Of a stretch of 64,000 nucleotides of DNA, positions 1 through 64,000 are shown piece after piece. The notes under the pieces were generated by a model. That model had not been told where the DNA came from, searched no databases, and worked only from the letters and a program-made list of their open reading frames with translations. The translations under genes and the position numbers were made by a program. Each line of letters starts with the position of its first letter. The stretch's first letter is position 1. Source of the DNA: a bacterium (GTDB taxonomy: Bacteria; Armatimonadota; UBA5829); NCBI GenBank assembly GCA_021371935.1, contig JAJFVF010000006.1, positions 124,001 to 188,000 of the forward strand, read 5' to 3'.

Positions 1-381
1 GCTTGACCGCTGCTGGTCTGAACACCCTGATCCATCACCCCGAAGGAAGCATAGGTGCTCTGTGTCTGAATGACATCCTGTGCACCCAAATGGAAAAGCC
101 GCTAGTCACCGGCAATGGAAAAATCGGCAATCTTCACGCTAATGCCGTATTCGGCACCCAGGTCGAACAATATGTGCAATCAGAATAACTGTCGGCAAAA
201 GCCCCAACAATCACATCGCCGAGGCTCTTCGCAGAGAGAATCTTTGTTTTCAATTGCTTGGTGGAGAAGACGTGCCCTCCGCAACAATCGTCAGCAGTTT
301 TCCCTAAGTCCAAAGATCAATCGTATCGGGATTTTCACTACATTCGAATCCAGAGTAACCCGTGGACAGCCGAATTACCTA
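1..381 (-). pseudogene. decayed coding remnant of unknown family, runs off left edge
   Basis: Three minus-strand reading frames join into one protein-like sequence. The first part (381 to about 307) reads VIRLSTGYSGFECSENPDTI and ends in a TAG. The second frame (about 316 to 179) contains FSTKQLKTKILSAKSLGDVI and GAFADSYSD. A one-base deletion near 180 then moves the reading to LHILFDLGAEYGISVKIADF. An in-frame TAG (102-104) interrupts this, and the same frame continues with RLFHLGAQDVIQTQSTYASF to the window edge. Segments on both sides of each break look protein-like, which points to a recently inactivated gene with two frame breaks and one nonsense codon. I do not recognise the family. It lies about 40 bases downstream of the CYTH gene on the same strand. 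Confidence 0.6.
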
Positions 382-421
382 TGAATTGATAAGCCTCGAA
401 GAGGCGGCAGAATCGAGAACT

Positions 422-931
422 TCAGTGTGGCAGGATATCCACATACGCCCCGGCGATCAGGCTCTCGGATCGGATGCCCAACCGGCGCATCAATTCCTCG
501 GCGATGGAACGTCCTTCTTCCTCTGACTGATCCGGCCTCAACACTACCTCAAGCTCAAGGTAATCTCCCAGCCCCTTCACTCTATCCAGGTGCACACGGG
601 TCTGACCTACGTGGCGGAGAACACGTGTCTTCTCCACGATCCCTGCCACACCCAGAGAATCCGAAAGCGCTTTCAACAGTAGATCAGGATGCTGAACGGG
701 GCATATAGTGTACTCCGATTGCTTCGGCCCCACCTCATCCTGGCGATTGTAGGAGATCAACTCGGCGCTACCGTCTCCTAAGAACCTCAGTTTGAGACGT
801 CCTTCCCTTGTATGGAAAAACATATCCTTCTGACTGAGTATCTCATATGGACTATCATTCAACGAGTCCAGGAGTTTCCGAGTTTCTTCCGGGTCGTTTA
901 CTCGAGCTTTTATTTCGATATTTCGGGGCAT
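422..931 (-). CDS. CYTH-domain protein (class IV adenylate cyclase / ThTPase-like)
   Basis: The 169-residue product begins MPRNIEIKARVNDPE, the N-terminal ExExK-type strand (EIKAR) of the CYTH fold, which binds organic triphosphates with metal. Later strands match the CaiB/CyaB-type branch: KLRFLGDGSAELISY, RVHLDRVKGLGDYLELEVVL and the C-terminal GAYVDIL. The usual length is 160-190 residues. I chose this start because the fold begins there and a GAGGT-like site lies about 10 bases upstream; the frame stays open 24 codons further, to 1003 beside the MITE-like element. Family members are adenylate cyclases, thiamine triphosphatases or tripolyphosphatases, and the sequence does not say which. 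Gene context gives no help. Confidence 0.8.
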   Translation of the reverse strand: MPRNIEIKARVNDPEETRKLLDSLNDSPYEILSQKDMFFHTREGRLKLRFLGDGSAELISYNRQDEVGPKQSEYTICPVQHPDLLLKALSDSLGVAGIVEKTRVLRHVGQTRVHLDRVKGLGDYLELEVVLRPDQSEEEGRSIAEELMRRLGIRSESLIAGAYVDILPH

Positions 932-1006
932 TCTTGACAGTACCTCGGCGCTTCCGATATTCGGGAAGAGCATATTTCCACGAGTTCGCTTCACTTCACC
1001 CATGGC

Positions 1007-1134
1007 TAGTGTTCGACAAACTTAATTATGAGGACAGAGACTCCCGTGATAGATGCTTCGGCAGCGGCGTCCCACTGTGACTCTGCAGCCGAAGCCGCTG
1101 TTTCCACCAGCTGATCTTAGTTTGTCGAACACTA
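1007..1134. mobile_element. MITE-like element with TA target duplication
   Basis: A 124-base unit (1009-1132) is bounded by terminal inverted repeats, GTGTTCGACAAACTTA on the left and TTAGTTTGTCGAACAC on the right, complementary at 15 of 16 positions. Each end is flanked by TA, as expected of insertion by an IS630/Tc1/mariner-type transposase. There is no coding capacity inside, so it would need a transposase in trans. It lies directly upstream of the CYTH gene. From its right end to about 1343 I see no gene. Confidence 0.7.
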
Positions 1135-1343
1135 AGTTCTTTCCGCAGACCAGGTGGCATCCTTCAATCAATACCACAAGTATACTACCACATGAATGTG
1201 CCTCATTAACACGCGTCGGTCGGGATTTCTTTGGACTTATACAGAAACACTGGCGCAAAGAGAACCGTCAAGAGCGTTTTCGGCTAACATCCGGCCCAAC
1301 CCAGTCCAAAAGAGTTTGTCACAGCCCCAGATGGCAGATAAAG

Positions 1344-1379
1344 CAAAACCACGCTCACATTTTGACGTGTGAGCGTGGT
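1344..1379 (-). terminator. rho-independent terminator of ssrA
   Basis: On the minus strand an 11-bp stem (ACCACGCTCAC / GTGAGCGTGGT) is followed by TTTTGCTTT. It lies about 40 bases past the mature 3' end of tmRNA. The spacer between them is a run of degenerate TCTAAC-type units of the kind seen between other genes here. Confidence 0.75.
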
Positions 1380-1416
1380 CTTCTAACCTCTAACATCTTA
1401 CTTCTAACTTCTAAAC

Positions 1417-1767
1417 TGGTGGAGGCGGGGGGACTTGAACCCCCGTCCAAAGAAGCGTCGACAAAAGCGTCTACGAGCGTATTCTGCATTTTAAGTCTCG
1501 GGTCTTCATCTCCTGCAGGCGGGATGCTCGGACCCCAGTCCGTAAGGTGGTCCTCGACAGTCGACGGACTTAAAATGTCGAGCAAGTCGGCTAAAATGAC
1601 ACCCGGTTCTATCCACGCCGACCCAGGATAGGCGGATGGCTGCCTAATTAGGCAGCGAGTGCGTAACTATTGTTCGCGTTTACTTTGTTTGCCGCTTTTT
1701 ACGAGGCCAGCGGCGCCTCGGCTCGCAACTTAAGCCAACCTCTTCCCTGTCGACACCAATCGCCCCC
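1417..1767 (-). ncRNA. ssrA: tmRNA (one-piece)
   Basis: The RNA rescues stalled ribosomes by acting first as an alanyl-tRNA and then as a short mRNA. The 5' end GGGGGCG pairs (with G-U pairs) with CGCCTCC next to the 3' CCA. The 5' part contains the conserved GTCGACAGGGAAG region, and the 3' part has the T-arm GGGGGTTCAAGTCCCCC. The tag reading frame (1692 down to 1648) is GCA AAC AAA ... GCT GCC TAA, encoding ANKVNANNSYALAA. The final ALAA is the usual ClpXP/AAA protease degron. The stop codon lies in a hairpin, as is typical. Length is about 351 nt and CCA is encoded. A TATAAT promoter lies upstream and a hairpin terminator downstream. Confidence 0.97.
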
Positions 1768-1802
1768 ATAGGCAAGAGGAACCTAAATGTTTTTTACATT
1801 CA

Positions 1803-1831
1803 ATTATACCAAATTCCAATTTCATAAACAA
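1803..1831 (-). promoter_or_regulatory. sigma70-type promoter of ssrA
   Basis: On the minus strand TTGTTT is followed after 17 bases by a perfect TATAAT. The expected start would leave a leader of about 30 bases before the mature tmRNA 5' end, consistent with processing by RNase P. Confidence 0.65.
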
Positions 1832-2075
1832 CTAAAATTGCAAAATGCAAGCTGACAGTCATTGTTACAGCAGGACACCAAAATATATGCATAGAGATAT
1901 GCGTTCTGAATATACGAAGTCCAGGATGAAAACAACAATCCACTCAGCGTATATTGCTTAGGATTTATCTTGTGACGTCCAGCTTCATGCAAAAGTCACA
2001 AATTTAACATTGCAAGGGGCACATACAAAAGCTGCGGACTGAACTCGATATTGGCAAAAAGCAGGTACATAAAAA
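1832..2075. other. AT-rich spacer without recognisable features
   Basis: Between the ssrA promoter and tRNA-Gly I see no gene, hairpin with a T-run or repeat. The composition is A-rich, with no extended reading frame that looks coding. Confidence 0.5.
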
Positions 2076-2151
2076 TGGAGCGGGAGACGAGGCTCGAACT
2101 CGCGACATCCAGCTTGGAAGGCTAGCGCTCTACCAACTGAGCTACTCCCGC
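2076..2151 (-). tRNA. tRNA-Gly (anticodon UCC)
   Basis: The minus strand folds as a 76-nt cloverleaf. The acceptor stem is GCGGGAG/CTCCCGC, with discriminator T and encoded CCA. The D arm contains AGCTCAGTTGGTAGAGC, and the anticodon loop CTTCCAA gives UCC, reading GGA and possibly other Gly codons. The T arm is GCGAG-TTCGAGC-CTCGT. The gene stands alone, with its own promoter. Confidence 0.97.
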
Positions 2152-2163
2152 ACCACCAAGGAG

Positions 2164-2192
2164 ATTTTATCATCTGACACAATGGATGTCAA
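2164..2192 (-). promoter_or_regulatory. promoter of tRNA-Gly
   Basis: The minus strand carries TTGACA, a 17-base spacer and TAAAAT, ending about a dozen bases before the mature tRNA 5' end. This is a near-consensus housekeeping promoter for a stable RNA. Confidence 0.75.
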
Positions 2193-2320
2193 CGCTTTGA
2201 GTTACACATTATCATCAAATCACACGTCTCATCATAATATGGCACTATGGTTCAGCAGATCGGGTGTTCCGGCATTGACAAGGTTTGGAAAGGCAACCCG
2301 GCATCTATATGCATACACAA

Positions 2321-2352
2321 AAAAGCCCGCCGGACTTGCTGCTGGCGGGCTT
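2321..2352 (-). terminator. rho-independent terminator of the PEP-CTERM gene
   Basis: On the minus strand the stem AAGCCCGCC / GGCGGGCTT is followed by a T-run (TTTTTT). It lies about 27 bases past the stop codon of the PEP-CTERM gene. Confidence 0.85.
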
Positions 2353-2378
2353 GACACGACAAACTCAAAGGTGATGCT

Positions 2379-3083
2379 TTAATTTTTTCGGCGCCTGGAA
2401 ATGACAAACGAACCAAGAGCGCCAAACAACACTACGATCGAAGAAGGCTCAGGAACAATAACCAATACATCCTGGCCATCATGTCCTTCTTCATCTGCCC
2501 AAACTATGTTGAGCACTCTGACATTCTGATTTGTCCAGCCTGAGTTTACAGCAGCATCTGCACTTGCGATGACACCGGCTGTCTCAGTGTAGTCATCTGA
2601 CCATGTCAACTCATCTTCAAGCGACCATATTGCCTCTTGAACAACTGCGGCACGCCTGTTAACATCAGCAATCCCAAATGTTGCGCCGTTGGAATACTGA
2701 GTAAACAGCCATGCACTCTGATCAGACAGCGGGTCAAAGTCGGTCTCTGTCTGACCACTGACCCCGCCCTTAACTGCACCGGTATTCAGGGTGGCAGTGA
2801 AATCATTTTCACCGATGAGGTCTTCATTCCATTCCACACAGAAAGTTATCAGAGGAGAACCGTCAACATAACCCGGTATGCCGCTGACCGAGTCAAATAC
2901 AATTTCACAAGACCACATGTCATGATAATCGGTGAGGCCGTATCCAATTCCATTGGTTGATGGGGTATTGTAATATCCGCCAATACCACCAGTAATGCCA
3001 TCCCAATGAAGTTGAATCGCCATAGCCGAACTGCAAACTGCCATTGCTGCGAAAATTGCGACTGCTATAATTATTCTTTTCAT
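2379..3083 (-). CDS. PEP-CTERM sorting-signal protein, secreted, unknown role
   Basis: The 234-residue protein has an N-terminal signal peptide (MKRIIIAVAIFAAMAVCSSA, cleavage near AMA). Its C-terminus is a textbook PEP-CTERM tripartite signal: VPEPSS, then a hydrophobic helix (IVVLFGALGSFVI), then a basic tail (SRRRKN). Such proteins are recognised by an exosortase (EpsH/XrtA type) and processed at the membrane. The middle, rich in W, D and T (VEWNEDLIGENDFTATLNTG, IWSLEDELTWSDDY), resembles other choice-of-anchor PEP-CTERM proteins and has no catalytic motif I recognise. AAGGAGA lies seven to eight bases before the start. No exosortase gene is in the window. The gene is monocistronic, with its own promoter and terminator. 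Confidence 0.88.
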   Translation of the reverse strand: MKRIIIAVAIFAAMAVCSSAMAIQLHWDGITGGIGGYYNTPSTNGIGYGLTDYHDMWSCEIVFDSVSGIPGYVDGSPLITFCVEWNEDLIGENDFTATLNTGAVKGGVSGQTETDFDPLSDQSAWLFTQYSNGATFGIADVNRRAAVVQEAIWSLEDELTWSDDYTETAGVIASADAAVNSGWTNQNVRVLNIVWADEEGHDGQDVLVIVPEPSSIVVLFGALGSFVISRRRKN

Positions 3084-3173
3084 CTCATTTCTCCTTAAAG
3101 TGCAGCGCCAATTTGATATTCGTGAGTCTTTCGCCCACTTTGTAACACAATCTATGTAAATCGCATTTTTGGG

Positions 3174-3202
3174 AGTATACCCCGCATAAATCGCAATGTC
3201 AA
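3174..3202 (-). promoter_or_regulatory. promoter of the PEP-CTERM gene
   Basis: The minus strand shows TTGACA, a 17-base spacer and TATACT. Transcription would start about 85 bases before the start codon, leaving an untranslated leader. The rest of the gap to recQ (to 3475) shows no gene. Confidence 0.7.
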
Positions 3203-3475
3203 TGCGTAATTGTAGAATTGCAAAAAACAGGTAATTATACGTAGCACAACATTATTGCGTTCAGCGATAATAATGCCTTTTATTGATTATAGCGAGACTA
3301 TATACAATACCAGTCGATAAAATTATGCAGTAATTCACAATATGTTCGCTTTGTTGTGAGCTTGTCCGCTCTTTTCTGTAATCTTCGGCAGCCTGCATGC
3401 CATGACTGTCGGGGTATATTTTAGGCCAAAAGCATGGCCCGCCCGTTCGCATTCAACAGACATGCCAAACGCGGC

Positions 3476-5470
3476 TCATTTGTCTGCAGGCCATATGAGA
3501 CGGTATTCGCTGTCGTCACGGCGGATCGAGCCATCTTCGAGCATGTCGCTTACGCATCGCTCGACAACAGCTTTGGGAAGATTCGCGAAGATGCCGAAGT
3601 TGGGACATATGTCACGCTTAATGTGACTTGTTATTGAGCCTTTCAGAACTCGAACCAATCCGGTAAAGCCCACCCTACCTGGTATCATATTCACCGTCTC
3701 AATGATTTTGGAGCGTCTCTGCTCATCGCTGAGTGACGACTCAATGGGGCATGCCTGGCGGCTTATTTGCTCATATGATTCGCGAGAAGGCAAACAGACA
3801 TCGCATGAATGGCAGTTGTTTATAGGCGGCTCGCCAAAGTGATTTGCAATAATATCGTGTCTGCATTGACGATCCTCGGCATAACGATATATCTCGTCGA
3901 TGCGCCTGCGCTGAACATTCTCATAACGCGACACCAGATCATTAAGCCTGGCTTTGGAGTCTCTGGGGGCCGGAAGGCGCTCGATAAGCATCATATGTCC
4001 CGATCCCCAATAGGTAATATAACCTTTCGCCTGCCAGTCGAGCAGTCTGTCCTCAAGCACATATGGAGAAATGTCGGCACGATGGCTCAGATCTATCGAT
4101 TCAACCGAGACACGCTGGCCAGGTTTGAGACGGGCGCATTTTACGAACTCGGCAAGCTCATCGCCTCCATATTGCATACCTCTTGCGGTGAGGCCGATGG
4201 TCATGGTCATAGGAATATCAGAATGTCTGCGTACCAGATCGATATCTTCGAGCATGTTGATCGCTACGCGGACCTTGGTCTCTTCTTCGTCCAGCTCGCG
4301 TTCGAGATCGTCAGAGTGGATGGCAGCAAATGGAGAATCGAGAGTAAGTTCGCGAATGATCTTATAGCATTGGCGGGGCAGGTCGGCGTCCACTCGCCCC
4401 TGATGCATCCAGCGAGTGTTATTCGCTTTATCCGACGGCGTACACAGTAAAATACAGCGCGAGGGCAGGCCGTCACGACCTGCTCTTCCAGCCTCCTGAT
4501 AATAATCTTCCAGGGCTCCAGGCAAACTGTAGTGGATCACAAAACGCACATCCGACTTGTCGATCCCCATTCCAAAAGCAACCGTCGCGCATATCACACG
4601 CCACTTGCCGTCCATAAATTCTTCCTGAGTGCGGGCGCGATCAGCAGCGTCCATCCCGGCATGATAATGAGCAGCCTTTATACGTTCACGGCGCAGAAGC
4701 ATGGCTAACTGCTCAGCTTTTTTGCGAGAACGGGTGTAGACTATGCCGGAGCCCTCGTTTTCACGGCAGAGGTGAATTAGAGAGCGCAGCTTATCCTCAT
4801 CCGACCGCACGATCATTGACTCTAGATACAAATTTGGCCGATAAGTGCCGGTGCTGATCACTTTAAATTGGCAGCCCAGATTGTTGGATATCTCGACACG
4901 CATCTTGGGTGTGGCTGTGGCAGTCATAGCAAGGACTACCGGTTCACACAAATACCTCAGGGCATTGCCTATAAAGAGATAGTCCGGACGGAAATCATGA
5001 CCCCACATGCTTACGCAGTGAGCCTCATCTACCACCATAAGTGAGACACCCCTGCTGCGCAGAGCATGCAAAAACGGCACCTGCCGCAGTCTTTCTGGCG
5101 CTGCGTATAGCAGTTTGTATTTGCCCTCGCGTATCTGGCTGAGGCGGCGGTCTATCTCGTCACTATCGAGTGTGGAGTTTATCAGAGTGACCTGCTTCTG
5201 CACTTCCTCTGGCAGACCGTCTACTTGGTCTTTCATGAGCGCGATCAGGGGTGAAACAACCAAAGTGAGGCCGTCCAAAAGCACCGCGGGAAGCTGATAG
5301 CACAGAGACTTGCCTGCACCTGTCGGCATTACTGCAAGTACGCTTCTGCCCGCCATAATATACTCGATCACCTGCTGCTGGCCTTTGCGAAATTTGTCAT
5401 AGCCGAAGAGACGCTTGAGCTGTGATTCGAGCTCGGCATTGGACTTATAAACTTCGGACGTGATTGCCAT
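3476..5470 (-). CDS. recQ: RecQ-family ATP-dependent DNA helicase
   Basis: A 3'-5' DNA helicase of about 664 residues for recombination and fork repair. The helicase core has Walker A (MPTGAGKSLCYQLP), the DEAH box (VVDEAHCVSMWGHDFRPDY), motif V (VICATVAFGMGIDKSDVR) and motif VI (YYQEAGRAGRDG). A zinc-binding cluster (CRHDIIANHFGE ... CHSCDVC) lies near residues 535-560, about 180 residues later than in E. coli RecQ. The segment between it and the core holds a winged-helix-like stretch (VAINMLEDIDLVRR). A second winged-helix stretch follows the cysteines (VVERCVSDMLEDGSIRR), and no HRDC domain is visible. I chose the ATG; an in-frame GTG four codons upstream (5482) is possible. The gene is followed by no obvious operon partner. 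Confidence 0.93.
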   Translation of the reverse strand: MAITSEVYKSNAELESQLKRLFGYDKFRKGQQQVIEYIMAGRSVLAVMPTGAGKSLCYQLPAVLLDGLTLVVSPLIALMKDQVDGLPEEVQKQVTLINSTLDSDEIDRRLSQIREGKYKLLYAAPERLRQVPFLHALRSRGVSLMVVDEAHCVSMWGHDFRPDYLFIGNALRYLCEPVVLAMTATATPKMRVEISNNLGCQFKVISTGTYRPNLYLESMIVRSDEDKLRSLIHLCRENEGSGIVYTRSRKKAEQLAMLLRRERIKAAHYHAGMDAADRARTQEEFMDGKWRVICATVAFGMGIDKSDVRFVIHYSLPGALEDYYQEAGRAGRDGLPSRCILLCTPSDKANNTRWMHQGRVDADLPRQCYKIIRELTLDSPFAAIHSDDLERELDEEETKVRVAINMLEDIDLVRRHSDIPMTMTIGLTARGMQYGGDELAEFVKCARLKPGQRVSVESIDLSHRADISPYVLEDRLLDWQAKGYITYWGSGHMMLIERLPAPRDSKARLNDLVSRYENVQRRRIDEIYRYAEDRQCRHDIIANHFGEPPINNCHSCDVCLPSRESYEQISRQACPIESSLSDEQRRSKIIETVNMIPGRVGFTGLVRVLKGSITSHIKRDICPNFGIFANLPKAVVERCVSDMLEDGSIRRDDSEYRLIWPADK

Positions 5471-5481
5471 GGTTGCCCCCA

Positions 5482-5560
5482 CTAACCCGCATTATGCGCT
5501 TCTCGCATAATGCGGGTCTCCGAGAGCATTATTCACGTTCCTCGTGAATAATGCGGGCTA
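5482..5560 (-). repeat. paired-hairpin dispersed repeat, family 1, copy 1
   Basis: Two hairpins lie side by side: a 14-bp perfect stem (ACCCGCATTATGCG, loop CTTCT) and a 12-bp perfect stem (GCATTATTCACG, loop TTCCT). The outer ends CTAACCCGCATTA and TAATGCGGGCTA are also complementary. A second copy in the opposite orientation lies at 9877-9956. The spacing, loop length and end palindrome are shared, so this is a mobile or REP-type element and not a gene-specific signal. This copy sits upstream of recQ. Confidence 0.85.
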
Positions 5561-5647
5561 AGGATACGACCACATCATTATACTCCACTGATAGCGAAGA
5601 TACATGCTCCTGAAAAATTTGTTTGTCAGAAATTTTTGCTCAAGCAC

Positions 5648-5676
5648 TTGACTACGTGCGTAGGCAAGGGTATAAT
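5648..5676 (+). promoter_or_regulatory. promoter of the blaI-blaR1 operon
   Basis: TTGACT and TATAAT are separated by exactly 17 bases. The spacer contains the imperfect dyad CTACGTGCGTAG, which could be a second repressor site. Confidence 0.8.
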
Positions 5677-5680
5677 TACT

Positions 5681-5696
5681 GACGACAATTGTAGTC
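5681..5696. promoter_or_regulatory. probable BlaI/MecI-type operator
   Basis: GACGACAATTGTAGTC is a 16-base dyad with one mismatched pair, centred on ACAATTGT. BlaI/MecI operators are dyads containing TACA...TGTA. It covers the expected transcription start just before blaI, where binding would give autorepression. Confidence 0.55.
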
Positions 5697-5712
5697 TGAG
5701 ATTGGAGGAATT

Positions 5713-6108
5713 ATGGAACTGCCAAATCTTGGTGAATTGGAATTGGAACTCCTCAGGTTCATTACAGATCATTCTCCAATTACAGTAAGGGATGCATCAA
5801 TCCAATTCGGGGAAGAACGAGAACTGGCGCGCACTACTGTCCTTACTGTAATGGAACGTCTGCGAAAGAAGGGTTATCTGAAAAGGAAAAGTCGTAAGGG
5901 AGTATTTGAATACTCGCCTTACCTTAAGAAGAGTGATCTCCTCAAGAAGCTCATCAGTTCGTTTGCAGACAAGGTGCTTGGCGGCTCAATTGATCCGCTG
6001 GTGGCATACCTGGCGGAAGATGCCGATTTGAGTGACGAGCAGATAAGCGAATTGCAGCGTCTGTTGGAAGGAAAAAGGAAGAACAAAAATGAACAGCGCT
6101 TGCATTGA
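5713..6108 (+). CDS. BlaI/MecI-family transcriptional repressor
   Basis: The 131-residue protein begins MELPNLGELELELLRFITDH and contains the winged-helix core of the family (TTVLTVMERLRKKGYLKRK, then FEYSPYLKKSD), followed by a C-terminal dimerisation helix region (ISELQRLLEGKRK). Family members are dimeric repressors removed by proteolysis once the partner BlaR1 protease senses a signal. TTGGAGGAATT precedes the ATG at ideal distance. The gene overlaps blaR1 by 20 bases, so the two are translationally coupled. A promoter and an operator-like dyad lie immediately upstream, consistent with autoregulation. Confidence 0.92.
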   Translation: MELPNLGELELELLRFITDHSPITVRDASIQFGEERELARTTVLTVMERLRKKGYLKRKSRKGVFEYSPYLKKSDLLKKLISSFADKVLGGSIDPLVAYLAEDADLSDEQISELQRLLEGKRKNKNEQRLH

Positions 6109-7468
6109 GCAGCATATCTGGAACGGGTGTTTGCAGGGCACTGTGGCTCTGCTGCTGGCATATGGAATATGCAGGCTTTTGCCAAAGATGCAGCCCAACG
6201 CAATGAGCTGGATTTGGCGGCTTGCTTATCTCAAGCTGATGGTCGCGTTTATCTTTGTGGGCTCGATTTGCCTGCCTGTGCTTAATCGTCCATACAGCAG
6301 ACCAGTATCTGCAGCGGTAAACAGTGTGCTCTCGCCAAGTAACATCCGCACATTGAACATGAAAGCAGTTCATTCCGGTCAAGCGCAAAACATGGCAAAC
6401 ATATTAGTTTTGGTATGGTGGACAGGTGTCACACTATCAACTATGAAAATTCTAGCTGCACTGCGCAGGGCAAAAAGATTGCGGCAAGGCTGCGAAAACA
6501 TCGATGATGCTGATCTGCAAATTGAGCTTGAGCAGCTATGCCTACAAATGCGAATAAAGCATGTGCCTAGACTGCTGACCGGTGATATACGGAGTCCAAT
6601 GATCTGCGGAGCCCTTAAGCCGGACATAATTTTACCGAACAAAGCACTTGCAACATCCAGCCGCAACGATCTCCGTATGATCCTTACACACGAACTGGCA
6701 CATGTAAAACGATATGATGTGATATGGATATGGCTGCCAATTGTAGCTCAAGTGTTCTTCTTCTTTCATCCACTTGTTTGGCTTTTTCGCAGAGAATGGC
6801 TTTTCACACAGGAATCGGCATGCGACCAGCTTGCCATGCAGACTACCGGCTCACCATGCACGGATTACGGCAGAATGCTCCTCGGCTACGTGACCCGGCG
6901 CACAACAACTGCTGAACCTGTCGGCATAGGAATTGCCGAGCCTTACGAAACGCTACAAAGGAGGATCAATGCAATGACCAAATTTGCACCCATCACCGGC
7001 AAAAAGAAAATTGCTGTTTGGATTGGTATCTGCACACTGGCACTCATCGGGATTGTGCCCTGGATGCTGAGCGCAAAAGACCACAAACTGACATCTGCAG
7101 AAATTGCTGATGTGCTGGCAAAAGCAGTCTACAACAAAGACTTAAGGACAATTCACCGGATATGCCCAGCCAACAAAAATGCTCTCAGCCATGATCCCGC
7201 ATGGAACTATATATCACAAAAGCTCCAGAGCTACGGTCGGGTCAAGGATGTGAAACTCGAGGCAAAGGGCAAGATACTTCCAGGATTAACCGGAAAAGGT
7301 TTTTCAACCGGTCCGCAATTTGTACCCGCTGCAGACACGGAAGTATCGACGTGGAGAGTCAAAGCGGAAAATGGAGAGTATCGGATCGGCCTGGGTGTGC
7401 AAGATGGGAAACTGAAATTTTACGAGTTCAATCTGGCTGATGGAGGAATTGGTGGAGGTGGACTCTAA
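6089..7468 (+). CDS. BlaR1-like M56 membrane metalloprotease / sensor
   Basis: The 459-residue protein has N-terminal membrane segments, a cytoplasmic zinc protease motif HELAHVKRYD (His201, Glu202, His205) with the third ligand region ESACDQLA, and another membrane segment (IAVWIGICTLALIGIVPWML). In classical BlaR1 the extracellular C-terminus is a penicillin-binding sensor with SxxK. Here it is only about 120 residues (AEIADVLAKAVYNKDLRTI to GGIGGGGL), with no such motif and a DUF4878/SnoaL-like look. The signal is therefore probably not a beta-lactam. It is coupled to the upstream repressor, which it would be expected to inactivate. The ABC genes downstream follow closely and may be the regulated output. 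Confidence 0.88.
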   Translation: MNSACIEQHIWNGCLQGTVALLLAYGICRLLPKMQPNAMSWIWRLAYLKLMVAFIFVGSICLPVLNRPYSRPVSAAVNSVLSPSNIRTLNMKAVHSGQAQNMANILVLVWWTGVTLSTMKILAALRRAKRLRQGCENIDDADLQIELEQLCLQMRIKHVPRLLTGDIRSPMICGALKPDIILPNKALATSSRNDLRMILTHELAHVKRYDVIWIWLPIVAQVFFFFHPLVWLFRREWLFTQESACDQLAMQTTGSPCTDYGRMLLGYVTRRTTTAEPVGIGIAEPYETLQRRINAMTKFAPITGKKKIAVWIGICTLALIGIVPWMLSAKDHKLTSAEIADVLAKAVYNKDLRTIHRICPANKNALSHDPAWNYISQKLQSYGRVKDVKLEAKGKILPGLTGKGFSTGPQFVPAADTEVSTWRVKAENGEYRIGLGVQDGKLKFYEFNLADGGIGGGGL

Positions 7469-7513
7469 TTTTCATTGACGGCAGACTATCTGAAGCGATA
7501 TACTCTGCTTGAA

Positions 7514-8443
7514 ATGGCGATTGTTAATATTGAGAGTCTGAGCATGCGCGCAGGCGGGACCTGGGCGCTGTGGGACGTCAATCTGGAAATAGGTGAAGGC
7601 GAGATTACGGCCATATTCGGGCGGGCAGGCTCGGGGAAGTCCGTGCTCGCCAAAATTATATGTGGGCTGGATGAACCCACCAGCGGCTCGATTTTTTGGA
7701 ACGGTCAACAAAACCCTGGATGCGTGAGCATTGCTCTTGACAAACCTGCATTTGCCCCTGACCTGACAGTCTACGAAAACCTCGATATGTTTGCCTCGCT
7801 TTGGCGAGTGCCAAAAAAAAAGCGGGCGAGACAGATCAGTTTTGTGCTGGAACTGATGAAACTCAGCGATTATTCAACAATCATGGCCGACCGCCTTTCC
7901 ACAGGCATGCTCAGGCGATTTGAGATTGCAAGGGCATTGATTGCAGACGCACCAGTCACAATAATCGACTCGCTGCTGGACACACTCGACCCCGACATTC
8001 TCGAAAAACTCTGGGACCATATGCTGAGCCTGCGGCGGGCTGAGATGAAATCATTTATCGTTATGACCTCGCGCGGAAAAATTGCCGAGATGTGCCCGAG
8101 GATAGCCGTGATCCATCGCGGAAGGATCAACTTCTTAGGCCGCCCGGACGATTTCAGACGATTGGCAGGCGAGGATATGGTCGTGCTCGGTGATATCACA
8201 AATCCATCAGTCAAGAGCAGGATCAGAGAACAGTTGTCGGTAGTGATCCAGGAAGAGGACGGATTTCTTTCATTCAGGGTCTCAAACGGCGAGAAGATGA
8301 TCGGTAACCTGTTGGCCGAGTATGGCTCGGACCTGAGCTGTGTATATCTCAAGCGCCCGACACTGGAGGATGCATTGGATGTGGTTGCGATGGGTGGGCT
8401 GAAGGTTATGGCGGATGTAAGTGAGGAGCGAGCAGGACAGTGA
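7514..8443 (+). CDS. ABC transporter ATP-binding protein with degenerate catalytic motifs
   Basis: About 309 residues from the ATG (a TTG at 7475 would add 13). Walker A is present (GRAGSGKSV), as is a signature-like LSTGMLRRFEIARAL. However, Walker B reads VTIIDSLLDTLDP, with Ser where the catalytic Glu (LDEP) normally lies, and the switch region reads FIVMTSRGK with no H-loop His. The C-terminal ~80 residues form the usual accessory region of drug or sodium exporters (CcmA type). No clear ribosome binding site precedes the ATG. It overlaps the next gene by four bases (GTGA). ATP hydrolysis is probably weak, or it may work through an unusual partner. Confidence 0.8.
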   Translation: MAIVNIESLSMRAGGTWALWDVNLEIGEGEITAIFGRAGSGKSVLAKIICGLDEPTSGSIFWNGQQNPGCVSIALDKPAFAPDLTVYENLDMFASLWRVPKKKRARQISFVLELMKLSDYSTIMADRLSTGMLRRFEIARALIADAPVTIIDSLLDTLDPDILEKLWDHMLSLRRAEMKSFIVMTSRGKIAEMCPRIAVIHRGRINFLGRPDDFRRLAGEDMVVLGDITNPSVKSRIREQLSVVIQEEDGFLSFRVSNGEKMIGNLLAEYGSDLSCVYLKRPTLEDALDVVAMGGLKVMADVSEERAGQ

Positions 8444-8787
8444 CCACACTCGCTTATTACAATATTAAAAGGATAGCAAGACGAAAGCAACTAATGATTG
8501 CGCTGTACGGCCTGCCGGCCATTGCTGCTATATTGCGGATCATATTCGCAAAGTCATATGCATTGCTGGTATGCGCATGGCTATGTCCGTTCGTCTGTGC
8601 TATCCTGGTTTGGGCGGTCTTGCAGGCACAAATATCAATTGACAGAGCGTTGGACCTAGAAATCGGGCTTAGGAGCACACCTGCCTCGGACTCAAGCATG
8701 ATATGGTCGCGTGTGCTGGCTGGAGCAGCGATCTTCTCAGGTCAAATGATTATCTTTGGTGTGATAATAGGAGCATTGATAAGATGA
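8440..8787 (+). CDS. short membrane protein, probable ABC permease remnant
   Basis: A 115-residue, strongly hydrophobic protein starting at GTG inside the stop of the ATPase gene. The segments LMIALYGLPAIAAILRIIF, YALLVCAWLCPFVCAILVW and the final VLAGAAIFSGQMIIFGVII would each span the membrane. An ABC-2 permease normally has six or more segments and over 200 residues, so this is either a small partner or a shortened permease. Its stop overlaps the ATG of the following oxidoreductase gene, so all three are coupled. Confidence 0.65.
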   Translation: MTTLAYYNIKRIARRKQLMIALYGLPAIAAILRIIFAKSYALLVCAWLCPFVCAILVWAVLQAQISIDRALDLEIGLRSTPASDSSMIWSRVLAGAAIFSGQMIIFGVIIGALIR

Positions 8788-9788
8788 AAGTTGGAATTAT
8801 CGGTACGGGAATCTGCCGGATGCATGCAAACGGCTTCAAGAAGTGTGAGGATGTCGAGATCAAGACGGTTTGTGACGTCAACACAGAGCGCGCAGAGAAG
8901 TTTGCTAAGGATTATGATGTCAAAAATATCTGCAGCGATTATCATGAGCTTTTTGCGGACCCGGAAATAGAGGCCGTAACTGTTGGAGTGCCGAATGCTC
9001 TGCATGCGCCGGTCGTGATTGCTGCATTTGAGGCGGGCAAGCATGTAATGTGTGAAAAACCAATTTCGACCTGCGCTGAGGATGCGCGAAAGATGGTCGA
9101 GGCAGGTAAGAAGTCCGGCAAGATATTTATGATGGGCTTTAATAACAGGTTCAGAGGCGATACTCAGCTCTTGAAAAAGTGCATCGAAAACGGCGACCTG
9201 GGTGATATTTACTACGCCAAGACCGGCTGGCTCAGGCGCAAAGGCATCCCTGGAATGGGCGGATGGTTTACTACAAAAGCGCTCTCCGGCGGTGGGCCCC
9301 TCATCGACCTTGGTGTGCATGTCCTTGACCTTGCACTCTGGCTGATGGGCAACCCGAAGCCGGTATATGTGATGGGATCGTCTTATGCCAAATTCGGACC
9401 TGAGATTGCTGAGAAAAATGGCGGAACATATGATGTCGAAGACCTGGCGACAGGTATGGTAAAGCTCGAAAACGGCGCGACTGTGTTCGTGGAAGCGAGT
9501 TGGGCATCGCATGTGGAGAATGAAAGAATTTATACTCAGTTGATCGGCACAAAAGGCGGAGCGGAAGTTGACCCGCTGAAGATTTATACAGACATCAACG
9601 GCTCTACGGCAAATATCGAGATGAGCTACCCGAATGTTTCGGGGCATGAGATGGAGATTGTGCATTTTGTGGAGTGTATAAGGCAGAATAAAACACCAAT
9701 TGCGACTGGTGAACACGGGCTGCATATACAGCTCATTCTTGATGCGATATACGAATCGACAGTTACCGGCAAAGGAGTTGAGATTTAG
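8784..9788 (+). CDS. Gfo/Idh/MocA-family oxidoreductase
   Basis: A 334-residue NAD(P)-dependent dehydrogenase. The Rossmann motif is MKVGIIGTGICRMH. The family hallmark CEKPIS follows (GKHVMCEKPISTCAEDARK), then FMMGFNNRF and the substrate-domain motif GGGPLIDLGVHVLDLALWL with the catalytic Asp/His pair. I began at the ATG overlapping the stop of the permease gene, with TAGGAG upstream. Substrates of this family are sugars, inositols and their derivatives; the sequence does not identify one. It ends the run that begins with blaI, and a hairpin repeat separates it from the ATP synthase genes. Confidence 0.9.
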   Translation: MKVGIIGTGICRMHANGFKKCEDVEIKTVCDVNTERAEKFAKDYDVKNICSDYHELFADPEIEAVTVGVPNALHAPVVIAAFEAGKHVMCEKPISTCAEDARKMVEAGKKSGKIFMMGFNNRFRGDTQLLKKCIENGDLGDIYYAKTGWLRRKGIPGMGGWFTTKALSGGGPLIDLGVHVLDLALWLMGNPKPVYVMGSSYAKFGPEIAEKNGGTYDVEDLATGMVKLENGATVFVEASWASHVENERIYTQLIGTKGGAEVDPLKIYTDINGSTANIEMSYPNVSGHEMEIVHFVECIRQNKTPIATGEHGLHIQLILDAIYESTVTGKGVEI

Positions 9789-9853
9789 TATTTGAGATTT
9801 TATATTTTATATGATTGGTGTGCGGTCGGCTGCTTTTCGTGTTGTTGAGATTG

Positions 9854-9862
9854 TGCTATAAT
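9854..9862 (+). promoter_or_regulatory. extended -10 promoter candidate for the atp operon
   Basis: TGCTATAAT is a perfect extended -10 element. The -35 (TTTTCG at 17 bases) is weak. If used, the leader of the ATP synthase mRNA would carry the paired-hairpin repeat before the first gene. Confidence 0.5.
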
Positions 9863-9876
9863 TCACAGGACTTCAG

Positions 9877-9956
9877 CTAGTCCGCATTATTCACGAAGAA
9901 CGTGAATAATGCTCTCAAAGACCCGGATTATGCGGTATGCGCATAACCCGGGCTAG
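9877..9956 (+). repeat. paired-hairpin dispersed repeat, family 1, copy 2
   Basis: This is the same element as at 5482-5560 in the opposite orientation. It has a 12-bp perfect stem GCATTATTCACG (loop AAGAA) and a 13-bp stem CCCGGATTATGCG with one mismatch (loop GTATG), between CTAG ends. The compensating changes between copies (CCCGC to CCCGG with GCGGG to CCGGG) suggest that structure is what is kept. Confidence 0.85.
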
Positions 9957-9971
9957 GGCGGCAACTTTATA

Positions 9972-10199
9972 ATGAACCAGTCGAATTACCGATGGGCAAA
10001 AACATTGGCGCAAGTGAGCAGTATTGCTCTACTCATCTTAGTCTCCACGGCGATTGGGCTGGGACTGGGTTACTGGCTCGACGGCAAGCTCGGCACCAAA
10101 CCGTGGCTTGCTTTTGTTTTGACTATCGTCGGGCTGGCGGCAGGACTTTATGAAGCGGTCAAGATTTTGATCGAGGCAACCGAAAATGAAGGAGATTGA
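9972..10199 (+). CDS. atpZ: AtpZ/AtpI-family small F1Fo-associated membrane protein
   Basis: A 75-residue protein with two membrane helices (VSSIALLILVSTAIGLGLGY and LAFVLTIVGLAAGLYEAVKI) around WLDGKLGT. This pattern is typical of the small AtpZ family placed first in ATP synthase operons, thought to act in Mg2+/Ca2+ handling or assembly. It overlaps atpI by 14 bases. The family assignment is from pattern and position. Confidence 0.85.
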   Translation: MNQSNYRWAKTLAQVSSIALLILVSTAIGLGLGYWLDGKLGTKPWLAFVLTIVGLAAGLYEAVKILIEATENEGD

Positions 10200-10659
10200 C
10201 AACGCCTTCATCAAGCGCACCTATATAAGCAGTGCATATCTGTGGATTTTTGGTGTGCTGGTATGGTTGAGCTTGTGGCATATTCTGACCGGCTATGGCA
10301 TAAGGCTAAATCCGCACTGGGGATGGATGGCTGCAATCGGTTGGAGCCTTGGATCGGCTGTGTCAATAGGTACGCTCTGGAGCCTGGAATGGATCGTCAG
10401 CCGGGCTTTTGTGCCGGGAAACAGGCATGCCAAAAAGAGCCTGGTCAAATTTTCGATCCTCAAGCTGATAGTGATAATCCTGCTTATGGGATTGATAGTC
10501 AAGCTGGGCGGAAAAAGTTTTGCGCTGATTGGGGCATTTTGTGCCGGAGTGGTATTGACTCAGGCTGTAATATTTCTTAAAGTAATAGGGAAGCTGATTT
10601 GTGAGCATTCTAACGATTTGGGCAAAGGAGGGCCACAATGCACGAGGGACCATCATTAG
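10186..10659 (+). CDS. atpI: ATP synthase subunit I (AtpI-like)
   Basis: A 157-residue protein with four membrane helices (LWIFGVLVWLSLWHILTG, GWMAAIGWSLGSAVSIGTLW, ILKLIVIILLMGLIVKLG, FALIGAFCAGVVLTQAVIFL). This matches the AtpI assembly factor that helps build the c-ring. Sequence conservation in this family is weak, so the call rests on topology and on its place between atpZ and atpB. It overlaps atpB by 22 bases. Confidence 0.75.
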   Translation: MKEIDNAFIKRTYISSAYLWIFGVLVWLSLWHILTGYGIRLNPHWGWMAAIGWSLGSAVSIGTLWSLEWIVSRAFVPGNRHAKKSLVKFSILKLIVIILLMGLIVKLGGKSFALIGAFCAGVVLTQAVIFLKVIGKLICEHSNDLGKGGPQCTRDHH

Positions 10660-11369
10660 AACACCCAACCTGGTTCAGGTTTTTGCTTGAGTATAAGCTG
10701 CTGCCGGGATGGGTACCGGAGATGGCAATTGTAACATGGTTTGTGGTTGTCCTTTTGTGCATCACCGCAATCATCGCCAGTCGAAAACTCAGTGTGCGCA
10801 ACCCCGGCAAGTTTCAGACGGCTCTGGAATTTATCGTTGTGTCTTTGGACGGGTTTGTGCGCAACATCGTCGGGCGCGAAGCCAAGACGCTCACCCCGAT
10901 CATCGGCACTACGTTCATATTCATCCTATCGCTGAGCCTTATCGGTCTGGTGCCTGGGTTCGTGAGCCCCACGTCAAGCACCAACACGACAGTCTCGCTC
11001 GCGCTTATGGCTTTTCTGCTGGTCCAGTATTATGGGATCACCCGGAACGGCTTCATCAACTATTGCAAGCATTTCCTGGGCGAACCGATATGGCTGGCTC
11101 CGCTTATGCTGCCTCTGCACATAATCGGGGAACTGGCAAGGCCGCTGTCGCTCTCGATCCGTCTTTTCGGTAACATTTTCGGCGAGGAGACCGTCATTGC
11201 GGTCTTCGTGCTTATTGTCACCAGCGTGCTGGGCAAACTGTTGATACCTCTGCAGTTCCCTATGATGCTCTTCGCCATATTCGGCGGGTTCATTCAGGCG
11301 CTGGTCTTTTCAATGCTCGTTTGCATATATATTGCCGTGGCTCTGGAAGGCCACGAAGAACACCATTAA
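10638..11369 (+). CDS. atpB: ATP synthase Fo subunit a
   Basis: The 243-residue membrane stator channel carries the essential arginine in LSLSIRLFGNIFGEE. It has the usual five to six helices and a C-terminal His-rich end (EGHEEHH). AAAGGAGGG lies before the ATG, inside the end of atpI. It works against the c-ring to pass the coupling ion. atpE follows 18 bases later. Confidence 0.97.
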   Translation: MHEGPSLEHPTWFRFLLEYKLLPGWVPEMAIVTWFVVVLLCITAIIASRKLSVRNPGKFQTALEFIVVSLDGFVRNIVGREAKTLTPIIGTTFIFILSLSLIGLVPGFVSPTSSTNTTVSLALMAFLLVQYYGITRNGFINYCKHFLGEPIWLAPLMLPLHIIGELARPLSLSIRLFGNIFGEETVIAVFVLIVTSVLGKLLIPLQFPMMLFAIFGGFIQALVFSMLVCIYIAVALEGHEEHH

Positions 11370-11387
11370 ATTGGAGGAAACACACAT

Positions 11388-11657
11388 ATGATGTACTTAG
11401 TAGCTTTGGTTATCGCCATTGGGTTCGGCGTACCGATTGCCGTTATCGGAGGCGGACTCGCTCAGGGTAAAGCCGCAGCATCGGCATTTGAGGGCATCGC
11501 AAGGCAGCCCGAGGCAGCCGGTAAGATTCAGACCGCTATGATTATTGGTCTCGCACTTATCGAGTCCCTGGTCATCTACGCCCTGCTGATCTCTCTGATC
11601 CTGCTCTTCTTGGGTGTGCCGAGCGCAACGGCTATCATTGAGAAAGTCGTAAAGTAA
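11388..11657 (+). CDS. atpE: ATP synthase Fo subunit c
   Basis: An 89-residue hairpin of two helices joined by the polar loop ARQPEAAG. The ion-binding carboxylate is Glu59 in helix two ([11 protein letters not shown]). Compared with the Na+-binding c subunit of Ilyobacter, Gln26, Glu59, Ser60 and Tyr64 match the Na+ ligands Gln32, Glu65, Ser66 and Tyr70, but the Thr67 position is Leu61. GGAGG lies 10 bases upstream. Two ATGs stand together at the start, and either could be used. Ion choice (H+ or Na+) cannot be settled from this. Confidence 0.97.
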
Positions 11658-11748
11658 TATAATCATTGGATTGAGACCGTTATGCTTTTTGACTAGCCGC
11701 ATATTCGCGCGTAAGGCATCTCGGTCATAGAAAGTTGGTGGTATATCC

Positions 11749-12243
11749 GTGCAGATAATACCCGAACCAAAAGTATTGATTGTGCAGGCTCTGGGTTTCC
11801 TGCTGGTGCTGGGAGTGTTCAAATACTTCCTGTTTCAGCCCATATTGAGCATTCTGGAGACCAGGCGCAGGGAGGTGTCCTCTGAATATGAGGCTGCTGA
11901 GGCTCAGCATGCGTCCGCTGATGAACTTAAGGCTCAATATGAGCGCCATCTTGCCGCTATAGCTGAGGAGACGCGCACAAAGATTGCCGAGGCAGTCAAG
12001 GAAGGCCAGAACATGCGAGAGGAAATACTCGCTGATTCACGCGCGCAGGCCGAGCATATTCTCACAAGGGCACAGGAAGAAATATCCCGTGAAAGTGAGA
12101 AAGCTATGACTGAGCTTAAGACAAAGGTTGCAGACCTTACGGTTGAAGCAGCGGGCAAGCTCATAGGCGAAAGCATGGATGACGATAAACATCGCAAGAT
12201 GGTCAGCAGTTTCATCGACGGACTGGACGAGGTGAAGCAGTGA
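11749..12243 (+). CDS. atpF: ATP synthase Fo subunit b
   Basis: The 164-residue protein has one N-terminal helix (VLIVQALGFLLVLGVFKYFL), followed by a long charged coiled coil (ETRRREVSSEYEAAEAQHAS onward) that forms the peripheral stalk. It starts at GTG. A 90-base gap without a gene separates it from atpE, and it overlaps atpH by four bases. Only one b-type gene is present, so the stalk is probably a homodimer. Confidence 0.95.
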   Translation: MQIIPEPKVLIVQALGFLLVLGVFKYFLFQPILSILETRRREVSSEYEAAEAQHASADELKAQYERHLAAIAEETRTKIAEAVKEGQNMREEILADSRAQAEHILTRAQEEISRESEKAMTELKTKVADLTVEAAGKLIGESMDDDKHRKMVSSFIDGLDEVKQ

Positions 12244-12776
12244 TCGAGCCGAGGATCGTGCGCAGGTATGCATCGGCTCTGTTTGGAGCCGCTGTAAAGA
12301 TGGACGCAGTCGACCGGGTCGAAAGCGACCTCGGACTGGTGTCGTATGTGTTCGAGACATCGCCGCGCCTTATGGAGTCCATCGAGTCGCCGATGATCCC
12401 CTCGTCCAAGAAGCACGAAATCATAAAAGATATCTTTGCGAACAAGGTCCATCAGATCACGCTTACCTATCTCGACCTGCTTATTGACAAGCAGCGTGAG
12501 GGTGCGATCGGTCAGACCGAAAGCGAATATATTCGCCTGGCAAACGAGGCGCGAGGAATACTGGCAGTTGAGGTAATATCGGCGGTCAGGCTCAGTGAAG
12601 CTGAAGAGGCCGCACTTGTCGCCAAGCTCAGCAAGGTCACTGGAAAGAGTATTCACCTTGAAAAGCACGTGGACCCTGAAATCATTGGTGGATTGAAAGT
12701 CCGCATGGGTGACAAGGTTATTGACGGCAGCATCAAGGGTCAGCTTGACGCGCTTAAAGAAAAAATGCTTAGTTAG
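12240..12776 (+). CDS. atpH: ATP synthase F1 subunit delta
   Basis: The 178-residue protein starts at GTG (IEPRIVRRYASALFGAA), with the family's N-terminal helical bundle and the C-terminal signature IIGGLKVRMGDKVIDGSIKG. It joins the b stalk to the top of F1. It is coupled to atpF by the GTGA overlap. Confidence 0.95.
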   Translation: MIEPRIVRRYASALFGAAVKMDAVDRVESDLGLVSYVFETSPRLMESIESPMIPSSKKHEIIKDIFANKVHQITLTYLDLLIDKQREGAIGQTESEYIRLANEARGILAVEVISAVRLSEAEEAALVAKLSKVTGKSIHLEKHVDPEIIGGLKVRMGDKVIDGSIKGQLDALKEKMLS

Positions 12777-12834
12777 TCTAAAAGTTTGAAAGTTGGAAAG
12801 TCAAAAAGTTGGGATAGTACGAGTCAGTGGAATC

Positions 12835-12894
12835 ACGCGATCATAAATCGCGTAGTTCTTGTTCGGGCTGGATCAGATATCCAGCCCGAACAAG
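12835..12894. repeat. paired-hairpin dispersed repeat, family 2, copy 1
   Basis: Hairpin one has a 7-bp perfect stem (ACGCGAT, loop CATAA). Hairpin two has a 16-bp perfect stem (CTTGTTCGGGCTGGAT, loop CAGAT). A related element at 39348-39396 keeps both hairpins with 5-base loops. It sits between atpH and atpA inside the operon, where it may stabilise mRNA segments or partly terminate. The rest of this 243-base gap is low-complexity (AGTTGGAAAGTCAAAAAGTT-like and CTCTCCACTCTCCAC-like units). Confidence 0.8.
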
Positions 12895-13019
12895 GAACGA
12901 GGAAGTTTGCTAGAAATTAAGGCTGAGCCTGTCGGCTCGCTGCTGAGTACGAATATGTGGGGTCTGGACTCTCCACTCTCCACATTCCACTCTCAGCTAT
13001 TTTTGAACGGAGTGAGATT

Positions 13020-14534
13020 ATGGCAGTCAACATAAGGCCGGATGAGGTTGCGCAGGTTCTCGAAAGCCACCTCCTATCATATGAAAAAGAACTTGCCGAA
13101 GTAGGCGTGGGAACCGTCCTCCAGGTCGGAGATGGAATTGCGCGAATCTACGGCTTGCAGGACGTAATGGCCAGCGAGCTGGTCGAGTTTCCCAACGGCG
13201 TTATGGGAATGGTCCTTAACCTGGAAGAGGACAACGTCGGCTGCGTCGTGCTTGGACCGGATACCGAGATCAAGGAAGGCGATCAGGTCAAGCGGACCGG
13301 ACGCATTATCGACGTTCCAGTGGGCGAGGCAATGCTTGGACGTGTTGTAAACGCTCTGGGAGACCCCATAGACGGCAAGGGACCGATTGTCGCCAGCGAG
13401 CGTAGACACGTCGAGACTCGTGCGCCAGGTGTTGTCGAAAGACAGCCGGTCAAAGAATCGCTAGCCACCGGCATTAAGGCCATCGACTCCATGATCCCTA
13501 TCGGCAGAGGCCAGAGGGAACTTATAATCGGCGACCGCCAGACAGGCAAGACAGCCATTGCCGTAGATACAATTTTGAACCAGAAAGGCCAGGACGTCTA
13601 CTGCATCTATGTAGCTATCGGCCAGAAGCTATCGACTGTAGCAGGCATTGCTCATACACTTGAGCAGAAGGGCGCTATGGAGTATACGACAATTGTCGTA
13701 GCATCTGCCAGTGACCCTGCCCCGCTGCAGTATATCGCTCCATATGCGGGATGCGCTATGGGCGAGTATTTCAGAGACACCAAGCGAAGCGCACTGGTGA
13801 TCTACGATGACCTCAGCAAGCACGCTGTGGCTTACAGGCAGGTTTCCCTGCTTCTGAGAAGACCGCCGGGACGTGAAGCTTACCCTGGAGACATTTTCTA
13901 TCTGCATGCGCGCCTTCTTGAGAGAGCATCCAAGCTAAACGATGAGTTGGGCGCAGGCTCACTTACCGCACTACCGATTATCGAGACCCAGGCAGGAGAT
14001 GTCTCGGCTTACATACCGACAAACGTTATCTCGATCACGGACGGTCAGATATATCTGGAGCCGGACCTTTTCTATTCGGGTATACGACCGGCCATTAACG
14101 TCGGCTTGTCTGTTTCGAGAGTAGGATCCAGCGCTCAGAAGAAGGCTATGAAGAAAGTCACAGGTCAGCTCAAGCTCGACTTGGCACAGTATTGGGCACT
14201 GCAGGCGTTCGCACAGTTCTCAAGTGACCTCGACAAGGCCACTCTTGCTCAGCTTGCGCGCGGCGAAAGGATCGTAGAAATCCTGAAGCAGCCGCAGTAT
14301 ACGCCTATGACGCTCTCAAACGAGTGTATCATCATATTTGCTGCTACTAACGGCTATCTGGACGATCTGCCGGTGGCGGCTATTGCCAGGTTTGAAAAAG
14401 AGTTGTATGCCTTTATGGCCGATAAATATCCCGATGTAGGCCACACTATCGAAAAAACCGGCGTTTTGGATGATGCGACTACTGAAACTCTGAAATCAGC
14501 CATCGAAACGTTCAAGGGACAGTTTAAGGCTTAG
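13020..14534 (+). CDS. atpA: ATP synthase F1 subunit alpha
   Basis: The 504-residue noncatalytic nucleotide-binding subunit has Walker [12 protein letters not shown], Walker B-like [11 protein letters not shown] and the conserved [16 protein letters not shown] segment. I began at [14 protein letters not shown], because GGAGTGAGATT precedes this ATG; the upstream frame extension has no family match. A three-base gap leads to atpG. Confidence 0.98.
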
Positions 14535-14536
14535 TT

Positions 14537-15388
14537 ATGGCTAGCGCGAGAGACATTAGACGGCGCATACGCACTGTCAAAAATATCGAAAAGATCACCA
14601 GCGCGATGAAGATGGTGGCGGCTGCAAGGCTGCGAAAGGCTCAGGAACGTGCTGAGTCAGCACGCCCTTACGCTGAGAAAATGCATGAGGTGATGGGTAA
14701 CCTCGCCAGAAGCGCCGGTGAGATTGAGCACCCGCTGCTTGAAATACGTGAGGAACATAACGTCGCTTATGTTGTGATCGGAGCTGAGCGAGGGCTTGCA
14801 GGCAGTTATAACGGCAGCGTTATGAGCAAAGCCATTCAGGAGATCGGTGATCGTGACTCTGAAAGTGTTAAGCTGCTGACCATTGGAAGAAAGGCCGTCG
14901 CGTTCTTTAAGAAACGGCCGTATGAGATCACCGGTTCACTCGAATTGGGCACGGAAGTCAATTTCACCGATATACGCAAGATTACTGCAAAGGTGCGCTC
15001 TATGTTCGAGAGCGGTGAGGTGGATGCAGTATATCTGGTATACGCCAAGTTCCATTCAGCAATGCACCAGGAACCGGTTTGTGTAAGACTTCTACCTATG
15101 GCTGCACCTGAAGCAAATGCTCAAACACCTGCTGAATTCGAGTTTGAGCCGAATGCAGGTGAGCTGCTTGCTACACTGCTGCCAAGGTATGTGGATACAG
15201 AAGTATATCAGTCGCTGGTGGAGTCACAGGCTAGTGAGCATGGAGCACGGATGTCCGCTATGTCGGCAGCCACAAAGAATGCAGGTGAAATGATTGATAA
15301 CCTGACTCTTGTCTATAACAAGGCTCGTCAGGCTGCTATTACTAAAGAGATCACGGAGATTGTAGGTGGCGCGGAAGCGCTCAAATAA
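14537..15388 (+). CDS. atpG: ATP synthase F1 subunit gamma
   Basis: The 283-residue rotor shaft begins with the family signature ASARDIRRRIRTVKNIEKIT and ends with TLVYNKARQAAITKEITEIV, both coiled-coil strands of the central stalk. It is normal in length and coupled to atpA. A 93-base gap of degenerate AACTAATAACT-type units follows before atpD. Confidence 0.97.
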   Translation: MASARDIRRRIRTVKNIEKITSAMKMVAAARLRKAQERAESARPYAEKMHEVMGNLARSAGEIEHPLLEIREEHNVAYVVIGAERGLAGSYNGSVMSKAIQEIGDRDSESVKLLTIGRKAVAFFKKRPYEITGSLELGTEVNFTDIRKITAKVRSMFESGEVDAVYLVYAKFHSAMHQEPVCVRLLPMAAPEANAQTPAEFEFEPNAGELLATLLPRYVDTEVYQSLVESQASEHGARMSAMSAATKNAGEMIDNLTLVYNKARQAAITKEITEIVGGAEALK

Positions 15389-15478
15389 GAGACAGTTATT
15401 GGTTTTTAGTTATTAGTATCATGATGAAGGCACTAATAACTAATCACTAACAACTAAAAACTCCCTTCCCGGAGGTAA

Positions 15479-16882
<1,404 letters not shown>

Positions 16883-16913
16883 TCGGAGAGTTTGAGAGTG
16901 GAGAACATGGACC

Positions 16914-17366
16914 ATGAACTGGAAGGTTCTCGGTATTTCCGCAGGGCTCACAATTGTTGTGCCGTTGATGATAGTGGTTACGCTGGGAATACTTTGTCAC
17001 GATCCAGGAGTTGCTGGTAGTTGGAGCTTTGCAATTCCGATTGTGACAGGGATAATTGTAGGCGAGTGTGTGTTCTTCATCTTGAACACTTTAGCAAAGC
17101 GTAATTACGTATTTATACGTAGCTTGGCAAGCATATTATCTGGGCTAATTGCATTTTTGGCAGGGGGTTTCATCGGAATGCAGATTGTATATCCTATCTT
17201 TCATTCTTTGGTTTTTGCGCCGCATCCTGATTTTGCCCTCAATCACGAAGATTTTTTCTTCTACCAGGGCGCGATTATTGTGTTTGCGTTGGTAGCTGGT
17301 CTTGTGGGCCTGATTTTCGGTACTGGGATAGGCCAACACAAGAAGCAATTGAAGACTGACAACTGA
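16914..17366 (+). CDS. unknown four-helix membrane protein inside the atp operon
   Basis: A 150-residue protein with four hydrophobic helices: VLGISAGLTIVVPLMIVVTL, FAIPIVTGIIVGECVFFIL, SLASILSGLIAFLAGGFIG and IIVFALVAGLVGLIFGTGIG. Charged residues and a His/Asp/Glu-rich loop (APHPDFALNHEDFFF) lie between helices three and four. I recognise no family. It separates atpD from atpC, which are normally adjacent. The flanking spacers are degenerate repeats (GGAGAGTTTGAGAGTGGAG and GACTGACAACTGACAACC). Being in the operon, it may be cotranscribed, but a role in the ATP synthase is only a guess. Confidence 0.75.
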   Translation: MNWKVLGISAGLTIVVPLMIVVTLGILCHDPGVAGSWSFAIPIVTGIIVGECVFFILNTLAKRNYVFIRSLASILSGLIAFLAGGFIGMQIVYPIFHSLVFAPHPDFALNHEDFFFYQGAIIVFALVAGLVGLIFGTGIGQHKKQLKTDN

Positions 17367-17382
17367 CAACCGAGAACCAATT

Positions 17383-17799
17383 ATGGCAGAACGAACATTC
17401 AAACTTGAAGTGATAACACCGGACCGCAAGGTCCTTTCAGACGACAAGATCGCCTCCGTGATGCTGCCGGGTATCGAGGGATACTTGGGGGTGCTGGCCA
17501 GCCATGCGCCGTTGATGACTGCGCTCGGCTGCGGTGAGCTCGATTTTCGCAGACCCGACGGCACCAGCGATGTGATGGCAATCTGCGGCGGGTTTGTGGA
17601 AGTGCTGGACAACAAGGTCACTGTGCTGTCGGACAGCGCAGAGCTTGTGAGTGAAATCGACCTCGAGAGAGCCAAGCAGGCTGCTCAAAGGGCTGAGCGC
17701 AGGATTGCCTCACATGAACCGGACATCGACATGGACCGGGCTCAGGCCGCACTCATGAGAGCCATTAACCGGATCAAAATTGCCCAGCGGCACGTATAG
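17383..17799 (+). CDS. atpC: ATP synthase F1 subunit epsilon
   Basis: The 138-residue protein has the beta-sandwich typical of epsilon (FKLEVITPDRKVLSDDKIAS, MLPGIEGYLGVLASHAPLMT) and the C-terminal two-helix regulatory domain (EIDLERAKQAAQRAERRIAS). It closes the operon. Confidence 0.96.
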   Translation: MAERTFKLEVITPDRKVLSDDKIASVMLPGIEGYLGVLASHAPLMTALGCGELDFRRPDGTSDVMAICGGFVEVLDNKVTVLSDSAELVSEIDLERAKQAAQRAERRIASHEPDIDMDRAQAALMRAINRIKIAQRHV

Positions 17800-17865
17800 C
17801 CTTTTATGGTATTATAGTATGATGGTTTGTATTGTTACCATCGCACCACCAAGCCAGGAGGCGCT

Positions 17866-19293
17866 ATGCGACGCAGAGCCGTTGTAGTCATCACCATTAT
17901 GCTCATCACCATTGCCGCGCGAGCCGGTGCATTCGATATCCCATATGAGAGTTGGATGGGCTCATATGTGGCAGACAAAAAGATCGGCTATATGTCTTAC
18001 AAGATAGACGATGCCGTCTTTGAGGGGGCCAAAGGCTACCGGATTGCAAGTGTCCTCAATAACCGCCTTACTATCCTCGGCGCAGACCTCACGCAGCTGG
18101 TGACCACCGTTGTCTACACCGACACCAATTATGCTCCGCTTCGCGAAGACTTCTCAGTGTCAAGCGGCGGCAAGACCACTACTATTCGCGCAACTTTCAA
18201 TAAAGATACCATCGACTGCGTGGTATCGGCAGGCAGCGGCGTATCTAAACAAAGCGTGCCTATTCCCAAGGGAATAAGCCTTGTTGGTGACGCAATGTTT
18301 GTGATGCCCAACGAAAAGCTCAACGTCGGTGACCAGCACACGCTCCATTACTTCAATCCTCTAACGCTTGCCATTGAGGACCTTTTAGTAAAGGTTGAAC
18401 GAAGAGAGAAAATTACCGTAGGCGGCAAGGATTATGACACTGTCGTCCTTACAAATACTACAGGCATGGGTGATATGACCATCTGGCAAGACGAGACTGG
18501 TGACTGCATACAGCTTGAGGCAGTAATGGGAATCCGCATGGTAAAAGAGAGCGAAAGCGAGGCGACATCGGGTCTGGAGACTGCCGCATCCGAAGACTTC
18601 GCGGTCCTCACAAGCGTAAAGCCCGACAAAGAGATAGCCGATCCTCGTGATCTCAAAAATCTCGATATCATATTCACCGGGCTGGAAAAGCAAATGGCCA
18701 TAAATGACAGTCGGCAGAAGACTACATCGATTGACGAGCCCTCTCAAAAGGTTCGGTTCAATGTCAAGGCGTTAAATTTCGATTTGGAAAAGTCTATAAC
18801 TCTGCCGGTTGATGATAAGGAGTTTGCAGACGATCTTGCCAGCACTGCCTATCTGGATTGGGACACATCGTCAATACGTCAGCAGGCTCGTGATATCGTA
18901 GGCGCTGAAAATAACGCATACAGGGCTTGCGCAAAGATCCGTGATTGGATTTACAGCAATATGACAGTCGACAAGACCATAGGGATTACCCGTTCTGCCT
19001 CGGATGTGTTAAAATCTAAAAGGGGTGTGTGCAGGGACTATGGAATCCTGTTCGCGACTCTTGCTCGTGCTGCTGGAATTCCATCAAGGATTGTAGCCGG
19101 GCTGCTGTATATCGATAATGCTTTTTATTATCATGTGTGGACAGAGTGCTATGTAGGCAAGTGGATCCCGTTCGACGCCACGCTGCCAACCGACTTTGTG
19201 GATGCCACACACATAAAGCTGGCCGAGGGCGATGCGCCGACCATGTTTGGTTTGGCAAAGGTGATTGGCAGCTTGAAAGCAGAAATAAAATAA
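17866..19293 (+). CDS. secreted transglutaminase-like domain protein
   Basis: A 475-residue protein with an N-terminal signal peptide (VVVITIMLITIAARAGA). A beta-rich region of about 300 residues follows. The C-terminal transglutaminase core has the triad Cys389 (KRGVCRDYGILFATLAR), His423 (AFYYHVWTE) and Asp437 (WIPFDATLP). The family includes proteases and cross-linking enzymes. AGCCAGGAGGCGCT precedes the ATG. It ends only 18 bases before the nuoA start, so they may share an mRNA. The target is unknown. Confidence 0.88.
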   Translation: MRRRAVVVITIMLITIAARAGAFDIPYESWMGSYVADKKIGYMSYKIDDAVFEGAKGYRIASVLNNRLTILGADLTQLVTTVVYTDTNYAPLREDFSVSSGGKTTTIRATFNKDTIDCVVSAGSGVSKQSVPIPKGISLVGDAMFVMPNEKLNVGDQHTLHYFNPLTLAIEDLLVKVERREKITVGGKDYDTVVLTNTTGMGDMTIWQDETGDCIQLEAVMGIRMVKESESEATSGLETAASEDFAVLTSVKPDKEIADPRDLKNLDIIFTGLEKQMAINDSRQKTTSIDEPSQKVRFNVKALNFDLEKSITLPVDDKEFADDLASTAYLDWDTSSIRQQARDIVGAENNAYRACAKIRDWIYSNMTVDKTIGITRSASDVLKSKRGVCRDYGILFATLARAAGIPSRIVAGLLYIDNAFYYHVWTECYVGKWIPFDATLPTDFVDATHIKLAEGDAPTMFGLAKVIGSLKAEIK

Positions 19294-19311
19294 AACTTGC
19301 TGGGGGCAACT

Positions 19312-19689
19312 TTGCTGGCAAAAGACTTTCTTGCGGTAGCGATATTTATAATTGTAGGGATTGCGTTCGTCGCCATCACATTGATTGCGGCATGGGTCAT
19401 AAGGCCATACAGACCGTCCGAAGAGAAACTCAAAACATATGAATGCGGCAAGGAACCAATCGGACCCGCCTGGCTGCAGTTTCGGGTAGGATATTACATC
19501 TATGCACTGGTCTTCCTGATCTTTGACGTTGAGGCAGTGTTTCTCTTTCCATGGGCGGCCAAGATGCTGGACTTCAGCAAAAACCATGCCCTGGCCGTCT
19601 TGGGTCTGGTCGATATGGTGATATTTGTCGCCGTGCTGGCGGTAGGCCTTGTGTGGGCGTACAAGAAAGGTGTTTTGGAATGGAAGTAG
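19312..19689 (+). CDS. nuoA: NADH-quinone oxidoreductase subunit A
   Basis: The 125-residue membrane subunit has three helices, the conserved [14 protein letters not shown] loop and [13 protein letters not shown] chose the TTG with GGGGG seven bases before it; a TTG at 19297 in the same frame would add five residues. It overlaps nuoB by 10 bases. Confidence 0.95.
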
Positions 19690-20177
19690 ACCGCCCGTTT
19701 GATTATATCGAAAGAGTGCCCGGCGGGACTATCATAACCACGACGGTAGACAAAGTGCTCGAATGGGGACGTGAGTCTTCACTGTGGTACTTCGCGTTCG
19801 GCCTGGCATGCTGCGCGATAGAGATGCTGATGGCCGCAGGTGCCGCAAGGTATGACCTCGACCGGTTCGGAATGATGTTCAGATCGACACCACGCCAGAG
19901 CGATCTTATGATCGTGGCTGGAACAGTCAGCAAGAAAATGGCTCCATGCGTAAAGAGGCTCTATGAACAAATGGCGGAACCGAGATATGTGATCGCCACA
20001 GGAAGCTGCGCCAACGCGGGTGGGCCGTTTGCAGACTCTTATGCGGTCGTCAAAGGTGTGGACAAGATCATTCCTGTTGATGTCTACGTTCCTGGCTGCC
20101 CACCAAGACCTGAAGCTATCATGTATGCAGTCTCTCAGCTTAAAGAGAAGATGAGAGCCGAAGTGGGACGGAAATAA
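19680..20177 (+). CDS. nuoB: NADH-quinone oxidoreductase subunit B
   Basis: The 165-residue subunit holds cluster N2 through four cysteines: [19 protein letters not shown] and [10 protein letters not shown]. It starts at the ATG inside the end of nuoA. nuoC, its usual next neighbour, is displaced by two toxin-antitoxin genes. Confidence 0.96.
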
Positions 20178-20212
20178 TTCTGAGCGGTTGAGCAAAAGGC
20201 TGGTGAACCGAT

Positions 20213-20413
20213 ATGAAGCTGAAGATACATGTTCATGAGGAAGATGGCGGATATTGGGCAGAAGTCCCTGCAATTCCCGGCTGTGCAACACAGGGAGATA
20301 CATTCGAGGAACTGCTTCAAAATGTTTACGAAGCCGTAGAAGCATGCCTATCGGTGGATATGGAGCAATTGCCCACAGATGAGAAAACGCGCATCATGGA
20401 CATAGCCGTATGA
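20213..20413 (+). CDS. hicB: HicB-family antitoxin
   Basis: A 66-residue protein with the HicB RNase-H-like fold pattern: LKIHVHEEDGGYWAEVPAIP, GCATQGDTFEELLQNVYEAV and EACLS. This short form lacks the C-terminal DNA-binding domain that longer HicB proteins have. In this order the antitoxin comes first and overlaps the toxin by four bases (ATGA). HicB neutralises HicA by direct binding. It begins 36 bases after nuoB and before nuoC. Confidence 0.85.
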   Translation: MKLKIHVHEEDGGYWAEVPAIPGCATQGDTFEELLQNVYEAVEACLSVDMEQLPTDEKTRIMDIAV

Positions 20414-20607
20414 AGCCCCTGTCCGGTAAAGAGTTGGCCAAATTGCTTGAACAGAACGGCTGGAAGTTGGCTCGAATCCGCGGCAGTCATCATGTATACA
20501 CAAAACCTGGCCGGGTCGAGCGTATTTCTGTGCCAATCCATGGCAATTCGCCGCTCAAGCCGGGACTACAGCGCTTTCTGTTAAAAGCTGCTGGAATTGA
20601 AATCTAG
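20410..20607 (+). CDS. hicA: HicA-family mRNA interferase toxin
   Basis: The 65-residue protein has the HicA double-stranded-RNA-binding fold pattern (SGKELAKLLEQNGWKL) and the conserved RIRGSHHVY with the catalytic His region, ending ISVPIHGNSPLKPGLQRFLL. HicA cleaves mRNA when not bound by HicB. The pair is intact and sits between nuoB and nuoC, in the same direction. Confidence 0.9.
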   Translation: MKPLSGKELAKLLEQNGWKLARIRGSHHVYTKPGRVERISVPIHGNSPLKPGLQRFLLKAAGIEI

Positions 20608-20656
20608 ATTTATGCCATATCAAGACAAAACTAATAACTGAGAACTGATAACTATT

Positions 20657-21100
20657 ATGTCTGAAATTATAGAAAAAACAATTAGAGATAGCTTCCCTGA
20701 TGCTGTGTTGGAAAGTAAAGACGTTTTCGGGACACTCAATATCAAGATCAAGCCGGAAGCTCTTGTTGAAATCTGCGAGATGCTCCATTCGCTCGATCAG
20801 ACGCCTTTCGATTACCTGGCCGATGTCACTGCAATCGACTGGAAAGACCGCATCGAAGTGGTCTATCATATGACGGCTCTGGCAAGCAATACGAAACTTG
20901 CTCTCAGAGTCGACTTGGACAAAGATAAACCGGAAGTTGAGTCAGTGACAAGCATCTGGAAGGGTGCGAACTTCCAGGAACGGGAGGTCTATGACCTGAT
21001 GGGGGTCGTATTTACAGGCCACCCGGACCTTCGTCGAATTCTGCTGCCGGAGGACTGGCAGGGTTATCCATTAAGGAAAGATTATGTCATCGAGGATTAA
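20657..21100 (+). CDS. nuoC: NADH-quinone oxidoreductase subunit C
   Basis: A 147-residue peripheral-arm subunit with the family signature REVYDLMGVVFTGHPDLRRI followed by LLPEDWQGYPLRKDY. The preceding spacer is a degenerate AACTAATAACTGAGAACTG repeat. It overlaps nuoD by 17 bases. Confidence 0.95.
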   Translation: MSEIIEKTIRDSFPDAVLESKDVFGTLNIKIKPEALVEICEMLHSLDQTPFDYLADVTAIDWKDRIEVVYHMTALASNTKLALRVDLDKDKPEVESVTSIWKGANFQEREVYDLMGVVFTGHPDLRRILLPEDWQGYPLRKDYVIED

Positions 21101-22190
21101 AACCGAACTACTCGAAATAAATATGGGTCCGCAGCACCCCAGCACACACGGTGTGCTCAGACTGGACACTAAGCTCGACGGCGAGGTGGTGGTGGAGTGC
21201 CGGCCTGATGTGGGATATCTGCACCGCGGCGTTGAAAAACTCGCCGAGATGAGGCAGTATATACAGTTTATCCCAATCACCGACAGGCTCGATTACCTCG
21301 CGTCCATGCTCGGAAATATGGCGTATGTGGGAGCGATCGAAAAACTTGCGAATATCGAAGTCCCTGAGCGAGCCGAATATATCCGCGTGATCATGATGGA
21401 GCTTCAGAGGGTAGCAAGCCACCTGATCTTTTTCGGGTCCATGGGACTAGACCTCGGGGCAACAACGCCATTCATATACGGCATGCGCGAGCGCGAAGAC
21501 ATACTCGACCTCTTTGAGATGACGTGTGGAGCAAGGCTGACATATAACTATTTCCGTCCCGGCGGAGTATCCAAAGACCTGCCCGGCGGCTTTCTTGAGA
21601 AATGCAAAGCCTATGTAAAGAAGCAGCGTGAAAAACTTCCTGAATACGATGACCTGCTCACCAACAACCAGATATTCAAAGCGCGAATGCATAATGTGGG
21701 AATAATATCCGCCGAGGATGCAATCAACTACTCCATGAGCGGACCGAGCCTGAGAGCATCGGGAGTGGCATATGACGTGCGAAAGGCTGACCCATACTGC
21801 GTATATGACAAACTCGATTGGAAGATCGCCACTCGCACTGAGGGCGACAGTCTGGCTCGATATCTGTGCCGTATCGACGAAATCAGACAGAGTCTGAATA
21901 TTATCGAGCAGGCGTTGGATTTGATTCCAGAAGGTAAACTGGATTACAAGACTCCACTCAAGCTGAAAGTCCCGGAAGGTGAAGTTTATTTCCATATCGA
22001 GTCCGCCAGAGGCGATGTCGGGGTATATCTGGTAAGTGACGGCTCCGATAAGCCTTACAGACTTAAGTGGCGCGCACCGTCATTTATCAACCTGGGAGCC
22101 GTCAATCAGATGGTCAAGGGTTGGAAAATTGCAGATATTGTTGCCGTCGTGGGCAGCATCGACGTTGTCATGGGCGAAGTAGACAGATAA
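21084..22190 (+). CDS. nuoD: NADH-quinone oxidoreductase subunit D
   Basis: The 368-residue quinone-site subunit starts near NMGPQHPSTHGVLRL and contains PDVGYLHRGVEKLAE and the C-terminal DVVMGEVDR. It is slightly shorter than usual but complete. No nuoE-N genes follow, so the rest of complex I must be elsewhere or absent. Confidence 0.97.
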   Translation: MSSRIKTELLEINMGPQHPSTHGVLRLDTKLDGEVVVECRPDVGYLHRGVEKLAEMRQYIQFIPITDRLDYLASMLGNMAYVGAIEKLANIEVPERAEYIRVIMMELQRVASHLIFFGSMGLDLGATTPFIYGMREREDILDLFEMTCGARLTYNYFRPGGVSKDLPGGFLEKCKAYVKKQREKLPEYDDLLTNNQIFKARMHNVGIISAEDAINYSMSGPSLRASGVAYDVRKADPYCVYDKLDWKIATRTEGDSLARYLCRIDEIRQSLNIIEQALDLIPEGKLDYKTPLKLKVPEGEVYFHIESARGDVGVYLVSDGSDKPYRLKWRAPSFINLGAVNQMVKGWKIADIVAVVGSIDVVMGEVDR

Positions 22191-22254
22191 ATTTAGATTT
22201 TATATTTTGGATTTTATATTTACTATTTTGGTGTATAGAAAGGAGGTGATATGA

Positions 22255-23445
22255 ATGGCAATCAGCAGTAGGCGAGTTAGACCACTATTTACTCTTGCAT
22301 TTGTAATCATAGGTGGAGTCATCGGTCATGCCCTGGCTTTTCACACGCTGCTGCGATTTGACGCTTATCTTAAAGCATCAAGCACCGAAAATCTCAAATT
22401 CCTTGGGTTTATCCCAATAAACCCCGTGGAACTGAGTTCGGGCGAAAAGTGGCGTTTGTACGCAGTATTTATCGTTGCCGGAGCACTGCTTGGCTTTGCG
22501 CTCGAACGATTTGCATTTTTGCAGATCAAAAGCACAAAGTCTAAATGGGATATCATGGCTCCTCAGGAAAAGATCGGCGCGGTCTCAGGTCTCGTACTGG
22601 GTCTTTTACTAACATTACTTCTCCGCAGCATTCTTCCTATTCCGTCATGGGTCAATATCATTATCGCCGCGTTGTTATGTTATATGTCGATGGTGGCACT
22701 CGAAAGTCTGATGGAACAGGTGAGGTTCTACTTTCCCGGTTCGATGCCGGCCTCAAAAAGCAGTTCGCACATCAACAGCCGACCAAAAATACTCGATACC
22801 AACGTCATAATCGATGGCCGGATCGCCGATATTGCACGTGCAGGCTTCGTCGAAGGTCCGGTCTATGTGCCCAAATTCGTGCTGGAAGAACTCCAGCAGA
22901 TCGCTGACTCCAGCGATTCACTTAAGCGGGCAAGAGGCAGAAGAGGTCTGGATATCTTGAACCAGATGCAGAAAGAAATGGAACTGCACATCCCCGAGTT
23001 CTCATCAGTAGACCCGAACGATGAAGTTGATGCAAGGCTGGTTGTGGCGGCACGTGAGGTGCATGGTGCAATCGTCACAAATGACTACAATCTCAATCGT
23101 GTGGCCGAACTGCAGGGCGTGGATGTGTTGAACATAAACGAACTGGCCAACGCGCTCAAGCCGGTCGTGCTGCCTGGCGAAGAAATGCGTGTGACCATCA
23201 TTCGCGAGGGTAAGGAGAAAGACCAGGGCATCGGCTACCTCGATGATGGAACGATGATTGTGGTCGAAGGCGGCAGAAAACTGATCGGCGAAACCCTCGA
23301 TGTATCTGTCACGAGCGTTTTGCAGACAGTGCAGGGGAAAATGATATTCGGCAAGAGCAAGGAAAACTCTGATCAGGAAAGCGACTCGTTTGATGAAGGC
23401 ATGCGCTCTTATACCGGCGGCAGGACGAGGAGAAAGATTCGGTAG
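22255..23445 (+). CDS. PIN and TRAM domain membrane protein (YacL-like)
   Basis: A 396-residue protein with about four N-terminal membrane helices. A PIN-type RNase domain follows from about residue 175 ([20 protein letters not shown], acidic residues for metal), and a C-terminal TRAM-like RNA-binding region with [25 protein letters not shown] stands seven bases before the ATG. Its C-terminus overlaps the start of ispDF by 53 bases. Confidence 0.93.
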
Positions 23446-24544
23446 ACCCGTAAACAAAGTGTTCGCAGAGATCGCAGGCAAACCGATTCTCGCGCACACA
23501 ATATCGGTCTTTGAATCGTGCGAAGCCATCGGTGAGATAATAATAGTCGCGGGCAAAAATGAGATCGAAGCGGTCGGCGAGTTGGTCGACCGCTTCGGTT
23601 TTGGCAAAGTTACGCATATCACGGAAGGTGGAAAAGAGCGGCAGGATTCAGTCTATCGGGGACTTGAAAAGGTCACCTCGGAGATTGTGGCGATACACGA
23701 TGCAGCCAGGCCTATGGTCACGTGTGACATAATCTCTCGGTCTATTGACGAAGCGCAAAGATCCGGCGCATGTATTGTTGCTGTGCCCGTAATTGACACT
23801 ATTAAGTCGGTGACGCCGCAGTGTATGGTTTCGGACACGATCGACCGCTCAAACCTCTATTGCATTCAGACACCTCAGACATTCAAGATCGAGCTTATCA
23901 AAAAGGCATATGACCAGGCTTACGCCGACGGTTATTATGCTACGGATGACTCGGCGTTGGTGGAGAGAATCGGTGAAAAAGTGGCGATAGTGCAGGGATC
24001 ATACGATAATATCAAGATCACTACCCCATCGGATATGGAACTGGCATCAATGAAACTTGGCGCAGGAATTCACAGATCGGGAATCGGCTTCGATGTACAT
24101 GCTTTTGCCGAAGGCCGTAAGTTGGTCCTTGGAGGAATCGATATACCATATGAGAAAGGCTTGGCAGGCCACTCAGATGCAGATGTAATTATTCACGCCA
24201 TAATGGACGCTCTGTTGGGAGCAGCAGCACTTGGAGACATCGGCAGACACTTCCCCGACTCCGACCCGTCATATAAAGGAATTTCCAGCATAAAACTGCT
24301 CACGCATGTCGGCAACCTGCTTGCAAAAGACGGCTGGCACATAAGCAACATAGACGCTGTGGTAATATGTGAGCAGCCTAAGATATCCCCGCACGTCAAG
24401 GAGATGGTCAAAGGTATCGCGGAGTGCCTGAAGATTGAGACGGGCTGCATAAACATAAAAGGCACAACAACTGAAAAACTGGGGTTTACGGGCAGGGGTG
24501 AAGGAATTGCATGTCAGGCAATTGCCACACTTAATAAAGTCTAG
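23393..24544 (+). CDS. ispDF: bifunctional IspD-IspF isoprenoid enzyme
   Basis: A 383-residue fusion. The N-terminal half is 2-C-methylerythritol 4-phosphate cytidylyltransferase ([24 protein letters not shown]). The C-terminal half is 2-C-methylerythritol 2,4-cyclodiphosphate synthase ([26 protein letters not shown] with zinc His/Asp, [10 protein letters not shown]). It catalyses two steps of the MEP pathway. I use the ATG ([11 protein letters not shown]); the TTG just before it is in frame. The start lies inside the end of the PIN-TRAM gene in a different frame. Confidence 0.95.
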
Positions 24545-24561
24545 CCAGCAGATAAAAATAT

Positions 24562-24590
24562 AGACCGGGTTGTATGAACCCGGTCTTGCT
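24562..24590. terminator. terminator downstream of ispDF
   Basis: A perfect 10-bp stem (AGACCGGGTT, loop GTATG) lies about 20 bases past the ispDF stop. The following plus-strand T-run is short (TTGCTC). The hairpin also faces the convergent unknown gene, so it may act in both directions. Confidence 0.7.
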
Positions 24591-24601
24591 CAATTACATT
24601 T

Positions 24602-24979
24602 TCAACCAGACTCTCTACAGCCTCTTGGAGGATGACACCAAGTCACCATCGCCATCCTCGCTGTGTCGCCTATAGAGATCCAGGCCAGTAGATTAACCGA
24701 TTCGCCGCTATCTGCCTCAAACGCACTGAGGAAATCCTCCAGCTTTTCCCACATTCGTGAGAAAAAGCCACGAATGCAAAATCCCCCTCCTCCCGCAGAT
24801 GGCTGTTCGCCTCCGTCAAAGAGGAATCTTAGATCGCGATATAATCTAATCCGCGCTTCTTCGGGAAGGTCTTTAGCCCTCTCTACCCGATGCATTTTCA
24901 TATGCTTTTCGATAACTCTGGCAGCGCGATTTGCCATCGTCTGAGGCACATCAGGCGTCTCGGGAAATAGCTTCTTCAC
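24602..24979 (-). CDS. unknown protein with helical N-terminus and Gly-rich linker
   Basis: About 125 residues from a GTG start (LFPETPDVPQTMANRAARVI). The N-terminal ~50 residues are charged and helical. A Gly-rich linker follows (SAGGGGFC), then a second helical segment (FFSRMWEKLEDFLSAFEADS). GAGGTGA lies close upstream. I recognise no family. It is coupled to the small gene upstream with a 10-base gap. Confidence 0.6.
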   Translation of the reverse strand: MKKLFPETPDVPQTMANRAARVIEKHMKMHRVERAKDLPEEARIRLYRDLRFLFDGGEQPSAGGGGFCIRGFFSRMWEKLEDFLSAFEADSGESVNLLAWISIGDTARMAMVTWCHPPRGCRESG

Positions 24980-24989
24980 TTACTTCACC

Positions 24990-25235
24990 TCAGAGCGCAG
25001 TGAGATCGCTCACCAGACTTACCTTCTGCTCGGGGCACAGCGTGTTGGGCCTCAGCTCCCGACCTTGCAGTTTTGATTCAAAATCAAGATGTCTATCGAT
25101 CACATCTGTCATCTTGTCGGCTCTGTGGACCAGGCTCTCCCAGTCCTCAGCCACAGGCATGGGAAACTCCTCAAACTCCTTACTCGGAGATTCCTGCCCA
25201 CTACTTGTCAATAACAAGCGGCTGGGTTCCCGCAT
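24990..25235 (-). CDS. unknown small acidic protein, partner of the preceding gene
   Basis: 81 residues from the ATG (MREPSRLLLTSSGQESPSKE). I chose this start because AGAGAGGTGATAAAA stands before it; the open frame extends further upstream but without a translation signal. The C-terminal half (HRADKMTDVIDRHLDFESKL) is helical, with several Asp/Glu. It precedes the gene at 24602-24979 by 10 bases on the same strand. Confidence 0.6.
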   Translation of the reverse strand: MREPSRLLLTSSGQESPSKEFEEFPMPVAEDWESLVHRADKMTDVIDRHLDFESKLQGRELRPNTLCPEQKVSLVSDLTAL

Positions 25236-25691
25236 TTTTATCACCTCTCTCAAGTTGAAGACGCCCAAAGAAGGGTTACCCACGCGCCCTATAAAGTAAA
25301 CGAGACAACAAGAGAACTTAATGTATAGTTTACAACATCGAAACAAGCTCACACTAAGGAATAATCCCATGGAAATAACCAAATCTGGGAACATTTCGGG
25401 CGTTCATACACTCAAAGAAACAGGTGCAGTGAAAGATAGCAGCCAACCCTATGCATATTCAGAGAGATTGTGTTGACTTTGAGAATCAAGTGTGGTAAGA
25501 TTAGTGACAGAAGATTAATTGAGTGAACTACTTCGACTTGATTTTCCACACATGTGATATGGGTCCGCAGCTAACTTGCAGCACCAAGGTATCACACAGG
25601 CGACAATAGGATAAGCTTCTGGCAGGGCTTGTTTTATGTCTTGAGCGCGAAAGTGCTCTCGTAGTCGCCATGGGTGGAAAGGGGGAGTTCG
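25236..25691. other. 456-base intergenic region upstream of the giant secreted protein
   Basis: Short open frames here show no translation signal. The only feature seen is the promoter candidate listed next. Confidence 0.4.
25473..25501 (+). promoter_or_regulatory. promoter candidate for the large secreted protein
   Basis: TTGACT and TAAGAT are separated by 17 bases on the plus strand. Transcription would start about 190 bases before the start codon, giving a long leader. Confidence 0.4.
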
Positions 25692-28600
25692 ATGAGAACT
25701 CTGCGGTTGGGCGTTGCAACTTTTTTTGTACGTACACTAGTACCATTATCAGCGGCTGTATGCATACTCTTATTATGCAACAGTTCAATGGGACAAAACG
25801 CCTCCAAATCCACCACTTCCTCCGTAAACAAATACTCGACAGCGTTGACGTGTATCAAAAGGCTGCCTGATGGTGCATATGTCTACTTGAATCAGAAAGT
25901 CGTCTCCTGCATTATGAGCAGCTCGTTCTATATAGAAGAACCCGACAGGTCAGCCGGCATTAAGGTCATAATGAGTCCTGGAGGTTATGTCCCTCTGGAA
26001 CTTAGAAGAGGAAATCTAGTAACTCTGTCGGGTTATATGTCCACCGTCAACAACGAACGCGTGGTTATTGAAGAAAATGATATCGAGATCGACTCCAGTT
26101 CATCCGTAATGATAAAACCTTTGGGTATGAATGTTGCCGCAATTATGGGCTGGCCCGTGAAATATACAGAACCATTCGGTCCCAGAATAACCGGTCTGCT
26201 TCCTTATGGCCTGTATGTTAGGCTCTGGGGAATAATCACACAGGGAAGCACCTACGACGAAAATGCCGACACTTTCTGTTATATCGATGACGGTTGGGGC
26301 AAATTCGACGGAAGTGATATCAATGCAGAAGGTGTGAGAGTATATGTCAACAAAACGCTGGATGCAGGCGAAACTATGTGCGTAAATGGTGTCCTATCCA
26401 CCAAATCGTATGATCCGAACTCAGCCATGACTGGTGATGAAACTTATATACCCTGTATATTGACTACAGAGGAATCTGATCTGGCTGCTCCTGAGACTAC
26501 ATCAACAACTCCAACTTATGCCTCAGTCTCCGGTCGTATTCGACTTGTAGGAGAACTCACCGGCAGGCCTGTCCGAATATATTCTGATAAATGCAGCATT
26601 GTCCTAAACAACGTGACCGATCAATGGACGTCGTTCACACTCAGCAATATTCCGTCCGGTGGAGTAAACGTGTGTGCCTCCGCTAATGGCTATAAATCCG
26701 CAACTCGAGCAGTTAACATTGGTGATGCAGGTGTTGATTTTGAATTGCAGCCATCCGACACTCACACGGATATTGCGAGCGATAAAGATTCGATAGCAAT
26801 CTGTTCTGAAGATACCGCACATATATGCGTTATTCGGCGTGATTGTGAAGGTAAAGGTCTGGAAGGACTGCAAGTGCGATTGACAACTACGAAAGGAATC
26901 TTCACAGAGTCGAACTCGACCCAATTCATCGGCGCAACCGATTCTGCAGGGTGCTTGTACGTGCATCTTTCGGCGGGAACTGACGGCGCGGGCACAGCAC
27001 TAGTTACGGCTGAAACATATCCGTCGGCAGATCAGTCGGCTGAAACAAGTGTTGAGCTAAAAGGACCGGTAATTAGTGTATTTGCATCACCAAAGATCCT
27101 CGATGCAGTTGGTTCATCAACAGTAACTGCACATGTAGAGCTAAACGATGTGGTTCTGCAGAACGTTCCAATTACCTTTGTCACCGATAAAGGGCAGTTC
27201 GAGGGAAACAGCTCCCAAAGCTACACCACACTTTCAGACAGCAACGGCTATGCGACCGCCACCCTAACTCTATCAGAACAAGGCACTGCAATAGTGACGG
27301 CGAGCTTTGAAGATAATTGCTTAAACACAGCAAAAGATTGGACTGTGGTTGCATGCACGGCTCAGCCCTGGTACGACGTGCCTATCAAACAATCGCACCC
27401 ACTGGTTGAAGATTTGGATGGCGATGCGGACGGCAAGAAGGAAGTTGTCGTGCTGACAGGCACAGGATACCTGGTGGCACTCAAGGCAAACGGAGATCTA
27501 TACTGGTCAAGAGGGCCGTTCGTTTCAGAGAACAATTGCGGCAACACAAGCCCATCGTGTGCTCCTACGGACAGTGAGCGATCGGGAAAACCTTGCGTGT
27601 TTCTGCCCACAGAAAGTCCAAAGGCAATCCATGCGTTTTCCTACAACGGCAGCCCATTGGCAGGCTGGCCTACGTATTCACGATACTCATTTTTCGATAT
27701 GGCATGCTCGATCGGAGACATAAATCTTGATGGAAGCCCGGAGTTTGTATGCGGTGATCAATCGTGCTACGTGTGGTCATGGAATCCAACCGGAAATTGG
27801 ACCGCAAGCGCTGACACAGATGCGCCATGCCTTTGGGTTAATCTTACGGGAAATTGTAATACTGTGATCCACTCCTCAACATGTGCACTGGGAGATATGG
27901 ATAATGACGAGAATGGAATTCTCGACGTTATTGTAGGCACTATAACCACACCTGGAAACATCTTCGGTTTTCCGGGAGACGCATGGGGCAACTATTCAAG
28001 CAGCGGTTATTATCTCGACGGCTGGCCAAAGACCGGCGGCGGACAGATCGAAACAGCTCCAGCCATCGGGGATATAGATGGCGATGGCAAAAATGACGTG
28101 GCATGGGGAGCTGGTGATGGCAACTTGCACATTTTGCTATCGAGCACAGACTCTCAATTACTTATCAAAATAAGTAAAGCCGTCAAATCCTCACCAGCAT
28201 TGGCCGACCTGGATGGCGACGGGAAACTGGACGTGATAGTGGGTTCGGATACCGGATATGTTTATGCATTCAATTATCTTGGGCAATCGCTCGCTGGTTG
28301 GGAAGATGGCATTTGTCTTGATCCAGAAGAAAACAATCCCATCGGTGCACCCGTAAGCGTCGGCGACATAACAGGAGACGGGCAGATAGACGTAGTTGCT
28401 GTCTGTGATGATGGTTTTGCATACGCCATCTACGCAGACGGAAGAAACCATGCAGGTAGTACCAGCCCTATTGCCTGGGCGGGATGCTGCACGCAATCAA
28501 GCACAGCTGAATTTGAAGGGCATAGCGCACCTGTAATCGATGATATCGATAATGATGGGTTGGTTGAAATCTTGGTGGCGGGCAACCAGGGAATCTACCT

Positions 28601-29015
28601 CTTCCAAACTAATGCATCACACTCATCAGATTCATCGCTTTATCCATGGCCGACATTCCACCGAGACAATCGACGGTCAGGATGCGCCACCAGTGTCCCT
28701 GCACCTGTCAACGCTTCCATTCAGGGCATAATAAGCCACGATGGAACGCCTGTCTCGGGCGCGCAAATATTTATCTATAAAAACGATGGATCATCGGTAT
28801 ATGCGCCATACTCCGACCCACAAGTTGCACGCAGTTATGTCCTCTCAGTGGGCAGCACACAAACGGATGCCGTGGGCATGGGCGCGTATTGCATCAATCA
28901 GCTCGAACCAAATCAGACATACAAGATCAAAGTTGTGGCCACAGGTTATACTACCACATGGTTAACCGATATTGCTGTAACCACTGGTCTGGTCAGGGTC
29001 GATATCGCTCTGTAA
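25692..29015 (+). CDS. very large secreted protein: Big-1 domains, seven FG-GAP repeats, CarboxypepD-like end
   Basis: A 1107-residue protein starting MRTLRLGVATFF, with a signal segment to about residue 30. An OB-like beta region follows, then a carboxypeptidase-regulatory-like domain (GGVNVCASANGYKSATRAV) and two invasin-type Big-1 domains (GLQVRLTTTKGIFTESNSTQ, NVPITFVTDKGQFEGNSSQS). Seven FG-GAP units come next, each with a D-x-D-x-DG calcium loop (for example IGDIDGDGKNDVAWGAGDG and LADLDGDGKLDVIVGSDTG), as a seven-bladed propeller would have. The end is another CarboxypepD-like domain. AAAGGGGGAG lies 8 bases before the ATG. Likely surface or adhesive. There is no lipobox or PEP-CTERM. 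Confidence 0.88.
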   Translation: MRTLRLGVATFFVRTLVPLSAAVCILLLCNSSMGQNASKSTTSSVNKYSTALTCIKRLPDGAYVYLNQKVVSCIMSSSFYIEEPDRSAGIKVIMSPGGYVPLELRRGNLVTLSGYMSTVNNERVVIEENDIEIDSSSSVMIKPLGMNVAAIMGWPVKYTEPFGPRITGLLPYGLYVRLWGIITQGSTYDENADTFCYIDDGWGKFDGSDINAEGVRVYVNKTLDAGETMCVNGVLSTKSYDPNSAMTGDETYIPCILTTEESDLAAPETTSTTPTYASVSGRIRLVGELTGRPVRIYSDKCSIVLNNVTDQWTSFTLSNIPSGGVNVCASANGYKSATRAVNIGDAGVDFELQPSDTHTDIASDKDSIAICSEDTAHICVIRRDCEGKGLEGLQVRLTTTKGIFTESNSTQFIGATDSAGCLYVHLSAGTDGAGTALVTAETYPSADQSAETSVELKGPVISVFASPKILDAVGSSTVTAHVELNDVVLQNVPITFVTDKGQFEGNSSQSYTTLSDSNGYATATLTLSEQGTAIVTASFEDNCLNTAKDWTVVACTAQPWYDVPIKQSHPLVEDLDGDADGKKEVVVLTGTGYLVALKANGDLYWSRGPFVSENNCGNTSPSCAPTDSERSGKPCVFLPTESPKAIHAFSYNGSPLAGWPTYSRYSFFDMACSIGDINLDGSPEFVCGDQSCYVWSWNPTGNWTASADTDAPCLWVNLTGNCNTVIHSSTCALGDMDNDENGILDVIVGTITTPGNIFGFPGDAWGNYSSSGYYLDGWPKTGGGQIETAPAIGDIDGDGKNDVAWGAGDGNLHILLSSTDSQLLIKISKAVKSSPALADLDGDGKLDVIVGSDTGYVYAFNYLGQSLAGWEDGICLDPEENNPIGAPVSVGDITGDGQIDVVAVCDDGFAYAIYADGRNHAGSTSPIAWAGCCTQSSTAEFEGHSAPVIDDIDNDGLVEILVAGNQGIYLFQTNASHSSDSSLYPWPTFHRDNRRSGCATSVPAPVNASIQGIISHDGTPVSGAQIFIYKNDGSSVYAPYSDPQVARSYVLSVGSTQTDAVGMGAYCINQLEPNQTYKIKVVATGYTTTWLTDIAVTTGLVRVDIAL

Positions 29016-29183
29016 ACAGCCCAAATTGGAACTTACAACCTCAGAAGATACAAAAAAAGCCCCTTTTTTGAATATTTCGAGCGCATACAGGTTATTCAAG
29101 AAGGATTTCTCGCATATGACGTTGAAAACAGCCAGGGGGGCAGTCATATTCTCCCTTAACAAGAGAAGGAAGGTGATTGGCAA

Positions 29184-29324
29184 ATGGAAGCTTATTGCGT
29201 TAAGTGTAAGGCAAAGAGAGAGATGAAGGACGCGAAAGCCGTCACAATGAAGAACGGTAAACCCGCGACTCAGGGCATTTGTCCGACCTGTGGCACCAAA
29301 ATGTTCAAGATCGGTAAGGCCTAA
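29184..29324 (+). CDS. 46-residue zinc-ribbon protein (DUF5679-like)
   Basis: The protein MEAYCVKCKAKREMKDAKAV continues to GICPTCGTKMFKIGKA. Two CxxC pairs form a zinc ribbon of the DUF5679 type, and the rest is basic. AAGGAAGGTGATT precedes the ATG, and a strong terminator lies 28 bases past the stop. Function unknown; the ribbon and charge would suit a nucleic acid or ribosome partner. Confidence 0.85.
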   Translation: MEAYCVKCKAKREMKDAKAVTMKNGKPATQGICPTCGTKMFKIGKA

Positions 29325-29352
29325 TCGTAGTTTCCTATAAGTTTTTATCCTT

Positions 29353-29384
29353 GGCGGAACCAAAAGAGGTTCCGCCTCTTTTTG
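29353..29384 (+). terminator. rho-independent terminator after the zinc-ribbon gene
   Basis: A 9-bp perfect stem GGCGGAACC / GGTTCCGCC is followed by TCTTTTTG. Confidence 0.9.
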
Positions 29385-29465
29385 CTTGTTGGGGTAAGAT
29401 AAGGGCTGCCAAAGCCAATAATAGTGTATGGTAACAATCAAACACTACAGGAGCTTTGCAGCATT

Positions 29466-30362
29466 ATGGGAGTTCAAGAACTGAGTAAGTCATATCAAAA
29501 AGGACTGGAATTTTATGACCAGGGGCTGCTCCTTGATGCAATAACGGCGTTCGAGGAAGTGCTGGCCAACACATCTGTGAAAGCACCCGAAGCCAAACTG
29601 GCCGCGTTCTATATCGGGCAGGCACATGCAAGACTTGCCGAAGAAAACCTCAGCAGGGGAGCGCGTCAGCGAGCTGAGGAGCATCTGAGAGAGGCTATCG
29701 TCCGCAATCCGAAGTTTCCTGATTTGCACTATCAACTGGCCGAGATAATAGCCGAGTCCGGCGCAATCCATGAAGCTATGGTCGAGCTTGAAGCTGCGCT
29801 TGAACTTAACCCAAACTATGCAAAGGCTCTGCTGATGCTTGGAGTGCTTGCATATGAAATAGGTGAGTATGACGCAGGAGCCGAACATATAGCTCATGCA
29901 GTCGAACAGGAACCCCGCTACAACACCCAGATATACAGCGATGGTCTTTCTGCACATAAGAAAAACGACCATCGAGGCGCATTGACTCTGTTCAAGGAGA
30001 TGCCGACTACAAACGTGGACGACATTTCATTCCATTTTGGTGTCGGCAAAAAGCTGTATCGCAGAGGTGATTACAAAGAGGCTGCCGAGGCCTTCGAGCA
30101 GGCACTCAGCCTGGAGGAAAAATATCCCGACATACATAACTGGTATGGACTCGCATTGATGGCATGCGCGGAACCTCAGAAGGCTTTCGATCAGTTCCAA
30201 AAGGCACTGGACATTAATCCCAACTATACCGCGGCAATTATTAATGCGGGAATCGCCTGTGAAATGATGAAAGTGCCGGATGAGGCAGCTCTCTTCTATA
30301 AACGAGCGCTGGAAATCGACCCCGATAACCTGGAGGCTCGTGAGCGGCTGGATCGGCTGTAA
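29466..30362 (+). CDS. TPR-repeat protein
   Basis: About 298 residues from the ATG (MGVQELSKSYQKGLEFYDQG), with six to eight tetratricopeptide repeats along its length (for example AMVELEAALELNPNYAKALL and AFDQFQKALDINPNYTAAII). CAGGAG lies about 13 bases upstream. An earlier ATG at 29424 would add 14 residues. There is no signal peptide or membrane segment, so it is probably a cytoplasmic scaffold. Confidence 0.88.
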   Translation: MGVQELSKSYQKGLEFYDQGLLLDAITAFEEVLANTSVKAPEAKLAAFYIGQAHARLAEENLSRGARQRAEEHLREAIVRNPKFPDLHYQLAEIIAESGAIHEAMVELEAALELNPNYAKALLMLGVLAYEIGEYDAGAEHIAHAVEQEPRYNTQIYSDGLSAHKKNDHRGALTLFKEMPTTNVDDISFHFGVGKKLYRRGDYKEAAEAFEQALSLEEKYPDIHNWYGLALMACAEPQKAFDQFQKALDINPNYTAAIINAGIACEMMKVPDEAALFYKRALEIDPDNLEARERLDRL

Positions 30363-30408
30363 ACCAAACTAGGTGCATACCAAAACTAAGGGGAAGCTCA
30401 TATGTCTA

Positions 30409-30494
30409 TGTCATTCCCGCGAAAGCGGGAATCCAGACACCCTGCTTCCATCGCTGCGCCAGTTCCTGGATTCCCAGTCAAGCTGGGAATGACA
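30409..30494. repeat. TGTCATTCCC-type dispersed palindromic element
   Basis: The 86-base unit has ends TGTCATTCCC and GGGAATGACA (perfect inverted repeats). An inner hairpin is CCCGC-GAAA-GCGGG, a second is TCCCAG / CTGGGA, and a pairing GGAATCCAG / CTGGATTCC joins the halves. Elements with this consensus are found in many unrelated bacteria. It lies between the TPR gene and gltX. Confidence 0.85.
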
Positions 30495-30544
30495 TAAGCT
30501 TGGTTGCCTCTTGTACCCAAACAAACCATGACTGAGATTACCGA

Positions 30545-30569
30545 CCCGTGGTATAATACCACGGGTTTT
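30545..30569 (+). promoter_or_regulatory. hairpin overlapping an extended -10 upstream of gltX
   Basis: CCCGTGGTAT / ATACCACGGG is a perfect palindrome with a T-rich tail, resembling a terminator. The same bases contain TGGTATAAT, an extended -10. It ends about 20 bases before the gltX TTG start. Confidence 0.5.
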
Positions 30570-30589
30570 ATTTTTGAGAGGTATTTGTT

Positions 30590-32062
30590 TTGAGTAAACC
30601 ACGAGTGAGATTTGCGCCCAGCCCGACTGGTTCGCCGCATATCGGAAATATAAGGACCGCCGTATTCGACTATCTCTTTGCAAAGCATGCGGATGGAACA
30701 TTCATACTGCGTGTTGAAGACACAGATCGCACGCGCTATGTCGAAAACTCACTTGAAGAAATGATGACCGGCTTGAGGTGGCTCGGGATGCAGTGGGACG
30801 AGGGACCGGAGGTCGGCGGCAACTATGGACCGTATTTCCAGTCAGAAAGGCTCGATATATATCACAAATACGCTCAGCAGCTTGTAGATGAGGGCAGAGC
30901 GTATTATTGCTACTGCTCGCGTGAGCGTCTGGAAGAGATGCGCAAGGTGCAGACAGCGGCAAAAAGACCTACCGGGTATGACAGACGATGCCGTGACCTC
31001 ACAGATACCCAACGGCAGGAACTCGCAAAAGAGTGCCCCACCCCAGTCATCCGGTTCAAGATGAAACTCGAGGGGCGCACAGAACTGGACGATGTCGTTC
31101 GAGGCAGGATCGGGTTCGATAACTCGCTGCAGGACGATTTCATCATAATTAAAGCTGATGGATTTCCAACATATCACTTCGCCTGTGTAGTCGACGATCA
31201 CTTTATGCAGATCACACATGTCTTCCGTGGTGAAGAGTGGCTATCCAGCGCGCCCAAGCATGTTCAACTGTATGAGGCTCTCAGATGGGAGCAGCCGACG
31301 TGGGTGCATTCGACCTCAATACTCGACACATCCGGCAAGAGACTTGCCAAGCGCAGCGGCGTCTCCACGGCATTCATCGACTATATCGAGCAGGGCTATC
31401 TGCCTGAGGCTATGCTAAACTTCCTGGCGACCATGGGGTGGAGCGCAGGAGAAGACAAGAAGCTCTATAGCCGCGCTGAGCTGATTGAAAAGTTCAACCT
31501 CGAAGGTATTGTAAATCATCCGGCAATCTTCGATCTTGCCAAGCTCAATGACCTCAACGGCGAGTATATACGGATGCTGAACGTTGATGAGCTTGCGGAA
31601 ATGATACTGCCCAGGCTTCAGGAAGCTGGATATGTAGGTGGATCGCCATCTGATGAGGAGGTTGTTTACCTAAAGGACATCACCGCTCTGATACAGGACA
31701 GGCTCGTCACACTGGCGGATGCCGTCGACATGGTCTCATACTTCTATATCGACGATTTCGGGTATGACGAAAAAGGCGCAAAAAAACATCTGGCGAAGGA
31801 GAGTGTGCCCCAGGCATTGAAGTCGGTTAGTGATAAGCTCTCATGCGTTCAAATGTGGGATGTGGAATCTATAGGAACTGCCGTCCGCGAGGGCGGAGCA
31901 GAGCATGGCCTAGAAGGCGGACATATTATTCATCCAGTCCGCATGGCCGTGACCGGACGAACTTGGGGCCCGGGTCTCTTTGAACTGATGCACGTTTTAG
32001 GCAAAGACAGATGCATCGCACGTCTGAACAGAGCAGCAATGGAATTCGACTCAAGGAGGTAA
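30590..32062 (+). CDS. gltX: glutamyl-tRNA synthetase
   Basis: The 490-residue class I synthetase has the HIGH motif (SPTGSPHIGNIR) and KMSKS equivalent (KRLAKRSG, in GKRLAKRSGVSTAF). It charges tRNA-Glu and in some lineages tRNA-Gln. It starts at TTG behind GAGAGGT; the N-terminus SKPRVRFAPSPTGSPHIGN is exact for the family. The last codon overlaps the ATG of the next possible frame, and thioredoxin follows. Confidence 0.97.
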   Translation: MSKPRVRFAPSPTGSPHIGNIRTAVFDYLFAKHADGTFILRVEDTDRTRYVENSLEEMMTGLRWLGMQWDEGPEVGGNYGPYFQSERLDIYHKYAQQLVDEGRAYYCYCSRERLEEMRKVQTAAKRPTGYDRRCRDLTDTQRQELAKECPTPVIRFKMKLEGRTELDDVVRGRIGFDNSLQDDFIIIKADGFPTYHFACVVDDHFMQITHVFRGEEWLSSAPKHVQLYEALRWEQPTWVHSTSILDTSGKRLAKRSGVSTAFIDYIEQGYLPEAMLNFLATMGWSAGEDKKLYSRAELIEKFNLEGIVNHPAIFDLAKLNDLNGEYIRMLNVDELAEMILPRLQEAGYVGGSPSDEEVVYLKDITALIQDRLVTLADAVDMVSYFYIDDFGYDEKGAKKHLAKESVPQALKSVSDKLSCVQMWDVESIGTAVREGGAEHGLEGGHIIHPVRMAVTGRTWGPGLFELMHVLGKDRCIARLNRAAMEFDSRR

Positions 32063-32067
32063 TGAAA

Positions 32068-32391
32068 ATGTCAGCAGCACCGGCAATTACAGCCGACAAA
32101 TTTGAGCAGGAAGTTCTTCAGTCCGAAACGCCAGTATTGGTGGATTTCTGGGCCGAATGGTGCGGACCTTGCAAGGCTCTCGGACCCACTATTGACGAAA
32201 TTGCAGCGGACTACGTGGGGAAGATGAAAGTCTTTAAGCTGGATGTGCAGAACGAGGCTGCAATCGCCAGCAAATACGGCGTATCAAGCATACCCACGCT
32301 GCTGATATTCAAGGGAGGCGAGGTAGCGGACAGAATGGTCGGCCTGCAGCCCAAAGGCAACATTACTTCGCGTCTGGACGCACAACTGTAG
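32068..32391 (+). CDS. trxA: thioredoxin
   Basis: The 107-residue protein has the active site WAEWCGPCK, cis-Pro SSIPTLL and the expected length. It starts at the ATG seven bases after AAGGAGGT; an ATG six bases earlier sits too close to this site. Reduces protein disulfides. It follows gltX directly and is probably cotranscribed. Confidence 0.97.
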   Translation: MSAAPAITADKFEQEVLQSETPVLVDFWAEWCGPCKALGPTIDEIAADYVGKMKVFKLDVQNEAAIASKYGVSSIPTLLIFKGGEVADRMVGLQPKGNITSRLDAQL

Positions 32392-32588
32392 ACAATGATT
32401 TTCCCTCCAGGCAAGACACCTTGAGGGATATTTAGATTGAACACTTGGACGATGGAGCAAAAAACTGGTGCTGGTCGTCTAAGAAGTAGAGTCGCAAGAT
32501 ACTTGAGCTTATCAGAAAACTTGGGTATCATGGAATAGAGATGCACTGGGCAGTAGCGAATTGCCCATATACTGGAGTTGAAGTCACA

Positions 32589-32993
32589 ATGCCGGATGAT
32601 AAAAGACTGAATCTGAGCGTAGATCTGGATAAGATAGGTGAAGACCTGCTTGCCGATGTAAAAAAAGCTACGGAGGAAGTGAAAAGCAGGCGAGCCTCGG
32701 ATAAAGAAAACGAAGCTAGGTCTGCAGAAAAAGAAAAATCACGTAAATTATCCGCCGTGATAGTGGCTGTGGGTGTAATCGTTGTTTTGGTGATCGCATA
32801 CTTCGTGGTTTTCGCGAAGACCCAAGCCCCTGCTCCAACAACATATCAGACCAGAACACCGGCACCTACAATCAAACCGCCCGCCGTCACCCCACCGGCT
32901 GCGACACCCCCGCCTCCGGGTAGGCCGATGCAGCAGCCGCGACCTCCGAGAAATCAGCCGCCTGATGATTATGAGCAGCCGCAGGGAATGTAA
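32589..32993 (+). CDS. proline-rich single-pass membrane protein, unknown role
   Basis: A 134-residue protein. The N-terminal ~55 residues are charged and cytoplasmic-like (KKATEEVKSRRASDKENEAR). One helix (LSAVIVAVGVIVVLVIAYFV) follows, then a Pro/Thr/Gln-rich tail (TPPPPGRPMQQPRPPRNQPP). The tail probably extends across or into the wall space. I recognise no family. It is convergent with the transporter operon, three bases apart. Confidence 0.7.
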   Translation: MPDDKRLNLSVDLDKIGEDLLADVKKATEEVKSRRASDKENEARSAEKEKSRKLSAVIVAVGVIVVLVIAYFVVFAKTQAPAPTTYQTRTPAPTIKPPAVTPPAATPPPPGRPMQQPRPPRNQPPDDYEQPQGM

Positions 32994-32995
32994 AC

Positions 32996-35527
32996 TTATC
33001 CTATGTCCTTAGTCGCACGGGCAAGCTCGATCTTGCGTATATAACGCAGTCCAGGTACCTGTGCAATCAGCACTGTTATGAGAATGCACAAGACGGCTAT
33101 CACATATGTCCTGGTAAAAATCACCATCTGAAGGCTGAATGACTCGCTGTCATACATGTGCACGAAAACACCCGCCAGCCATGTCCCAAAGGGCAGCCCG
33201 ACAATGACACCGCACATAAATGCCAGCAGGTTTTCCAGCAATATCATTAATCCTATTGACCCGGCACTGATCCCAACCGTGCGCAATGTGGCGATCTCAC
33301 GCGTGCGCTCAATGACATTCATCAGGGTCGAGTTGAACATAATGATCCCGGCAAGCGCTATGGAAAATGAGAGCATGATATAGAAAAACACACGCGATGA
33401 CTTCATCATCTCTGCTATCTCGTCGTATATCTCCTTGGTGACTATAACGGCAGCTATGTCGTGCATGTTATATAGCTTGTGCTTTATTGCGTTCATATAC
33501 TTCGGGTCGGCGTCTATTGCTACCGTATTGACCGCATTTGGAGGCAGTTCCATTGCGCCGGCAAACCACCGCCTGACCTGATTGATTGACGCATATGCAG
33601 CATCCCCGACCGGCTCATACGCAATCGAGTCTATCGGGACCAGACGATCCATATCCACCTCCAGCAGCGACCGGCTTGGCTTGAGCACGCTGTCGCTGTA
33701 GGACTCCAGATTCAACCAGCTCACAGGATAACCCAGCATCAATGACTGAGCGAGTGACGTCTGTTTGTTGTCGGCCAGCTCTGCAAGCTCGGGCATGGTC
33801 TTTTCAGGCAGGGTCAAATGGACTCTGCCGCCTTTCCACAAGCCGAGCCTGTTTGCGGTCGAATTGGCGAGCATCAGGCCATTGCTTGGAACCTGGATGG
33901 GCTGCATATCCAAGTCGGTAAGGGAGAAAAGTCTGTCGCCCTTACGCAGGCCGTATATGAGGACAGTTTTTGAGGCGTCTCCCTTAACAAACTTACCAGA
34001 AACGATCAGCGCAGGCTCAACCCGTCTGACGCCTTTCCATGTGGCGATTTGGCTGATAGTCGATTCGCTCTGGGCGTTGAGATATGACGCCATTGCGCTG
34101 TAGTGCATGCTGTGTTTGAAATAGAAGTCTATTGCAGCCACGCTGGAGTCGAGCATGGAAGCAGCAACGAGCACCAGAGTAAGCGCCGAAGCAACCCCCG
34201 CCACAGTGGAAAAAGTTCTGCGCGGGTTTCTGATAAAGTTGCGCATCGGCAGCCGCATCATAAGTGACAACAAGCGCAAGAACGGCAGGATTTTCTCAAA
34301 TATCGGCTTCCGTCCACCTGAAGGGAGTTCTATGCCTATCGCATCTGCAGGCGCAAGGTTCGCCGCATGAACTGCAGGAAGTATTCCCGCAATCAGCATG
34401 ACCAGGCATGTCGAGATAAAGCCCGCTGCGACTATACCCCAACGCGGGCTGGCATCTATATACGGCACCTGGATGAAACCGGTATAGAACCTCGTGGTCA
34501 GGATGCCGAAATAGTGGCCGGCAAGACTGCCTATCAGCCCGCTGAGAATGCCTATTATCAGTGAGAATTGCGCATAGTGCACGGCTATTGCAGATTTTGA
34601 AAACCCAACCGCACGCAAAAAACCAATCTGGCCGCGCTGGGCATGTACCATCCTGCCGAGCATGTTATATATGCTCAGGCTGGATATGGTCAAAAACAGT
34701 ATCGGGAAGAAAACAGCAAGAGTCTGCATTCCCTGCAGGTCGAGACGGAGAAACTCGACGCTGGGCTGTTTTTCACGGGTGACCACTTCGTCCGCACCAT
34801 AAGGCTGCATTATGCGTTCGGCAATGCGCATGGCAGTGCGTCTATTGCCGTCGGGAGCCATCAAAACCTGGACATCGTTGATCGAACCGTCAGTGCCGAA
34901 AAGCTCATCAACCGTGGCCGTGCGTGCCCACATCACACCGAATGTGCGTGAATTGGAAAAAGAGTCCTCGCTGCTGCGGACAACATAGATATACTCAGGA
35001 CTCTGGACTACCCCGACTATCTTGAAGTGAATCTTCTCGTCCATAACCACGATATTGATCGTGTCGCCGGGCTTGTAGTGATGATACTCGGCAAACCCGG
35101 CCTCCATGAGCACTTCATGGGAGTTGCCTGCCCGCGGATAAGTGCCGGAAATGAGCTTCAACTGATTTATCGCGGGCTTGCCGTAATCGGGCAGGCCGAT
35201 TATTCGCCCGATCACCTTTTTGCTCGACGAAAGCGGCTGGTCTATCTCGATCTCTTGGACAGTGCGACCCTGAACATCCCTCACGCCGGGAATCCGCCTG
35301 AGGTTATTCACAATGTCGTCCGGTGCGCTCTGCATCTGGATGCTGAAATCGGCCAGTTTGAGCTTTTCATACGAAAGCTCATATGACCTGCCGAGGTTTA
35401 GGTATAACTCATAAGCCGTGCCGAATAGTGTGATCCCCACCGCCGCCAGCAGGACTATCCCCAGAAACATCCACGGCGAAGACCGCAGGTCGCGCAGGAG
35501 CTTTAGGTTGAGTTTCGAGCCTACCAC
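32996..35527 (-). CDS. ABC transporter permease, FtsX/MacB type, two halves
   Basis: An 843-residue permease with N-terminal helix, a large periplasmic region, a first helix cluster (LAVFFPILFLTISSLSIYNM, SLIIGILSGLIGSLAGHYFG), a second half with its own helix, another periplasmic region, and a final cluster (VFFYIMLSFSIALAGIIMFN, IGLMILLENLLAFMCGVIVG). Two FtsX domains are therefore fused, as in lipoprotein-release permeases of LolE/SalY type. It overlaps the ATPase gene by seven bases and shares the operon with a membrane-fusion protein. Confidence 0.93.
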   Translation of the reverse strand: MVGSKLNLKLLRDLRSSPWMFLGIVLLAAVGITLFGTAYELYLNLGRSYELSYEKLKLADFSIQMQSAPDDIVNNLRRIPGVRDVQGRTVQEIEIDQPLSSSKKVIGRIIGLPDYGKPAINQLKLISGTYPRAGNSHEVLMEAGFAEYHHYKPGDTINIVVMDEKIHFKIVGVVQSPEYIYVVRSSEDSFSNSRTFGVMWARTATVDELFGTDGSINDVQVLMAPDGNRRTAMRIAERIMQPYGADEVVTREKQPSVEFLRLDLQGMQTLAVFFPILFLTISSLSIYNMLGRMVHAQRGQIGFLRAVGFSKSAIAVHYAQFSLIIGILSGLIGSLAGHYFGILTTRFYTGFIQVPYIDASPRWGIVAAGFISTCLVMLIAGILPAVHAANLAPADAIGIELPSGGRKPIFEKILPFLRLLSLMMRLPMRNFIRNPRRTFSTVAGVASALTLVLVAASMLDSSVAAIDFYFKHSMHYSAMASYLNAQSESTISQIATWKGVRRVEPALIVSGKFVKGDASKTVLIYGLRKGDRLFSLTDLDMQPIQVPSNGLMLANSTANRLGLWKGGRVHLTLPEKTMPELAELADNKQTSLAQSLMLGYPVSWLNLESYSDSVLKPSRSLLEVDMDRLVPIDSIAYEPVGDAAYASINQVRRWFAGAMELPPNAVNTVAIDADPKYMNAIKHKLYNMHDIAAVIVTKEIYDEIAEMMKSSRVFFYIMLSFSIALAGIIMFNSTLMNVIERTREIATLRTVGISAGSIGLMILLENLLAFMCGVIVGLPFGTWLAGVFVHMYDSESFSLQMVIFTRTYVIAVLCILITVLIAQVPGLRYIRKIELARATKDIG

Positions 35528-36234
35528 TGCAGTTCACCGGGGTCCCGCGGAGTTGCATTAACCTCAACACTTACAATCTCACCGCTGCGCATACGCACCA
35601 CTCGGTTGGCTATAGGAGCTAGGGCGGAGTTGTGGGTGACCATCAAGACTGTGATGTTGCCTGACGTGGTGAGGTCCGAGAGCACCTTGAGCACTTTAAT
35701 GCCCGTCTCGAAGTCGAGGTTGCCTGTAGGCTCGTCGGCAAGCAGTATCACAGGCCGCTTGACCAGCGCGCGGGCTATCGCGACCCTTTGCTGCTCGCCT
35801 CCCGAAAGTTCACTCGGAAAATGATCGGCTCTGTCGCCCAGCCCCACAGACTCCAGCACCTCCGTTGAGCCTAGAGGATTGGCAACCAACTCTGCCACAA
35901 GATCGACATTTTCACGAGCTGTGAGGGTGGGAACCAGGTTAAAGAACTGAAACACGAACCCGACACTGTAACGGCGATAATCGGTGAGTTCGTCGTCCGT
36001 CATCAAGGCCAAGTCCTGACCATCGAATATAACTTGCCCTTCAGTCGGTGTATCGATGCCACCGATGATGTTGAGCATAGTCGTCTTGCCCGATCCGCTC
36101 GGACCCAGCACTACCAGAAACTCGCCCTGCATCACCGAAAATGTAGTCGGCTTGAGCGCGTGCACACTTACCTCGCCCGTGCCATATGTTTTGGCCGCAT
36201 TCTCTAGTTGAAGCAGAGTATTGTTTGTGTTCAC
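35521..36234 (-). CDS. ABC transporter ATP-binding protein, MacB/LolD type
   Basis: The 237-residue ATPase has Walker A GPSGSGKTT, signature LSGGEQQRVAIARAL and Walker B ILLADEPTGNLD, with GNLD typical of the LolD/MacB branch. All catalytic residues are present. Start ATG overlaps the stop of the fusion protein gene (ATGA). Confidence 0.96.
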   Translation of the reverse strand: MNTNNTLLQLENAAKTYGTGEVSVHALKPTTFSVMQGEFLVVLGPSGSGKTTMLNIIGGIDTPTEGQVIFDGQDLALMTDDELTDYRRYSVGFVFQFFNLVPTLTARENVDLVAELVANPLGSTEVLESVGLGDRADHFPSELSGGEQQRVAIARALVKRPVILLADEPTGNLDFETGIKVLKVLSDLTTSGNITVLMVTHNSALAPIANRVVRMRSGEIVSVEVNATPRDPGELQW

Positions 36235-37658
36235 TTAACCACTTTGACCTCAATGCCGTCTGAGAGTTTGTCTAGTTCCGTGACTGCCACTCTGTCACTA
36301 TTTTTGAGACCTGAGAGAATCTGGGTGAAATCGAAGTTGGACTGGCCGACCCTCACCTCCACGCGGTGCGCCTTTTTGCCCCTTATTACATAGACAATGT
36401 CTTTGTCGCCGTCGTGCATCACGGCATCGTTCGGAACAAGCAGCATTCGCCCACCTGTTGGTATGGAGCCGTTGATATCGACCTCCATGCCTGGTCGAAG
36501 CGTAATACTCTTATCGTCAATACGAATCTTCGCACGGACTATCTTCGCCCGCACCCGACCGACATCTTTAGGCTCGGCAATACGAGAGACCATAATTACA
36601 CTGCCTGAAATCTTTCTGCCGGGATATGCATCCAGAGTTATATCTACCTTTTGGCCTAGAGCCACTGCGGCAGCGTCTTCTTCGTCGACTTCAGCAGTCA
36701 CCCATATTTTGTCGAGAGCCGAAACCGTGTATATTGGGTCGAGAGGCATAGATGTCTCGCCGACCTCTTTATGCTTTCGAGCGACTATGCCCGTAACAGG
36801 GCTGGTGATGGTTGTAAATGATAACTGTGACTGGGCATTGGCAAGCGCCGCCTGTGCTTCGACTGCACGAGCACGAGCGGCCTGGACCTGACGCTTGCTT
36901 GCCGAAGCCCTATGCATTGAAGCCTGAGCCTCTCGAAGCGCTGCTTCAGCCTCCCTAACCTGAGCGCGGGATGCGTCAACAGTCTCTTTGCGAGGACCTG
37001 CGATGAGCCTGTTGAGTTGCTGCTGAGCAGAATCGACTGCAGCCTGCGCTGCATCGTTGCTTGCCTTGGCACTGTCGCGCTCCTGAGCTGAGATTGCCCC
37101 GCCTTTGAAGAGCGCTTCTGCCCGTTGATATTTCTGCTTTGCATCAATCGCATTTGCCTTTGTTTGCGCCAGGACTGCACGCTGAGCCGCTATATCCTCA
37201 GAACGCGAACCTGCTTCCAAGTCACGGAGATTGTGCCTTGCAGCATTAAGAGATGCGCGTGCACGGTCGACTGCGGCGGATAATTGCCCGGAATCAGCCT
37301 TTGCTGAATCTTCGGCGGCTTCTACATCCCGGTCGGCTGCCGCAGCGGCTGCTCGTGCACTGTCCACAGCCGCCAGCAGATCACTATCCTCAAGCTGGAC
37401 CAGCGTCTGGCCTTTGCGGACATGGTTGCCCTCCTGAGCATATAGCTTCACTATCCTGGCAGTCACTCTTGGACTGATATCAGAAAGCTCGCCCTCGACG
37501 ACACCAGTGCTGGAAAGATTCAGTGTCAGAACTCCTTCAGTCACCGGCACGGTCTTGACCGCAAACGGCCTGGGAATCGCCGCATTGACGACGAGGACTA
37601 TTATCGCAATTACAATAAGCACCCACCATGGAAATTTGCGTCTGCGCTTAGATTTCAA
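36231..37658 (-). CDS. membrane-fusion (periplasmic adaptor) protein, HlyD/MacA type
   Basis: About 475 residues. One N-terminal helix (WWVLIVIAIIVLVVNAAIP) anchors the protein, followed by the barrel-sandwich half-motif (VTARIVKLYAQEGNHVRKGQ), a long Ala/Gln-rich coiled coil (roughly residues 85-260) and the adaptor beta domains (VTGIVARKHKEVGETSMPLD). It starts at TTG, with GAGGGG eight bases upstream. With the ATPase and permease it forms a MacAB-like tripartite machine; the outer-membrane partner is not in the window. The divergent PadR gene is a likely regulator. Confidence 0.9.
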   Translation of the reverse strand: MKSKRRRKFPWWVLIVIAIIVLVVNAAIPRPFAVKTVPVTEGVLTLNLSSTGVVEGELSDISPRVTARIVKLYAQEGNHVRKGQTLVQLEDSDLLAAVDSARAAAAAADRDVEAAEDSAKADSGQLSAAVDRARASLNAARHNLRDLEAGSRSEDIAAQRAVLAQTKANAIDAKQKYQRAEALFKGGAISAQERDSAKASNDAAQAAVDSAQQQLNRLIAGPRKETVDASRAQVREAEAALREAQASMHRASASKRQVQAARARAVEAQAALANAQSQLSFTTITSPVTGIVARKHKEVGETSMPLDPIYTVSALDKIWVTAEVDEEDAAAVALGQKVDITLDAYPGRKISGSVIMVSRIAEPKDVGRVRAKIVRAKIRIDDKSITLRPGMEVDINGSIPTGGRMLLVPNDAVMHDGDKDIVYVIRGKKAHRVEVRVGQSNFDFTQILSGLKNSDRVAVTELDKLSDGIEVKVVK

Positions 37659-37824
37659 TGAGATTTCCCCTCTTGGATTTGTACTTTTGTAATTAAACAC
37701 TAGACTGAACAAGTCCTTTTTATGTAATCGTTCTGTCTTTTACATCAACTCTGGTAATGCACAAGATAGTATGAAAATGGCTCGAGTTTGAACGCAAATT
37801 TTTTTGCGATGTCGCAAATAGAAG

Positions 37825-37855
37825 TTGACAAACTGCTGTATGATGATATAATACA
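37825..37855 (+). promoter_or_regulatory. promoter and probable operator of the padR operon
   Basis: TTGACA and TATAAT are separated by 16 bases. The -10 lies within TGTAT-N9-ATACA (37837-37855), a dyad of the kind PadR repressors bind. Just upstream is another dyad, TTTGCGA-TG-TCGCAAA (37803-37818). Repression here and of the divergent transporter operon is likely. Confidence 0.6.
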
Positions 37856-37889
37856 TCTAAATCCAATGTATCTTCATAGGAGGTATAAT

Positions 37890-38228
37890 ATGCCTGCTCC
37901 AACGGAATTGGTGAAGGGAAACGCGCTGGTATTGATATTATCGTGCTTGGCGATCGAACCTATGCATGGATATCGAATAGTAAAACAGCTCGAACAGATG
38001 AGCGAAGGATATTTTCAAATGCGAGAGGGAACGCTCTACCCGCACCTGCATCAGCTCGAAAAGGACGGTCTGATCGAAGGCTGTTGGGAAAGTTCGTCTG
38101 GTGGGCGCGAACGCAAGATGTACGCCATTACCGAACGCGGCAAGATGGAACTATCCCACAAACTGAAACAGTGGCAGGAGTTTCAGAGTAATGTAAACCG
38201 TGTGCTCGGACTTGCGCAGGAATCATAA
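37890..38228 (+). CDS. PadR-family transcriptional regulator
   Basis: A 112-residue protein with the winged-helix PadR signature (HGYRIVKQLEQMSEGYFQMR, EGTLYPHLHQLEKDGLIEG) and a C-terminal helix (AITERGKMELSHKLKQWQEF). AGGAGGT stands five to six bases before the ATG. It starts the operon with a membrane protein 10 bases later, a common pairing. Confidence 0.94.
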   Translation: MPAPTELVKGNALVLILSCLAIEPMHGYRIVKQLEQMSEGYFQMREGTLYPHLHQLEKDGLIEGCWESSSGGRERKMYAITERGKMELSHKLKQWQEFQSNVNRVLGLAQES

Positions 38229-38238
38229 GGAGGAGCTG

Positions 38239-39342
38239 ATGCATTTTCTTACGAGAGTCGAAAAGCTGCTAGATATACCTTCTGCTGAAAAAAACCTTGT
38301 AATGCGGGAGCTAAAGTCTCACTATTTTGATCTGCGTGATGAGTTGGTTGCCTCCGGTATGAGCACTGCTGAAGCGGCAGATGAGGCCGAAAAAAGATTG
38401 GGCTCGCCGGAAGATGTGGCGGCAAGGTTTGCGCCAGTACATAACTCGGCTACCTGGCAGTCGGCACTGATGGCTGCTGTGCCGTTCCTGGCTTGGGGAT
38501 TGCTTTCAGCCGTCCTTTGCAGTGTAGATAAGCCGCCCCATTGGCTGGTCGGATTATTGTTCGGCAGTGTTATGTTGGCGGGAAGCCTGAGAGAACTGCT
38601 GACAGGTCGCCGTCCTATATGGCTGGCAACCTGGCTGGCAGGGGCTTTTGTGATGAACGTACCACTTATTTCACTCCTGCTCAGAGCTTGGAAAATGGAC
38701 ATTGCAACAAATGGAATAATGTCCAATGCACTGCAGAATATTCCAATTGTCGTAATAATGCTCCTTGTTCTCTGGAAAATGCCTAAGTGGAGGCCGGTAA
38801 GCCTTATATTATGCTTGATGGTGCTTTGCAGTTCCGTTTATGTGGCAATTAACGCACCCAATTTGCACCGCTATGACAGCTCAAACCCTGTCCAATATGC
38901 ATTTCTTTGCATCTGGCTTGGAGAAAGCGTTCTGTTCGTCTTATTTGCGATGCGAGTATTTGCACTGCATGATTACGGGAATGGATCTCAAGCAGCGCTT
39001 TTTCTGCTGACACAATACACGATTGTCTTTCATTTTGTGCCGGATCATCTCGGCATTGGTCTGGTGATTTGCAATTCACTGATTGTTGGATTGATAGCAG
39101 TGCTTTTCACTCGTTCGCCAAGCTGGCAAATAAAGCTTATATCGTCTTTGATCGGTCTTTTTGTGCACTATTTATTGGTGAGTATCAGCTTTTCATCAAT
39201 ACCGCACTCAGGTCCGTCAAGTATACAAAGGTTTGCCGCTGAATCAATGATCCGTACTGTAGCTGCTGCAATACCAGTAAGTACACCTATCATACTGGAG
39301 CGTCTTAAGCGACGTAGAGACCGTATCGAGATAGCGCAGTAA
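38239..39342 (+). CDS. membrane protein with permease-prefix (HAAS) domain
   Basis: A 367-residue protein. The N-terminal ~60 residues (LMRELKSHYFDLRDELVASG-like, with STAEAADEAEKRLGSPEDVA) are the prefix domain often encoded after PadR genes. About nine hydrophobic helices follow. Its role is probably tied to the PadR-regulated transporter. GGAGGAG lies before the ATG. It ends shortly before a family 2 repeat and a convergent methyltransferase gene. Confidence 0.85.
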   Translation: MHFLTRVEKLLDIPSAEKNLVMRELKSHYFDLRDELVASGMSTAEAADEAEKRLGSPEDVAARFAPVHNSATWQSALMAAVPFLAWGLLSAVLCSVDKPPHWLVGLLFGSVMLAGSLRELLTGRRPIWLATWLAGAFVMNVPLISLLLRAWKMDIATNGIMSNALQNIPIVVIMLLVLWKMPKWRPVSLILCLMVLCSSVYVAINAPNLHRYDSSNPVQYAFLCIWLGESVLFVLFAMRVFALHDYGNGSQAALFLLTQYTIVFHFVPDHLGIGLVICNSLIVGLIAVLFTRSPSWQIKLISSLIGLFVHYLLVSISFSSIPHSGPSSIQRFAAESMIRTVAAAIPVSTPIILERLKRRRDRIEIAQ

Positions 39343-39347
39343 GCGCT

Positions 39348-39396
39348 GCGATTGGAAATCGCGACTTTTTGTCGGGCTGGATCGGATATCCAGCCC
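39348..39396. repeat. paired-hairpin dispersed repeat, family 2, copy 2
   Basis: Hairpin one is GCGAT-TGGAA-ATCGC and hairpin two is GGGCTGGAT-CGGAT-ATCCAGCCC (9 bp perfect). The same two hairpins with 5-base loops appear at 12835-12894. It begins just past the stop of the membrane protein gene, between convergent genes, where it could also act as a terminator. Confidence 0.8.
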
Positions 39397-39399
39397 AAA

Positions 39400-40050
39400 T
39401 TAATACGGTTTTTTTGCATGCACAAAATAGTGCCAACTGGAAGTGTTATCAAAAAAGTCCTGAACTTGCCGAAGCTTGATAATCTCAAAAGCATGGAAGA
39501 TCTGTCGGATGCCATCCGCATCCGCATAAAGATGTGGTATTCCGACCTCTGGCTCTTTCGTTTTTATGATCGTATTCTCATCGATCTTGGGATATTTTCC
39601 AGTAAGAAAAGACGGGCTGTTTTTTGAGCAGAGAGTGACAAAGAACTCGCCGCCATTCTTGATTACGCGACCTATCTCACCAACGATTCCGGCAATCCCT
39701 TGCGAGTCCGTATGCGAGATGACATGGTATGCAAGCAGGCAGTCAAAGGTATCGGAATTGTACGGGAGGCTGTTTATATCGCCTTTCGCGATTTTAATGC
39801 TCAGTCCCCGTTCACTCGCCTTTTCATTCAGGATGTCAAGCCCATCCTGCGACAGATCGAATGCATCGGTCTCAAAACCACTTTCCGCAAACAGAATCGA
39901 GTGACGCCCCAAACCACATCCAAGGTCCAAAAATTTGTTAAAACCCATGCTCCGCCAGCGGTTCACATAATAGTAAACATCCTCTGAGGGCTTCGTCCAG
40001 ATGTCATCTGTTACTTTGGTCCAGTTCCATGCTTTAGATTGAGCAGCCAT
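39400..40050 (-). CDS. class I SAM-dependent methyltransferase
   Basis: A 216-residue enzyme with motif I FLDLGCGLGRHSILFAESGF, motif II-like DINSLPYNSDTFDCLLAYHV and motif III GRVIKNGGEFFVTL. The substrate cannot be told. The ATG (MAAQSKAWNW) is chosen because TGAGGT lies just before it and because the family core begins there. That site is inside a perfect 12-bp hairpin, see the next entry. Confidence 0.9.
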   Translation of the reverse strand: MAAQSKAWNWTKVTDDIWTKPSEDVYYYVNRWRSMGFNKFLDLGCGLGRHSILFAESGFETDAFDLSQDGLDILNEKASERGLSIKIAKGDINSLPYNSDTFDCLLAYHVISHTDSQGIAGIVGEIGRVIKNGGEFFVTLCSKNSPSFLTGKYPKIDENTIIKTKEPEVGIPHLYADADGIRQIFHAFEIIKLRQVQDFFDNTSSWHYFVHAKKPY

Positions 40051-40051
40051 A

Positions 40052-40099
40052 TGAAATACCTCAGTAGAGACATTGATCGATTCACTATGAGGTATTTCA
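40052..40099 (-). promoter_or_regulatory. SD-sequestering hairpin upstream of the methyltransferase
   Basis: On the minus-strand mRNA, TGAAATACCTCA and TGAGGTATTTCA are exact complements, with a 24-base loop. The second arm carries the ribosome binding site (TGAGGT) and ends one base before the ATG. Folding would hide the start region. This is either a translational switch or an operator dyad. Confidence 0.65.
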
Positions 40100-40133
40100 C
40101 TGCGTGGTTGCATGAACCCTTCATGTGCCATAA

Positions 40134-40159
40134 GGGCCAGGATTCAAAAATCCTGGCCC
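40134..40159. terminator. hairpin downstream of clpB, possible terminator
   Basis: An 11-bp perfect stem GGGCCAGGATT / AATCCTGGCCC with loop CAAAA lies between clpB and the methyltransferase gene. A T-run is not clear on either side, so it may act by rho or only protect mRNA ends. Confidence 0.5.
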
Positions 40160-40186
40160 AGCATAAGTGGTGTAACTCAGAATTCG

Positions 40187-42814
40187 CTATTTGTTGGCGG
40201 CATGCTCAAAGACTATCTCGCCTTTATCGTTCGCATCGACTGTGATGCGGTCGCCCTCCTTGAACTTGCCTTCCAGAAGCTCCATAGCGAGCTTATCTTG
40301 AATCTCACGCTGAATCGCGCGCTTGAGTGGCCGCGCACCGTATACGGGATCGTAGCCCTCCTTTGCAAGGACATCCTTTGCCCCACCCGTCAACTCTATA
40401 TCGAGATGCCTGTCGGCCAAGCGCTTTTTGAGCAGAGCGATCTGAATATCAACTATCTTCTTGATGTCTTCCTCGCTTAGAGTATTGAACACGATAATCT
40501 CATCGACACGGTTCAAGAACTCCGGCCTGAAGTGCGCTTTCAGGGCATCCATCACAGTGCGTTTGATCTCATCATCAGCCGTTTTCTGATCAATCCCGCC
40601 TTTGAAACCCAACACGCCATGTTCACGGATCGCATCCGAGCCGATGTTGCTGGTCATGATTATCACAGTGTTCTTGAAATCCACCGTTCGGCCTTGGCCA
40701 TCAGTCAAACGACCATCCTCCAATATCTGCAAAAGGATATTGAATACATCCTGATGAGCCTTCTCGATCTCATCGAACAATATAACACTGTACGGGCGGC
40801 GTCTGACATGCTCGGTCAGATATCCGCCCTCTTCATAGCCCACGTATCCGGGAGGAGCCCCGATCAGTCGAGCCACCGAGTGTTTCTCCATAAACTCGGA
40901 CATATCTATTCGGATCATAGCACGCTCGTCATCAAACAGGAACTCGGCCAGCGCCCGCGCAAGCTCAGTCTTGCCGACACCTGTCGGACCCATGAAGATA
41001 AAACTGCCGATAGGACGGTTCGGGTCCTGCAGGCCGGTTCTCGCACGGCGGACAGCATTCGATATGGCTACAATCGCCATCTCCTGGCCGACAACTCTAT
41101 CTTGCAGCCGCTGCTCCATGTGAACGAGTTTTTCGATCTCGCCCTCCATCATTCGGGTGACAGGAACCCCTGTCCACTTGCTCACGACTTCAGCTACGTC
41201 CTCTTCATCAACCTCTTCCTTGAGCATCTTGCGGTCTTTTTGAAGCCCTGCGAGCTTGGTATCAAGTTCGGCAAGCTCGTGCTCAAGGCCGGGAATTGTG
41301 CCGTGGCGAAGCTCTGCAGCCTTGGTAAGATCGCCTGCACGCTCGGCAGTCAGTTCGGACTGCTTGGCCTCTTCTATCTTGGCCTTGACCTCGCGAATCT
41401 TGGTGATGGCATCCTTCTCGTTCTGCCAGTGTGCCTTCATTTCACCCGCACTCTCGCGCAGGTCGGCAAGCTCCTTTTCAAGTTTATCAAGTCGTTTCTT
41501 CGACGGAGCGTCCGTCTCTTTTTTGAGAGCTTCACGCTCGATCTCGAGCTGTCTGATCCGGCGCTCTACCGTGTCTATCTCGCTGGGCATGCTATCGATC
41601 TCAATCCTCAAACGGGAAGCTGCCTCGTCTATCAGGTCTATAGCCTTATCCGGCAGAAAACGGTCGGAAATATATCGATCAGACAGCACCGCAGCCGCAA
41701 CCAGAGCGGAGTCTTTGATTCGCACGCCATGGTGGGCTTCATATTTCTCCTTGAGGCCGCGCAGTATGGCGATTGTGTCTTCCACACTCGGCGGATTCAC
41801 CATCACCGGTTGGAAACGTCTCTCAAGTGCCGCATCCTTTTCGATGTGCTTGCGGTATTCGTCAAGAGTGGTAGCACCGACACACTTCAACTCACCCCTT
41901 GCAAGCATAGGCTTGAGCAGGTTCGCAGCATCGACTGCACCCTCAGCCGCACCAGCACCCACAATAGTATGAAGCTCGTCTATAAACAGGATTATCTCAC
42001 CCTCGGCCTCTTTGATCTCTTTTAGGACCGCTTTGAGCCTGTCCTCGAACTCACCTCGATATTTTGTCCCCGCGACCAGCCCACCGAGGTCCAGTGCCAC
42101 TACTTTCTTGTTTTTTAGCGACTCTGGAACATCGCCGTTAACAATACGCTGGGCAAGCCCCTCAACAATCGCAGTCTTGCCCGTGCCCGGCTCGCCGATC
42201 AGGACAGGGTTGTTCTTTGTCCTGCGGCTTAGGACCTGAATGACTCGGCGAATTTCTTCATCTCTGCCGATTACTGGATCGAGCTTACCTTTACGAGCCT
42301 CCTCAGTGAGGTCGCGGCCATATCGCTCCAAAGCCTGATATTTATCTTCGGGGTTCTGGTCAGTGACGCGCTGGGTACCGCGGACCTCGGCCATTGCCTG
42401 ATAGATGGCGTCACGTGTCGCGCCGACCGAGTTGAGTATCTGCGACGCCTTGCCGGTCGTCTCCGAAGCAATTCCGATAAGAAGGTGTTCCGTGCTTATA
42501 TATTCGTCTTTGAGGCGTTCGGCTTCTTGAAATGAGGTCTCAAGGACACGCTGCAGGCGCGGACCAATTTGCGAACCGGCAACCGCACCCGTCACTTTGG
42601 GCATCTTGTCTATCTCCTGCTGGACACGAGACGCAAGGCTCTGTGGATTTACGCCCAGCTTCTCCATTATGGGACCGACAATGCCGCCCTCCTGCCCAAG
42701 CAGAGCCAGAAGCAGGTGCTCGGGCTCTATCTGCTGTTGACCGCTTTCGGTCGCAATGTGCTGCGCATCCTGAAGTGCATCTTGAGCTTTGATCGTGAGC
42801 TTATCCAACCTCAT
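40187..42814 (-). CDS. clpB: ClpB disaggregase
   Basis: The 875-residue AAA+ chaperone has an N-terminal substrate domain ([20 protein letters not shown]), the first AAA+ module ([13 protein letters not shown]), a long middle coiled coil (residues about 400-530), and the second AAA+ module ([13 protein letters not shown]), ending [12 protein letters not shown]. It disentangles aggregated protein with DnaK. AAGGAGAACA precedes the ATG, and a promoter is seen upstream; no CIRCE or heat-shock sigma box is apparent. Confidence 0.98.
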
Positions 42815-42922
42815 TGTTCGTTCTCCTTGAATAGCTGAGAGTGGAGGGCAAAAGCCCTTACACATAACCACTCGGTCAGTGTTATAGGAGCGGAAAACCG
42901 CTGCTTACTTTAGACTGTATAC

Positions 42923-42951
42923 ACCATACTACTTGAGTGCATTGTTGTCAA
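42923..42951 (-). promoter_or_regulatory. promoter of clpB
   Basis: On the minus strand TTGACA, a 17-base spacer and TATGGT lie about 110 bases before the start codon. The remaining part of this 317-base gap (to 43131) shows nothing else of note. Confidence 0.6.
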
Positions 42952-43131
42952 GTTATATATTCCCTGTTTATGCAGAAACTAAACTCGGGTTTTTAATGGC
43001 CCCTATCCAATAATCCCTCATTTCCTACCCTTTTCAGTTTCGTTATCACGTGTCAAAGGGTAATTTTATTGTAGAGGAAGTGGTGATTTCGGACTCTTAT
43101 CTCTCAAATCTCAGCTTTATAGGAAGTGTTT

Positions 43132-43578
43132 ATGATGAGAGAAGACAGAACGCGAGACGAAACAGACAGGATACACAATCCTGAAGATATAATAAACAAG
43201 CACGATGAGCGCAGAGCGCATTATGCAGGCGATGTCGATGCGTTTGAGCCGGATGTCGAGATTGACGAAGAGCTGGACATCAATGATGTGCTCACATTTC
43301 CGCATCCGAAGCGTAAGAAAACTGGCGAGATCGGCCCGGCTTTCAACAAGGAAGACACTGATGAAGACTGGGACATGATCGATCAGGACTTTCAGCCAGA
43401 AGATTATGAACACGGATATGAAGGCGGAAGCACGACCTTTGCCACGGACAATATGGACGAGATCGTGGAAGAAAGAGTGCATGAGATGGGGCACCTGGCC
43501 TCTGATGATGTGCCAGTTGAAACGGAAGTGGAAGTAATGCCCAACAAATTCGAGCCTGACAAGGAAACCGAGGAATAG
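43132..43578 (+). CDS. unknown, extremely acidic protein
   Basis: 148 residues, starting MMREDRTRDETDRIHNPEDI, with Asp and Glu making up a very large share and no hydrophobic segment. It is likely unstructured or forms a charged adapter. AGGAAG precedes the start; a GTG six bases earlier is possible. I recognise no family. It lies before the enzyme I-like gene (gap of 60 bases). Confidence 0.65.
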   Translation: MMREDRTRDETDRIHNPEDIINKHDERRAHYAGDVDAFEPDVEIDEELDINDVLTFPHPKRKKTGEIGPAFNKEDTDEDWDMIDQDFQPEDYEHGYEGGSTTFATDNMDEIVEERVHEMGHLASDDVPVETEVEVMPNKFEPDKETEE

Positions 43579-43638
43579 TTGACTAAAGTAATCTGAAGTG
43601 GTTCTCACTAATCTGTGATAAGTTGGCAGTGCGCAGAG

Positions 43639-44745
43639 ATGATTACTATTCATGGTAAGGCTCGGAAGGACGGAGTCGCTATCGCGGTGGCGGCTCTAGT
43701 CGACACAAAAAACGGCATAAACGGCGTGGCTCCCACCATATTGGAAGATGGAGTGCGTGCGCTCAAACGTGGATTGTCGCCGCAGGATTATCCTGAAGCG
43801 GTTATCATATGCGATAACCTGGTGATGGGTATATCGCTGCACATCCCGGGGATCAGCACTATCGGGATCGCCGCGGAGCAGGACCTGAACATCCCCGGCC
43901 TAAACCCCGAGGTGCCGTCCGTAACCGGTGTAGAAGGTATTATGGCATCGGTGTCGGCGGGCGATATAGTCATTCTGGACGGCAACAACGGCATCGTCTA
44001 TATCGACCCCGACCCGCAGACACTCATCTACTATCAAAATATGGAGGAACAGCGGCACACAGCATCCAAGATTTTTATCGCTTCGGAGCATATTCCCGCT
44101 CGCACCCAGACAGGTCACACAGTCAACGTATTCGCCTACATCAAGAACGAGGGTGAGATAGATCAGGCGCTGGCCGAAGGTGCAGACGGCCTGCTGCTGG
44201 ATATCAGAGGCAAAGACGAAGATGCGGACTACTATAAGGCCGTCATGCGTGCCGCGCCGGGCAAGCCTCTTGTATTTGCCGCTGACTTCGGTTGCGCAAA
44301 GCTGCTGAAGACTGCCGCGCAATATTCCGGTCCGGGTCAGGTCACGGTAATATTTCCTACTGATAAGTTTGAAGAGCTGTTCAACCAGATCGATCCCACC
44401 CTTGCCGAAATAGAGAACGACCCCGATGCCGCGACAGTCGATGTCGGCACCATCGCACTTGGTACGGAACCTGATGCACCCGTGCTCACCACTACCCAAA
44501 AACTTGCGCTCGACCTGCGGAAATCCAAACTGACGGACGCCACTAGTTTGGAAGAGATGGCAGAAATGGCTGCTGCATGGCTGCGCGGCAGGGAGCCGGA
44601 GGACGTAATCCTGCTCATAGGCAGACGGACCAATTATCTGGAAAAACTTGTAATCTCAGGGGCACGAACAGTCGCTGTGCTGCCGGATAGAGTGGCGGCG
44701 TCCAAGTATAAGATCCGTGAAATAAACGAAGAGGAAGAGTTGTGA
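43639..44745 (+). CDS. degenerate PTS enzyme I-like protein (swivel plus start of barrel)
   Basis: A 368-residue protein. The middle matches the enzyme I swivel domain end (GDIVILDGNNGIVYIDPDPQ), and the following ARTQTGHTVNVFAYIKN and GADGLLLDIRGKDEDADY correspond to the start of the enzyme I barrel (LDGHQVEVCANIGT, GAEGVGLYRTEFLF in the real family). The phospho-accepting His of the GGRTSH motif is replaced: the aligned segment is GISTIGIAAEQDLNIP. The barrel is cut short. So it cannot take phosphate from PEP in the usual way, and regulation or binding is more likely. The upstream frame is open for eight codons; the ATG is chosen. The last codon overlaps the dehydrogenase gene (GTGA). Confidence 0.65.
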   Translation: MITIHGKARKDGVAIAVAALVDTKNGINGVAPTILEDGVRALKRGLSPQDYPEAVIICDNLVMGISLHIPGISTIGIAAEQDLNIPGLNPEVPSVTGVEGIMASVSAGDIVILDGNNGIVYIDPDPQTLIYYQNMEEQRHTASKIFIASEHIPARTQTGHTVNVFAYIKNEGEIDQALAEGADGLLLDIRGKDEDADYYKAVMRAAPGKPLVFAADFGCAKLLKTAAQYSGPGQVTVIFPTDKFEELFNQIDPTLAEIENDPDAATVDVGTIALGTEPDAPVLTTTQKLALDLRKSKLTDATSLEEMAEMAAAWLRGREPEDVILLIGRRTNYLEKLVISGARTVAVLPDRVAASKYKIREINEEEEL

Positions 44746-45716
44746 AGTTTGTAATTTGGCGAGCATATCACCTGGAATCAAATGAAATCATTGATGATTA
44801 TATATCAATAATCAAAAATATTCTGAGCGGACATAAACTTGTAGTCTGCAATGATTTAGACACGATCAAACGCGAGATCACAAACGCAGATGTAATGATC
44901 GGCTGGAAAATCATCCCCTCGGTGTTCGCTGAAGCAAAGAAGCTTAAGTGGATCCAGTTCGGAAGCGCAGGGATTGACCATACACTCTTCCCCGAACTTA
45001 TTGAGAGTGATGTTATCCTGACCACTTTGAGCGGGATTCATACGACAGTGGTCGCAGAGCATGTGCTTGGGATGATGCTGGCTCTGGCACGCAGATTCGA
45101 TGTGGCAGCCAGACTTCAATCCGCCCATAACTTTGACCGCACAGAGCTTGCAGCCACCAGCACGGAGCTGTACGACAAGACCATCGGCATAATCGGCCTC
45201 GGCAAGATAGGGCTCAATATCGCGCGGCTGGCAAAGGCTTTTGGGATGCATGTTGTCGGGACGAAACGGACAGTGCAGGGCAATCTGCCGAATGTGGATG
45301 AACTCTACTGTGCTGACCAGCTCGATAAGATTCTCCCAATATCCGACTATCTGGTGATCACTGTGCCCCTCACATCGGAGACCAGCGCTCTAATCGGTCA
45401 AGATCAGATCGATATGATGAAACAGGGAGCTTATCTGATAAATGTGGCTCGGGGAGCAATGGTCGACCATGATGCGCTGGGCAAGGCTCTTGCAAGCGGC
45501 AGACTGGGCGGAGCGGGGCTGGATGTATTTCCAACTGAGCCGCTCCCGCCGACCAGCCCGATCTGGGATATGCCAAACACAATAATCACGCCGCACACTG
45601 GCGCATCCAGCGCACGTTACGGCGAGCGAGCAATTAAAATTCTAAAGCACAATCTGGACGCATTCCTGACCGGCGGACAAATGATTAATATTTACCGGAG
45701 AGACAGGGGTTATTGA
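44742..45716 (+). CDS. D-isomer-specific 2-hydroxyacid dehydrogenase
   Basis: The 324-residue enzyme has the NAD motif GIIGLGKIGLNIARLAKAFG, and the catalytic Arg (NVARGAMVDHDAL), Glu (GAGLDVFPTEPLPP) and His (ITPHTGASS) residues. It reduces 2-keto acids or oxidises D-2-hydroxy acids; the actual substrate is unknown. It starts at GTG, coupled to the enzyme I-like gene. The next gene starts two bases after it. Confidence 0.92.
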   Translation: MKFVIWRAYHLESNEIIDDYISIIKNILSGHKLVVCNDLDTIKREITNADVMIGWKIIPSVFAEAKKLKWIQFGSAGIDHTLFPELIESDVILTTLSGIHTTVVAEHVLGMMLALARRFDVAARLQSAHNFDRTELAATSTELYDKTIGIIGLGKIGLNIARLAKAFGMHVVGTKRTVQGNLPNVDELYCADQLDKILPISDYLVITVPLTSETSALIGQDQIDMMKQGAYLINVARGAMVDHDALGKALASGRLGGAGLDVFPTEPLPPTSPIWDMPNTIITPHTGASSARYGERAIKILKHNLDAFLTGGQMINIYRRDRGY

Positions 45717-45718
45717 CA

Positions 45719-47710
45719 ATGACCGAGCAAGAGCAGCAAAAAGCCAAAGCCTGGTTTGAAGAACATTTCAAATCCAAAGACATCATGTTTCCGTTTTCAT
45801 TTAATTACAACGATGGCAAGTCGGCGATTTTCCTGAAGAGTTGGAAGTCGAGATGGAACACTGGAAAGTCTGAGGAGGGGTTGTCTCGGCAGATTCTCAC
45901 TCTCAGCGACCCAGAAACAAAACTCGAATGCAGGTGCGAAGCAACCACATTCGATAACTTTCCGGCTGTCGAGTGGGTCATGTACTTCAAAAATAACGGC
46001 AGTGCGCCTTCGCCGATAATTGACGACATTCTGCCGCTGGATACTGACCTGGAGATTGGAAAGGACCAGCCCGCGATAGTCCACCATGCAAAGGGCAGCG
46101 ACTGCAAAATCGACGACTTCGAGCCGCTCGAAAGCAAGATAGGAATAATATATCCACTGCATCTGGCTCCGCAGTGCGGCAGATCATCCGACTGCACGCT
46201 GCCGTTCTTTAACCTGGAGATGGGCAGCGAAGGCGTAATCGGAGCAATAGGCTGGACCGGTGCTTGGAAAGCCGATATCTCTCGCGGTGAGGACGACACC
46301 CACATTAACCTCAGCGCAGGAATGAAGAAGACCCATCTGAGGCTCATGCCTGGTGAGGAAATCAGGACGCCTCGAATTCTACTGCTGTTTTGGGAAGATG
46401 ACCGGACGGGCGCTCATAACATGCTGCGGCAGTTCATACTTACTCATCACACTCCCTATTATGATGACAAAGTGTTGCAGGCACCGATTTGTGACGCGTT
46501 TTGGGGAAAGAACAAGGAAGAGGTGCAAATCGCCAAGGCTCGATGGTGGAAAGACAACAATATCCCCCTGGAGTATATCTGGATCGATGCCGGATGGCAT
46601 GGCAACGGCGTATATGATGAGAACTCGACCACACTCGATGTTTGGTGGGAACAAATAGGAGACTGGGGTACACAGGTGGGAAGTTGGTGGCCAAACAAGG
46701 CTATCTACCCCAATGGCCTGGCTCCCGTCGGCAAAGCTTATAAAGAGATGGGATACGGGTTCGTGCTGTGGATGGAACCTGAAAGAGTCTACAAAGACAC
46801 CCATTTGGTATGTGAGCATCCCGAGTGGCTCCTGGGACCGGATGGCGACAACTACCTCTTCAACCTGGGCATGCCTGAAGCGCGACAGGCATTGACCGAT
46901 TTGGTTCTAGGTATTCTAGTCGAGGGCAGGGTCACTTGCTACAGGCAGGACTTCAACTTCGACCCGTCTCCATACTGGGAAAAAGCTGATGCGCCGGACA
47001 GAGTCGGGATGAGCGAAATACGCCACATAGAGGGGCTATACGCATTCTGGGATGAGCTGAGAGCAAGAATTCCGAACCTGGTTATAGACAACTGCGCCAG
47101 CGGTGGACGCAGGATCGATCTGGAGACTATATCGCGCAGCATACCTCTATGGCGCAGTGATTATCAGTGTGCATCGGACTTCGACCCGATCGGCATGCAG
47201 GGTCAAACGCAGGGTCTTGCGCCATGGGTCCCTCTGAGCACGGGCTGCTATAATCGCATCGAAGAACCTGACACATACGCTCTCAGAAGTGCGCTCGGGC
47301 CAGGAATCGTTATGAATCTGAATACATACGGCTTTAACCCATCACCCCGACTCCCGGTCGATTGGGTGAAGAGGTCTATGAACGAAGAGTTTGAGGTGCG
47401 CAAATATTTTTATGGCGATTTCTATCCTCTGTTGTCATACAGCCTGGCAGATGACATATGGGCTGCATGGCAGTATGACAGGCCGGATTTGGGCGAAGGT
47501 ATGGTATTGGCAATGCGCAGACCGAAGAGTCCCTTCACCAGCATGATCGCGCCGCTGCATGGATTGGATGCTGATGCGATCTATGAACTGCACCCGGCTG
47601 ATGGAACCGGCACGATCCAGGCAAAGGGAAGCGAGCTTGCGCAAGACGGGCTGACGATAGAGATCAGCGAAAAACCGGGCAGCGCTTTATATATCTATAG
47701 GAAGTCATAG
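45719..47710 (+). CDS. GH36-family alpha-galactosidase-like glycosidase
   Basis: A 663-residue protein with an N-terminal beta domain and a TIM barrel. Motifs fit GH36/GH27: IPLEYIWIDAGWHGNGVY, YGFVLWMEPERVYKDT, the nucleophile region CYRQDFNFDPS and the acid/base region DNCASGGRRIDLETI. The C-terminal beta domain ends at KPGSALYIY. No signal peptide, so it works inside the cell on short alpha-galactosides. A TTG six bases before the ATG is in frame but less likely. Confidence 0.92.
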   Translation: MTEQEQQKAKAWFEEHFKSKDIMFPFSFNYNDGKSAIFLKSWKSRWNTGKSEEGLSRQILTLSDPETKLECRCEATTFDNFPAVEWVMYFKNNGSAPSPIIDDILPLDTDLEIGKDQPAIVHHAKGSDCKIDDFEPLESKIGIIYPLHLAPQCGRSSDCTLPFFNLEMGSEGVIGAIGWTGAWKADISRGEDDTHINLSAGMKKTHLRLMPGEEIRTPRILLLFWEDDRTGAHNMLRQFILTHHTPYYDDKVLQAPICDAFWGKNKEEVQIAKARWWKDNNIPLEYIWIDAGWHGNGVYDENSTTLDVWWEQIGDWGTQVGSWWPNKAIYPNGLAPVGKAYKEMGYGFVLWMEPERVYKDTHLVCEHPEWLLGPDGDNYLFNLGMPEARQALTDLVLGILVEGRVTCYRQDFNFDPSPYWEKADAPDRVGMSEIRHIEGLYAFWDELRARIPNLVIDNCASGGRRIDLETISRSIPLWRSDYQCASDFDPIGMQGQTQGLAPWVPLSTGCYNRIEEPDTYALRSALGPGIVMNLNTYGFNPSPRLPVDWVKRSMNEEFEVRKYFYGDFYPLLSYSLADDIWAAWQYDRPDLGEGMVLAMRRPKSPFTSMIAPLHGLDADAIYELHPADGTGTIQAKGSELAQDGLTIEISEKPGSALYIYRKS

Positions 47711-47719
47711 GCCATATAC

Positions 47720-48340
47720 ATGAATAAATCTCAGTTGAAATACAGTCTCATCTTGCCTCAAGGTTATGAAGTGGGAAAAGGCAAACTCTGGCCGCTGGTA
47801 GTCTTTCTTCACGGAGCCGGTGAGAGAGGTGACGACCTCGAAAAACTGAAAGTGCATGGTCCGACAAAACTGGCTGCGCAGGGCAAGCAATTTCCTTTCA
47901 TTATCCTGGCTCCACTTTGTCCGGAAGATTGTTGGTGGAACAACGAGGCCGACAAAACCATAAAACTGATAGATGAGACTGTTTCAAATTACAATGTGGA
48001 CAAGAACCGTATATATCTGACTGGGATAAGCATGGGTGGTTACGGCACATGGCATCTTGCAGCCAAAATCCCAAACAGGCTGGCTGCCATAGCGCCCATA
48101 TGCGGCGGGGGCGACCCTGCAAGTGCCGGCATTATCAAAAATATCCCTGTGTGGGTCTTTCATGGCGACAAAGACCCGACTGTCCCAATTGAAAAGTCCC
48201 AGGAGATGGTTGATGCAGTGCGATCAGCAGGCGGAAGCCCAAAGCTTACTATATATCCCGGCATCGAACATGACTCATGGACAGCCACTTATGAGAGTGA
48301 TGAATTTTGGCAGTGGATGCTTGAGCAAAAACGGCCTTGA
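47720..48340 (+). CDS. alpha/beta-hydrolase, esterase of the PHB-depolymerase-like group
   Basis: A 206-residue protein with the nucleophile elbow GISMGGYGTW, the catalytic Asp region HGDKDPTVP and the His region GIEHDSW. The oxyanion part is VFLHGAGERG. No signal peptide. It follows the glycosidase by nine bases and may remove acyl groups from sugar substrates. Confidence 0.9.
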   Translation: MNKSQLKYSLILPQGYEVGKGKLWPLVVFLHGAGERGDDLEKLKVHGPTKLAAQGKQFPFIILAPLCPEDCWWNNEADKTIKLIDETVSNYNVDKNRIYLTGISMGGYGTWHLAAKIPNRLAAIAPICGGGDPASAGIIKNIPVWVFHGDKDPTVPIEKSQEMVDAVRSAGGSPKLTIYPGIEHDSWTATYESDEFWQWMLEQKRP

Positions 48341-48391
48341 GCTGTAGTTCTATGGGACCGGCTGCGAGACCACCTGCACACCGGCCCAATT

Positions 48392-51115
48392 CTAGTCTGC
48401 AGATCCCAGGGAATTGATATCGTAACGAACTTTGACACTACCCTGTTGGCATAACCACTCTGCGATAAGTGGAAGACCTCTCGAGATATCGCTAAAGCTA
48501 TAAATTTGCACTAAGACCATCCGGCCTTCACTCCGCGCATAGCCGCTCTTAATGTTTTCAGGGTTGCCTTTGCTGTTTGGACGTGCACCCAAACGTTCCT
48601 CAAGCATTTTTGTAATAGAGTTACCCTGGTCAATCAAGGCTTTGATCTGTTTGTCTTTTGGGCTGGAATTTATTGTTGCTTTTGTCATCAACATCTTCTT
48701 TGCAGTTGAAGCATCCACCTGATCAATCTTCACATCGAAATCACGGATCTTCTTCCACAGGTCGACAACACTCGTGTCGGTGGTTGCCTCAGAACAGATA
48801 TCTTTCAGCAGGCGCTCTTCTTCTGCCCGCACCGTCTTTGTAATATTCTTATTTAAGCGAGAAGCCTCTTCAACATCGCCCTTTTCTCGAAGCTGAGTTA
48901 TATGCTGCTGAGCTTTTTTTACATCAGGTGTTTGATAAGCTTCAGTATATAAGTTCTGCAGTCTGTAATAGGTGATTCGAGCACAAGTAAACTTGGATCT
49001 CTGCTCAGGTGAAAGCTGTTTCCATGCACTCGTCCAGGGTTGAACAAGTGAGTCAGTGGATAGATACAGATATTCAGAATCACTGTAAGGAAAACAGCCG
49101 TCAAACTCCTGCTCACACTGCTTCGACATCTTCTTCGATGATAAAAGGCAAGTAAATGATACGCTGAGGCGATTTCCTTCCCTGTCTACAAGAATACGCT
49201 TAACCTTAGGTTCCAATGCTTTGACCAGTCTTTTACGATCCGAAGCTGCGTCCTCCGGCAGCGAGAGCAGCAGGCTTTGCCCAAAGAGTCTAAGTGATGC
49301 CGTTGCAGGTAGTTTTCCAGAAAACTCTTTGTATAGCGCGCCCGCTTCACTATCATTCTTGCAAATAGCGATTATCGTAGTCCGCGCTGCGTTTGGAACT
49401 GCTGAGTAATTACTTTGAATATGTTGCTGTGTGGAGCCTTGTCTATATTCATATTTGCCTCCTTTTTCGAGCATGCCAAGCATATCTTTCATATTCCCTG
49501 ACGAGACAAGGAAAAGAAAACCGGCTACAACAAACGCAATAAATAGCGCACCCAAGTACGCTGTAAGAAGTCCTATGGAAGCCAATATCTTTGGAGGGCG
49601 TGTGTTGAGAGTCTGGAAAATACCCAATACTTGCTGTGCCAACAATCCAGGCGCCTGCTGCTTAGGCTGTTTTTCACGAACCAGGCGCAAAATTGTTTTG
49701 GCTGTCTCGATCGGAATGGTGGCCTCATCAGCTGAATCACTGTTGAACCCGCTCTTGCGCAGACGATACGCTATAGAGGCCTGCCGCCAAGAGGTCGGAA
49801 GAGCCATTGCCATGGGGATGCATATGGCTGTGAGTATCTTGTCACCAGTACCTATGCCAAGAAGAAATAACCCGAAAACTGCCAATGCTCGAAAGGCAGT
49901 ATCCAAATATGGATGGCGAGAAAAGAGCACTGTATGAAACAACCAGCCGCCATCTAAAGGCATAATTGGAAGGAGGTTGAACCCATTTATCACAAGCAGC
50001 ATCAACGCTGGCGCCAGCAATGGTTTTATGCCGAGGACTGCCCCGACAATTCCTAAGATAGTCCCAATTAATATCCCCGGGACGGGACCAGCTAAAGATA
50101 CAATGGCTCTCTTCCATCCCGGCACATTATAATGCTGCCCGCTCACCGCTGCACCAAGCAGGGGGATAAAAAACACATTCAAATTGCGATACTTAAAAGC
50201 ACGCATGGTCAGATAATGTCCGAGTTCATGCAAAATTAGAATCGGCACAATTAGCAGAATGCCGGTAAGGCGGGAGAAGCGCCAGACCATTACGAAGACA
50301 ATAAGTGATATGGCCAGCAACAATAATGTACTCAAAGCGTTTGTCTTTTTCTGCTGGATGCGATAAATATTGGCAAAAACTTGCGCATCATCAATGCTGA
50401 TGTCCTCTTGCTTTAACAACTCATCCGTCAGGTCCAAACGCTTGATCTCATCCTCTTTCAGGGGTTGGAATATGCCCCGAGCGATATGAAAATCACGAAC
50501 CAGTATATGCCACTGTTCAATGGTCTGCCGCAGTTGATCTTGCGTAGACACCGATAACGGAACCACTGATGCTTTTTGCACAGCAGACTCATGCAACGAC
50601 CACAGTTTCTGAATCGACATGCCAATGTGATAGCGTGCCGAAACCGATGCTGGAGAGAGCAAATCCGGTTTGCCTGCACTTGATACAAGAAAGCTGCCGT
50701 CTTGGCATGGCATGCAAAAAATGGGGAAGAAGTGGTTCTTGACCTTTGCAGGAGCAATCCAGACTCGGTTATGAATGCGTGCGATGTGATGACCGGTCGA
50801 GTGAAGAAATGTTGCCCAATATATATATGTTGAACGCAAAGGGTCTTTGATTACATGGTAAATTGGACTGTGAAACCCCAATGCAGACAATTCCACAATA
50901 GCTTTTTGGAATCGTTCAAGAACATCAGCTGGCAGCTCTGCTTCACCGACCTCAAATGGAGCTACGCTCTCAACAATCGGATCATCTGTTGAAGAACTGA
51001 GCGATATTCGAAAGAGCTTCACAAACAAAATAACAGGCAGCAATATCCACGGGGTACCAAACAAATACTCTCTTATTGTGATACGTGGTGCATTCAGATG
51101 ATAAAATGCTTTCAA
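48392..51115 (-). CDS. large M50-type zinc metalloprotease
   Basis: About 907 residues. The N-terminal ~290 residues hold one helix and a soluble region. Then comes the HELGH motif (His296, Glu297, His300) in a helix cluster, with the second M50 motif NGFNLLPIMPLDGG. A further helix and a C-terminal soluble tail of about 350 residues follow. I chose the TTG because GGGAGGA stands five bases before it; an ATG 13 codons upstream lacks such a site. Site-2 proteases cut membrane proteins; the long tail is unlike typical RseP. Function unknown. Confidence 0.82.
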   Translation of the reverse strand: MKAFYHLNAPRITIREYLFGTPWILLPVILFVKLFRISLSSSTDDPIVESVAPFEVGEAELPADVLERFQKAIVELSALGFHSPIYHVIKDPLRSTYIYWATFLHSTGHHIARIHNRVWIAPAKVKNHFFPIFCMPCQDGSFLVSSAGKPDLLSPASVSARYHIGMSIQKLWSLHESAVQKASVVPLSVSTQDQLRQTIEQWHILVRDFHIARGIFQPLKEDEIKRLDLTDELLKQEDISIDDAQVFANIYRIQQKKTNALSTLLLLAISLIVFVMVWRFSRLTGILLIVPILILHELGHYLTMRAFKYRNLNVFFIPLLGAAVSGQHYNVPGWKRAIVSLAGPVPGILIGTILGIVGAVLGIKPLLAPALMLLVINGFNLLPIMPLDGGWLFHTVLFSRHPYLDTAFRALAVFGLFLLGIGTGDKILTAICIPMAMALPTSWRQASIAYRLRKSGFNSDSADEATIPIETAKTILRLVREKQPKQQAPGLLAQQVLGIFQTLNTRPPKILASIGLLTAYLGALFIAFVVAGFLFLVSSGNMKDMLGMLEKGGKYEYRQGSTQQHIQSNYSAVPNAARTTIIAICKNDSEAGALYKEFSGKLPATASLRLFGQSLLLSLPEDAASDRKRLVKALEPKVKRILVDREGNRLSVSFTCLLSSKKMSKQCEQEFDGCFPYSDSEYLYLSTDSLVQPWTSAWKQLSPEQRSKFTCARITYYRLQNLYTEAYQTPDVKKAQQHITQLREKGDVEEASRLNKNITKTVRAEEERLLKDICSEATTDTSVVDLWKKIRDFDVKIDQVDASTAKKMLMTKATINSSPKDKQIKALIDQGNSITKMLEERLGARPNSKGNPENIKSGYARSEGRMVLVQIYSFSDISRGLPLIAEWLCQQGSVKVRYDINSLGSAD

Positions 51116-51259
51116 AGCAATCCTCCCAGATTGTGGCAGATACTGTATTTGCAAAGCCTAATTATTAACATATGCTTATGCAAACATGTAAGGATTCCTT
51201 CTGCCGTGTAATGCTGTCGATCTATTGCACACATAAAAGCATCGGATTACTACCAACCC

Positions 51260-51892
51260 TCAACTTCTTTCCGGCAGATGATATGACAACACCGCCAACT
51301 CCTGCAGGAAGTCTACGTTTCGCACGGTGATGCCTGTGGGCAGGCGGAGAAGTGTGGGGGCGAAATTGAGGATGGTGGCAATACCGGCTTCCACCATTTT
51401 GTCGGCAACTGCCTGGGCTGCAGGCGCAGGGACAGCTATTATCCCCATCTTTGCGCCAATTGCCTTGTTTTGACTTACTATATCGGCGACATCCATGATC
51501 GTCAGGTCCCAGAGCTGCCTGCCGATCTTATTGGGATTGTTATCGAACGCCGCCACTATATGGAAGTTTTCCGCCCTAAGCGGATGGTAACCCGCCAGAG
51601 CCGAACCCAAATGACCCGCGCCGACCAATATAACAGGTTGAGTCCTCTCTATCTTAAGTATCCGACTTATGCGCGAGTGCAGTTCATTGACATTATAGCC
51701 TATTCCAGGACGGCCAAACTCACCGAAATATGAGAGGTCTTTCCTGAACGCTGCCGCGCTGATGCCTGTGCTCATCTCGATATCAATGGAGGATATTGTC
51801 TCGATATTCCTGGTCTTTAGGCCGGTAAGAATTGTCAGATAGGTCGCCAACCGTTCGAGTGTGGGTATTGGGACTTTGATTATGCTCGGCAT
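51260..51892 (-). CDS. rex: redox-sensing transcriptional repressor Rex
   Basis: The 210-residue protein has the N-terminal winged helix (LSYFGEFGRPGIGYNV) and the Rossmann motif VGAGHLGSALAGY, with the conserved C-terminal NFAPTLLRLPTGITVRNVDF. Rex senses NADH/NAD+ and represses respiratory and fermentation genes when the ratio is low. It starts at the ATG preceded by GGATG. In the same genome it may control the nuo genes, but no operator was matched. Confidence 0.96.
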   Translation of the reverse strand: MPSIIKVPIPTLERLATYLTILTGLKTRNIETISSIDIEMSTGISAAAFRKDLSYFGEFGRPGIGYNVNELHSRISRILKIERTQPVILVGAGHLGSALAGYHPLRAENFHIVAAFDNNPNKIGRQLWDLTIMDVADIVSQNKAIGAKMGIIAVPAPAAQAVADKMVEAGIATILNFAPTLLRLPTGITVRNVDFLQELAVLSYHLPERS

Positions 51893-51965
51893 ACTACATC
51901 CATCTTTGTGAAATATTTCGCAAAGCCAGTATATCAAACTGTGCTGCTCAGCGCAAATGAGATGG

Positions 51966-52748
51966 TCACTCTATATCCAAAACGGTCTTTCTTACACTCA
52001 CATCCATAACCTGCCAGCCGTCCTTATCCCACTTTATATGAGAAATGATCTCGGCTATGGGGTCCGCACCGGAAATGCCGCGCGCTTCTTGTATTGCCTC
52101 AAGTTCATAAACGCCGTTATGATCCACATCAACAGGAGTAATCAGGCCATAGCCGCCTGTTATGACTTCAGTAGACTTCAATAATTTGCCGTTATTATAA
52201 TAGCCCGCCTGATCATAATATTTCCTGTGATCGGCAAGGTCCACAGTGCTCGACTGCCCGCCGACAATGATCTCAGCCTTGTAATCGGACAAAAAATGAC
52301 CCGTGACTGCCGGCATCACCCCACGATTCGTGTCAAACAGCAGCTTCGGCCGCCCGTCGATAAACGAATATATAACGCAGTTGATAATCCCGCCGTCTGT
52401 GGGAGATGAAATGAGAACATCCGGCGTGCCGTCGCCGGTGAAGTCCATGGCCTTGAGCTGTGGATTGATGCCGCTACCGGACTTTTCCGGCAGGCGGGTG
52501 CAAAGCTCATTTTGACCATCCAGATCAGTCAGCCTCACCGACATTTCGACCACATAATGTCCGGCACGATCCTGTTTTCTGCCCATCAGTATAATGCGGT
52601 CCTTGACCCCGTCGCCCGTCACATCCGCGTCTAGCTGACCGATCACAACGCTGTCTTCCGCCGGGCATGTCATCGGCTTGGGATCGACCATGGCCGAGCA
52701 GGCCGGGAGACACAGCATACAGAAGATGGTCATAAATCCGGTGCGCAT
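51966..52748 (-). CDS. FG-GAP lipoprotein, unknown role
   Basis: A 260-residue protein with a lipobox (CLPACSAM, Cys after LPA) and three FG-GAP-like calcium units (LDADVTGDGVKDRIILMG, MDFTGDGTPDVLISSPT, VDVDHNGVYELEAI). It is anchored to the membrane by its lipid. GGAGGTAATGGGGC precedes the ATG. The intergenic region upstream is shared with the divergent helicase gene. Confidence 0.85.
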   Translation of the reverse strand: MRTGFMTIFCMLCLPACSAMVDPKPMTCPAEDSVVIGQLDADVTGDGVKDRIILMGRKQDRAGHYVVEMSVRLTDLDGQNELCTRLPEKSGSGINPQLKAMDFTGDGTPDVLISSPTDGGIINCVIYSFIDGRPKLLFDTNRGVMPAVTGHFLSDYKAEIIVGGQSSTVDLADHRKYYDQAGYYNNGKLLKSTEVITGGYGLITPVDVDHNGVYELEAIQEARGISGADPIAEIISHIKWDKDGWQVMDVSVRKTVLDIE

Positions 52749-52839
52749 GCCCCATTACCTCCATACAATAGCACTTTCCCCCGGCAGCGCACTCTCTGAA
52801 ACGAAATTCAGGTCATTGCGTAATTACTTGATAATATCC

Positions 52840-52867
52840 TTGACTGTCGAATGTGCGTTCGTATAGA
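52840..52867 (+). promoter_or_regulatory. promoter of the dinG-like gene
   Basis: TTGACT and TATAGA are separated by 16 bases, ending only a dozen bases before the ATG. The mRNA would have almost no leader. Confidence 0.55.
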
Positions 52868-52878
52868 ATTGTGGCAGG

Positions 52879-54831
52879 ATGTTTGAAGAAATAACCAAAT
52901 GCCTCGGGACGGACGGACGGTTCGCGCGTCTGTGCGAGGGTTACGAATATAGAGATGAACAGCTCAAGATGGCATCGGCTGTCGCTGACGCAATGCTGCA
53001 CAAAGAACACCTGCTTGTGGAAGCAGGCACCGGCGTCGGCAAGACGGTCGGCTATCTCACGCCTGCCGTCATCTATTCATCCGGCGCAAAACCGATCATC
53101 ATATCGACCCATACGATCAACCTCCAGGGTCAGCTCATCAACAAAGATATCCCCCTGATGCAGCAGGTGATGGAGGACCATCCTTTTACGGCTGTCCTGA
53201 TGAAAGGCCGGAGCAACTTCGTCTGTCTGCAGGAACTCGATCATGCCGCCAAGTCGGTCATATACCATGAAGACCCTTTGTTCAAACAGCTTCAGGAATG
53301 GGCATCAAAGACACAAACTGGTGATGTCAGTGAACTGGACTTTACATTCCCCGACTGGTCCGAGGTCTGCTGCAACCAGGACACCTGCCGACACCAAGAG
53401 TGCCCTTACAACTCCGAGCAGTGCTTCTATTACAAAATGCGCCGAGCCGCAGAGCTGGCGGATATCATAGTGGTGAACCATGCGCTCTTTTTCAGTGACC
53501 TCGGCCTCAAGATGACCGATCCCAAGAATGGAATTTTGCCCGACTACGGAGCCGTTATCTTCGACGAGGCGCATCACCTGGAAGATGTGGCGAGTAATAT
53601 CTTCGGCATCGAGTTCTCGAACTACCGCGTGCCTCAGCTCATCAGCCGCATCCGCAAGCGCAGGGAGATAGACATTCCTCAGGGTGAGCTTGAATATATC
53701 CTCAGTCTGAATAACACGCTCTTCGGTCCGTTCGATTCGATGCACAGGTCGGAGTTTTTCCTTGATGAGATGTATCAGTCCGTCGAAAAGCGCACCGTGG
53801 ACGAGTCAGTCAATAACCTGATAACTCACCTGGACGGCCTGAACACCGCCTTGCTGGGTCAGGACACTCAGGATAACCCCGAACTCAAGGACCGCATAGA
53901 CGGATACCGAAAGATGCTTGCCCGTATGCGCGGTGAGCTTTCGGATCTGTTTTTTGCGGATCAACCCAATTACTTCAGATGGTGCGAAAAGCCCTCCGGC
54001 GGCAAGTTCGTGAGCTGCTACCTGCACCTGTCGCCTGTGAATGTGGCGGATATACTCCATGATGCGCTTTGGGGCAACCCAGAATCCGTAATTGCCACCT
54101 CCGCAACACTATCCAACTCGGGCACGTTCTGTTACCTCAAAAAGAGACTCGGCACACCCGATTGCAATGAACTGATCCTCGGCTCGCCGTTCGATTTCGA
54201 GCGACAGGCGCTGCTGTATGTGCCGGACGATCTTGCGTTTCCGTCGAATGCTCCTGAATATGCCGATGCCGTATCCGAAAAGATCAGACAGCTTTTGCTC
54301 GCATCTAACGGCAGGGCATTCATGCTCTTCACATCATACCGGATGCTCAATGAGGTCTTCAATCGGTTGGTAGATGATGTCCCGTTCAGGCTCCTCAAGC
54401 AGGGCGATATGTCTAATGATCGCCTAATAACCGAGTTCCGCGAGAACGATGACACGTGCCTTATGGGTGTGCACTCGTTCTGGGAGGGTGTGGACGTGAA
54501 GGGTGAGAGGCTCTCGTGCGTGATTATTGACAAGCTCCCGTTCGCAGTGCCGGACACGCCTACCAACAAAGCCCGATGCGAGCAGATCGAAAAAGAGGGC
54601 GGCAACTGGTTTGCCGAATACTCCATCCCCCAGGCTCAAATCCGTCTGAAGCAGGGTTTCGGCAGGCTGATACGCACCAAGACAGACCACGGGGTGGTCG
54701 CCATACTGGACTCTCGAATCCACATGAAGTTCTACGGCAAAGAGTTCCTCAAATACCTGCCGCACTGCAAGGGGACGAAGAAGGTGGAGAGAGTGAAGGA
54801 GTTTTTGGGAGTCAATATAAACAATATCTGA
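52879..54831 (+). CDS. dinG: DinG/XPD-family ATP-dependent helicase
   Basis: The 650-residue 5'-3' helicase has Walker A EAGTGVGKTVGYL, the DEAH box (VIFDEAHHLEDV), an iron-sulfur cluster set of Cys (FVCLQELDH, CCNQDTCRHQECPYNSEQC) and the C-terminal motif IRLKQGFGRLIRTKTDHGVV. It unwinds R-loops and forked DNA. The Cys set shows it is the Fe-S type. A putative nuclease gene follows 26 bases later. Confidence 0.92.
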   Translation: MFEEITKCLGTDGRFARLCEGYEYRDEQLKMASAVADAMLHKEHLLVEAGTGVGKTVGYLTPAVIYSSGAKPIIISTHTINLQGQLINKDIPLMQQVMEDHPFTAVLMKGRSNFVCLQELDHAAKSVIYHEDPLFKQLQEWASKTQTGDVSELDFTFPDWSEVCCNQDTCRHQECPYNSEQCFYYKMRRAAELADIIVVNHALFFSDLGLKMTDPKNGILPDYGAVIFDEAHHLEDVASNIFGIEFSNYRVPQLISRIRKRREIDIPQGELEYILSLNNTLFGPFDSMHRSEFFLDEMYQSVEKRTVDESVNNLITHLDGLNTALLGQDTQDNPELKDRIDGYRKMLARMRGELSDLFFADQPNYFRWCEKPSGGKFVSCYLHLSPVNVADILHDALWGNPESVIATSATLSNSGTFCYLKKRLGTPDCNELILGSPFDFERQALLYVPDDLAFPSNAPEYADAVSEKIRQLLLASNGRAFMLFTSYRMLNEVFNRLVDDVPFRLLKQGDMSNDRLITEFRENDDTCLMGVHSFWEGVDVKGERLSCVIIDKLPFAVPDTPTNKARCEQIEKEGGNWFAEYSIPQAQIRLKQGFGRLIRTKTDHGVVAILDSRIHMKFYGKEFLKYLPHCKGTKKVERVKEFLGVNINNI

Positions 54832-54857
54832 GCCTAAGCTCAGAAAGGACACAGCAA

Positions 54858-56069
54858 ATGAACCCCAAAAAACAGGGGCAATATATACATGAATTGTTTA
54901 TGGATGCCGGAAAGCAACTGAGAACGCAATTCCGCTTCTTGCAAACGAATCCGCATTATGGCGAGCGTGGTGGTGAAGCGGAAGACATTGTAAAGGCATT
55001 TCTGAATGATCACCTTCCAAAGAGATTTTCTGCTGAGACGGGATTTGTAGTTGACGATGAAGGAGGGGTAAGTAAACAGTGCGATATCATAATTTACGAT
55101 GCTCTAAATAGCCCCGTTTGTCGAGTAGGCAGCCGGGCAATGATCTTGCCATCTGACAATGTTGCCAGTGTTTTCGAAGTCAAATCCAAGTTGACCAAAC
55201 ACGAGTTGAATGATGCGGCTGAAAAAATTGCCTCAGTAAAGCGCCTTCGTCGAACTGAGCTTCCACAGAGAAAGGGCGGTGAATTGGCTCGATTTATGAA
55301 GCGCCCACTGGGAGTAGTTTTTGCATTTAGCGCAAAGACAAAACCTGAGACAGTTGCAAAAAACCTTGTCGAAATCAATTCAGCCCGACCAACATCAGAA
55401 TGGATAGATGTTATCCTCATTTTGGATGTAGCAGTGATTGGATATTTCTGCCAGTCACCAGTCAGCAGTGAGCTTGCTTGCTTTGGCGGTGCTGCTGATG
55501 ACAATTTCTTGATCCCACCTTACTATGTGCATCTTGGTGTCGAGAATCTTGGTGAACTAGCGCTAAACGGACTCTTATTCAACTTGATTGAACATCTAGC
55601 TGTTTATAGGGAGCAACCGTTTGTTAAGTATAAGGCAATGTTGGGGTCGCAAACAACTGAAGTCTTCACCGTACAAAGCTACCAATACAACCTTACCCGG
55701 GAACTTGTTAATACTGAAAGCTACCACACAGATGAAAATTTTGCAGGCCCAAGTGTACGGTTCAATCTTTTTGGAAAAGAGGATAATAACTTTATTGGAC
55801 AAATCGGATGGATGCCTTGGCAAGATGGAGGAGTGATAACATACTCTGGCTCTCTACCAGTGGAAGCTATCCAAATACATTACAGGGCACAGCTAAAAAC
55901 CAAACTGGTGTTTTTCCCTGTTCTGGGTGGTAGACTGTGGCTTTCCTGTGTTCTCCCCCTTGGTAAAGAAAAATTCGAATCTGCAACCAGAGTATTTATT
56001 GATGGAGTTAGAGCAATGCGTGAAGATGAACCGGGCGGGAGTCTAGATTTTCTTGGTTTGACGCCATAG
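54858..56069 (+). CDS. DUF6602-like protein, putative restriction-type nuclease
   Basis: A 403-residue protein. The pattern GGEAEDIVKAFLNDHLPKRF, TGFVVDDEGGVSKQCDIIIY and ASVFEVKSKL matches DUF6602 proteins, which have a PD-(D/E)xK nuclease-like core: Asp76, Glu107 and Lys109. The C-terminal ~250 residues have no recognised domain. It is A/T-richer than its neighbours, which suggests transfer. AAAGGACACAGC precedes the ATG. The context beside a helicase could be a defence pair, but nothing confirms that. Confidence 0.72.
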   Translation: MNPKKQGQYIHELFMDAGKQLRTQFRFLQTNPHYGERGGEAEDIVKAFLNDHLPKRFSAETGFVVDDEGGVSKQCDIIIYDALNSPVCRVGSRAMILPSDNVASVFEVKSKLTKHELNDAAEKIASVKRLRRTELPQRKGGELARFMKRPLGVVFAFSAKTKPETVAKNLVEINSARPTSEWIDVILILDVAVIGYFCQSPVSSELACFGGAADDNFLIPPYYVHLGVENLGELALNGLLFNLIEHLAVYREQPFVKYKAMLGSQTTEVFTVQSYQYNLTRELVNTESYHTDENFAGPSVRFNLFGKEDNNFIGQIGWMPWQDGGVITYSGSLPVEAIQIHYRAQLKTKLVFFPVLGGRLWLSCVLPLGKEKFESATRVFIDGVRAMREDEPGGSLDFLGLTP

Positions 56070-56132
56070 CAATTGTTATCCGGAGACGTAAAAAACCTGA
56101 TTGTCCGGGGAATCTAGCACCTAATAAATCCA

Positions 56133-56212
56133 GTCATTTCGAGCACAGCGAGAAATCTGCTTTGCGCAAAGTCAGATTCAAAGCAGATTCCTCACGTTCG
56201 TTCGGAATGACA
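56133..56212. repeat. GTCATTTCGAG-type dispersed palindromic element
   Basis: About 80 bases with ends GTCATTTCGAG and TTCGGAATGAC, complementary with two mismatches, and an inner 10-bp stem AATCTGCTTT / AAAGCAGATT. Similar elements (TCATTTCGAGCGCAGCGAGA-like) occur in many unrelated bacteria. It lies between the nuclease-like and acetyltransferase genes. Confidence 0.75.
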
Positions 56213-56325
56213 AGCGTGAGGGGCTTCTTCTGATCTTATCCCTACCTGGAGGGTTTGGCAATACAACCTCAAGATGAGACACCTGTAGTGAAGGAAAACA
56301 CCCCAGTTCCAGCAAAGTTACACCT

Positions 56326-56826
56326 ATGACATCCGAACTAAAAGAACTCACCCCATCCGACGGCCGGGAAATATTCGATATGCTCAAGGAGATCGGACCG
56401 GGTGAAAATGGGTTTGTGAACTCAGGGTATGACGTTGAGTATGTGGACTTTCCCGCCTACCTGCAACGCCATGCAAATATGGCCAAGGGAATAGGCATTG
56501 ACCTTACCAGATATGTCCCCCAGACCATGTATTGGCTCTATGTGGACGGCAGGCCGGTAGGAATAGGCAAACTCAGGCATTATCTCAATGACTATCTCAT
56601 GAAAATCGGCGGGCATATCGGCTATGCCATAAGACCATCTGAACGCGGAAAAGGCTATGGCACACTCATCCTAAAGGAACTGCTGATCAAAGCGCGCGAG
56701 AAGGGAATCGAGGAAGCCCTCGTCACCTGCCGGGAAGACAACATACGTTCCAGAAAAATTATTGAGCGCAATGGCGGCAAGCTGGCAGATATTACCGACG
56801 CAGAGTGCAGATACTGGATACCCTAA
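56326..56826 (+). CDS. GNAT-family N-acetyltransferase
   Basis: A 166-residue protein with the acetyl-CoA loop RPSERGKGYGTLILKELL and the following VTCREDNIRSRKIIERNGGK, typical of GNAT. The substrate is unknown. Its end overlaps the end of the convergent ABC exporter gene by four bases. Confidence 0.92.
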   Translation: MTSELKELTPSDGREIFDMLKEIGPGENGFVNSGYDVEYVDFPAYLQRHANMAKGIGIDLTRYVPQTMYWLYVDGRPVGIGKLRHYLNDYLMKIGGHIGYAIRPSERGKGYGTLILKELLIKAREKGIEEALVTCREDNIRSRKIIERNGGKLADITDAECRYWIP

Positions 56827-58652
56827 TTCGGTTCTTTGCTGATTGTCTGCCCAATACCAAGATGGCTCGTGCATAACTTGTAATAATGGCCGCGCCCCTT
56901 AATAAGCTGTTTGTGCGTCCCCTGCTCCGCTATCTCGCCGTTCTCGATCACGATAATCTTGTCCGCGCGCTGGATAGTGTTCAGCCTGTGCGCAATGATA
57001 AAGCTGGTCCTGCCCTCCATCAGCCGGTGCAGAGCCTGCTGAATGTGGATTTCGGTGCGCGTATCCACGCTGCTGGTCGCCTCGTCCAGTATCAATACAG
57101 CCGGGTCTGCAAGCAGTGCGCGGGCTATGGCAAGCAGCTGCCTCTGACCCTGGCTCAGGCTCCCTCCCGCATCAGTGAGCAGAGTGTCATAGCCATGCGG
57201 CAGGTGATGGATGAACGAATCTGCATTGGCGAATTTGGCAGCGGCTTCCACCTGTTCATCGGTGGCGTCCGGCCTGCCGTAGCGGATATTCTCGCGGACG
57301 GTGTCGGTAAAGAGGAACGTATCCTGCAGCACGATCCCTAAAGACGTGCGCAGAGCACTTTTTTTGAGGTCGCGGATATCCCTGCCGTCAAGGACTATGC
57401 TGCCTTTGCCTATATCATAGAAGCGAGTCAGGAGGTTGATGATCGTGGTCTTGCCCGCACCGGTCGAGCCGACAAGCGCCACTGTCTGCCCGGCATCAAC
57501 GTGGAACGTTATGTCTTTGAGCACCAATGCATCTTCATCATAGCCGAAATTGACACCCTTGAAGTCTATCTCGCCGCGCACATCGCCCGTATCCAGCGCT
57601 CCCACTTCGTCTATATCGTTGGATGTCTCGTCCATGACTGCAAACACACGCTCGGCACCGGCGAGAGCCTGCTGGATCGTGCCGTATATGTTCGCAATCT
57701 GGATAAGCGGTCTGTTGAAATAGTCGGCATAGTTGATGAATGCTGCAACGATACCTATTGTGGTCATGCCTTTCGCCACCATCCATGCGCCCGAGCCGGT
57801 CACTATCGCAAAGCCTATGTTGCGATACATGTTCATCATCGGACCCATCAGACCGATATATATCAGCGCTTTCATCGCCGTTTTTCTCAGGTCGACATTG
57901 GCTCTGCCGAAGTCCTCAACAGCCTGGCACTCATGGCAGCATGTCTTGATGACCCTCTGGCCAGAGATCGACTCCTCGATTATGCCGTTGAGCTGACCCA
58001 GAGAGTCCTGCCTTGCACGAAATCCCTGCCTGGTGCGGTCGGCCATCAGCCTGGTCGAGATCATAATCAGCGGCATCGTCACAAGGCTGACAATCGCCAG
58101 ATGCCAGTTCAGCTTGAACATAATTATCCCGGCTCCCACAATCGCCAACACACTCCCGATAAGCTGAGCCACACCGTCGGCAAGTGTAGAGCTGATGGTG
58201 TCGGTGTCGTTGGTCAGCCTGCTCATCAGATCACCATGCGGATTGCGGTCGAAGAATCGAAGTGAAAGTGTCTGCAGGTGGCCGAAGAGGTCTGCTCTGA
58301 TATCTTTTACGCACCTTTGAGCGATGCGGATCATACCTATCATCTGCAGCCATGTCCCGCCCGCGCTCAGCAGATACACAACAATCAGCAACCCGATCAC
58401 ACGCGCCAAACCCGGCAGGTCGCCATGAGAGATATACTTGTCTATCGCCCGGCCTATCAGAAACGGTCCGCACAACGACAAGCCTGTCGTGGCTGCGACC
58501 AGGAATGTGATCCAGACAAGTTCGAGCCTGTATGTGCGCAGATACTTCCATAGACGCCTGAGAAGCACGCGGCGGTTTTTAACCGACACGGTGCTCGCAA
58601 ATCCACCATGCCTGGGTCCCATGTGGTCGGTCATTGTGCGTTTATTTGCCAC
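56823..58652 (-). CDS. ABC exporter, half-transporter (catalytic partner)
   Basis: About 609 residues: six-helix exporter domain followed by the nucleotide domain with Walker A GSTGAGKTT, signature LSQGQRQLLAIARAL, Walker B VLILDEATSSVD and switch His in FIIAHRLNTI. The signature is noncanonical (LSQGQ) while Walker B is intact. I chose the GTG with TGGAGGTCGACA before it. It overlaps the gene upstream by 11 bases. With that partner it makes a heterodimer. Confidence 0.93.
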   Translation of the reverse strand: MANKRTMTDHMGPRHGGFASTVSVKNRRVLLRRLWKYLRTYRLELVWITFLVAATTGLSLCGPFLIGRAIDKYISHGDLPGLARVIGLLIVVYLLSAGGTWLQMIGMIRIAQRCVKDIRADLFGHLQTLSLRFFDRNPHGDLMSRLTNDTDTISSTLADGVAQLIGSVLAIVGAGIIMFKLNWHLAIVSLVTMPLIMISTRLMADRTRQGFRARQDSLGQLNGIIEESISGQRVIKTCCHECQAVEDFGRANVDLRKTAMKALIYIGLMGPMMNMYRNIGFAIVTGSGAWMVAKGMTTIGIVAAFINYADYFNRPLIQIANIYGTIQQALAGAERVFAVMDETSNDIDEVGALDTGDVRGEIDFKGVNFGYDEDALVLKDITFHVDAGQTVALVGSTGAGKTTIINLLTRFYDIGKGSIVLDGRDIRDLKKSALRTSLGIVLQDTFLFTDTVRENIRYGRPDATDEQVEAAAKFANADSFIHHLPHGYDTLLTDAGGSLSQGQRQLLAIARALLADPAVLILDEATSSVDTRTEIHIQQALHRLMEGRTSFIIAHRLNTIQRADKIIVIENGEIAEQGTHKQLIKGRGHYYKLCTSHLGIGQTISKEPN

Positions 58653-60387
58653 TGTCGACCTCCACTGCACCCACCTGCGACTGGTATATCCCCTGATAAA
58701 CTTCACTGGACCTGAGCAGTTCGTCATGAGTGCCTACGGCGGCAAGCATACCGTCTTCGATCACAAGTATCTTATCTGCATCGACGACTGACCTGATCCT
58801 CTGCGCTATCACAAACCGTGTGCACTTATGCGACCAGGCATTCAGAGCGTCGAATATTTTGCGCTCGGTAATCATATCGACCGAACTGGTGCAGTCATCC
58901 AGAATCAATATTGCAGGGCGGCTGACCAGTGCACGGGCAATCGACAGGCGCTGCTTCTGCCCACCGGAGATATTGACTCCGCGCTGACCCAGCATAGAAT
59001 CATAACCATCTGCAAAACCTGTAATGAACTCATGCGCCTGCGCCATCTTGGCAGCCTTGATGACCTCATCGTCCGTCGCATCCGGACTGCCGAAGCGTAT
59101 GTTGTCACGTATTGTTCCAGAAAACAGGATCGTATCCTGCAAGACCATGGCTATCTGGCGCCTCAGGCTCTCCTGGGTCAGTTCGCGGATGTCCATGCCG
59201 TCAAGCCGGATGCTGCCTGCGCTCACGTCATAAAGCCTGGGAATCATATGAACCAGGCTGGACTTACCCGAACCAGTTGCGCCCAGAATCGCTATCGTCT
59301 CCCCCGGCTCGGCTTCAAGAGATATATCTTTGAGCACGTTTCCATCAGAGCCATTATAGCTGAACCCGACATTATCGAATGTCACGCTTCCGCGCAGCTT
59401 TGGGGCTTCCTTTGCAGTTGTTGTGTCCTGGACTTCGGGAGTGGTGTCGAGCACATTTATGATCCGTGCAGCAGAAGCATCGGCTCTGGATATTCGCATC
59501 AACAGCATGCTCACCATCATCAGTGATCCGAGCATCTGGGTCAGATAGTTCACATAAGCCAGCAGTTGGCCGACCTTGAGGCTCCCATTGTTGACTGATA
59601 TGCCACCGAACCACAGCACCCCCACAATACCGAGGTTCATAACCATCAGCATGCCTGGGAACATGACAGCGATCAGCGAAGATGCATGCGTGGTCATATC
59701 GCAAAGATTCTCATTTGCTTTGCCGAAGCGCTCGCACTCATGTCCGGAACGCGAGAATGCCTTCACTACACGCACACCGGCAAGGTTTTCCTGAACAATC
59801 GAGTTTATCGAATCCAGCCGCTCCTGAACAGATGTAAACAGCGGATTTGCCTTGCGCCTGACAACATGTATCATCAGCAGAAGGATCGGACTGAGCACAA
59901 CCAACAGCAGCGAGAGTTTTGGAGAAGTCACAATTGCAAGCGCCAGGCTGCCCACCATCAACAGCGGCGCTCTCACCAGAACCCGCAGGAACATTATTAC
60001 CGCTTCCTGCACCTGATCAATGTCGTTCGTGAGATGGGTTATGAGCGAACCCGTGCCGAGGTGATCGATATTGCCGAATGAGAGCGCTTGGACTTTCTTA
60101 AACAGATCGGCACGCAGGTCGGTCGAGAAATTCAGAGCCGCAATTGTCGAGAAAACTGTGCATCCTGCGCCTCCGACCAGACCGATCAGGGCTACAATAA
60201 TCATTATCAGCCCATGATGAAGCACATAGCCCACATCGTGGCGGGCAATGCCTATATCGACAATCGATTGCAGCAGCCGGGGCTGTGACAGGTCCATCGA
60301 GACCTCGACTATCATAAAAATGGGCGCCAGCAGCGCCCATACCCAATACGGTCTCAGGTAATAAGACATTCGTTTTACTTGTTTCAT
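58642..60387 (-). CDS. ABC exporter, half-transporter (degenerate-site partner)
   Basis: A 581-residue six-helix exporter with Walker A GATGSGKSS and canonical signature ISGGQKQRLSIARAL. However, Walker B reads ILILDDCTSSVD, with Asp for the catalytic Glu, and the switch His is Gln (FVIAQRIRSV). The pair thus has one full and one degenerate site, as in the TM287/288 and BmrCD heterodimers. The likely substrates are drugs or lipids. Confidence 0.95.
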   Translation of the reverse strand: MKQVKRMSYYLRPYWVWALLAPIFMIVEVSMDLSQPRLLQSIVDIGIARHDVGYVLHHGLIMIIVALIGLVGGAGCTVFSTIAALNFSTDLRADLFKKVQALSFGNIDHLGTGSLITHLTNDIDQVQEAVIMFLRVLVRAPLLMVGSLALAIVTSPKLSLLLVVLSPILLLMIHVVRRKANPLFTSVQERLDSINSIVQENLAGVRVVKAFSRSGHECERFGKANENLCDMTTHASSLIAVMFPGMLMVMNLGIVGVLWFGGISVNNGSLKVGQLLAYVNYLTQMLGSLMMVSMLLMRISRADASAARIINVLDTTPEVQDTTTAKEAPKLRGSVTFDNVGFSYNGSDGNVLKDISLEAEPGETIAILGATGSGKSSLVHMIPRLYDVSAGSIRLDGMDIRELTQESLRRQIAMVLQDTILFSGTIRDNIRFGSPDATDDEVIKAAKMAQAHEFITGFADGYDSMLGQRGVNISGGQKQRLSIARALVSRPAILILDDCTSSVDMITERKIFDALNAWSHKCTRFVIAQRIRSVVDADKILVIEDGMLAAVGTHDELLRSSEVYQGIYQSQVGAVEVDSGK

Positions 60388-60434
60388 TTCGTGCCGTTCT
60401 CATTTCGCCGACTGTGCTTTAAGTGCATTGGCAT

Positions 60435-62093
60435 CTACTCTACTTCGGCAGGCACAGACTGCCTGGACTGCTTTGCAAGCTCAAGATTATCACGAGCGCT
60501 GGTATCATGTGGATTGATTTTCAGGACAGCAGTAAACTGTGCAATGGCCTCATCTGTTCTACCCTGCTGAGCCAGTAATACACCAAGATTGTTGCGTGCC
60601 TTTGTATGCTTCGGATATTGACGTATTATGGCCGAATATAAAGACATCGCCTCTTTTACTTTGCCCTGAGCGCACAAAGCATTGCCAAGGTTATATTTGG
60701 CATCAGTGTATTCAGAATGATAGCGCAGTGCCTGCCTGAACATTTTTTCAGCGCTCTCGGATTCACCTCTATCCAGCAGAGCATTACCCAAATTATTATA
60801 TGCAAGCGAGTTGCCGTCGGTCACCTTAATTGCATGTCCGAAAAGAGTGGCGCTGTCCTGCCAGTAACCGACAGTCCTGTATGCCACGGCAGACAAGGTC
60901 AAAATCACAATAACCGAAGCCGCACTCAGTAACCTGGTCGCCCAAACACCGGGTCGCAGCAGATCAGGAATACCCCAGGCAATTATCATGAATATTCCAA
61001 TCAATGAAACGTATGTATAGCGATCAGCCATGGCATGCTTGCCGACCTGGACAATGCCGATCACGGGAATCAGCGTTATCAGATACCACAGCCACCCAAC
61101 TGCAACGCTTGGAAATCTGCGCAGCGAACGCAGCGCCATTACAGTTATTGTTATCAACACTACAAAAGATATAATAACTAACCACACAGGCAAAGACTTG
61201 CCCGGGTGCGGATACAATATCGCAAGATTTGCAGGCCATATGGTCTTAACCAGATACATCACATAAGCAACCACAGCATTTGCAATGCGCACGCCTAAAG
61301 GGTAACTTTGAAATGTGCCCACTGCCCCACCTGCACGTTGGGCATAGAACGTAACTACGCAACTGAGGGCAGTCATGGCAAACAGTGGAATTTTTTCAAC
61401 TACCACCGCTCGCAAATTTTTCATATAATCGCCGGATATATCGATACGGCGCAACGGCCATACATCGATAAGCAGAAGAACCAGTGGAAGCGTCACAAGC
61501 ATGGGCTTTGCCATCAAACCAAGACCAAAGAACACAATAATCCACCAGTATGCAGACTTTCTGGGTTGTCGTACGTAGCGAATGTAGGCCAGCATAGTCA
61601 GCAGCCAGAATAAAGTGCTCAGGACATCCTTGCGCTCTGTCACCCAGGCGACCGATTCGACATGAAGCGGATGCACGGCAAACAAAGCTGCCACCAATGC
61701 GCTTCGCCAACGGCATCTCGTTATAGACAGCAGCAGAACAAATAAAAGTATTGTATTTGCTTCGTGAAGCACAAGGTTGGTAAGGTGGTAGACACCGGCA
61801 TCGGTATTGCCGATTTCGACATCGAAGCAGGACAATACTCCACTCAAGCTCGAATCCATCATCAGAGACATCCATGTAAGCGGGTGCCAGTTTGATTGTG
61901 TTACAGTTGTCAGCGCCCACTTTGCTGTGGACTCGTAGAGCCCAGCACGCACTGCAGGATTTTTCTGGACATATACATCATCATCAAAATTCACGAAGTC
62001 GAAATTGGTTACCTGCCAGTAGACTGCTGCAGTAATCAATATCAAAAATAAGCAAATCAGGTATTCGAGTCTTGGCTGCCGCAAATTACCCAA
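60435..62093 (-). CDS. TMTC-like membrane protein with TPR repeats
   Basis: About 552 residues. About ten hydrophobic helices (YLICLFLILITAAVYWQ first), with FVNFDDDVYVQKNP and VHPLHVESVAWVTERKD resembling O-mannosyltransferase-like TMTC/PMT-type proteins, then four C-terminal TPR units (SLAYNNLGNALLDRGESESA onward). I chose the TTG with GGAGG eight bases before it. The putative sugar-transfer activity is an inference from these motifs. Confidence 0.8.
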   Translation of the reverse strand: MGNLRQPRLEYLICLFLILITAAVYWQVTNFDFVNFDDDVYVQKNPAVRAGLYESTAKWALTTVTQSNWHPLTWMSLMMDSSLSGVLSCFDVEIGNTDAGVYHLTNLVLHEANTILLFVLLLSITRCRWRSALVAALFAVHPLHVESVAWVTERKDVLSTLFWLLTMLAYIRYVRQPRKSAYWWIIVFFGLGLMAKPMLVTLPLVLLLIDVWPLRRIDISGDYMKNLRAVVVEKIPLFAMTALSCVVTFYAQRAGGAVGTFQSYPLGVRIANAVVAYVMYLVKTIWPANLAILYPHPGKSLPVWLVIISFVVLITITVMALRSLRRFPSVAVGWLWYLITLIPVIGIVQVGKHAMADRYTYVSLIGIFMIIAWGIPDLLRPGVWATRLLSAASVIVILTLSAVAYRTVGYWQDSATLFGHAIKVTDGNSLAYNNLGNALLDRGESESAEKMFRQALRYHSEYTDAKYNLGNALCAQGKVKEAMSLYSAIIRQYPKHTKARNNLGVLLAQQGRTDEAIAQFTAVLKINPHDTSARDNLELAKQSRQSVPAEVE

Positions 62094-62200
62094 TTCAGAC
62101 GCCTCCGCTTTTATCTTATGATCATAATAGCACAGCGGCAATTTTGATGCTACTGATTTATGCCATAAGGTGAGCGCTGCGACAGACTCTGATGGTTATG

Positions 62201-64000
62201 CTATGCGGCAAAATCGAGGTAATCGCTGTCAATTAAGTATGTATGGTCGCGCATGATGGATTCCAGTTCGCCGGCAGGCAGTGGACGGCTTATAAAGTAG
62301 CCTTGTATCTCATCGCACGCCATTGATTGAAGCACCTGGAGCTGATCGATGGTCTCAACACCTTCGGCAATGACTTTGAGCTTAAGACTTTGAGACATGG
62401 CTATTACAGCTCGTGCAATTGCTGCGTCGTCGGAGTTGGTGGTCAGATCACGTATAAACGACTGGTCGATCTTGACTGCATCTATGGGGAAGCGTTTCAA
62501 GTATGTGAGCGAGGAATAGCCTGTGCCAAAATCATCGATCGAGAGGCGAACCCCCATCTCCTTGAATTTGCGCAAAATCACTATTGCCAGGTCTATACTG
62601 TGCATCAGCACGCTTTCCGTAAGTTCCAAATCAAGAAACTGCGGATCAAGACCGGTCTCGAACAGTATATGAGAGACATCGTCGGTCAGACTGCCATTTA
62701 CAAACTGCCGACCAGATACGTTTACAGCAACACTGATTGGATCGAGACCATCCGTTTGCCATTTCTTATTTTGTGCACATGCTGTGCGCATTACCCATCG
62801 GCCTATCGGCTCAATAAGACCAGTCTCCTCCGCGAGGGGTATGAACGCGGCAGGCGGAATCAGACCCATTTCCGGGTGACGCCACCTTACGAGCGCTTCG
62901 ACACCCAAAATTGCACCAGTTTTTACATCCACTCGCGGCTGATAGTGCAACACAAACTCATCGCGTTCTATTGCTTTGCGCAGACTGCTTTCGAGCTGCA
63001 TCTTCTCTACTGCCGCAGTGTTAAGTGCCTCGGTATAGAACTGATAGTTGTTGCGCCCCTGTTCCTTTGCACGATACATTGCGGAATCGGCGTTCTTTAC
63101 CAGTGTTTCGACATCGTCACCATCTGTCGGGTATATGCTTACGCCTATACTTGTCGTCACAAACAGTTCCTGCCCCCCCAGCACAAATGGAGCAGACATG
63201 ATCTGGGCAACACGACTGGTCACGGAAGCGATTTCATTGGCATCGGATATACTCGACAAAATGATTGTAAACTCGTCTCCTCCCATTCGGGCTATCATAT
63301 CGGCCTCACGTAAATTGCCTTGAAGCCTCTCAGCGGCTGCCTTCAGCAAGAGATCGCCCACACTATGCCCAAGAGAGTCGTTTATGAGCTTAAACCTGTC
63401 CAGATCAAGAAACAGCACAGCCAGTGCAGTTTTGCGATGTTCAGAATGCGCAAGGCATTGAGTCAACCTGTCACTGAAAAGCAGACGGTTTGGCAAGCCG
63501 GTCAGGTGATCGTGATGAGCAAGATGATCGAGCTTCTGTTCATAGACTTTCTTGTCCGTTATGTTGCGCTTGATTGCGATAAATCGCTCAACCACCTTGT
63601 TCTCGTTCTTGATAGGTGTTATTGTGACATCCTCAACCACAGTGCTGCCATTCTTGCGATAGAGAGTGATCTCGCCATGCCATGTCTTGCCATTCAAGAC
63701 CGACTCCCAGAGGTCATGGTAAAACTCTGAATCGTGCTTGTCCGAGATGAGAAAGTCCGGCAATTCACCCTCTACTTCGCTCAGCGTATATCCTGTCTCG
63801 CGCTCGAATGACGGATTCACAAACTCAATGCCACCTCGGATGTTCGTAATCACAATCTGGTCGTTGGCCGCATTCATAGCAGATGTCCTGATTCTGAGGT
63901 CAGTCTCTGCTTTCTTACGTTCAGCCACTTCGAAGGACAATGAAACAAGGTCGGCTATGGATGCCGCAAAACTCTGCTCATCCGCCGTCCACTCACGACA
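62201..64000 (-). CDS. GAF-PAS-GGDEF-EAL signalling protein, 5' end beyond the window
   Basis: The frame is open to the right edge (64000); the first visible residues (WTADEQSFAASIADLVSL) fit the end of a GAF domain, so the apparent TTG start at 63940 is not real. The PAS domain, GGDEF (RMGGDEFTII) and EAL (GVEALVRWRHPEMG, DDFGTGYSSL, KIDQSFIRD) are all intact. It makes and breaks cyclic di-GMP. Confidence 0.95.
   Translation of the reverse strand, partial: CREWTADEQSFAASIADLVSLSFEVAERKKAETDLRIRTSAMNAANDQIVITNIRGGIEFVNPSFERETGYTLSEVEGELPDFLISDKHDSEFYHDLWESVLNGKTWHGEITLYRKNGSTVVEDVTITPIKNENKVVERFIAIKRNITDKKVYEQKLDHLAHHDHLTGLPNRLLFSDRLTQCLAHSEHRKTALAVLFLDLDRFKLINDSLGHSVGDLLLKAAAERLQGNLREADMIARMGGDEFTIILSSISDANEIASVTSRVAQIMSAPFVLGGQELFVTTSIGVSIYPTDGDDVETLVKNADSAMYRAKEQGRNNYQFYTEALNTAAVEKMQLESSLRKAIERDEFVLHYQPRVDVKTGAILGVEALVRWRHPEMGLIPPAAFIPLAEETGLIEPIGRWVMRTACAQNKKWQTDGLDPISVAVNVSGRQFVNGSLTDDVSHILFETGLDPQFLDLELTESVLMHSIDLAIVILRKFKEMGVRLSIDDFGTGYSSLTYLKRFPIDAVKIDQSFIRDLTTNSDDAAIARAVIAMSQSLKLKVIAEGVETIDQLQVLQSMACDEIQGYFISRPLPAGELESIMRDHTYLIDSDYLDFAA

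Follow-up and report, generated by a model that had tools for sequence, protein, structure and literature searches.

A leader hairpin over the Shine-Dalgarno sequence of a probably acquired methyltransferase gene behind clpB, and its possible role in passive masking of translation

The window, a 64,000-nucleotide stretch from an Armatimonadota bacterium (lineage UBA5829), carries clpB (annotated at 40187-42871) on the minus strand and, 137 nt beyond its end on the same strand, a gene at 39400-40050 that encodes a protein of 216 aa (P0001). The assignment as a methyltransferase, made earlier from the letters alone, can be narrowed to a class I SAM-dependent enzyme by a match to Pfam Methyltransf_25 (E 2e-17); the protein has no specific NCBIfam equivalog above the cut-off. 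The GC content of the gene is 45.8%, compared with 53.7% for clpB. Upstream of clpB, at 42932-42952 on the minus strand, a pattern match based on the HspR/HAIR operator consensus (PMC7464140) detected a HAIR-like (HspR) operator, CTTGAGT-N7-TGTCAAG (CTTGAGTGCATTGTTGTCAAG), and a HAIR-like pattern lies near clpB in all five members of the genus (the other four being L066-L069).

Between clpB and the methyltransferase gene, sequence and fold reveal two further structures on the minus strand, namely a strong terminator-like hairpin without a U-tract (GGGCCAGGATT..AATCCTGGCCC, 40134-40159) and a small leader hairpin, CATGAA-GGG-TTCATG (40111-40125, coordinates by eye). Other intergenic terminator-like hairpins of the form GGGC(T/C)GGAT..ATCC(A/G)GCCC, likewise without U-tracts, occur at 12858-12894, at about 39380-39402, and at 18628-18656 of L088, which suggests a shared type of 3'-end hairpin. 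A separate REP-like palindromic family is present at 5485-5556 and 9882-9950 (core GCATTATTCACG / CGTGAATAATGC, ends CCCGCATTAT...ATAATGCGGG), and 464 kb of this genome hold 27 core words when both orientations are counted; the sister genome G002 (L068) has a variant of the family immediately behind clpB.

The reading frame of the methyltransferase gene is open as far as ATG 40131, so that translation could in principle begin at an upstream in-frame ATG (40113 or 40131), in which case the hairpin described below would be intragenic and unwound by ribosomes. However, ATG 40131 has no Shine-Dalgarno sequence (SD) before it, ATG 40113 is preceded only by a badly spaced AAGGG, and in an alignment with the orthologues L040, L041, and L044 it is ATG 40050 that matches their N-termini, within about 2 residues; the orthologue in L039 likewise starts MVKSKEWNW. 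Judged from these N-termini, 40050 is the correct start, despite the frame being open further upstream, and we consider initiation at either upstream ATG highly improbable.

In the leader, TGAAATACCTCA (40052-40063) and TGAGGTATTTCA (40088-40099) make up a perfect inverted repeat, whose 12-nt arms are exact reverse complements, as the earlier note had reported. Since the gene lies on the minus strand, positions 40099-40088 form the 5' arm of the RNA (TGAAATACCTCA on that strand), which pairs with the SD, and positions 40063-40052 form the 3' arm. This SD-side arm holds the SD, GAGGT, at a spacing of about 7-8 nt to the start codon and ends one base before the ATG (40050-40048), so that the minus-strand order is TGAGGTATTTCA-T-ATG, again in agreement with the first description. 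The anti-SD tail of this genome is standard (GGATCACCTCCTTT). The 24-nt inter-arm segment (40064-40087) had been described as an unusually large loop, which was an overstatement, since in the predicted minus-strand fold the 12-bp stem is followed by a one-base bulge and about five more pairs (TAG/CTA and GA/TC), leaving a loop of 11 nt. Outside the stem, GCAG/CTGC can add further pairs, which leaves the start codon bulged out. The fold of the 76-nt minus-strand RNA has a minimum free energy of -22.8 kcal/mol (z -4.1 relative to shuffles), and the hairpin by itself -17.2 kcal/mol. The SD nucleotides are paired in the most stable fold of the leader, and folding the whole leader retains the SD hairpin in preference to an alternative one.

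To judge how unusual this arrangement is, we used a background sample of 464 kb of stretches from the same genome, in which gene starts were called by a simple ORF-plus-SD rule rather than a trained gene finder. Chance should give about 0.3 seed matches in 64 kb for 12-bp stems with loops of 3-40 nt, and the window has 7 distinct ones; the sample holds 42 perfect 12-bp short-loop inverted repeats, mostly terminator-like and REP-like hairpins. With short-loop hairpins this plentiful, an inverted repeat is by itself neither rare nor a signal. The match of the dyad to itself in BLAST (E 2.2e-4) was left out as a measure of significance, since each pair of a palindrome enters such a score twice. 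The position over an SD is a different matter, as the 374 gene starts sampled should hold 0.025 such 12-bp stems and one was observed. The cost of opening the SD is 13.4 kcal/mol, within the top 1% of a loose gene set (median about 4.2, 99th percentile 13.1) and the highest among 170 more strictly chosen starts; it lies 5.8 standard deviations above shuffles of its own leader, none of which (0/500) reached it.

Taken together, these results favor, as a tentative first choice, passive masking: the leader hairpin, specific to this lineage, would cover the SD of a methyltransferase gene that was probably acquired horizontally, and would thereby dampen its translation. The rarity of a 12-bp SD stem and its opening cost count for this reading, as do the start at 40050 indicated by orthologue N-termini and the standard anti-SD. 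In an mRNA begun upstream of the first arm, including one read through from the heat-shock-controlled clpB, 40099-40088 would pair with 40063-40052; the paired SD would then be poorly used for initiation, and little methyltransferase would be made, especially from clpB read-through. We infer that transcripts with both arms exist, that translation drops on them, and that this drop has been selected. Counting against passive masking, the hairpin at 40134-40159 may already halt read-through from clpB, and 3 of the 373 other predicted starts in the loose gene set equal or exceed the opening cost.

Where transcription begins is central to this reading. No good promoter, and none of consensus type, was seen between clpB and the ATG, and clpB ends 137 nt upstream on the same strand, so that mRNA may plausibly come from read-through. 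A relaxed promoter scan gave at best 7 of 12 matches, and one of these sites, ATGCAA-18-CATAGT, would place the transcription start inside the dyad. For an RNA starting within the inter-arm segment, the predicted opening cost is only 5.3 kcal/mol, an ordinary value. According to the fold model, masking would thus apply only to transcripts begun upstream of the first arm, and the earlier proposal of a hidden ribosome binding site stands structurally for RNAs with both arms but fails for those that start between them.

The same weak promoter-like site puts its -10 inside the dyad, as would suit the DNA-level alternative raised in the earlier note, in which the dyad is a protein-binding operator overlapping the methyltransferase promoter. 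Recurrence gives this alternative no support: we found no second dyad in the genome and none at an operator position in 20 related genomes, where the only other dyad falls within a coding region resembling thiE. A single further exact half-site occurs in the genome, apparently also in a coding region, and the 36-bp spacing between centers is unlike that of a single simple operator. An operator regulon was rejected, since the dyad does not recur upstream of other genes, and an operator at this one gene is improbable.

The anatomy is that of an SD-sequestering switch, which had been one suggestion for the hairpin, with a small RNA, a protein, or temperature as the opener. In such a mechanism, a small RNA, protein, or ligand would open or stabilize the hairpin, temperature being the least likely stimulus. 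However, the fold of the whole leader favors the SD hairpin rather than an alternative one, the hairpin is not conserved in orthologues, and an Rfam search returned no cis-regulatory RNA family above the gathering score (a single sub-threshold match, to mir-71, was spurious). RNA thermometers such as ROSE and fourU also mask the SD, and the gene studied here follows a heat-shock gene that carries an HspR-type operator; unlike those elements, its leader has a long perfect stem that is predicted to stay closed past 60°C. At 60°C, the model gives an SD opening cost of 8.5 kcal/mol, with the SD about 90% paired on average because one of its ten positions never pairs; it predicts no melting until about 70°C, although energy models are uncertain in this range. 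On these melting estimates, we reject a temperature switch as a first choice, and we regard an active switch of any kind as unlikely, though marginally less so than an operator.

Passive masking has parallels too. As in known SD-sequestering leader hairpins, the stem pairs directly with the SD right before the start codon; unlike them, the hairpin is not conserved, is predicted from sequence, and has no assigned stimulus. In the leader of IS200 tnpA, a terminator-like hairpin is followed by an SD-masking hairpin. The present leader is similar in that a strong upstream hairpin precedes the SD hairpin and read-through from a neighbor is likely; it differs in that its gene encodes a methyltransferase where IS200 has a transposase, that ends of a transposon were not identified, and that the upstream hairpin has no U-tract. 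The hairpin over the SD is a single-genome case of a familiar kind, and a regulated switch is not supported.

The comparison with relatives suggests how the locus arose. The leader and gene together form a 798-bp segment (39400-40197) that lies between clpB and a terminator-like hairpin, GGGCTGGATATC-GATCCAGCCC. In a genome alignment, the sister species G004 shares this hairpin, which there follows clpB and precedes the converging HAAS/PadR genes, but has only about 36 bp in place of the segment; other genomes of the genus and family have no match at E 1e-15. These absences count for a lineage-specific acquired gene. The orthologues are 60% identical in a Clostridiaceae MAG (L039), 54% in a distant relative from the phylum itself (L044), and 40-44% in several Clostridia. 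The closest one (L039, 1773-2417) has an in-frame TAA and may be a pseudogene or reflect an assembly error. Since the rest of the genus and family gave no match at that threshold and the nearest protein relatives are in Clostridia and one distant member of the phylum, horizontal acquisition is the simplest reading, and the gene was probably acquired in this way, with loss elsewhere possible. A viral or plasmid origin was rejected, as neither the arms nor the protein matched viral contigs, and the plasmid and phage matches among those listed are general methyltransferases only (about 24-36% identity). A dispersed repeat or mobile hairpin was also rejected, because the 136-bp leader matches nothing in the genome except itself and the REP-like core differs in sequence.

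The hairpin is absent before all eight orthologues inspected, which are 40-60% identical (L039/L077, L040/L078, L041, L044, and L100-L103); the few found when the search was widened across the phylum and one order of Clostridia lack it. Consequently, neither covariation nor conservation of arm pairing can be demonstrated among them, which counts against passive masking; the earlier note had itself named lack of conservation, alongside a transcription start downstream of the first arm, as grounds for abandoning its proposal. Some orthologue leaders have the same type of SD (for example CAGTGAGGTTTTATGG in L040) but no counterpart of the other arm. This points to the SD arm as the older one and the anti-SD arm as the newer.

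A first arm copied secondarily from the SD region would leave this pattern as well, and it leads to the reading that we consider nearly as likely as passive masking, if still doubtful: the inverted repeat may be a by-product without selected function, either a reverse-complement copy of the ribosome binding site made by template switching (a quasipalindrome) or a chance occurrence, with the gene weakly expressed or transcribed from an inter-arm start. Template switching is known to make perfect hairpin stems in a single event (PMC8794818), and the restriction of the hairpin to this genome fits such an origin. Scaling from the 374 starts to about 3,000 genes, we extrapolate that about 0.2 such SD stems would arise by chance genome-wide, so that chance alone is an unlikely though conceivable source. 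The genome has other long-loop perfect inverted repeats, one of which (14-bp arms and a 24-nt spacer, L082 18101-18152) lies within a coding sequence whose product is probably YqeY-like and is itself a possible template-switch product. Against a mere by-product, the stem is placed exactly over the SD, is intact, and extends inward beyond the bulge as well as outward with GCAG/CTGC. Template switching, the main rival for the origin of the hairpin, is also compatible with a later function. In a more specific and improbable version of passive masking, a foreign methyltransferase gene that settled beside a heat-shock gene gained a reverse-complement copy of its ribosome binding site, perhaps by one template switch, that silences read-through and so acts as a one-step translational insulator.

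If passive masking is real, the locus would show in simple form how a hairpin that arose locally can damp the translation of a newly acquired gene, and the age of the hairpin could be bracketed by comparison with the orthologues.
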